IMG/VR virus record: IMGVR_UViG_3300042691_029660 | Coordinates: 1 to 25,695 of that record | DNA length: 25,695 nucleotides | Strand: one strand, 5' to 3' | Origin: a virus | In this document: positions 1-25,695 of the stretch, piece by piece | Layout of the letters: every line of letters starts with the position of its first letter | How positions within the stretch are numbered: the first letter of the stretch is position 1 | Program-made: the position numbers and the translations under genes | The notes under the pieces: model-generated | Told to the model about the DNA's origin: nothing | Seen by the model: the letters and a program-made list of their open reading frames with translations, nothing else | The model's database searches: none

Positions 1-1
1 T

Positions 2-61
2 ATTGAGAAAAAACAACTTTTTGCTTCATATTTATTGAAGAAGCGGGCAAGAAATGACTAA
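2..61 (+). CDS. C-terminal end of an upstream gene (partial)
   Basis: Reading frame 2 is open from the window edge to a TAA at 59-61 and gives a basic tail ending KKRARND. The stop overlaps the ATG of the next gene (54) by eight bases, the usual arrangement for co-translated phage genes. In T4-like phages the gene before the scaffold is often the prohead protease or portal, so one of these is plausible, but nothing in these 19 residues identifies it. Confidence 0.3.
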   Translation: MEKKQLFASYLLKKRARND

Positions 62-605
62 AGGCATAAGCGTAGTAAGTGGCTCAACTCATATTCATAA
101 GATATTGAATGACGGAACTGTGAGTTTCAGCGGCTCTATTCAGATAACAGGTTCTTTGCTACCGCAAGGAGATGCAATAAGAACGATTGGTTCTCCACAA
201 AATAGATGGAATGATATATATGCTCAACAAACAACTGTTGGTGCAGTATTTGAAACTGGTCTAACAACACAAGAACTTGCAGAATATCCAACAGGAACAG
301 TTGTTGTTTGGGAAAATGGGAAAGCAATACCTTGCTATAAAAAAGAGGATCATCGTGTTGTTGGAGCAACACTGCACGGCAAAGAGCAGCCGATAATATT
401 AGGCGCAGAATATGTTCTTGTTACTGGAAAAGTAAATGAAGGCGACTGGATCGTTACAAGCGACAAACATGGTCATGGATGTGCAGCAAAAATAAGAACA
501 ATTTTTGGAACAAAACGAGACTTATTTGGTAAAGTAATAGCACAAGCACTTGAAAATGTAGATGGAGAAAGTAATTTAATAAAATGCTTTATAAATAAAC
601 TATAG
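54..605 (+). CDS. fibre-like phage structural protein
   Basis: A 183-residue protein. The N-terminal part is beta-rich and Gly/Ser/Thr-rich and contains IGSPQNRWNDIYA (about residues 46-58), a pattern common in phage fibre and appendage proteins just before a C-terminal domain. The C-terminal part (about 70-183) has the order PTGTVVVWENG, VVGATLHG, VTGKVNEGDWIVTSD, which resembles the beta-rich C-terminal module of many fibre proteins. ATG 54 is the first start after an in-frame TGA at 36-38. The Shine-Dalgarno is weak, so the gene is probably coupled to the upstream one. It sits directly before the scaffold gene, an unusual place for a fibre protein, so a head-decoration role is also possible. 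The family match is by pattern only. Confidence 0.5.
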   Translation: MTKGISVVSGSTHIHKILNDGTVSFSGSIQITGSLLPQGDAIRTIGSPQNRWNDIYAQQTTVGAVFETGLTTQELAEYPTGTVVVWENGKAIPCYKKEDHRVVGATLHGKEQPIILGAEYVLVTGKVNEGDWIVTSDKHGHGCAAKIRTIFGTKRDLFGKVIAQALENVDGESNLIKCFINKL

Positions 606-642
606 TTTTGCCCATGGTTATGGTAAGTTGTCAAAAATAAAA

Positions 643-650
643 CTATTTAG
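643..650 (+). promoter_or_regulatory. candidate late promoter motif before scaffold gene
   Basis: CTATTTAG lies 31 bases before the ATG at 682. Close relatives (CTATTTAT) precede the LamG, propeller, gp13 and sheath genes at similar distances. The position fits a -10 element read by a T4 gp55-like late sigma factor, although T4's own late box is TATAAATA. The role is inferred from recurrence. Confidence 0.35.
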
Positions 651-668
651 TTCAGTAAAGTGTATTTT

Positions 669-673
669 AGGAG
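669..673 (+). promoter_or_regulatory. Shine-Dalgarno that fixes the scaffold start
   Basis: AGGAG sits eight bases before ATG 682. The longer open frame beginning with TTG at 628 has no ribosome binding site and would add a non-conserved leader, so 682 is the preferred start. Confidence 0.8.
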
Positions 674-681
674 TATTTTTA

Positions 682-2073
682 ATGAGCAGTTCAAAGCTAT
701 TAGAACAAGCAATAGTAGATGCACAAGCACTACGAGATTCAGCATATAAAAGTGCTCAAGCAGCACTATTAGAAAAATTTGCTCCACAAGTAAAAGAAGC
801 AGTAGAAAAACTGTTAGAGCAAGACGAAGAAGATGAAATGAGTGCTGATACTCCATCGCCAACTGATGCTCTTGCTGGTGGTCAAAGTGACATGCCAACT
901 GTTGATTTTGGTGGTGCTCCACCGGATGAATCAAATAAAGGTTATGTTGCTGGTACTGCCAGTGATATTCCACTCGCTGCAACAGATGGAGAAAAACTTT
1001 GTCCTTGTCCAGATGATGAAGAAGAAGTTTCATTAGAAATAAATCTTGCCGATCTTGCCGATCAATTACAAATAGGTGATAAAGAAGAAGAACCAGGTTC
1101 TATGGGATTAGAACAAACTCCACCAGCAATGGGTGGAACTGGTCTGGCAGAAAGTTTAGAGCTTGAAAGCATTGAACTTGAAGAAGATATTCTTGAAGAA
1201 GAAGAACTTGCCGAAGTAGATTTAGATGAAGCACTAAGCGAAATGGATATTCCAGGAAGTGAAGAGTATTCTTTTTACAAAGATCAGCAACAAGAACAGC
1301 CAGTTTTTGAGAAGTTCAAAGATGCACTAAAAGTAGCATTTGGCAAAGAGTTTGTTGATAAGCTTTCACCAGAAGAAATAAGCAATTATATGGATCGCTA
1401 TGAAATGACTGATGATCCAAGTATGCCTCTTGTAAAAAAGAGCGAAGAAGAAACCTTTACACCAGGTTCCAGTGATGAACCTGCAGGTCCATTTGCAGCA
1501 ACAGAAGAAAAGAAACTTTCTGCAAAACAACAAAAAATAGCCAGTGCTGCTCCTCCAGCAGATGAAATAACTGGTGCTGACTTTGCTGCTCTGAGGGCAG
1601 ATAAAAAACAAATAAAAGAATCAAAAACAACCGAACTATTAAAAGCATCGCAAGTTCTCCTAAAAGAAGTTGAGAGCAAAGATGCAAAAATAAACAAACT
1701 CTTGGAAGAGAATAAATCATTCTCTTCCACCATAGAACAAATGTCTGTTGCATTCAAGAAACTTGAAGAAGTAAATCTACTGAATGCCAGACTGTTTTAT
1801 GAAAATCAGATCTTGAAAAGCGCCTCCTTGAATGAGCGACAAAAAACACAAATTGTCGAAGCTGTTTCCAAGGCTGATTCTGTTAGTGAAGCAAAAACAA
1901 TATATGAAACACTAATCAATTCAGTGGGTGGTCATGCAAAAGAAGAACGTTCACCAAAATCACTGAATGAAGCGATTAGTAAAAAGAGTTCATTCCGTTT
2001 GCCTCACAAACAAGCAGAACAACCAGTTGATCAAAATAAAGATCGTTGGTTGAGATTAGCCGGTATCAAATGA
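682..2073 (+). CDS. 22: prohead core scaffolding protein (gp22-like)
   Basis: A 463-residue internal scaffold that would assemble with the capsid protein and be removed by the prohead protease. The first 50 residues form a charged helix (SSKLLEQAIVDAQALRDSAY). The long middle (about 50-290) is very acidic and low in complexity. The C-terminal third (about 310-440) is a coiled coil containing NLLNARLFYENQILKS and SLNERQKTQIVEAVSKA, the signature stretch of T4-like prohead core proteins. T4 gp22 is 269 residues, so this version is much longer, mainly in the acidic middle. That middle holds many [LI]xE tripeptides, the cleavage preference of T4-type prohead proteases. The gene is directly followed by the capsid gene, as in T4. 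Confidence 0.8.
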   Translation: MSSSKLLEQAIVDAQALRDSAYKSAQAALLEKFAPQVKEAVEKLLEQDEEDEMSADTPSPTDALAGGQSDMPTVDFGGAPPDESNKGYVAGTASDIPLAATDGEKLCPCPDDEEEVSLEINLADLADQLQIGDKEEEPGSMGLEQTPPAMGGTGLAESLELESIELEEDILEEEELAEVDLDEALSEMDIPGSEEYSFYKDQQQEQPVFEKFKDALKVAFGKEFVDKLSPEEISNYMDRYEMTDDPSMPLVKKSEEETFTPGSSDEPAGPFAATEEKKLSAKQQKIASAAPPADEITGADFAALRADKKQIKESKTTELLKASQVLLKEVESKDAKINKLLEENKSFSSTIEQMSVAFKKLEEVNLLNARLFYENQILKSASLNERQKTQIVEAVSKADSVSEAKTIYETLINSVGGHAKEERSPKSLNEAISKKSSFRLPHKQAEQPVDQNKDRWLRLAGIK

Positions 2074-2077
2074 TACC
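2062..2077 (+). promoter_or_regulatory. leader hairpin before capsid gene
   Basis: GGTATC-AAAT-GATACC forms a perfect 6-bp stem with a 4-base loop. It contains the scaffold stop codon and ends 12 bases before the AGGAG (2090-2094) of the capsid gene. Similar hairpins precede other highly expressed structural genes here. It may affect mRNA stability or translation; it lacks a T-run, so it is not a terminator. Confidence 0.45.
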
Positions 2078-2101
2078 AAATATATTCACAGGAGTTATAA
2101 A

Positions 2102-3796
2102 ATGTCAGTAATCAAAAAATTAACAGAAGGTATCGTAAAGCGTGACCTTGAAAAAGAAGGTGGCGCACTACTCAGCAAATGGTCAGACACAGGTCTATTA
2201 GAAGGTATTGGCGATGATCGCGCAAAAGCGAACATGGCTCGCCTACTAGAAAGTCAAGCACAAGAATTACTACGTGAAGCGAACACAATGTCAGGAGGTG
2301 ATGTAGAAGGTTTCGCTGCGGTTGCATTCCCAATCGTTCGCCGTGTATTCGGTAGCCTAATCGCTAACGAACTCGTCAGCGTACAACCAATGAGTCTCCC
2401 AAGCGGTCTAATCTTCTTCCTTGACTTCCAATTTGAACGTGATCGTGGTGCAAACCTTTCAGGTTCTTCACTATTCGGTGGTGGTGTTGTTGGTTCACAA
2501 CTCACTGGCGGTGTCAGTCTCAGCGGTCCAAATGCTGAAAACTCACTACGCGCTCTAAACCAAGGTTATTCACTACCAACCGGTTCTGGTAACGTAACAG
2601 TAAGTGCGGCAATTGCTTCCGGTACTTTCGGTGCTGGCGGCGCTCTTGACAAACTCTGCAAATTTGATGCTGATTTTGTCAGTGGTTCAACCACCGTAGC
2701 GGTATTCACTGTTCCAGTGGCGCAACTAACCAATCTTGATCGCAGTAGTCTTATTGCAATCAATGCAACACTACCAAGTGGTTCACTTGTTCGTCGTCTA
2801 ACCTCCAAAACAGACTCAACCGGTCTTGTTGATGTTGGTGGCGATACCTACACCCATGTTCGCATTGTTGTTGCAAGTCTCAATGGCGCAGTAAGTGCTG
2901 CCGACCTTGCTACAAATGCTGGCAGTCGTGCTGCAAGTTGGCCAATTGCTGATGTTATTGGCAATGCCGGTCTTGATGCTCAAGGTGCAGTTGTTGCTTC
3001 ACTTGTAACATTTGAAGGCGAAGCCAATATTCCAGAAATTGACATCAAAGTTGACAGTGTTGCTGTAACTGCCAAGACCCGCAAGCTCAAGGCAAAATGG
3101 ACACCAGAACTTGGTCAAGACCTCAATGCTTACCACAATCTTGATGCAGAAGTTGAACTCACTTCAATTCTCTCAGAACAGATTGGTCTTGAAATTGATC
3201 AAGAAATGCTTGGTGAACTTGTCAAAGGTGCTACCGCTGCAACACTATACTGGTCACGTCGTCCAGGTAAATTCGTTGATCGTACAACTGGTCTTGCGAT
3301 TGCCAGTGGTGTAAGTGATCCAAATGGTGCTGACTTCACCGGTAACGTCAGTATGTGGTACGAAACCCTCGTTGAAACAATCAATGATGTAAGTGCTGCA
3401 ATTCACCGTAAAACACTTCGTGGTGGTGCAAACTTCGTTGTTTGTGGACCAGAAGTTGCCAACATCCTTGAGTTCACCAGTGGCTTCCGTGCCAATGTTG
3501 TTCATGATGATGCCAAGGGCACTATCGGTGCTGTCAAAGCTGGTTCACTCAGTAAGAAATGGGATGTCTTTGTTGATCCATACTTCCCACGCAACCTGAT
3601 CCTTGTTGGTCGTAAAGGCAATAGTTTCCTCGAAAGTGGATTCGTATATGCTCCATATGTACCACTACAAGTTACACCAACCATCTTTGGTACTGAAGAT
3701 TTCGTACCACGTAAGGGTGTCATGACCCGTTACGCCAAGAAGATGGTACGTCCAGACATGTACGGCTTGGTTGTGATCCAGGATCTCTTAGGTTGA
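2102..3796 (+). CDS. 23: major capsid protein (gp23-like)
   Basis: A 564-residue HK97-fold capsid protein of the T4 gp23 family. Near the N-terminus, FPIVRRVFGSLIANELVSVQPMSLPSG (split at about 77-103) matches the gp23 hallmark (RR...N L.A....VQPM..P.GLIF). KLKAKWTPELGQDLNAYHNLD around residue 327 onward, followed by ELTSILSEQIGLEIDQEML, matches gp23's KARYTVELAQDL...D.E.ELS.IL..EI..EI. A prohead protease site is likely at L57-R58-E59|A60, which would leave a mature protein of about 505 residues. AGGAG lies seven bases upstream of the ATG. Codons are less AT-biased than in neighbours, as expected for the most abundant virion protein. A strong terminator follows. The cleavage site is inferred. 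Confidence 0.93.
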   Translation: MSVIKKLTEGIVKRDLEKEGGALLSKWSDTGLLEGIGDDRAKANMARLLESQAQELLREANTMSGGDVEGFAAVAFPIVRRVFGSLIANELVSVQPMSLPSGLIFFLDFQFERDRGANLSGSSLFGGGVVGSQLTGGVSLSGPNAENSLRALNQGYSLPTGSGNVTVSAAIASGTFGAGGALDKLCKFDADFVSGSTTVAVFTVPVAQLTNLDRSSLIAINATLPSGSLVRRLTSKTDSTGLVDVGGDTYTHVRIVVASLNGAVSAADLATNAGSRAASWPIADVIGNAGLDAQGAVVASLVTFEGEANIPEIDIKVDSVAVTAKTRKLKAKWTPELGQDLNAYHNLDAEVELTSILSEQIGLEIDQEMLGELVKGATAATLYWSRRPGKFVDRTTGLAIASGVSDPNGADFTGNVSMWYETLVETINDVSAAIHRKTLRGGANFVVCGPEVANILEFTSGFRANVVHDDAKGTIGAVKAGSLSKKWDVFVDPYFPRNLILVGRKGNSFLESGFVYAPYVPLQVTPTIFGTEDFVPRKGVMTRYAKKMVRPDMYGLVVIQDLLG

Positions 3797-3821
3797 TCTT
3801 AAAATAAAACCTATATAAAGC

Positions 3822-3848
3822 AAGCCCCTTCACAGGGGCTTCTTTATT
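3822..3848 (+). terminator. rho-independent terminator after capsid gene
   Basis: AAGCCCC-TTCACA-GGGGCTT, a perfect 7-bp GC-rich stem, is followed by TCTTTATTT. It closes the scaffold-capsid unit and separates it from the endonuclease. Confidence 0.85.
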
Positions 3849-3855
3849 TGTTAGA

Positions 3856-4446
3856 ATGTTTACTTATATGCAAGCAATCTATCAAATACGAAACAAAATA
3901 AATAATAAAATTTATATTGGAAGCACAAACAATATAAATAAACGATGGAATAATCATAAAAGTAAATTAAATAATAAAATACACGAAAATTCATATTTAC
4001 AAGCAGCTTGGGATAAATATGGAGAAGAAAATTTTGAATTTTCTATAATTGAAGAAGTAAATGACCAAAATAGAATAGAAAAAGAAATTTTTTATTTGCA
4101 AGAAACAAAAAGTTACGAAAGAGATATAGGTTATAATTTTGATAAAAATCCTACAGATAAGAGTGGTAAAAACAATCCATTTTATGGAAAACAACATTCA
4201 AAAGAAACTAAAGATAAAATTAAACTAATAGCTAATAATAGAAGTGATGAACTTAAAAATAAAATGGGAGAGAAGAATAGAGGCGAAAATAATAGTTCTG
4301 CTAAATTGAATAAACAAATAGTAGAAGAAATAAGAAACTTATATTCACTTGGTAATGAAACATATAAAAGTTTATCAAGAAAATATGGAGTCGGTAAATC
4401 AACAATACAAGCAATTATAGAATATAAATCTTGGAAGCACATTTGA
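3856..4446 (+). CDS. GIY-YIG homing endonuclease (free-standing)
   Basis: A 196-residue site-specific endonuclease that would cut capsid-region DNA of phages lacking it and so spread its own gene. The GIY-YIG nuclease domain covers residues 7-90: AIY (7-9), KIYIGS (18-23), R30 and H34 in KRWNNH, and E77 in RIEKEIFYLQ as the metal ligand. A NUMOD3 motif (NPFYGKQHSKET, 107-118) and a C-terminal helix-turn-helix (SAKLNKQIVEEIRNLY ... YGVGKSTIQAI, 148-187, ending SWKHI) provide DNA binding. All key residues are present, so it looks active. It is markedly more AT-rich than the capsid gene and has no Shine-Dalgarno at ATG 3856 or at the alternative ATG 3868 (which would begin MQAIYQI). It lies between two terminators, a typical insertion next to a conserved gene. 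Confidence 0.9.
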   Translation: MFTYMQAIYQIRNKINNKIYIGSTNNINKRWNNHKSKLNNKIHENSYLQAAWDKYGEENFEFSIIEEVNDQNRIEKEIFYLQETKSYERDIGYNFDKNPTDKSGKNNPFYGKQHSKETKDKIKLIANNRSDELKNKMGEKNRGENNSSAKLNKQIVEEIRNLYSLGNETYKSLSRKYGVGKSTIQAIIEYKSWKHI

Positions 4447-4448
4447 GC

Positions 4449-4481
4449 AAACTCGCCATGTTTCAGGCGGGTTTTCTTTTT
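4449..4481 (+). terminator. rho-independent terminator after homing endonuclease
   Basis: AAACTCGCC-ATGTTTCA-GGCGGGTTT gives a 9-bp stem with one G-U pair, followed by TCTTTTT. It starts two bases after the endonuclease stop codon. Confidence 0.85.
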
Positions 4482-4495
4482 GAACTATTCTAAAA

Positions 4496-4504
4496 CTATT
4501 TATA
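4496..4504 (+). promoter_or_regulatory. candidate late promoter motif before LamG gene
   Basis: CTATTTATA, 34 bases before ATG 4539, is identical to the motifs at 5403 and 6815. It lies directly after a terminator, which means a new promoter is needed here. Confidence 0.5.
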
Positions 4505-4512
4505 TTTGTTAT

Positions 4513-4530
4513 GCTGATAATCAGCGGAGG
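4513..4530 (+). promoter_or_regulatory. leader hairpin abutting Shine-Dalgarno
   Basis: GCTGA-TAA-TCAGC forms a 5-bp stem immediately followed by GGAGG (4526-4530), eight bases before the ATG. In the second copy the loop is TTT but the stem is unchanged, which suggests the stem is what is maintained. Confidence 0.5.
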
Positions 4531-4538
4531 AATAAACA

Positions 4539-5336
4539 ATGTTTTTTTATAGTGAAGCAACAGGTTCATCTGGAACAACAGATCCAATTGAACCAACAGT
4601 TATACCAGATACTTATGATCCATACTTTGCAAATGTATCATTATTATTAAAAGCAGATGGTGCAAACAATAGTACAACCTTTGTTGATAGTAGTCCCAAC
4701 AATCTTACTATTTCAAGATTCGGAGAAACTAAAATAAGTACAGTTAATAGCAAATACGGTAGTTCAAGTATTTATTTTGATGGCAACGGTGATTATTTGA
4801 CAGTTCCTTCAAATAATAATTTGAACTTTGGAACAGGAAGTTTTACAATTGAAATGTGGATAAATCCAACAGTAGCATCAAATACTCAACAAAAATATCT
4901 TTTTGGCAAAAGAGCAAACGTAGCTTCCTATAATTGGATGGTCAGCCTTATGGATTATGTCAATAATTCTACTACTAGTAATAAATATAGATTATATTTT
5001 TACGCCTCATTCAATGGTACAAGCTGGGGAATTTCAAAATCATTTGTAGGTAGCCAATATATCAATCCAAACGTTTGGACACACTTAGCATATGTCAGAA
5101 ATGGCAGTGATTGGAAGGCTTATATTAATGGTATTGGTTATTCATTAGGAACATCATCCGACAGCATTTCTTTTGATGCTTCAGCTTTTGGCATTGGAAC
5201 AAATACTGGCGGTGCACCTTCTACAGCTAATAGTGCATACCGTGGATATATTGATGATCTAAGAGTGACAAAAGGTGTTGCAAGATATACAACAAACTTT
5301 ACACCACCAAATTCACTTCACACAACTGGTGCCTGA
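4539..5336 (+). CDS. LamG/concanavalin A-like virion surface protein
   Basis: A 265-residue protein. After a short Thr/Pro-rich N-terminus (1-30) there is one Laminin_G_3-type jelly-roll domain (about 30-255). Its landmarks are SLLLKADG, YGSSSIYFDGNGDYLTVPS, GTGSFTIEMWINP, WTHLAYVRNGSDWKAYINGIG and GYIDDLRVTKGVARYTTNFTPP, the usual strand order of this family. Such domains bind glycans or decorate capsids and fibres, so a role in attachment to the host surface or particles is likely but not shown. No signal peptide is seen. The gene has its own promoter motif, Shine-Dalgarno and terminator, and shares its leader and first four codons with the next gene. Confidence 0.8.
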   Translation: MFFYSEATGSSGTTDPIEPTVIPDTYDPYFANVSLLLKADGANNSTTFVDSSPNNLTISRFGETKISTVNSKYGSSSIYFDGNGDYLTVPSNNNLNFGTGSFTIEMWINPTVASNTQQKYLFGKRANVASYNWMVSLMDYVNNSTTSNKYRLYFYASFNGTSWGISKSFVGSQYINPNVWTHLAYVRNGSDWKAYINGIGYSLGTSSDSISFDASAFGIGTNTGGAPSTANSAYRGYIDDLRVTKGVARYTTNFTPPNSLHTTGA

Positions 5337-5355
5337 TAGAAGATGACAAATTTAT

Positions 5356-5388
5356 AAACCCACCTGAAATATGGTGGGTTTTGTTTTT
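5356..5388 (+). terminator. rho-independent terminator after LamG gene
   Basis: AAACCCACC-TGAAATAT-GGTGGGTTT is a perfect 9-bp stem followed by TGTTTTT. The terminator after the propeller gene (6760) has the same loop and nearly the same stem. Confidence 0.9.
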
Positions 5389-5402
5389 GAACTATTCTAA
5401 AA

Positions 5403-5411
5403 CTATTTATA
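5403..5411 (+). promoter_or_regulatory. candidate late promoter motif before propeller gene
   Basis: CTATTTATA, 35 bases before ATG 5447, is part of the duplicated leader and directly follows a terminator. Confidence 0.5.
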
Positions 5412-5419
5412 GTTGTTAT

Positions 5420-5437
5420 GCTGATTTTCAGCGGAGG
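5420..5437 (+). promoter_or_regulatory. leader hairpin abutting Shine-Dalgarno (copy B)
   Basis: GCTGA-TTT-TCAGC is followed directly by GGAGG (5433-5437), nine bases before ATG 5447. The stem matches copy A while the loop differs. Confidence 0.5.
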
Positions 5438-5446
5438 ATTATATAA

Positions 5447-6736
5447 ATGTTTTTTTATAGAGAAATAATGCAGAATATAATAAAAAATTGGAAACAAAAG
5501 CAGATTTTATCTGGTACTTTGGCAACAAACACATCTGACTTTTTTGGTAATTCTGTTTCAATGAATTCTGCAGGTGATCGTATCATTGTTGGTGCCGAGA
5601 GAGATGAAAGAATTAGTGGCGCTGATGCACAGGGTCTTGCTTATATATATGTCAGTGGAACTGGTGGGTGGACACAACAACATATTCTAAGTGGAACTTT
5701 AGCAATAGAATCTGATTTTTTCGGTGTTTCAGTTGCAATGAATTCCATAGGTGATCGTGCTATTGTTGGTGCATATGCCGATGAAAGAAGTGGCGGCAGC
5801 GGCTCTTCTGGTCTTGCTTACCTATTTGTAAGTGGTGCTGGTGGATGGACACAACAAAGTATTATAAGTGGAAGTTTAGCAATACAAGGCAGCGATCAAT
5901 TTGGTTGGTCTGTTGGAATTAATTCCATAGGTGATTGTGTTGTTGTTGGTTCTGTAAGCGATGAAAGAAGCGGCGGTGCTACCAGCGAAGGTCTTGCTTA
6001 TGTATTTGTGAGTGGTGCTGGTGGATGGACAGAACAACATATATTAAGTGGAACTTTGGCAACACAAGCCAGTGATAGATTTGGCTGTTCTGTTGCGATG
6101 AATTCCATAGGTGATCGTATTGTTGTTGGTGCAGAAGACGATGAAAGAAGTGGTGGCGCGGCCAGCGAAGGTCTTGCTTATGTATTTGTCAGTGGAACCG
6201 GTGGCTGGACACAACAACATATTCTAAGTGGAAGTTTAGCGGGTGTTAATGACCAATTTGGCAATTCAGTTGCAATGAATTCTGCCGGTGATCGTGTTAT
6301 TGTTGGTGCTGAGCAAGATGAAAGAAACACAGGTGGTTTCTTACAGGAAGGTCTTGCTTACCTATTTATAAGCGGAACCAGTGGCTGGACTCAGCAACAT
6401 ATTTTAAGTTCAAGTTTAGCAGCCGGAGCCGATAACTTTGGTCATTCTGTTGCAATAAATTCCACAGGTGATCGTGTTATTGTTGGTGCTTATCTGGACG
6501 AAAGAAGTGGCAGTGTAGCTAATGAAGGTCTTGCTTATATATATGTCAGTGGAACTGGTGGTTGGACACAACAACATATTCTAAGTGGCACGTTGGCAAC
6601 AGATGCAACTGATTATTTTGGTTGGTCTGTTGCAATGAATTCTACCGGTGATCGTGTTGTAGTTGGTGCTCGTCAAGACGAAAGAATTAGTGGTAGTGCC
6701 GGTGAAGGTCTTGCTTATGTCTTCAATGAAGAATAA
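5447..6736 (+). CDS. seven-repeat FG-GAP-like beta-propeller protein
   Basis: A 429-residue protein made almost entirely of seven tandem repeats of about 58-60 residues. Each has the order FG.SVAMNS.GDR.IVGA..DER, then GLAY.(F/Y)VSG..GWTQQ(H)ILSG.LA. This is the FG-GAP/integrin-alpha type of blade. The N-terminus (about 15-27, WKQKQILSGTLA) supplies the GWTQQHILSGTLA strand missing after the last repeat, so a closed seven-bladed propeller with the usual N/C strand exchange is predicted. Propellers of this kind mediate adhesion or protein binding; a virion surface role beside the LamG protein is likely. There is no signal peptide. The start at 5447 is supported by the duplicated leader and GGAGG; an internal ATG at 5468 is less likely. 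Confidence 0.8.
   Translation: MFFYREIMQNIIKNWKQKQILSGTLATNTSDFFGNSVSMNSAGDRIIVGAERDERISGADAQGLAYIYVSGTGGWTQQHILSGTLAIESDFFGVSVAMNSIGDRAIVGAYADERSGGSGSSGLAYLFVSGAGGWTQQSIISGSLAIQGSDQFGWSVGINSIGDCVVVGSVSDERSGGATSEGLAYVFVSGAGGWTEQHILSGTLATQASDRFGCSVAMNSIGDRIVVGAEDDERSGGAASEGLAYVFVSGTGGWTQQHILSGSLAGVNDQFGNSVAMNSAGDRVIVGAEQDERNTGGFLQEGLAYLFISGTSGWTQQHILSSSLAAGADNFGHSVAINSTGDRVIVGAYLDERSGSVANEGLAYIYVSGTGGWTQQHILSGTLATDATDYFGWSVAMNSTGDRVVVGARQDERISGSAGEGLAYVFNEE
5520..6736 (+). repeat. seven tandem coding repeats (propeller blades)
   Basis: About 175-180 bases per unit, seven units, conserved at DNA level in stretches such as GGTCTTGCTTA, TGGACACAACAACATATT and GGTGATCGT. The near identity suggests recent expansion or ongoing recombination between units. 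Confidence 0.85.
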
Positions 6737-6759
6737 TCAGTAAGCATAGTTACCAACAT

Positions 6760-6794
6760 AAACCCATCTGAAATATGGTGGGTTTTCTTATTTT
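6760..6794 (+). terminator. rho-independent terminator after propeller gene
   Basis: AAACCCATC-TGAAATAT-GGTGGGTTT is a 9-bp stem with one G-U pair, followed by TCTTATTTT. It is nearly the same as the terminator at 5356, so it appears to be part of the same duplicated cassette. Confidence 0.85.
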
Positions 6795-6812
6795 GAATAA
6801 CATATATATGAT

Positions 6813-6837
6813 GACTATTTATAATAGTCTATAGGAG
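6813..6837 (+). promoter_or_regulatory. promoter motif and hairpin before gp13-like gene
   Basis: CTATTTATA (6815-6823) lies inside a near-palindrome, GACTATT-TAT-AATAGTC (6813-6829), 24 bases before ATG 6848. AGGAG (6833-6837) follows. The unit starts the neck and tail genes after a terminator. Whether the palindrome acts as DNA, for example a factor site, or as RNA cannot be told. Confidence 0.5.
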
Positions 6838-6847
6838 ACACACATAA

Positions 6848-8164
6848 ATGTCTGTTCCAGTTCTTACTCCAAAACAACAAACAAGTGCTATTATATTGCC
6901 AGCCACAGGAACATTTTCTAATGTTGTTTCCAATCTCCCGCTAGGCGTATACGCAGATAGCACTGATTTTATCAGTGGAGCAGTAGATCAAGTTGCTTAT
7001 ACCTATAAAATGATAGGTGGAGATGTTCTTGATATAGAAATAACTGAAGGTCAAATTTATGCAGCATATGAAGATGCTACACTTACCTATTCTTATCTTG
7101 TAAATCTACATCAAGCAAAAAACTCTATTGGCTCTCTTCTTGGTTCTCCCACCGGAACATTTGATAGCGATGGTGAAATAAAGAGTGGAAGTGCTCTTTT
7201 TGATCTTGTAAATCAAAATGGTTCTCTAAGTCTCGCTTATCCAATGTATGATATAACAGCAGTAAGAGATATTGCTGATGCTTTTTCACATGAAGCAGGT
7301 ATTGGTGGAAGAATAGATATTTATTCTGCTTCTTTTGATGCTTCCCCAAATCAACAAGACTATGATCTACAAATGATAGTATCAAGTTCAGCAAGCGATT
7401 CAAGCTCTCCACTATTTGGTAAAGTAACTCCAGGCAATAGAATAACCGTAAAAAAAGTATTTTATAAGTCTGCCCGTGCAATGTGGAGATTTTATGGTTA
7501 TTATGGCGGTCTAAATGCTGTAGGCAATCTTTCAACATATGGTCAGTATGCTGATGATAGCACATTTGAAGTTATCCCAGCGTGGCACAATAAACTACAA
7601 GCAATGGCATATGAAGATAATATTTATACTCGTATTTCTCACTATTCATATGAAATAAAAAACAATAAACTTCGTCTTTTCCCGATTCCCGACTCAACAG
7701 ATATAAGAACCTTTTGGTTTGAGTTTGCCGTTGGAAGTGGAAATGGTTCAAATATTGGCATAGGAAACATTTCTGGCTCTTCTTATGTTGCTGCAGCCAA
7801 TAAAGATCCAAGAATAGGTGGTGTAAACAACATAAATACATTACCTTTCTCAAATATACCATTTCAAAATATAAATGCCATAGGTAAGCACTGGATTCGT
7901 CGCTATGCTCTTGCGGTAGCAAAAGGTATGCTTGCCGAAGTTCGTAGTAAGTTCCAAACAATACCAATACCAGGCGAAAGCGTAACACTAAACGGCGCTG
8001 ATCTTCGGGCACAAAGTAAAGAAGAAAAAGATTCTCTCAAAGAAGAACTATTAAAAATACTTGAAGATACAGACTATGCAATACTTGCTGAAAAGCGGAC
8101 TGCTATGGCTGACAATGCCAATAAAACATTGGCAGCAATACCAAATATTATATTTGTTGGTTAG
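6848..8164 (+). CDS. 13: neck protein (gp13-like)
   Basis: A 438-residue protein. The C-terminal part (about 340-415) reads IGKHWIRRYALAVAKGMLAEVRSKFQTIPIPGESVTLNG followed by EEKDSLKEELLKILED. This is the helical stretch typical of T4-type gp13 neck proteins (W...Y.LALAK..LG..RSKF...P.PG..V.LDG). gp13 closes the filled head and, with gp14, forms the collar to which the tail docks. T4 gp13 is 309 residues; the extra length here is N-terminal and Ser/Gly-rich. The gp14-, gp15- and sheath-like genes that follow support the call. The family match rests on the C-terminal segment and gene order. Confidence 0.65.
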   Translation: MSVPVLTPKQQTSAIILPATGTFSNVVSNLPLGVYADSTDFISGAVDQVAYTYKMIGGDVLDIEITEGQIYAAYEDATLTYSYLVNLHQAKNSIGSLLGSPTGTFDSDGEIKSGSALFDLVNQNGSLSLAYPMYDITAVRDIADAFSHEAGIGGRIDIYSASFDASPNQQDYDLQMIVSSSASDSSSPLFGKVTPGNRITVKKVFYKSARAMWRFYGYYGGLNAVGNLSTYGQYADDSTFEVIPAWHNKLQAMAYEDNIYTRISHYSYEIKNNKLRLFPIPDSTDIRTFWFEFAVGSGNGSNIGIGNISGSSYVAAANKDPRIGGVNNINTLPFSNIPFQNINAIGKHWIRRYALAVAKGMLAEVRSKFQTIPIPGESVTLNGADLRAQSKEEKDSLKEELLKILEDTDYAILAEKRTAMADNANKTLAAIPNIIFVG

Positions 8165-8184
8165 TTTATAAAGTGGTAATATAA

Positions 8185-9006
8185 ATGGCAAGAAAAAAGA
8201 AAACAGATCAAAACAAATGGGTTCAGCCAGAACAACCACCTCCTCCTATGTTTTTAGGAAAAAAAGAGCGTGATCTTACAAAACAAGTAAATGATGAACT
8301 CATAGAAAGAGTAATAGGTCAATCTCTTATTTATTTTCCTATAAATGTTAAAAATAGTAACTTTCATCCACTTTATGGAGAAGCAATAACTAAAACATTT
8401 CTAAGACCAATAATAATAAAAGCTCTTGTAAAGATTGATCAAGACGAAACAACAACAGAAATATATGGTCTTGATAAAAGTGCTAAAATAGTTGTAAACT
8501 TTCACAAAAGAAGACTTACAGAAGATCAAGATTTGTATGTCAGAGAAGGTGACGTTGTATTTTACGGATTGAACTTTTATGAAATAGTGAAACTTGCAGA
8601 ACCAAGAGCACTATTTGGACAAGTTCAACATAAAATGGAAATACAAGCAACTTGCGTTCGCGTAAGACAAGGTTTTATAAACGAGCCAATAGAGTTGTTG
8701 GAAATAAGAGAAAAAATCAGAATATCTGAAACTCAAGATTCTGGTGGTCTTGAAGAAATACTTACAACAACTCCAATAGAAGTAGCTTGCGGAGGAAAAA
8801 TACAGATAATATCTGGTAAAAGAACAAGCTCCAAGAGAGCACAGTTCTTAGATTATGTAAACCATCCTCAGAACTACAAAGGTTGTATAGTGTATCTATC
8901 AGAAATAGATGAAGACGAAATATACGGTAACTTTGATCAAGTTGATAAGTTTTTTTTCAACGAAGGTGGCGTTTGGATAGAAAGTCCTCTTTTTACACTA
9001 CCCTAA
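8185..9006 (+). CDS. 14: neck protein (gp14-like)
   Basis: A 273-residue protein with a basic, proline-rich N-terminus (MARKKK...PPPP). The body has FHPLYGEAITKTF (about 61-73), then TEIYGLDKSAKIVVNFHKRR and EGDVVFYGLNFYEIVKLAEPRALFGQVQHKMEI. This resembles the pattern in T4-type gp14 proteins where a YG-containing segment precedes a strand ending in (R)RR(L/F), then a GD..F....YEI..... segment. It lies 20 bases after gp13-like and 12 bases before gp15-like, which is the T4 order 13-14-15. Homology is distant; another head-tail connector protein is the alternative. Confidence 0.5.
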   Translation: MARKKKTDQNKWVQPEQPPPPMFLGKKERDLTKQVNDELIERVIGQSLIYFPINVKNSNFHPLYGEAITKTFLRPIIIKALVKIDQDETTTEIYGLDKSAKIVVNFHKRRLTEDQDLYVREGDVVFYGLNFYEIVKLAEPRALFGQVQHKMEIQATCVRVRQGFINEPIELLEIREKIRISETQDSGGLEEILTTTPIEVACGGKIQIISGKRTSSKRAQFLDYVNHPQNYKGCIVYLSEIDEDEIYGNFDQVDKFFFNEGGVWIESPLFTLP

Positions 9007-9018
9007 TAGGAACACAAT

Positions 9019-9873
9019 ATGACTGATGATAAAACAGAGTATGAAAGAAGAGGCTTGGAAAAGAATCAAGTTTCTATAGAGCCTTCTACAATAGAAACAA
9101 TAGATCTAGCTGTTTATGACTGGCTTGATAAAACAATGAACATCCATGCAAACACAAATCGTGGATGGAGAAAAGTTCCAGTTGTTTGGGTTTCTGGTGA
9201 ACGTAGTCATCAGATAAAGTTTGACAAAAACCTTAGAGATGTAACTGGAAACTTTATCTTGCCAGTTATTGTTTTACAAAGAGAAAATATAATAAAAAGC
9301 TTATCTAAAAAAGGAACTTTTTATGCTAATGTTCCACCAGACGATTTTCGTGGTGGAGTTGTAACTGTTACAAAACAAATATCGCAAGAAAAGTCAAATA
9401 ATTATGCTAAAAGCAATAACTATAAAAAAACAATACAATATAATGTAAAAGAAAAAAATGAAAAAGTTGTTTACGAAGTAACAAAAATACCATTACCAAC
9501 TTATATTGATGTAAAATACATTATAACAGTAAATACAGAATATCAACAACAAATAAATGAAATAATACAACCATTTATGACTTACACTGCTGGAATAAAC
9601 CATTTTATGGTTGCCAGAGAAGAACATAGATATGAGGCTTTTTTTGAAAGAGATTCAAGTTTTAAAAATGGCGGTAATATAACAAAGTTAGAACAAGAAA
9701 ACAGAATGTTTACAAGCGACTTTTCACTAAATGTTTTGGGATATTTACTTGGTGCAGGTGCTAATAGTGAAAAACCAAAAGTTATCACAAGCGAAACCAT
9801 TGTAGAGGTAAAGATACCAAGAGAAAAAGAAATGTTTGGTGAGAGCACAGAAAATGACAAGAAGAAATATTAG
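9019..9873 (+). CDS. 15: tail terminator / sheath stabiliser (gp15-like)
   Basis: A 284-residue protein that in T4 caps the finished tail tube and sheath and joins the tail to the neck. The N-terminal half has RKVPVVWVSGERSHQIKF (about 51-68) and FILPVIVLQREN (about 79-90). In T4 gp15 the matching places are IRVPITYAS.E and ILPRI. A lysine- and asparagine-rich insert (about 118-145) follows. The second half has LPTYIDVKYIITVNTEYQQQINEIIQPFMTY, matching the T4 segment YELSIFTRYEDDMFQIVEQILPYF. The gene is followed by the sheath gene. AGGAA precedes the ATG. Confidence 0.65.
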   Translation: MTDDKTEYERRGLEKNQVSIEPSTIETIDLAVYDWLDKTMNIHANTNRGWRKVPVVWVSGERSHQIKFDKNLRDVTGNFILPVIVLQRENIIKSLSKKGTFYANVPPDDFRGGVVTVTKQISQEKSNNYAKSNNYKKTIQYNVKEKNEKVVYEVTKIPLPTYIDVKYIITVNTEYQQQINEIIQPFMTYTAGINHFMVAREEHRYEAFFERDSSFKNGGNITKLEQENRMFTSDFSLNVLGYLLGAGANSEKPKVITSETIVEVKIPREKEMFGESTENDKKKY

Positions 9874-9898
9874 GCGTTTCTTTTGAAAGTGGCACCTA

Positions 9899-9931
9899 CT
9901 ATTTATTTATGAAATACATGGTATATAGGAG
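9899..9931 (+). promoter_or_regulatory. promoter motif and leader of sheath gene
   Basis: CTATTTATT (9899-9907) lies 33 bases before ATG 9941. A small ATAC-ATG-GTAT stem (9914-9924) and AGGAG (9927-9931) follow. The layout repeats that of the other structural leaders. Confidence 0.45.
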
Positions 9932-9940
9932 TATTCTATA

Positions 9941-12772
9941 ATGAGTGGAGCAAATAAGTATCGTTTCGTTTCCCCCGGAATCCAAATAAAAGAGATAGAT
10001 CGTTCACAGGTAAATAACCTGAATGACGCTGTTGGACCAGTTCTTGTTGGTCGCGCTCGTCGTGGTCCCGGCATGGTTCCAGTAAAAGTTCGTTCATATG
10101 AAGAGTTCGTTCAAATATTCGGTGAGCCTGTTCGTGGCTCAACCGATGGTGATATTTGGCGTGAAGGAAACCTAACTGCTCCAGCATATGCTACATGGGC
10201 TGCTAAAGCATACTTGGCAAACTCAAGTCCACTAACATTCGTTCGCCTAATGGGTTCTGAACATCCAGAGGCTAATGCACAAGGTGCTCCAGGTTGGAAA
10301 ACTGATAAAACAATATCAACAACAGTAGCCGATAACGGTGGTGCTTATGGTTTATTCGTTATACCATCTGGCTCTTCAAGTGTAACTGGCGCTCTTGCTG
10401 CTATATTCTATGTTGATGCAAGTGCAAGTCTTGCTCTTGTTGGTCAAAACCCATCAGGAACAATGACAACCGGTTCAGCAACTCTCATCAAATCAATCGG
10501 CAACAACTTTGAGTTCCGAATGAAAGTTCTCAGTGGTGCAACAGTAAATGATGCAGCCATACTTGATACATCATTCAACTTTGATAAAAACTCTGATAAA
10601 TATATTCGTAAAGTTTTCAACACCAACCCAACACTTGTAAACTCCGCTATTACATCGGTTGATAATAGTGAAAAATACTGGCTTGGCGAAACATTTACTG
10701 ACTTCCTAACAGATACAGTTGCTACAACTTCTTCATACGCATTTATTGCTGGTCTAAAGAGCACAACTGCTGATCTCGGTGATTTCCAACTTGCAGCACA
10801 ACCAGCAAAAACTGGTTGGATCTTCTCTCAAGATCTAAGCACAGTAACCAGTTCATATAATCCACAAAATATGAGCAAACTGTTCCGCTTTGTTGCTCTT
10901 GGTGGAGAAGGTTCTGGTGATTGGAATCAACGCTCACTAAAAGTTGCAATAAGAGATATCAAATACTCACCAACACCATTTGAAAAATATGGTTCATTCA
11001 CTGTTGAAATCCGTTCAACTGGCGACTCTGATTCACAACCAGGTGTTTTTGAAGTATTTACAAACTGTAATCTAAATCCAAACTCAGAAAACTATGTTGC
11101 CAAGAGAATAGGCGATAAATATCTTGAGTGGACAGACGATCTTGCAACCGGCGAAAAGAGACACAAAGTATTTGGAAACTATGACAATGTTTCTAAACTT
11201 GTTCGTGTTGAAATGAACTCCCTTGTTGAAGAAGGTGGTGTTGATCCAGAATCACTACCATTCGGATTCCTTGGTCCAGTCAAATATAAAGCAGTAACAA
11301 TAACAAGTGGTTCAGCAATAACTGGCACCGACTTACTAAAAGCAGTTGGCAGAATACCATATGCTCCAGCAGGAACAAATGATACCATTGACATGACTGG
11401 TATTACAAATCTTACTGCCTCAGTAGTATTCCCAGAACTAAGAATGCGTGTGTCAAGTTCACAAGCAGGCGTTCTAAATGACCGCGATACATACTTTGGT
11501 GTAGTTAGCAATGTTGCAACTCGCGCTCAGTTCAATGAAGAGTATGTTGATCTTGTAAGAGTCAAACCATTCAACCTTGATACATTTGTTCCAACTGGCT
11601 CTCTCACCGAGTTCTCAACTATCTTCACTCTTGATGATGTAAATGAAGTCTCTGGTGCTGTTGGCAAATACTTCTGGCAAAATGGTAGTCGTGTTGCTGG
11701 TGGTTCTATAACCGCTGTAAGTGCTTCATATCGTTCGCTACTTGACAAAGGTGTAGACAAGTTTGTTATGCCAATGTTTGGTGGTTTTGATGGTCTAAAT
11801 GTAAAAGAAAAAGAACCATTTGCCAACCGTGTTCTTGGTGTAACATCAGAGCCAAGATCAAACTATGCTCAATATAGTTTAGAGAAAGCACTTGATATGG
11901 TTAGCGATCCAGAAGTTGTAGAAATGAATCTACTAACTGTTCCAGGTGTAACAAACACAACTGTAACCAATAAAGTTCTTGATGTAGCTAAAACAAGAAA
12001 CGATACTCTTGCAATAGTAGACATTGAAGGTGGATATCAGCCAACAACTGAAAATGCAAATCCAGAAAGAAGTCGTGTTGGTAATGTCAACACTGCAGTA
12101 ACCAGTATCAAATCAAGAGCACTAAACAATAGTTTTGGTTGCGCTTATTATCCATGGGTTTCCATTGATGCAGGTGGTGGTATACCACTATGGGTTCCAC
12201 CAAGTGTTGTTGCTCTTGGAACAATGGCAAGCAGTCAAGAATCAACTGCTGTATGGTTTGCACCAGCAGGCTTCAATCGTGGCGGTCTAAGTAACGGTTC
12301 ATCAGGTCTAAATGTTCTTGATGTTCGTGAAAGACTAAGTCTCAAACAGCGTGATGCGCTATATGAAGTGAATGTAAATCCAATCGCTTCATTCCCAAGT
12401 GAAGGTATTGTAATATTCGGTCAAAAGACCCTACAAGCAACCGCTTCTGCTCTTGACCGTATCAATGTTCGTCGTCTTGCTATCTATCTCAAAGACAGAA
12501 TCGGCAAGATTTCAAGAGGCATCCTATTTGATCCAAACTTACAAGTTACTTGGGATCGTTTCCTTGGAGAAGTCAATCCACTTCTTGCTGATACAAAAGC
12601 GCGTTTTGGTCTAAGTGATTACAAAGTTGTTCTTGACAGCACAACAACAACACCAGACCTCGTAGACCGCAATATAATGTATGCCAAGGTTTATATCAAG
12701 CCAGCCCGTGCTATTGAGTTTATTGCTATAGACTTCATTATCACAAATACTGGTGCAAGTTTTGACGAGTGA
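9941..12772 (+). CDS. 18: contractile tail sheath protein (gp18-like)
   Basis: A 943-residue sheath subunit that contracts to drive the tube through the cell envelope. The N-terminus has VSPGIQIKEIDRSQ (about 10-23), GPVLVGRARRGPG and EEFVQIFGEP, the standard gp18 opening. The last 200 residues contain PSEGIVIFGQKTLQATASALDRINVRRLAIYLKDRI, ILFDPNLQVTWDRF and PARAIEFIAIDFIIT, the most conserved sheath region and the handshake that links subunits. T4 gp18 has 659 residues; the additional 280 or so lie in the middle (about 120-600) and probably form extra domains exposed on the tail surface. The gene has its own promoter motif and AGGAG. Confidence 0.93.
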   Translation: MSGANKYRFVSPGIQIKEIDRSQVNNLNDAVGPVLVGRARRGPGMVPVKVRSYEEFVQIFGEPVRGSTDGDIWREGNLTAPAYATWAAKAYLANSSPLTFVRLMGSEHPEANAQGAPGWKTDKTISTTVADNGGAYGLFVIPSGSSSVTGALAAIFYVDASASLALVGQNPSGTMTTGSATLIKSIGNNFEFRMKVLSGATVNDAAILDTSFNFDKNSDKYIRKVFNTNPTLVNSAITSVDNSEKYWLGETFTDFLTDTVATTSSYAFIAGLKSTTADLGDFQLAAQPAKTGWIFSQDLSTVTSSYNPQNMSKLFRFVALGGEGSGDWNQRSLKVAIRDIKYSPTPFEKYGSFTVEIRSTGDSDSQPGVFEVFTNCNLNPNSENYVAKRIGDKYLEWTDDLATGEKRHKVFGNYDNVSKLVRVEMNSLVEEGGVDPESLPFGFLGPVKYKAVTITSGSAITGTDLLKAVGRIPYAPAGTNDTIDMTGITNLTASVVFPELRMRVSSSQAGVLNDRDTYFGVVSNVATRAQFNEEYVDLVRVKPFNLDTFVPTGSLTEFSTIFTLDDVNEVSGAVGKYFWQNGSRVAGGSITAVSASYRSLLDKGVDKFVMPMFGGFDGLNVKEKEPFANRVLGVTSEPRSNYAQYSLEKALDMVSDPEVVEMNLLTVPGVTNTTVTNKVLDVAKTRNDTLAIVDIEGGYQPTTENANPERSRVGNVNTAVTSIKSRALNNSFGCAYYPWVSIDAGGGIPLWVPPSVVALGTMASSQESTAVWFAPAGFNRGGLSNGSSGLNVLDVRERLSLKQRDALYEVNVNPIASFPSEGIVIFGQKTLQATASALDRINVRRLAIYLKDRIGKISRGILFDPNLQVTWDRFLGEVNPLLADTKARFGLSDYKVVLDSTTTTPDLVDRNIMYAKVYIKPARAIEFIAIDFIITNTGASFDE

Positions 12773-12788
12773 TATATTTAGTAATATA
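12773..12788 (+). promoter_or_regulatory. AT-rich leader hairpin before tail tube gene
   Basis: TATATT-TAGT-AATATA forms a 6-bp stem beginning at the sheath stop region. It overlaps a degenerate late-type motif (ATATTTAG) and comes before GAGGAAA. The stem is A/T only and could be chance in AT-rich DNA. Confidence 0.3.
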
Positions 12789-12811
12789 ACCGATAAAGAG
12801 GAAATATAACA

Positions 12812-13435
12812 ATGAGTTTAATATGGACAAATGCTGCTCTGGAACCAAAACGCAAGTTTAGATATTTGCTAACATTTGGTAAATTTACTGATGTAAAGTT
12901 TCTTGCACAAACATGTGATCGTCCAGGTCTAAAAGTAGGTGCAACAGAACATAAATATTTTGATAAAACCTATTTTCATCCAGGTCGTGTAACTTGGGAA
13001 CCAAATCCTCTTAGTATTAAATTAGTTGATATACAAAATAAAAACGATCCATTGGGAAGTAGCGGCGTAGATACGAATACAAGCTTATTGTCAATATTTG
13101 CTCAATCAGGTCTTCAATATTTTTCAGCAGATGGTGATTTTAGAACAATCGGTAAGGCAGCCGCCGTTGGTGCTCTTGGCGATGTAAATATCTATGTTTT
13201 AGATTCGCAAACAAATTCAGCAACTGGTGCTTCTCCCGCAGATGACGATTTAAGAATTGGCGCTACATCAGTTTGGGCTGAACATTGGTTACTTAAAAAT
13301 GCATGGCTTGAAAGTATTAAACCAGATAGTTTAGATTATGGAGCAGAAGATATTTTGACTGTTACAATAGCAGTTAGATACGATTTTGCAAAATTTGAAG
13401 ATGCAAAACAAGTTAATCCTTTAAAAGTGACTTGA
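12812..13435 (+). CDS. 19: tail tube protein (gp19-like)
   Basis: A 207-residue protein directly after the sheath, the invariant place of the tube gene in myoviruses. It opens with PKRKFRYLLTFGKF (about 12-25), followed by CDRPGLKVGATEHKYFDKTYFHPGRVTWEP, the gp19 motif in which a strand with ..RP......E.KY......YP...W. leads into the beta-barrel. The C-terminal WLLKNAWLESIKPDSLDYG and LTVTIAVRYDFAKFE (about 158-196) is also typical (the SL.Y.......I.V...YD pattern). T4 gp19 is 163 residues, so this version is slightly longer. The protein polymerises into the inner tube around the tape measure. Confidence 0.88.
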   Translation: MSLIWTNAALEPKRKFRYLLTFGKFTDVKFLAQTCDRPGLKVGATEHKYFDKTYFHPGRVTWEPNPLSIKLVDIQNKNDPLGSSGVDTNTSLLSIFAQSGLQYFSADGDFRTIGKAAAVGALGDVNIYVLDSQTNSATGASPADDDLRIGATSVWAEHWLLKNAWLESIKPDSLDYGAEDILTVTIAVRYDFAKFEDAKQVNPLKVT

Positions 13436-13449
13436 TATAGAGGTGATAA

Positions 13450-14319
13450 ATGAATGATAGAGACAATGAACGTAGACTGCAAATAGCAGGCGAAGATCCA
13501 GTCTCTACAAATATGGTTGCCAGCGGCGGGCTAAAGTCAAAGTTAGACTTAGCCTTTGCCGCTCCAACTCTTTTTGTAGAACTGCCATCAAAAGGCAAGT
13601 ATTATAAAGCAGGAAATGCTTTACATGGAAGAGAAACTTTAGAAATAAAGTTTATGACAGCAAAAGAAGAAGATATTCTTACATCAAAAGCACTTATCAA
13701 AAAAGGCGTTGTTCTTGATCGCCTTCTTGAAAGTGTTATGATAGATAAGTCTGTTAATGTTGGTGATTTATTGGTCGGAGACAGAAATGCTCTGCTTATA
13801 GATGCCAGAATAAGTGGTTTTGGAAGCAAATATATAACAAGCGTTGCTTGTCCTGCTTGCAATACAGTTTCAAAACATACTTTTTTACTTGATGAAAACA
13901 AAAAACTAAGTGATGGAACAATACCAGAACATCTTTGCAATAGTGTAAAGCATATTGAAGATAAAATATTTGCTATTACACTACCACAAACAGGTGTAAC
14001 GGTAAATATTCGTCTTATGACTGGTAATGATGAAAAGGCTGTATTACAAATAAGTGAAGCAAATAAAAATGCTGCTGTTGATAATAGTAATACACAGCAA
14101 CTCAAGTTGCTTATTGAATCTGCTGAAGGTGAGAAGGATAAAAATCTCATATCTAAGTTTGTTGATATTATGCCAGTTCGTGATTCACGATTCTTGAAAG
14201 AAGCATATAAAGCAATAACCCCAAATGTTGATCTAACTCAACACTTTGAATGTAAAGCCTGTGACTACAGTGCGGACATGGAGGTTCCATTCAATTTGGA
14301 ATTTTTTTGGTCTAAGTGA
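13450..14319 (+). CDS. 26: gp26-like baseplate / tail assembly protein
   Basis: A 289-residue member of the family named after T4 baseplate protein gp26. FVELPSKGKYY (42-52), HGRETLEIKFMTAKEEDILTS (split at 59-79), LDRLLESVMID and LLVGDRNALLIDARISGFG (107-125) are characteristic. Two CxxC pairs, C134/C137 and C268/C271, probably bind one zinc ion. The gene lies between the tube and the tape measure, where other long-tailed phages encode tail assembly chaperones. Its end overlaps a small ORF in the +1 frame at a run of seven T (14302-14308), so a frameshifted longer form may be made. Start supported by AGGTG upstream of 13450. Confidence 0.75.
   Translation: MNDRDNERRLQIAGEDPVSTNMVASGGLKSKLDLAFAAPTLFVELPSKGKYYKAGNALHGRETLEIKFMTAKEEDILTSKALIKKGVVLDRLLESVMIDKSVNVGDLLVGDRNALLIDARISGFGSKYITSVACPACNTVSKHTFLLDENKKLSDGTIPEHLCNSVKHIEDKIFAITLPQTGVTVNIRLMTGNDEKAVLQISEANKNAAVDNSNTQQLKLLIESAEGEKDKNLISKFVDIMPVRDSRFLKEAYKAITPNVDLTQHFECKACDYSADMEVPFNLEFFWSK
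14302..14308 (+). other. possible programmed frameshift site (T7 run)
   Basis: In the gp26-like frame the codons are TTT TTT TGG TCT AAG TGA. Skipping one base (+1) or slipping back two (-2) at the T7 run moves ribosomes into the frame of the small downstream ORF (…GGT CTA AGT GAT GAA TAC). The gp26-like stop is only three codons later, and no good start or Shine-Dalgarno exists for the small ORF. Frameshifting is inferred. Confidence 0.4.
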
Positions 14320-14343
14320 TGAATACATTGAAAGTGTATATGA

Positions 14344-14494
14344 GATGTTTTTTGCTTTGAAATATCATGGAGGATGGAGTTTCACAGAAGCCTACAACTT
14401 ACCAATACCAATACGAGACTGGTTTGTCAAGCGTTTGGTGAAGCAAAAGAAAGAAGAAGCAGAGCAAATAGAGAAAGCATCCAGGGGTAAATAA
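14344..14494 (+). CDS. small protein overlapping gp26 (gp51-like position)
   Basis: The frame is open upstream of 14246 to TAA at 14492-14494. The first plausible in-frame ATG after the gp26-like stop is 14344, giving 50 residues (MFFALKYHGGWSF...). However, the preceding in-frame residues (LSDEYIESVYE) look like part of the same helix, so translation may enter from the gp26-like frame at the T7 run instead. The core FFALKYHGGWSFTEAYNLP, then IRDWFVKRL, then a charged helix, is compact and helical. T4 also has a small gene (51, hub assembly catalyst) after gene 26, which supports an assembly role, but sequence identity to gp51 was not established. No Shine-Dalgarno is evident before 14344. 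Confidence 0.6.
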
Positions 14495-14499
14495 ATATT

Positions 14500-14538
14500 A
14501 TATCTTGCTACTAAATAATAATGTAGCAAGATATTTTT
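14500..14538 (+). terminator. rho-independent terminator before tape measure gene
   Basis: TATCTTGCTAC and GTAGCAAGATA form a perfect 11-bp stem (12 bp with A14500-T14534) around an 11-base AT loop, followed by TTTTT. It may reduce read-through into the tape measure gene, which is needed in only a few copies per particle. Confidence 0.75.
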
Positions 14539-14557
14539 ATTTGGGAAACATTTATAA

Positions 14558-17050
14558 ATGGCTGAAATAGATGATCTAAAAAAGCGCATAGAAGAACTTG
14601 AAAAGGAAAAAACTTCAAGAAGAACTTCTGAAGAAGCAAATGCTGTTGCTGAAGCAACTCGTCGTGCGGCCATGAGTGCTGAAGACCTAAGTAAAGCCAC
14701 AGAAACTGGCGCACAAAATTATAAAAAAATAGATGAAAATATTAAAACTATAGCAAATAATAAAAAAATAATAATCGATTATGAGCAGATAGAAAGTGAA
14801 CTTGGCGAAGAAAAGCTAAACAGACTAAAAGAAGAGTTTAGAATAAATCAACAAACCTTGTTGCAACTCTTGCAACAACAAAATGGAAGAATAGGCGAAA
14901 ACGAAGAACTTGATAAAAAAATAGAACATCTTGAAAAAATAACAAGATTACAGGGCAAACAGATACAAGATGCCAATAAAGAAAAAGAAATAAAAGAAAA
15001 AACACTTTCAGTTACAAGACAACTTGGAGAAGAACTAAAGAAACAAGTAGAAAATACAGAAAAACATATCATAGAACTTAGCAAGCTAACTGGCGGTTAT
15101 GAAGGTATGTTTGGCATGGTTTCAGAAGCATCAGCACTTATTGCCGCAAATACTCTTGCGACTGGCATAACCATTGAGCAAGGAAGAAAGGCATTTAGTG
15201 CATTAGCAACTGACTTTTTGAATCTTCGTTCATATGGTGCTGATGCAGCGGCAAATATGTCTGTTGTTGCAGCACAAATGGAAAAAGTAGGTATAAGTGG
15301 ACAAATAGCAGGAAAAACATTTGATAGCCTTGTCAATGCAATGGGCAAAACTCCTGTTCAAGCAGGAAAGATACAAGAAAGTTTTGTTCAAATGGCTGCT
15401 AAAAATCGTCTCGCTCTCAACTCAGTAACACAAGCATTTGGCGAAAATTCAAGCCGTTTTGTAGGCTATGGCGAACAAATGACAAAAGTTCTTGATGGAC
15501 TTGCAGAACAGTCTTTACAAACCGGTATTGCAATAGGAAAACTTGTTGGAATAGCACAAGGTTTTGATACATTTGAAGATGCCAGCAGAAAAGTTGGCAA
15601 TCTAAATGCGCTTCTTGGTGGAGATTATTTTAATAGTATAGAGTTATTGACTGCTAGCGATGAAGAAAGAATAAAAATTCTAAAAGAAGGCATTGCTGCA
15701 AGTGGAATACAATTTGAAAGCATGAATCGTTTAGAAAAAATGGCTATTGCTAACGCTGCTGGTATTAGCGATCTAAACGAAGCATCAAAACTATTTGGTC
15801 AAACATCGCTACAAAATACAAAACAACAAGCAGAAGCAGCAGAAGTTCAAAAAACACTTGCCGAACAAGCACAAAGTGCAAGTTTAGCAATGGATAAATT
15901 GAGAAGTATGTTCAATGGACTTATTATAGCAATACAACCAATAACAACTGCTCTTATGTTTATGGTTGATATATTGTCCAAAGTTGTTCAAGGAATAAAT
16001 TCTGTTGCAGAAACTTTCACAGGAAGTAGTAAGGCAGCAGCACTTATAACATCTTCTTTGGTTCTTGTAATATATCGTTTTAGTGTTCTTGGTAGAGTGA
16101 TTGGTTTTGTTGCCAAGGGTATAATGGGTAGTTTAGTATCTGCTTTTAGTTCTCTTACTGCTTCTGCTCCTGCTGCTGGTGCTTCTGTTGGTGGTGCTAT
16201 AGAAACAGTAGGTAAGGCGGCGAAATCCGTAACTAAAGAGATACTTTACCTTGGAGGTGCAATATTTTTAATTGGCGCTGGCATAGGTATTGCAGCACTT
16301 GGTTTTTCTAAACTTGTTCTTGCCTTCAAAGAACTTGGTAGCGAGCAAGCATCATCCGCAATGTGGTCTATTATTGCAATAATGACTGGATTTACAATAA
16401 TGGTTGTTTCACTTGCAGCAGTTGCTTATTTTGCCACACCTGCCATAGCCGGATTAGCAGGTGCTTTTTTGGCTCTTGGTGGCGCTGTTGCTCTTATTGG
16501 TGCTGGCATAGGTATTGCTGCGGCAGGTATTGGTTATATGGTGGATAATATGGCTGATCTTGTTGATTCTTTTTCTAAACTAAATGCAGATGAAGTAGGT
16601 AAGTTTACTTCTCTTTTCTCCGATGAAAATATAAAACAAGTTGAAAAGTTTGCCGAAGCAATAAGCAAACTAAACGATCCATTCAATACTCTCAATAATA
16701 ACTTGAAGTCTATTGTAACAAATCTTACTACAATGGTTCCCGATATGAGCCTACAAGTATCTGCTACTCCTGTAAGTTTAGCAACTGCTGCAGCAGGTTT
16801 AGAATCAGTTACAAATACAACAAACTCTGTAATAAACAATACAAGAAATACTTCAGCACAAACTCTTATACCAGCACAACAAACAACTGCTTTTGTTCCT
16901 CTTGTTGTTCAAATAGATAAAAAAACAATAATAGAAATATTAAAAGAAGATGTAAAGAACATTGCTAAAGGTGAAGCACTTGATACTCTTGATGCAGTTG
17001 GTGTAACTCAATCAGCATTTTATGCTATAAACAGAGTTTCAAATCCATAA
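14558..17050 (+). CDS. tail tape measure protein
   Basis: An 830-residue protein that sets tail length and is ejected ahead of the DNA. Residues 1-20 and about 75-175 are charged coiled coil. Residues 175-420 form an Ala/Gly-rich helical region with TMP-type sequence (GYEGMFGMVSEASALIAANTL). Hydrophobic, probably membrane-inserting stretches are at about 450-475, 493-530, 560-590 and 602-660, including two near copies of GAGIGIAA. The C-terminal tail is Thr/Asn-rich. T4's tape measure (gp29) has 590 residues; at roughly 0.15 nm per residue this one would fit a tail of about 120 nm (estimate). The tube, gp26-like and baseplate neighbours fit. The Shine-Dalgarno (GGGAA) is weak. Confidence 0.85.
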   Translation: MAEIDDLKKRIEELEKEKTSRRTSEEANAVAEATRRAAMSAEDLSKATETGAQNYKKIDENIKTIANNKKIIIDYEQIESELGEEKLNRLKEEFRINQQTLLQLLQQQNGRIGENEELDKKIEHLEKITRLQGKQIQDANKEKEIKEKTLSVTRQLGEELKKQVENTEKHIIELSKLTGGYEGMFGMVSEASALIAANTLATGITIEQGRKAFSALATDFLNLRSYGADAAANMSVVAAQMEKVGISGQIAGKTFDSLVNAMGKTPVQAGKIQESFVQMAAKNRLALNSVTQAFGENSSRFVGYGEQMTKVLDGLAEQSLQTGIAIGKLVGIAQGFDTFEDASRKVGNLNALLGGDYFNSIELLTASDEERIKILKEGIAASGIQFESMNRLEKMAIANAAGISDLNEASKLFGQTSLQNTKQQAEAAEVQKTLAEQAQSASLAMDKLRSMFNGLIIAIQPITTALMFMVDILSKVVQGINSVAETFTGSSKAAALITSSLVLVIYRFSVLGRVIGFVAKGIMGSLVSAFSSLTASAPAAGASVGGAIETVGKAAKSVTKEILYLGGAIFLIGAGIGIAALGFSKLVLAFKELGSEQASSAMWSIIAIMTGFTIMVVSLAAVAYFATPAIAGLAGAFLALGGAVALIGAGIGIAAAGIGYMVDNMADLVDSFSKLNADEVGKFTSLFSDENIKQVEKFAEAISKLNDPFNTLNNNLKSIVTNLTTMVPDMSLQVSATPVSLATAAAGLESVTNTTNSVINNTRNTSAQTLIPAQQTTAFVPLVVQIDKKTIIEILKEDVKNIAKGEALDTLDAVGVTQSAFYAINRVSNP

Positions 17051-17062
17051 GGCTAAATAAAA

Positions 17063-17803
17063 ATGACAATAAATCCGCCAAATACAAACGATAAAGCAAA
17101 AGTTATCATAACTTCCTTGATAACGGGAGAGCCAATATCATTTTTTCCTTATGATTTTGAGTTTGATGATATTTTTAGACCAGAATGGGGAACATATGAT
17201 GGATTTGGCAGAATGGACCCTGTTATGACATACAAAAGAACTTCCAGAACTGCCACGCTTAGTTTCAATGTTGTTGCTGAAAACTCACAACAAGCACAAA
17301 TTAATTTTAGTTCTCTTCAAAGACTGATACAAGGTCTTTATCCAAGATATAAGTCTCCAAGTTTTGTTGGTAATACTGGCGATTTGGAAGAAAAGAAGAA
17401 ACAATTATCAGAAGATTTGTCGGCTATTAATAACATTCGCGTAAATAATATAGACGACCCAATATCGGACTTGATAAATACAACAATAAAACAAGAAATT
17501 CAAACAATAGAACAACAAATAACTAACATTAATGCGAATGCCGCAGAACAAAATTCACTTGTAGAAACATTTGGTATAGGTGTTATTGATCGTTCACCAT
17601 TGTTCAAAATAAGTTTTATGAATCTTCTAAACAGTGACCAATATGTTATAGCAGTAACTAACTTCAAGCACAAAATGAAGTTTGACGCTGCAGATACATC
17701 GCTTGATTTAAATGGCAAAGCAATACCTGGTGAGTTTAATATAAGTATGTCATTCACAATACTCCACACATATGTTCCAGGCAAGCAACAAAATTATAAC
17801 TAA
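17063..17803 (+). CDS. baseplate-to-tube junction protein (gp48/gp54-like, tentative)
   Basis: A 246-residue protein. The N-terminal half has VIITSLITGEPISFFPYDFEF, then FGRMDPVMTYKRTSRTATLSFNVVAEN and FSSLQRLIQGLYPRYKSPSFVG. A charged helical insert covers about 108-165. The second half has DRSPLFKISFMNLL, YVIAVTNFKHKMKFD and PGEFNISMSFTILHTYVPG. The layout, a strand-rich fold with an insert and a closing strand pair, resembles tube-initiator proteins (T4 gp48/gp54) that cap the baseplate and start tube polymerisation. Position straight after the tape measure and before a LysM-like baseplate protein supports this. The assignment is from context and fold impression, not a clear motif. Confidence 0.4.
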   Translation: MTINPPNTNDKAKVIITSLITGEPISFFPYDFEFDDIFRPEWGTYDGFGRMDPVMTYKRTSRTATLSFNVVAENSQQAQINFSSLQRLIQGLYPRYKSPSFVGNTGDLEEKKKQLSEDLSAINNIRVNNIDDPISDLINTTIKQEIQTIEQQITNINANAAEQNSLVETFGIGVIDRSPLFKISFMNLLNSDQYVIAVTNFKHKMKFDAADTSLDLNGKAIPGEFNISMSFTILHTYVPGKQQNYN

Positions 17804-17819
17804 CACTTGGTAATAAAAA

Positions 17820-18161
17820 ATGAGTATAAATAGATACAATAATAGAAGAATAAAATACAACCAAAGTGAACTAATACAAAAAATATTAGATATAAAAAAT
17901 ATTGACGGTATTAGACATTATGTTTCACCAACATTAAAAATACCAACTTATTTAGATAGAATAAATATAAAAACTGTTGGCTTGGTGTGGAAAAGAGGAG
18001 ATCGTCTTTCAAAATATGCTGAAAGATATTATTTAGATCCTCAACTTTGGTGGGTTATAGCAATGTATAATAATAAACCAACAGACGCTCATTTTACAAT
18101 AGGTGATGTATTTTATATACCCACAGATCTAAACAATCTTTTTCAATTTGCGGAAGTGTGA
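17820..18161 (+). CDS. 53: LysM-like baseplate protein (gp53-like)
   Basis: A 113-residue protein. The C-terminal half (about 50-104) has GLVWKRGDRLSKYAERYYLDPQLWWVIAMYNN and IGDVFYIPT, a LysM-type fold (W..GD.L..IA..YY.D..LWW.IA..N, ending in G....IP). T4 baseplate wedge protein gp53 and the tail-completion proteins of other phages carry this module. It either binds peptidoglycan or, as in gp53, fastens neighbouring wedges. T4 gp53 is 196 residues, so this is a short form. It lies 17 bases after the junction-like gene and three bases before the next. Confidence 0.65.
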   Translation: MSINRYNNRRIKYNQSELIQKILDIKNIDGIRHYVSPTLKIPTYLDRINIKTVGLVWKRGDRLSKYAERYYLDPQLWWVIAMYNNKPTDAHFTIGDVFYIPTDLNNLFQFAEV

Positions 18162-18164
18162 TAT

Positions 18165-20780
18165 ATGAGCGAAGAAGATCAAAAGCAATATTATCGTAGA
18201 ATATCAGATCAAGCAACACTTATTCAAAATATTGATAAGTTGCGAATATCTCAGTTTAATAATACTGTATCGGTAACAGAAACCTATGTAAATCCACCAA
18301 ATAGTGTTTATGTTACTGGTTTAGAAATATCAAGTGCAGATAAAAAAGAAGTAGATGGTATATCTGTAAACAAACTTTATAACTTCGAAAAATTTATAGA
18401 AGAGTATAACAAACTTGGCCCTGCCTCACTTTCTCTTTTGAATCCATATATTGAAATATATAAAATATATGAAGATGGACTTGAAAATGTTATACCTTTT
18501 AATAACTTTTTTCCCAAATCAGCATTAGACGCTATTACATCTGGAAAATCAGACCGTGGCTATCAAGCAAATATACAAAGTGTAAAAATAGCTTCACAAG
18601 GTAAAGATACAGCTACAGCATTTATTTATACAGTTCAAATGAACTTTATTTTTGATTCAGTTCAAACTCTTTTCAATGATAACTCTCGCTATATAGAACT
18701 TTTCAACCCTCCTAAAAAACTGAAATATAAAAGAGGCGATGGAGATCAAAAGTATTATCAAATAAAATTGAAGTTTGGCTGGAAAATAGACCCCCCAGAA
18801 CAAATACTGAATAACAACTTGAACCCAGTTTCTGTTAAAGAATTTGCCAATTCATCTGGCAGTGAAATATTTTTGAACTATATAAAACATAATATTGGTA
18901 TAAATGAAGATGGTTCTGTAACGCTAATGGTTGAATACGTTGGTTCTCTTGAAATGGAAGCAAGAAACCCAAATAAATTTTCAGTATTGTCCGATGAATC
19001 AATAGAAAATCTAAAAGAAATACAAGAAAAAATAGATCTTATTAGTGAGTCATTAAAAGATAAAGGTCTAAAACACGAACCTGTATATAAAGATGATGGT
19101 TCAATTGAAAAAGTAAAAATACTTGATAATGACGGAAAAGAAATAGAAAAACCAAGAAGCGAAGCAACAGAACTTGAAAGATTGTATGCAGATAAAAAAA
19201 AGAATGAAGGAAATAATGAAAAAAACTTCAAAGAAGGTATAATAAACAATATATTAAAACAATTTGGCAGCGATTTACAGCAAGGACTAAACTATGCAGG
19301 TAAATTTCCAGTTTTTTTAATAAATGAAAATATATATCTTCAAAAAAGACAATTACTTGAATCAAGTGGAGTTGGTCCACTAGAAGCCAGCAATAAACAA
19401 CAACAAATAATAAAACTTGAAAATATAGAGTCTAATACAAAACTTGATACAGGTTTTACTTTTGATAAATTCTCTGAAAATATTGACACAAAAAACTACC
19501 TAAACAAACTTGAATTTCCCGAATCGGCTACCACAATAGCAGGAAATTTGCTTGGTGGAGAAAAAGTTGGCTTACGGTCTGATCAAAAATATTATAGAAT
19601 ACCATTTTTTACATTTCGTAACTTATTAAAGTCACTTCAAGCCTTATATGGTAAAGATAATAAAGAAAGTGAATTTATTATACTTGGAACTGAAATATTT
19701 ATTTCCAGTTTCAAAACAGGTGAACTAATAGACCCAAAAACTCTTAGTGAAAATTCTGAATATAAAATCATGATTGATAATGGTCTTAGCCTTGGTAAAG
19801 GTAATGTGGCACTTATAGAAAGTAAACTCAAACAAATAAACATTTTAGATATTCCAATAGCACTTTCAACATTTAAATATTGGTTCAACAAAAACATAAG
19901 TTCTCAAAACTTGACACAAATGAGTTTGATGACATTTTTGAATCTTTGCATAAATGAACTTCTTGTAGCGTGTGTAAACCCAGTAAACAATGAATATGTT
20001 CCAAAGCAAAATATAACTTTTAAAATATCAATGGATAAAATATCAATTGATAAAAATAGTCCTTTATTAGCAAAAATAAAAGATAATCAAAATTCTTATA
20101 AAAACATATCTTTGGGAGGTGGTGAAACACTTGTTAGCACAGAACAAACAACCAAGCAAAGCGATATTATAAAGAAAAATATTATACTATTTTATGCCGC
20201 TCCAAAACATAATACAAGAGTTAGCAATATAGCAAAAGACATTAAAGATGGTATACCTCATTTCTTTTATGGACAAAATAAAGGGATTGTAAACAAGATA
20301 AACTTTCGTGAAGAAAATATACCATTTTTCAAAGAAGCAAATATTCAATCACAAGTTGATAGAAAACCATGGCGACCAGGTGTGTTTCTTAGAGGAAAAT
20401 ACAATGTAACAATAGAAACTCTTGGAACTGTAAACTTTCGTGTTGGTAGTATGATATATGTTTCTCCTTCCTTTCCCGGAGTTCTAAATACGGCAGAGCC
20501 AATACAATATGGTATTGGTGGTTATTTTATCATAGTATCAATAAGTACACAAATAGAGTCAGGTAAATATATAACAACACTTGAAGCAAACTGGGTTGCA
20601 ACAGGAACTGGAGAATATACCGATCTAAGTCACCTACCTTTCAAAGTTGTCACACTTCCAAAACCACTAGCAGATATACAAGCAGAACAAGAAGCGGCGA
20701 AAATAAGCACTCCACAATCTATGGAGAAAACTGAATCAAAAAATGCTGAAAGCCCTAGTGTTAGACGGGGTTCAATATGA
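18165..20780 (+). CDS. large baseplate hub-like protein
   Basis: An 871-residue protein without a clear single family match. The N-terminal quarter is beta-rich (YIEIYKIYEDGLENVIPF, SVKIASQGKDTATAFIYTVQMNFIFDSVQTLF), in keeping with a tube-like hub domain. Residues about 285-345 are a highly charged, low-complexity helix. The C-terminal 130 residues (RGKYNVTIETLGTVNFRVGSMIYVSPSFPG, then GIGGYFIIVSISTQIESGKYITTLEANW) resemble the closing barrel of hub proteins such as T4 gp27 or Mu gp44, where a short loop enters a strand with the I.(S/T)..I..G.Y.T.LE... pattern. Its place among baseplate genes fits a hub. No lysozyme or spike motif is visible. It has no Shine-Dalgarno and probably relies on translation of the gene three bases upstream. 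Confidence 0.45.
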   Translation: MSEEDQKQYYRRISDQATLIQNIDKLRISQFNNTVSVTETYVNPPNSVYVTGLEISSADKKEVDGISVNKLYNFEKFIEEYNKLGPASLSLLNPYIEIYKIYEDGLENVIPFNNFFPKSALDAITSGKSDRGYQANIQSVKIASQGKDTATAFIYTVQMNFIFDSVQTLFNDNSRYIELFNPPKKLKYKRGDGDQKYYQIKLKFGWKIDPPEQILNNNLNPVSVKEFANSSGSEIFLNYIKHNIGINEDGSVTLMVEYVGSLEMEARNPNKFSVLSDESIENLKEIQEKIDLISESLKDKGLKHEPVYKDDGSIEKVKILDNDGKEIEKPRSEATELERLYADKKKNEGNNEKNFKEGIINNILKQFGSDLQQGLNYAGKFPVFLINENIYLQKRQLLESSGVGPLEASNKQQQIIKLENIESNTKLDTGFTFDKFSENIDTKNYLNKLEFPESATTIAGNLLGGEKVGLRSDQKYYRIPFFTFRNLLKSLQALYGKDNKESEFIILGTEIFISSFKTGELIDPKTLSENSEYKIMIDNGLSLGKGNVALIESKLKQINILDIPIALSTFKYWFNKNISSQNLTQMSLMTFLNLCINELLVACVNPVNNEYVPKQNITFKISMDKISIDKNSPLLAKIKDNQNSYKNISLGGGETLVSTEQTTKQSDIIKKNIILFYAAPKHNTRVSNIAKDIKDGIPHFFYGQNKGIVNKINFREENIPFFKEANIQSQVDRKPWRPGVFLRGKYNVTIETLGTVNFRVGSMIYVSPSFPGVLNTAEPIQYGIGGYFIIVSISTQIESGKYITTLEANWVATGTGEYTDLSHLPFKVVTLPKPLADIQAEQEAAKISTPQSMEKTESKNAESPSVRRGSI

Positions 20781-22051
20781 AAATAAAAAACACAGACAAC
20801 AAATACCTAAAAAGTATAAACGACACAGCAACGCAGACAAAATATTTCTCAGATGATCCGTTGCATTCCATAATACCGCAAGCAAACAACAAGTCAAATG
20901 CTTTGTCTATGTATTTGAATAGACTAAACTATGAAATACAGTTTGATCGTGTTTTGCCAGTAATGTCACTCAAACCAGAAAACTTCAAAGACTTTATATA
21001 TACAGATCAGCTATATGGTAAAATAAATACAAATAGTGATATTATCAATATAAACGAACAAGAACTGAAGTCTTTATCTGCAAAACAAACACTTAGCCTT
21101 GTTGCTCCTGCAGCCGATGCTTTCAACGAACTTTTCGTAAGGCACAAAAATCTGCTTGACAAGCAAGTTATAGATAGTAAAAGTGTGTTTGCTGACATAA
21201 CCCCTCAAAAAGCTTTTATATCACCTAACTTGCAACATAATGAATATCTAAATGTTTATTTTAATAACTTTTATAACTTTATAAACGAAAACGATCTAAA
21301 TAAAAAAATAACTGATTTTCATAGTTTTATAAAGTATTTTATAGTCTTTTATAATACAAGAGAAAGAATAATAAACAGAACTACATTTATAAAAACTAAA
21401 ATGTGTAGTCCTCTCACTACTGGACTTGTTGTAGAAATAGCAGATCACAAACATGGCGACGATAGAGAAGTTTACACAAAATATATTCAAGATCCTTCTT
21501 TCCCAATATTTGACACCCTCACAAAGCAATATGGGTTTGTAATGGATAAACACTCTCCATGGAGACTTGTATTTGACATTGCCGGCGCTAATGCACAACC
21601 TTATTTGGTTAGATACAATATATCAAGCACAGAAGAGTATTTCAATCAGTTTTATTATTACACTGACTATTTCAACTATGAAAACTTAAAAATAAACTTA
21701 CTAAACTTGTATAACTTTATTGTAAAAGAAAAGCCAATATTTAGAGATGTAAAAACAAAGTCAGTAAATGGTAAAGTGTGTATAAGTAAAGTTTTTATAG
21801 AAAGAAACTTTATTATATATGACGATCTGTTCCAAAATATATCAGAAGAAGATATGCTAAAAATATATGCATACACTATTTGTTGTGAAAATAACATGAT
21901 CTCAACACAAACTCAGTTTGAAACACTGTTTGCTGAAATGATGACAATAAAAAGATATTTCAATGATTTTGAAGCATTTGATTTTCTAAATAAACAAAGA
22001 AAAGAACTCAGTCAAACAGGAACAAACACTTTCACAAAGAACTTTTTCTGA
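20777..22051 (+). CDS. unrecognised virion-associated protein
   Basis: A 424-residue protein that I do not recognise. Its ATG overlaps the stop of the hub-like gene (ATGA at 20777-20780), so the two are translationally coupled and the product is probably used with it. It is unusually rich in Asn, Tyr and Phe (for example YFNQFYYYTDYFNYENLKINLLNLYNF split across about 288-314). There are no membrane spans, signal peptide or catalytic motif. GFVMDKHSPWRLVFDIAGA (about 253-271) is the segment most likely to be a conserved core. It is the last gene of the structural block, followed by a change of promoter type. A baseplate wedge or cell-contact role is a guess from position. Confidence 0.55.
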   Translation: MKIKNTDNKYLKSINDTATQTKYFSDDPLHSIIPQANNKSNALSMYLNRLNYEIQFDRVLPVMSLKPENFKDFIYTDQLYGKINTNSDIININEQELKSLSAKQTLSLVAPAADAFNELFVRHKNLLDKQVIDSKSVFADITPQKAFISPNLQHNEYLNVYFNNFYNFINENDLNKKITDFHSFIKYFIVFYNTRERIINRTTFIKTKMCSPLTTGLVVEIADHKHGDDREVYTKYIQDPSFPIFDTLTKQYGFVMDKHSPWRLVFDIAGANAQPYLVRYNISSTEEYFNQFYYYTDYFNYENLKINLLNLYNFIVKEKPIFRDVKTKSVNGKVCISKVFIERNFIIYDDLFQNISEEDMLKIYAYTICCENNMISTQTQFETLFAEMMTIKRYFNDFEAFDFLNKQRKELSQTGTNTFTKNFF

Positions 22052-22053
22052 TC

Positions 22054-22082
22054 TTGACTTCTTCCACAGATCGCGATAGGTT
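22054..22082 (+). promoter_or_regulatory. weak sigma70-like promoter before DNA polymerase
   Basis: TTGACT, 17 bases, then TAGGTT. The -35 is good (5/6) but the -10 is poor (3/6). The distance to ATG 22092 is only nine bases, which would leave a very short leader. Its placement at the change from structural to replication genes favours a real promoter; the poor -10 argues against. Confidence 0.3.
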
Positions 22083-22091
22083 TGTGGCACT

Positions 22092-23276
22092 ATGACTTTT
22101 TTGACCCTTGATGATAAAGAAGAATGCGTTGGCTACTACCATGATGGAAAACTGGTGTTTGGTGAACCGATACCACAGCACTTGGATAAAACTTGGAAGT
22201 ATCACACTTATCTAAAAAATAAAAACATCAAATGCGCCAACATCTTTGTCGCCGGCAAAGAATACGATGAAGTATGTCCAGAACATCTCCAAGAAGAATG
22301 GAAGGCTCTAAACACAAAAGCAAAAGCATTTATTCGTAGTTTTATTGAATCAAAAGTTTCACTAAAACAAAACTGCTTTTTTGATCTTGTTCCGCAAAAG
22401 TTTTTAGCAGATTATTGTGAAATAAAGTGTCAAATATCAAACTGGGTATTTGAAAACATCCCAGAACCACAAGATTACCAGTTCAAACTGGAGCTTGAAA
22501 TGTTGATCACTGAAATGCGAAAGCAAAAAATAAGTTTTGATGAAGAAGAAATAAAAAACAACTTACATGATATAAAAACAAAAGAGTTTTATCAAACTTA
22601 CGGTCAAAAAGACAACTATATCAATTATAACCAGTTTTCTTCAAAGACTGGCCGGCTAACAACAGAAGAAAAAAGTTTTCCTATTCTAAATCTATCAAAA
22701 AATTTGAGATCATATATCAAAGCAGATAATGACTTTTTGTTAGATATTGATTATAACGCTGCCGAGGTGCGTGTATTTCTCGCATTAGGCGGCGCAAAAC
22801 AGCCCACAAGCGACATTCATGAGTGGAACATGGATAAGTTTGGGTACAGCACCAGAACGCTTGCTAAAAACGATTTTATCTCTTGGTTATATGGCAAGAA
22901 AAACGATAGAGAAGCAGAGTTTCGTAAATATTATAACGCAGACAAAATAAAAAGCAAATATTGGGATGGTAATAGCGTTACAAATTATTATGGCAGAAAC
23001 ATACAGGCAGATGATTTCCATGCAATAAATTATATGGTTCAAAGCACAACAGCAGATATGGCGTTACGACAAGTGTTGAAGATAAATGAAATATTAAAAG
23101 GCTATGAATCAAAAATAAAAATGGTTATACATGACAATATTGTTATTGATATGAAAAAAGAAGAAAAACACCTAATAAAAAGTATTGTTGATACTTACAA
23201 TAATACAGACTTTGGTAAGTTCAAGTCTTCTATAAGAATAGGTAAAAATCTTGGAAATATGAGGAATATACTATGA
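22092..23276 (+). CDS. compact family A DNA polymerase (no exonuclease domain)
   Basis: A 394-residue protein with the family A polymerase motifs in order. TGRLTTEEKSFPILNLS (186-202) is the TGRLSS..PNLQN region. Motif A is DIDYNAAEVRVF (218-229) with catalytic D220. Motif B is R255...K259.......Y267 G268. N313..VQ317...AD321 is the Q-helix motif. Motif C is VIHDNIVID (345-353) with catalytic D348, where the usual Glu after Asp is Asn. Position +8 from R255, normally Phe or Tyr (E. coli F762), is Ile. Residues 1-130 carry no DxE exonuclease motif and are unassigned. At 394 residues it is far shorter than T7 (704) or Pol I. T4 itself uses a family B enzyme. The start has no clear Shine-Dalgarno. 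Confidence 0.82.
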   Translation: MTFLTLDDKEECVGYYHDGKLVFGEPIPQHLDKTWKYHTYLKNKNIKCANIFVAGKEYDEVCPEHLQEEWKALNTKAKAFIRSFIESKVSLKQNCFFDLVPQKFLADYCEIKCQISNWVFENIPEPQDYQFKLELEMLITEMRKQKISFDEEEIKNNLHDIKTKEFYQTYGQKDNYINYNQFSSKTGRLTTEEKSFPILNLSKNLRSYIKADNDFLLDIDYNAAEVRVFLALGGAKQPTSDIHEWNMDKFGYSTRTLAKNDFISWLYGKKNDREAEFRKYYNADKIKSKYWDGNSVTNYYGRNIQADDFHAINYMVQSTTADMALRQVLKINEILKGYESKIKMVIHDNIVIDMKKEEKHLIKSIVDTYNNTDFGKFKSSIRIGKNLGNMRNIL

Positions 23277-24121
23277 TATCTGTTGTAGGTATTGGTGAGT
23301 TTTGTTCTAAGCTTGCCAATGGTTTGTCAAAATATAGCCAATATAATGTTTATACAGTAGCAGATAGCAAACTATCAACAAACTGTCTTGTAGTGAAGTC
23401 ACTTGACAACGCAGAACAATATGAAAAGGAATATTCCGAGTTTGCTTGGAGTTCTCTTGTAAAAGACAGTAATACTGAAATATCGGTAATAGTGGATGGA
23501 TCGGAAGCAGTAAGTGGAGTTGTTCTTGCTCTTTTAGAAAAGTTTAGAGATAGAAAAATAAATGTTTATTATGTCAAGTCAGATCTTGAACTGATGGGAA
23601 ACATAGAAAAACTACAGCATAAAGTGTGTTTTGGTATACTACAAGAATATGCCCGTTCTGGTTTGTTTGAAAACTTTATTTTATTTGATAAAACAAAACT
23701 GGAAAATATGTTGAATAATGTCAGTATTTTAGAAATAGAAGAAGAAACAGCAACTCTTATGAATTCAACATTACATTATGTAAATGTTTATAGTAACTTG
23801 AAGCCAATGATGTCAAACAATGTATCAATGAGTGATATAACAAGAATACAAACCATTGGACTATCAGAAATAGGCTCTCTTGATATCAACTGGTTTTATG
23901 ATCTGGAAAATATAGAAGAAGTTATATATTATTTCGCTATAAACTCTGATACTCTCAAAAAAGAAAAAAAACTGCTACAAACAATAAAAAATCAAGTAAA
24001 AGAAAAACAAAAAGAAAACAACATAAAAGTCAGTTTTAGTATTTTTGAAACAAAATACAGCCAAAACTTTGTATATTGTGTAGGAAAAACAAAACATATC
24101 CAGCAGCAGCAGACGGCTTGA
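23273..24121 (+). CDS. FtsZ/tubulin-like protein with degenerate GTP loop
   Basis: A 282-residue protein that can be aligned by eye to FtsZ along its length. The first strand and loop ISVVGIGEFCSKLANGL (2-18) correspond to IKVIGVGGGGGNAV. DGSEAVSG (75-82) takes the place of the tubulin signature GGGTGTG, followed by VVLALLEKFRDRKINVYYVKSD (FtsZ: APVVAEVAKDLGILTVAVVTKP). FILFDKTKLENML (135-147) matches LITIPNDKLLKVL. NVSMSD (183-188) matches the T7 catalytic loop NVDFAD with the first Asp replaced by Ser. The C-terminal FAINSD...SIFETKYSQNFVYCVGK resembles the FtsZ activation domain. Most signature glycines are missing, so GTP binding is doubtful. It is coupled to the polymerase gene by an ATGA overlap. 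Its role is unknown. Confidence 0.55.
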   Translation: MISVVGIGEFCSKLANGLSKYSQYNVYTVADSKLSTNCLVVKSLDNAEQYEKEYSEFAWSSLVKDSNTEISVIVDGSEAVSGVVLALLEKFRDRKINVYYVKSDLELMGNIEKLQHKVCFGILQEYARSGLFENFILFDKTKLENMLNNVSILEIEEETATLMNSTLHYVNVYSNLKPMMSNNVSMSDITRIQTIGLSEIGSLDINWFYDLENIEEVIYYFAINSDTLKKEKKLLQTIKNQVKEKQKENNIKVSFSIFETKYSQNFVYCVGKTKHIQQQQTA

Positions 24122-24146
24122 CAGGTGATCTGATCGGTGCTATGAT
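24118..24146 (+). promoter_or_regulatory. strong sigma70-type promoter
   Basis: TTGACA, a 17-base spacer, then TATGAT. The -35 is consensus and the -10 is 5/6. It overlaps the stop codon of the FtsZ-like gene and drives the next gene. A short CAACC-GCT-GGTTG hairpin (24164-24176) lies in the leader. Confidence 0.8.
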
Positions 24147-24201
24147 GCCTCACCATCACCGAACAACCGCTGGTTGCAGGTGCTCTAACAAAGGAAACAA
24201 A

Positions 24202-24606
24202 ATGTCAAAAGTAACAGTAAATCGTCGTGGTCCCGTAGGAAATGCTGGTCGCGTAACACTTTCTCATCTTCGTGCTGGTGAGACTTTCCGTTTTCCACGT
24301 TCAGCCCCAGGAACCGTATATCAACTACTGACTATCTCAAACCGTTCTGTTGACGAGGGATTTGAGGGAGTAGATGCTTTTATGTTTGCTAATGTTGCTA
24401 CCGGACAAGTCTATGTAGCAGAGGATAGCCGAACTGTTGTTCCAGTTGACTGTTCTCTAACTGTTCGTGAGCGTGTAAATGTTGAACCAACCCGCTCATC
24501 ACGTTCAAACCGTTCTTCATCTGCTCGCTCAACTCGTTCTTCAACTACTCGTTCAAGCCGTTCATCAACCACTGTTCGTGCTACAAAGCGTCGCTCACGT
24601 CGTTGA
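24202..24606 (+). CDS. small protein with Arg/Ser-rich basic tail
   Basis: A 134-residue protein that I do not recognise. Residues 1-92 look folded and strand-rich (GRVTLSHLRAGETFRFP, GTVYQLLTIS, VDAFMFANVATGQVYVAE). Residues 98-134 are almost only Arg, Ser and Thr, ending KRRSRR, as expected for a tail binding nucleic acid or acidic protein. The frame is open further upstream to 24076, but ATG 24202 is preferred. It has AAGGAAA just before it and a strong promoter at 24118, and the upstream residues would overlap the previous gene. Codons are less AT-biased than those of the polymerase and FtsZ-like genes, suggesting high expression. A monocistronic unit with its own promoter and terminator, next to the ssDNA-binding protein gene; a DNA-coating or regulatory role is possible. 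Confidence 0.7.
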   Translation: MSKVTVNRRGPVGNAGRVTLSHLRAGETFRFPRSAPGTVYQLLTISNRSVDEGFEGVDAFMFANVATGQVYVAEDSRTVVPVDCSLTVRERVNVEPTRSSRSNRSSSARSTRSSTTRSSRSSTTVRATKRRSRR

Positions 24607-24625
24607 TAAAAAATACATAGGTATT

Positions 24626-24654
24626 GGGCCGAGAAATCGGCCCTTTACTTTTTT
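24626..24654 (+). terminator. rho-independent terminator
   Basis: GGGCCGA-GAAA-TCGGCCC is a perfect 7-bp GC-rich stem with a GNRA tetraloop, followed by TTTACTTTTTT. It ends the Arg/Ser-tail gene unit. Confidence 0.93.
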
Positions 24655-24709
24655 ATGAGACAGTGATAAAGTAGAAACAGTCAATATTGAAAGTTATTAG
24701 ATAATCTTA

Positions 24710-24783
24710 TTGACAACATGATTGGCTTTGTTTGTGCCAACATTTACGGTCTTCTCAACAATAAGTTGATGAGCCACAAGGAG
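24710..24783 (+). promoter_or_regulatory. leader of ssDNA-binding protein gene
   Basis: A perfect -35-like TTGACA (24710-24715) has no good -10 at 16-18 bases (TGTGCC at 17). Two small stems follow, TTGGC/GCCAA (24722-24740) and TCAAC-AATAA-GTTGA (24755-24769), then AAGGAG (24778-24783), eight bases before the ATG. T4 gene 32 is repressed by its own protein through a leader structure; these stems could serve the same purpose, but no pseudoknot is proven. Confidence 0.35.
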
Positions 24784-24791
24784 TAAGTAAA

Positions 24792-25529
24792 ATGGGTATT
24801 GATATTCGCGCTATGCAAAAAAAACTTGAAAAACTCAACAACAAGGGTAAGTCAAGTTCAGAGTCTGCTTTCTGGAAGCCAGATGATGGTATTCACGAAG
24901 TTCGTGTTCTACCAACACCAGATGGTGATCCATTCAAGGAGTTTTGGTTTCATTATAATGTTGGAAACCAAAGTGTAATGTGTCCAAAGCGTAACTTTGG
25001 AGAGGATTGTGCTGTTTGTGAGTTCGCCACAAAGTTGTTCAAGAGTGGTGAGCCAGATAGTGTTGCTGCAGCAAAAGAACTTTTTGTTCGTCAGCGTTTT
25101 CTATCTCCTATCCTTGTTCGTGGAAGTGAAAAGGATGGAGTAAAAGTTTGGTCCTACTCAAAGACTGTATATGAAGAACTACTAAAAACAGTTCTTGATC
25201 CAGACTTTGGAGATATTACAGATCCAGAAAATGGTTTTGATCTAAAAGTAGATAAGGGCAAGAAAAATGGTGCTCGTTATTCAACCATGACAGTAAAACC
25301 CAAGCCAAAGTCAACACAAATGTGCAAGGGTCTTGGTAGTCAAGAGTGCAAAGAACTACTTGATAGTGTTCCTGATCTATCAGCTATCTTTACACGAATG
25401 TCTCCACAGGAAGTTCAAGCAGCACTTGACAAACATCTGGCAGAACCAGATGAAACAAGTGTTGGTGTAGAAAAAGGTGGTGGCGTTGAAAATGCTGTTG
25501 ACGCCGCTCTACGCGAGCTTGATCTTTGA
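24792..25529 (+). CDS. 32: ssDNA-binding protein (gp32-like)
   Basis: A 245-residue protein that would coat single-stranded DNA during replication and recombination. The N-terminal basic segment (1-20, MGIDIRAMQKKLEKLNNKGK) corresponds to the cooperativity region. The core starts with FWKPDDGIHEVRVLP. A zinc site is formed by H54, C64, C73 and C76 (H-x9-C-x8-C-x2-C), matching the His-Cys3 zinc site of T4 gp32. The C-terminus is acidic (EPDETSVGVE... ALRELDL) and would recruit partner proteins. T4 gp32 is 301 residues, so this one is shorter, mainly near the C-terminus. AAGGAG precedes the ATG. It is followed by a promoter for the next gene. Confidence 0.88.
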   Translation: MGIDIRAMQKKLEKLNNKGKSSSESAFWKPDDGIHEVRVLPTPDGDPFKEFWFHYNVGNQSVMCPKRNFGEDCAVCEFATKLFKSGEPDSVAAAKELFVRQRFLSPILVRGSEKDGVKVWSYSKTVYEELLKTVLDPDFGDITDPENGFDLKVDKGKKNGARYSTMTVKPKPKSTQMCKGLGSQECKELLDSVPDLSAIFTRMSPQEVQAALDKHLAEPDETSVGVEKGGGVENAVDAALRELDL

Positions 25530-25542
25530 TACAGTTTAGTGC

Positions 25543-25571
25543 TTGACATGGGCGACCAAAGAGGGTAAAAT
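25543..25571 (+). promoter_or_regulatory. strong sigma70-type promoter before last gene
   Basis: TTGACA, a 17-base spacer, then TAAAAT (5/6). It lies 54 bases before ATG 25626. Confidence 0.8.
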
Positions 25572-25582
25572 CTCTTTGGTCG
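25553..25582. repeat. perfect inverted repeat around the -10 box
   Basis: CGACCAAAGAG and CTCTTTGGTCG form perfect 11-base arms around GGTAAAAT, so the -10 box fills the centre. It could be an operator or, as RNA, a terminator for the preceding gene; the downstream tract (TCTTCTATTTG) is T-rich but interrupted. Confidence 0.85.
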
Positions 25583-25625
25583 TCTTCTATTTGCAGCATA
25601 ACTATTTCAAGGAGAAAAAAACAAC

Positions 25626-25695
25626 ATGGCAAAACTAAAAGAAGTAAAAGCGGGAAAAGTAGATGTAGCCGAACTACGAAAAGCACTAAACAGCA
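25626..25695 (+). CDS. start of a gene, product unknown (partial)
   Basis: The reading frame runs from ATG 25626 off the window end and gives MAKLKEVKAGKVDVAELRKA, then LNS. GGAG lies 11 bases upstream. The position right after the ssDNA-binding protein and the basic, helical N-terminus would suit a UvsX/RecA-type recombinase, but 23 residues cannot show it. Confidence 0.6.
   Translation, partial: MAKLKEVKAGKVDVAELRKALNS

Follow-up and report, generated by a model that had tools for sequence, protein, structure and literature searches.

A predicted +1 frameshift joining gp26 to a gp51-type extension in a clade of T4-superfamily phages

When a phage tail gene stops a few codons beyond a run of seven T residues, and a second reading frame with no good start continues from that run, is the second frame a gene of its own or the end of the first? 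The locus that raises this question lies in a 25.7-kb IMG/VR virus fragment (25,695 nt; this whole stretch is referred to here as the window), in which a gp26-like gene is placed between tail tube and probable tape measure genes. A sequence-only reading had proposed that a programmed frameshift joins the gp26-like gene to the small ORF behind it. Comparison of 159 loci, a peak of synonymous constraint and coding in the +1 frame support that proposal, and we put the probability that a programmed frameshift joins gp26 to a gp51-type extension at about 0.9.

All features described in the window are on the plus strand. The gp26-like gene (13450–14319) would, read without a shift, give a short product of 289 residues, the analogue of TAC-N or lambda G; the protein matches Pfam PF12322 (T4_baseplate; E 4e-11, 43.4 bits, above the cut-off of 24.5) and PHROG 150 (baseplate hub). 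Immediately upstream is a tail tube gene (12812–13435; PHROG 4542, E 7e-17) and immediately downstream a gene for an 830-residue protein (14558–17050), probably the tape measure as judged from a weak PHROG match (5493, E 0.004) and from its position, which equals that of the annotated tape measure genes of Flavobacterium phage immuto, LIS04 and SP-15. The sequence-only reading had likewise put the small ORF right before the tape measure, as in tail chaperone pairs, and this agrees with the placement and the weak PHROG match.

The gp26 frame ends GAA TTT TTT TGG TCT AAG TGA, with the T7 run at 14302–14308 and the stop codon at 14317–14319, so that the gene does close a few codons past the run as first described. 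The candidate +1 slip site, TTT_TTT_TGG (14302–14310), is marked out by its conservation, by synonymous constraint and by avoidance of T on its 5′ side. Behind it the zero-frame tail TCT AAG TGA (14311–14319), which ends in the gp26 stop, would be a dual-coding overlap, as suggested by the sequence and by constraint on a CCT codon in relatives. In the +1 frame the run is followed by GGT CTA AGT GAT GAA TAC (GLSDEY...), and this extension (14309–14494) continues for 61 codons from the GGT to a stop at 14492–14494. A chain of homology, the codon-position pattern and a weak match to PHROG 634 (‘baseplate hub assembly catalyst’, E 0.005) point to a gp51 C-terminal-type domain. The ORF listed at 14246–14494 sits in the +1 frame of gp26, and its TTG start is inside gp26, 5′ of the slip, and not conserved; of the interval first proposed, the slip run and the extension stand, and 14246–14308 is simply open in the +1 frame.

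An IMG/VR search with the window gp26-like protein gave 80 relatives (40–98% identity), and a second search with gp26 of Microcystis phage Mel-JY01 gave 80 more, of which 78 were readable through the gp26 stop. Throughout the window family (81/81 loci, the window and its 80 relatives), a (T/C)TT_T step lies three to four codons 5′ of the gp26 stop; the slip is exactly TTTTTTTGG in 76 of these loci, the window counted, and in all 80 relatives the small ORF follows in the +1 frame, starting GL at the slip. The same slip and extension layout was found in 78/78 readable Mel-JY01-family loci (73 TTTTTTTGG, three CTTTTTTGG and two TTTTTTTAC), and UUU_U or CUU_U is common to all 159 loci of the two families. 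The sequence-only reading had looked to the T7 run and the overlap for conservation; the (U/C)UU_U step and the +1 extension proved to be universal, but the T7 run is broken in some members.

A +1-frame extension preceded by a candidate slip is also present in Streptococcus phage vB_SagM-GXN1 (TTC_TTT_CGT), LIS04 (TTT_TTT_AGT), SP-15 (TTT_TTT_CAC) and LR756508 (TTT_CTA). The junction is arranged differently in LR756511, and a viral-contig search with SP-15 gp26 gave no match besides SP-15 itself. The GXN1 site (locus L085, ~4190–4229) contains, in a phage, UUU_CGU, the +1 motif of influenza PA-X and amalgaviruses; in influenza PA-X the +1 shift has been mapped at UUU_C within UUU_CGU (PMC3498833).

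Synonymous change was tested along the whole gp26 gene in five-codon steps between neighbouring pairs of sequences; neighbouring pairs on the clustering order were treated as independent, so that common ancestry exaggerates the z values. Gene medians were near zero. The strongest constraint of the entire gene in the window family fell on EFFWP (13 changes seen vs 84.4 expected, kinship-inflated z 10.5) and in the Mel-JY01 family on FFWPD (2 vs 66.5, z 10.1, likewise inflated), while cyanophages showed a lesser peak at their slip (z 6.0, inflated in the same way). The Pro codon CCT that follows Trp in relatives had no synonymous changes against 28.6 and 27.8 expected in the two families; it never changes synonymously, as would be expected if its third base, T, also serves as the middle base of a Leu codon in the +1 frame. 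Immediately 5′ of the run, a T occurs in only 1/63 window-family and 0/59 Mel-JY01-family sequences, although T makes up 34–36% of third bases, and the window-family Asp codon just before the run is GAC 28 times and GAT once, against 71% GAT elsewhere. This avoidance of T leaves no U_UUU_UUU heptamer for a −1 shift.

The sequence-only reading had allowed a shift of either +1 or −2, and the variants in these families favor the first. Shifting by −2, as phage Mu does, would enter the same frame with one extra Phe, and in most members the T6 or T7 run would permit Phe-tRNA to re-pair on the UUU two bases back. At TTC_TTT_TGG, however (loci L011–L013 and L069), a −2 shift would need re-pairing on UCU, and TTT_CTT_TGG (L052, phage immuto) would also mispair. 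Both variants can re-pair at +1, as UUU in the first and as a prfB-type CUU→UUU in the second, so that a +1 slip by a single tRNA fits them. If frameshifting occurs, it is therefore very probably +1, and we consider −2 shifting unlikely.

Less likely again is independent translation of the small ORF, through its own initiation or through termination-reinitiation at the gp26 stop. There is some precedent for this in annotation, since S-PM2 gp51 was given an ATG just past the gp26 stop, and in some relatives an ATG or TTG close to the slip is preceded by an SD-like GAGGT. The conserved extension protein begins at the slip, however, ahead of the window’s first in-frame ATG at 14345, which comes after GLSDEYIESVYE and has no Shine-Dalgarno sequence before it in the window. 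ATG, GTG and TTG are all absent before extension codon 5 in 11/63, 22/59 and 18/47 non-redundant homologues of the window, Mel-JY01 and cyanophage families, respectively, and even within the first 20 extension codons no start codon exists in three members of one +1 family and 12 of the other. Initiation at an ORF-specific start would also leave the synonymous freeze on UUU_UUU and CCU unexplained. These findings bear out two points of the sequence-only reading, that the small ORF lacks a good start and Shine-Dalgarno sequence and that its coding begins before the first convenient ATG; homologues with an ATG and Shine-Dalgarno sequence of their own, which would have spoken against a fusion, are not the rule. 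A possible start codon preceded by an SD-like sequence was seen in 14/63 window-family relatives, so that low-level separate initiation might occur there, and certain relatives may use an own start to a minor extent. Coding in the +1 frame was apparent in the pattern of change as well: pairwise differences among the extensions of the window and 14 close relatives numbered 210/54/1566 on +1-frame codon positions 1, 2 and 3. Comparison across loci thus documents the layout, its conservation and coding in the +1 frame from the predicted slip.

Transcriptional slippage on the T7 run, giving mRNAs one base shorter or two longer, is very improbable. Seven T residues in an AT-rich gene form the kind of homopolymer it would use, but the run is broken to four T (TTCTTTTGG) or three (TTTCTTTGG) in members that keep the extension, and the finding that only (U/C)UU_U is universal argues against it. 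Homopolymer runs are error-prone on some sequencing platforms, but an assembly or sequencing error that split one gene in two can be dismissed, as the frame relation is identical across 159 contigs drawn from many metagenomes, and cultured phages with finished genomes show it too.

The preferred reading, a +1 shift, would proceed as follows. Most ribosomes would read the gp26-like frame to the stop at 14317–14319 and release the short chaperone of 289 residues. At TTT_TTT_TGG some would hold Phe-tRNA on the second UUU in the P site with the Trp codon UGG waiting in the A site; the P-site tRNA would slip one base forward and re-pair with the overlapping UUU, making GGU (Gly) the next codon. Translation would then stay in the +1 frame for 61 codons and end at 14494, yielding a long product of 347 residues in which gp26 is joined to a gp51-type helical domain and whose +1 junction peptide would cross FNLEFFGLSDEYIESVYE. 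Ribosomes most likely slip here in vivo; this, and the rate at which they would do so, we infer from the sequences.

Elements that might stimulate the shift were sought on both sides of the slip. Upstream, an SD-like GGAGGT (14280–14285) includes the Glu codon GAG (14281–14283), which in the window family only shows no synonymous changes against 18.3 expected (kinship-inflated z 5.4). This sequence is a possible pausing element, at ~19 nt from the P-site slip codon and so beyond the usual range of known stimulators. Downstream, no RNA structure was detected next to the slip in the +1 families, either by single-sequence z-scores (means −0.2 to −0.65) or by RNAalifold on ungapped alignments of the site.

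What the extension is becomes clear through intermediates. Profile comparison linked the extensions of the window and Mel-JY01 families (99.4%), the Mel-JY01-family extension and cyanophage gp51 (96.3%), and cyanophage gp51 and the C-terminus of T4 gp51 (columns 201–253; 94.6%); direct comparison of the window-family extension with the T4 gp51 family was not significant, and the intermediates were needed. Across the whole T4 genome the extension matches nothing but the end of gene 51 (E 1e-3); Campylobacter phage CP220 has its match in the long gp26 paralogue (E 1e-8). T4 gp51 consists of a gp26-family N-terminal part with the extension in frame. The sequence-only reading was thus correct that T4 genes 26 and 51 are separate, to which can be added that gp51 is itself a gp26-family protein. 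Short and long products would in each case share their N-terminal part: the predicted fusion does so, and in T4 gp51 and the long form of CP220 the two parts lie in one frame. By this chain, comparison extends to homology between the predicted long product and T4 gp51.

Structure models hint at a chaperone role. Window gp26 and a T4-like gp51 were modelled apart. The AlphaFold model of window gp26 had a pLDDT of 90.4; that of the T4-like gp51 (pLDDT 83; 63–72 in the extension) resembles it in how strands and helices succeed one another and has three extra helices at 206–248. Among PDB chains aligned to the window gp26 model with VIA-align, the first was YqbN (3klu; Z 5.2 over 83 residues, 3.3 Å) and the second HK97 gp13 (2ob9; Z 4.6 over 86 residues, 4.7 Å), followed by a chain at 2.7; these are weak matches, and a Z below 8 can reflect a common arrangement and is no proof of a shared fold. 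YqbN and HK97 gp13 are both tail assembly chaperones (PMC9603447), which makes the likeness suggestive. Comparing the fusion profile with the sequences of solved structures gave nothing credible. Both T4 gp26 and T4 gp51 are counted among hub assembly chaperones, and the T4 particle does not contain gp51 (PMC3004832). Since gp26 and gp51 are of one family, the extension matches the gp51 C-terminus, and the gp26 fold weakly resembles chaperones, short and long chaperones made from one gene are the most likely interpretation, and we regard a tail assembly chaperone role of the predicted products as probable. If the pair works like lambda G/GT, the short form would act as a coat for the tape measure protein, and the long form, the rarer of the two, would bring in the tube subunits.

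Relatives outside these families appear to reach the same two products by a shift in the opposite direction. In 47 non-redundant cyanophage gp26 genes an invariant T_TTT_TTC precedes the stop by one codon, and the −1 frame contains the gp51 ORF; the 5′ T of this U_UUU_UUC site is present in 47/47. A stem-loop lies ~9–12 nt 3′ of the slip (mean dinucleotide z −2.4, 25 sequences), and together T_TTT_TTC and the stem-loop form what looks like a textbook −1 signal, predicted to fuse gp26 to the annotated gp51 (loci L177–L256, e.g., L197:2706–2767). The stem-loop sequence differs between clades. The 5′ end of gp26 in these cyanophages also carries strong synonymous constraint, at ALPKI (z 6.3, kinship-inflated), possibly a translation-start or RNA element. 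KVP40, HTVC008M, pf16, phiM12 and phiW14 have −1 layouts comparable to that of the cyanophages. Aeromonas phage Aeh1, in which gp51 was reported missing (PMC3037559), would on the frameshift reading be expected to have an extension in a shifted frame, and one is present: on the minus strand its gene reads GAT TTT TTC GAC TGA and is followed by a −1-frame extension. Aeh1 and ACP17 were checked as a forward test, and both fit the −1 layout. Two Ackermannviridae, Salmonella phage Vi01 and Aeromonas phage phiA8-29, likewise show an extension in the −1 frame where gp26 stops, but their slips differ (ATT_TTC and CTT_TTC) and are not X_XXY_YYZ heptamers.

Across these phages, the extension lies in a shifted frame where the genome has one PF12322 ORF; where it has two (T4, CP220), the second copy includes it in frame. 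A tree of 96 proteins unites the 70 +1 sequences in a single clade (support 1.0) and pairs T4 gp26 with T4 gp51 as sisters (0.77), close to KVP40 and Aeh1. The CP220 ORFs lie apart from the T4 pair, so that their duplication may be independent. A single change of shift direction suffices on this tree. We think it fairly likely that the tail chaperone gene of the T4 superfamily makes the same two products by a −1 shift, by a +1 shift or by duplication, the direction having changed once, at the base of the window’s clade, in which case a single homologous gene would record a natural reversal of frameshift direction.

Parts of this picture have been described before. Vladimirov, Gautam and Davidson are credited with identifying the tail chaperones of T4-like phages in 2022 (Virology 566:9), the two-gene solution of some T4-like phages is attributed to them (PMC10885494), and a second paper citing them treats poly-T −1 signals in T4-like TAC-N genes as established (PMC12846349); on those accounts the identity of the gene and its −1 sites are already known. 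We found no description of the +1 clade in open papers, and the clade with predicted +1 shifting, a mirror of the −1 sites in cyanophages, KVP40 and Aeh1, looks new. The frameshift reading would correct the gene calls of immuto, SP-15, LIS04 and Mel-JY01, in which the extension is missing, truncated or a separate ORF, and it would account for the missing gp51 of Aeh1. It would also explain a published oddity, that cyanophage and marine vibriophage gp51 are without the first ~200 residues (Sullivan et al. 2010; PMC3037559), in the case of the cyanophages. According to a 2016 review, G–T frameshifting is widely conserved ‘except T4’ (PMC5009743), and this exception would narrow to phages with a duplicated gene. 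With homologous −1 and +1 sites at hand, the determinants of shift direction become testable by swapping few bases.

As with lambda G/GT (TAC-N and TAC-NC), a single gene before the tape measure would give a short and a C-terminally extended product through a frameshift near its 3′ end; lambda shifts −1, however, and the window gene is predicted to shift +1 on UUU_UUU_UGG, and its proteins belong to the gp26/PF12322 family and match the folds of known chaperones only weakly. A phage tail-gene frameshift other than −1 would be a feature shared with Mu and with the Listeria phages PSA, A118 and A500. The Listeria +1 sites, CCC_UGA, lie within the gene for the major tail protein, and Mu shifts −2. 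The +1 shifts in the tail genes of those three Listeria phages are an established case (PMC5009743). The predicted slip recalls prfB (RF2), where a P-site CUU, like UUU here, moves one base onto an overlapping U at a slow A-site codon. In prfB the A site holds a stop codon and an SD lies close upstream, whereas the window has UGG in the A site and no SD established at that spacing. The prfB site is CUU_U, where UUU and CCC reportedly rank next in slipperiness as P-site codons (PMC10885494). T4 shares with the window a gp26 of the same Pfam family and a gp51 with the same C-terminal extension, but makes short and long forms from two paralogous genes without a frameshift, where the window has one gene. 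Further parallels, in cyanophages, KVP40, Aeh1, pf16 and ACP17, are homologous gene pairs with a Phe-codon slip just before the gp26 stop; these −1 relatives would slip on U_UUU_UU(C/U), with a 3′ stem-loop in cyanophages, whereas the window’s clade would shift +1 at a site where a 5′ U is avoided and no structure was detected on the 3′ side.

Follow-up and report, generated by a model that had tools for sequence, protein, structure and literature searches.

The window, the whole 25,695-base stretch of DNA analyzed here, is an IMG/VR virus record. It encodes a Gp23 major capsid protein (PF07068, E 1.4e-70) and contractile tail genes, together with the following genes and features:

22092..23276, + strand: family A DNA polymerase (PolA), a stand-alone polymerase domain of 394 aa (PF00476, E 1.9e-11)
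23273..23276, + strand: ATGA stop/start overlap of the polymerase and FzL genes, read from the sequence (polymerase TGA at 23274-23276)
23273..24121, + strand: FzL, predicted FtsZ/tubulin-fold protein of 282 aa with an ATG start (open reading frame, AlphaFold2 model, fold matches, dN/dS)
24202..24606, + strand: small Arg/Ser-rich basic protein between FzL and SSB (phrog_7832, E 7.1e-5)
24792..25529, + strand: gp32-like single-strand DNA-binding protein (SSB) of 245 aa (PF08804, E 1.7e-11; phrog_1192, E 1.3e-27)

FzL is the name that we give to the 282-residue product of positions 23273-24121. This open reading frame, proposed in a first-pass annotation, is real and overlaps the polymerase gene by ATGA. 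Its dN/dS against six relatives lies between 0.10 and 0.20 (two of the pairs differ at very few sites, and in two dS is near 1.6), indicating that purifying selection is acting on the gene and that it is not a dying gene. No exonuclease domain was found in the polymerase reading frame (22092-23276). The key residues of what we take to be its motifs A, B and C are conserved among relatives, motif C of the window being HDN. The Arg/Ser-rich protein has a homologue in 12 of 157 family loci and thus stands outside the general arrangement.

When phage records were searched with the window's capsid protein, 2,434 of them gave a match, headed by an uncultured 484-kb phage, Flavobacterium phage immuto and Microcystis phage Mel-JY01, and then by an uncultured 595-kb phage and Rhodothermus phage RM378. 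These capsid relatives place the window near the 'far-T4' phages, as portrayed in the available portions of two reports (PMC4360716, PMC13037479), whose main texts returned neither FtsZ nor tubulin in a term search. For a marine far-T4-like cluster, not necessarily the FzL lineage, the latter report gives iPHoP hosts in several groups, with Flavobacteriales as the largest share (113 of 235; PMC13037479).

With the window protein as query, 6 relatives were found. Profile searches of IMG/VR yielded 86 and then at least 597 matching stretches, the GTDB genome set gave 1 match to the family profile, and a tblastn search of 50,697 phage records (INPHARED) with two members gave none. A match on a WOR-3 chromosome (L164) was considered as a host clue and set aside: the contig, in which bacterial genes enclose a short run of phage genes and gaps lie close by, may be mis-scaffolded, and we draw no host from it. 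Partial proteins (L009, L042 and L085) and the repeat loci of some contigs were left out at extraction, and proteins shorter than about 250 aa were dropped before counting, as were identical sequences; some contigs occur twice among the gene-order loci, which were not thinned by contig. Searched against PHROGs at E up to 1, the window protein matched nothing, and 55 members gave nothing better than E 0.015. The best match of these 55 was E 6e-5 in Pfam and 8.9e-4 in NCBIfam, among the first 25 families by member count. Two Pfam matches of the window protein, Herpes_IE1 (E 0.0013) and Spt5-NGN (E 0.043), are below cut-off and were taken as chance; both fall on its charged C-terminal part, Herpes_IE1 matches 1 of the 55 members and Spt5-NGN is absent from the 25 families listed. 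We found no description of the family in the literature covered, which leaves out bioRxiv and the bulk of subscription papers. One paper (PMC7824862) mentions two distinct kinds of FtsZ/tubulin in jumbo phages, one of which might be FzL. The tubulin/FtsZ fold itself is already known, and the FzL family is, as far as could be found, apparently unnamed.

The gene order around FzL was followed from both sides. Of 157 family loci, 140 have more than 600 bp upstream, and a PolA homologue is present in 137 of these. In the 141 loci with PolA, the polymerase always ends at most 1.7 kb before FzL or overlaps its start; the polymerase end lies within 35 bases of FzL in 115 of them, and 76 have the same 4-base ATGA overlap. 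SSB is present in every family locus with more than 2.5 kb downstream (113/113). Conversely, searches that started from the polymerase recovered FzL in 70 of the 71 best-scoring loci with at least 1.5 kb downstream, and those from SSB in 53 of the 54 best-scoring loci that extend 1.5 kb or more upstream. At the FzL position, L252 and L287, the two exceptions, carry other genes. Twelve contigs of 144-204 kb, eight of them reached through the polymerase or SSB rather than through FzL, have exactly one FzL copy each. In one locus (L005), RecA and a 5'-3' exonuclease come after SSB, as in immuto and Mel-JY01. Mel-JY01, immuto and RM378 (searched whole) and the 484-kb metagenomic phage gave no FzL match, in a search that ran without a positive control and used the profile that matches all 12 large contigs; immuto, Mel-JY01 and the 484-kb phage have other proteins between PolA and SSB. 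Since relatives without FzL keep the operon, FzL was either gained into, or lost from, a standing operon. The near-invariant order polymerase-FzL-SSB is well supported. It suggests a process shared by the three proteins rather than contact between them, and it supports the replication-linked role that had been proposed from the ATGA overlap.

Homology to FtsZ was apparent at the level of the family. An hhalign comparison of 189 relatives, the window clade being left out, with 23 FtsZ sequences gave a score of 48.8 (P 1e-5, probability 82%) over 159 columns running from S1 into H7. Control scores were far lower: 16.1 for the reversed family, 18.4 for the best of 30 column shuffles, 18.6 and 13.6 for PolA and SSB against FtsZ, and 19.2 and 15.6 for the FzL family against PolA and SSB. 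By contrast, the window clade alone (15 sequences) scored 16.7 against FtsZ (P 0.26), and the window sequence alone revealed no tubulin/FtsZ in Pfam, PHROGs or a PDB sequence search. Thus the five segments that had been aligned by eye in FtsZ order are correctly placed and lie beyond chance for the family; the window sequence alone could not have shown the link. A first hhalign run of the family alignment against 18 FtsZ from the WOR-3 phylum reached P 0.0056 over 12 columns only, and the global modes produced no sensible alignment; these 18 were kept by signature pattern from 25 scanned loci (L165-L189), so the T4 signature is present in them by choice. An earlier family profile had two matches among PDB sequences, at E 0.7 and 0.75, neither of them a tubulin, and the comparison of the family with PhuZ of 201phi2-1 (P 0.29) shows nothing either way. 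HMMER alone gave a weaker and mixed signal relative to hhalign. Among 55 members, Tubulin (PF00091) matched 6 at E up to 1 (best 0.0064), TrkA_N matched 10 (best 6e-5), and NCBIfam's TIGR00065 ftsZ matched 4 (best 0.0091) beside some dehydrogenases; FzL reached the curated PF00091 cut-off in none of the 12 FzL-bearing large contigs. On the sequence comparisons, homology of the FzL family to FtsZ across the GTPase domain is supported.

The predicted structure extends this likeness to the whole protein. The AlphaFold2 model of the window FzL, built from 124 aligned sequences, has a pLDDT of 95.7 and a pTM of 0.92; a single-sequence prediction was poor (pLDDT 42.7) and was set aside. Foldseek against the PDB returned 532 matches at E 0.001 or better (best 4e-12), and the 50 listed are all FtsZ or TubZ, with TM-scores by query length of 0.62-0.71. 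With VIA the best match was the CetZ structure 3zid (Z 25.5, 258 residues, 2.7 A, 14% identity), and others were TubZ 4ei7 (Z 23.9), FtsZ 2r6r (Z 22.9) and tubulins at about Z 22; the VIA matches listed have Z of 22.1-25.5 and span residues 1 to 282, one of them only to 275. Identity to FtsZ in the structural matches listed is 9-16%. Among viral models, the top match (E 7.6e-12, query-length TM 0.79) came from an uncultured phage and is an 'FtsZ Cell division GTPase' of 452 residues; PhuZ of phage Noxifer ranked fifth (E 1.8e-6). These whole-length matches indicate that the predicted FzL has the GTPase domain, the central H7 and the activation domain. DSSP found no helix between H7 and S7 in the model, i.e. 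H8 is absent, and after the last strand (266-273) there is coil and no C-terminal helix H11 or tail. That FzL has a whole-length tubulin/FtsZ fold, as the first-pass annotation had suggested, is well supported by the model and by the family profile match to FtsZ; hhalign reached no further than the GTPase domain, and for the second domain the support is the predicted structure.

The positions that correspond to the nucleotide site of FtsZ were located in the window as follows:

23288..23311, + strand: T1 loop position, residues 6-13 (GIGEFCSK), paired with FtsZ T1 by hhalign; mostly GLGxAGC in the wider family
23495..23518, + strand: T4 signature position, residues 75-82 (DGSEAVSG), from the hhalign alignment and motif scan
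23639..23659, + strand: LQEYARS, residues 123-129, end of H5, with Q124, R128 and S129 among the family's most conserved residues
23690..23692, + strand: T6 residue 140, Lys in the window, paired with Asn of FtsZ PNDRL
23738..23752, + strand: H7 residues 156 (Glu) and 160 (Ala) in the window, paired with the Phe and Asp of FtsZ H7
23798..23845, + strand: T7 region, residues 176-191, without NxDxxD and with no H8 before strand S7 (DSSP, motif scan)

DGSEAVSG at the signature position and NVSMSD at T7 (residues 183-188 of the window FzL) are as originally described. According to the hhalign alignment, the T4 loop of the family is two residues shorter than that of FtsZ. The T4 pattern GG[GSA][TS]G[TSA] occurs in 0/270 members compared to 23/23 FtsZ, 18 of which were chosen by a like pattern, and the T7 pattern NxDxx[DE] in 0/270 members compared to 22/23 FtsZ. 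Thinned at 80%, the family without the window clade has 189 members, in which T1 has G6 in 95%, G8 in 98% and G11 in 80%, T4 has G76 in 95% and S81 in 76%, T6 has Asn140 in 85%, and H7 has Tyr156 in 70%, Phe in a further 11% and Asn160 in 87%. In the hhalign alignment, Asn140 stands opposite the Asn of PNDRL, and Tyr156 and Asn160 stand opposite a Phe and an Asp where FtsZ H7 begins, residues which we take to be guanine contacts in FtsZ/tubulin. All 15 window-clade sequences have Cys at residue 11, Lys at 140 and Glu, Asn or Asp at 156, and 3 of them have Asn at 160. Most of the wider family therefore appears, from aligned residues, to keep the guanine pocket, whereas the window clade does not. 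For the window clade, the sequences support the earlier proposal that canonical nucleotide handling has been lost; in the wider family it applies to T4 and T7, which are gone in 270/270, and not to the guanine-pocket residues, which are mostly kept.

We then scored five pocket positions jointly: 11 (Gly or Ala allowed), 78 (Gly, Ser or Ala), 140 (Asn), 156 (Tyr, Phe or His) and 160 (Asn or Asp). Of the 99 members left after thinning at 60%, 69 are unchanged at all five positions, 9 differ at one, a single member at two, and 20 at three to five. Column shuffles, a statistic that ignores kinship, gave a mean of 3.9 members with three or more changes and a maximum of 10 in 2000. Five conserved non-pocket positions taken for comparison, with 69, 18, 8 and 4 members having 0, 1, 2 and 3 changes, were less two-peaked, yet also showed some joint change. 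On a tree built without the pocket columns, the label kept or lost needs 9 changes, at least 4 of them forced by well-supported branches; the tree was searched only quickly and leaves 33 of 96 inner branches open, and a change could be a regain. The pocket thus appears to have been lost as a unit in several clades, the window's included.

The gene order persists in the 20 pocket-lost members: SSB flanks FzL in all 20 and the polymerase in 18, the polymerase not being found beside FzL in L084 and L346, the latter with only about 140 bases upstream. Q124, R128, S129, G76, L85, Y100, G196 and Q277 stand at 91-100% in both the pocket-kept and the pocket-lost groups; as the latter is defined by pocket positions, its low Asn140 and Asn160 are partly so by definition. 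By the topology of the fold, the face opposite the nucleotide would hold LQEYARS at the end of H5, H168 and N171 where H7 ends, and R191-G196 where S7 begins. H168 drops to 50% in the pocket-lost group, which argues against a simple reading of this face as independent of the pocket.

FzL is like FtsZ (PF00091, TIGR00065) in its two-domain fold with H7 and in the profile match from S1 into H7, and most members share the T1 loop and the Asn/Tyr/Asn positions. Unlike FtsZ, it has a T4 loop shortened by two residues, lacks both NxDxxD and H8, and is encoded in a replication operon. CetZ proteins are archaeal cell-shape proteins; they (3zid, 4b45, 4b46) provide the best structural match by VIA, with chains of 330-342 residues compared to the 282 of FzL, which has no catalytic half-site. 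By its title, 4b45 is a protofilament bound to a GTP analogue. PhuZ and phage TubZ are, like FzL, phage-encoded tubulin folds, but PhuZ of 201phi2-1 retains GGGSGS, and its gene neighbors are unannotated. PhuZ also has the catalytic Asp in T7, according to the available portion of PMC3678025. A second phage tubulin, tub2 (L365 and relatives), has GGGGGTGS and, after H7, FDsKDLe, and matches the FtsZ profile at P 2.8e-13. It occurs together with FzL, tens of kilobases away, in at least six contigs (G037, contig 3300032138_000008 and 4 of 12 tub2 contigs), and the other 8 of these 12 gave no FzL. Hhalign of the FzL family against tub2 gave P 6.8e-4 in one direction and 4.2e-6 in the other, and a P that depends on direction shows no closer kinship of FzL with tub2 than with FtsZ. 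Judging by its name alone, the BFVD entry A0A6J5RW92, an 'FtsZ Cell division GTPase', is perhaps of the tub2 kind.

From the fold and the gene order, both of them well supported, we infer a function. At about even confidence, we consider FzL to be a replication accessory protein, a core part of the replication machinery of a large uncultured far-T4-like lineage. It would be made together with the stand-alone PolA through translational coupling at ATGA, and would act beside PolA as a scaffold or tether between the polymerase and SSB-coated DNA. No T4-type or bacterial sliding clamp was recognized in these phages for this role. The gp45 clamp (PF09116) was found in 0/12 contigs and 0/3 cultured relatives, the T4 control matching at 4e-53; the T4-type clamp PF02916 was over cut-off in 0/16, in a search without a T4 control, and the bacterial beta clamp was found in 0/16. 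As the cultured relatives that gave no FzL match gave none to a gp45 or beta clamp either, clamp absence is not specific to FzL, and the existence of relatives without FzL (Mel-JY01, immuto, RM378 and the 484-kb phage) means that it is not generally needed for PolA replication. For the ancestor of FzL, a guanine nucleotide was probably a ligand with a structural or regulatory part, bound without FtsZ-type hydrolysis, and several clades, the window's included, would have dropped the ligand and kept the rest. A more specific version, in which FzL binds both PolA and SSB, either replacing a sliding clamp or as a polymerase-SSB bridge, and the ancestral ligand was lost repeatedly (up to about nine times) with the replication role intact, is put forward tentatively, as one possibility that may well prove wrong. 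Any other function expressed alongside the replication genes, such as DNA positioning, packaging hand-over or host takeover, would give the same gene order.

It is rather unlikely, though a serious contender, that FzL is a cytoskeletal filament like PhuZ or TubZ which positions or segregates phage DNA and is merely encoded in the replication operon. FzL does share its fold with FtsZ, TubZ and PhuZ, most members retain the guanine-pocket residues, and the available portions of two papers describe phage tubulins that position or segregate phage DNA (PMC3678025, PMC4244570). However, the T7 motif is missing from all 270 members and H8 from the model, and T7 and the base of H8 sit in the shared protofilament contact, as the available portion of PMC3678025 describes it; there is also no C-terminal helix after the last strand. 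A filament driven by hydrolysis is, given T7 and H8, less likely. In addition, the gene was never lost along with the nine changes of pocket state on the tree, and tub2, with its canonical GGGGGTGS and Asp-rich T7, is present in at least six FzL contigs and is better suited to such a task. The conservation in most members of residues aligned with guanine contacts, in a protein without hydrolysis machinery whose gene adjoins that of the polymerase, would also fit a replication regulator, rather than a scaffold, that senses GTP, dGTP or a guanosine signal and has become nucleotide-blind in the window clade. We regard this as improbable: the pocket was repeatedly lost while gene and order persist, so that sensing is not the whole function of FzL.

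We see only a slim chance that FzL is a dominant-negative FtsZ mimic that blocks host cell division, and the interference with host FtsZ that the first-pass annotation had offered as an alternative found no support. An FtsZ fold without the catalytic half-site could cap FtsZ filaments, but FzL is fixed in the replication operon and not in a variable region, its identity to FtsZ is 9-16% in the structural matches listed, and T7/H8, one of the two faces that a capping mimic could use, is missing. That FzL is no tubulin at all and belongs to the Rossmann-type NAD(P)- or nucleotide-binding proteins is very hard to credit. The HMMER counts, with TrkA_N in 10/55 members compared to 6/55 for Tubulin and with dehydrogenases beside TIGR00065, point that way, and these hits probably stem from a shared beta-alpha-beta start with GxGxxG. 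Against it, the 50 Foldseek and 50 VIA matches to the PDB that were listed are all FtsZ, TubZ, CetZ or tubulin and extend across the second domain, and the profile alignment spans S1 into H7.

Tubulin-superfamily proteins are known mainly as GTP-driven filaments with roles in division, shape and DNA positioning. A common phage family that keeps the fold, lacks the hydrolysis machinery and is encoded between polymerase and SSB would signal a fold serving DNA replication and, if FzL does bind PolA and SSB, a tubulin fold that has become part of the replisome. Pairs of members with and without the pocket offer a natural test of the part that the nucleotide plays in the fold, apart from filament dynamics. 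Our results assign a fold to an unknown gene that is highly conserved in a widespread phage lineage.

The genes of the window that lie on the 5' side of FzL, the predicted tubulin/FtsZ-fold protein, include a polymerase and two ORFs preceding it:

18165-20780, ORF 5' of the polymerase, overlapping the next at 20777-20780
20777-22051, second ORF 5' of the polymerase
22092-23276 (+), stand-alone family A DNA polymerase domain (PolA) in which motif C reads HDN

No exonuclease domain was found in the PolA ORF, nor was an exonuclease part recognized among the scanned window proteins. In this it resembles a split polymerase. Family searches with the two upstream ORFs gave no convincing match; homologues of 20777-22051 were nevertheless present in 110 of the 157 FzL-family loci, and those of 18165-20780 in 88.

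In some members of the FzL family the polymerase and FzL genes are separated by inserts, of ~2.1 kb in locus L266 and ~0.8 kb in L215. On the other side, FzL and the gp32-like SSB of L366 (299-1933, minus strand, on a 172-kb contig) lie in the same frame, and because they are separated by a single TAG and ~17 codons, stop readthrough would yield an FzL–SSB fusion. This arrangement could also be due to chance. At L164 (5001-5837), a WOR-3 MAG chromosome record contains a short block, surrounded by bacterial genes, of PolA, FzL and SSB together with a truncated RecA-like ORF; this block represents either what is left of a phage, small in extent, or an error in the scaffolding of the contig.

Two further genes of the window are of note:

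3856-4446, GIY-YIG/NUMOD3 homing endonuclease, immediately following the Gp23 major capsid gene
9941-12772, tail sheath protein, 943 aa

Sheath matches of the latter were limited to its C-terminal third, and its first ~630 residues had no Pfam or PHROGs match at E 0.01 among the best stretches listed.

Related phages also carry tub2, a separate second phage tubulin/FtsZ family of ~364 aa, exemplified by L365 (1387-2481, minus strand) and found at further loci, L367-L446. Its motifs are GGGGGTGS and, following H7, FDsKDLe. With one query, 107 IMG/VR stretches matched tub2, and at least 6 contigs encode both FzL and tub2.
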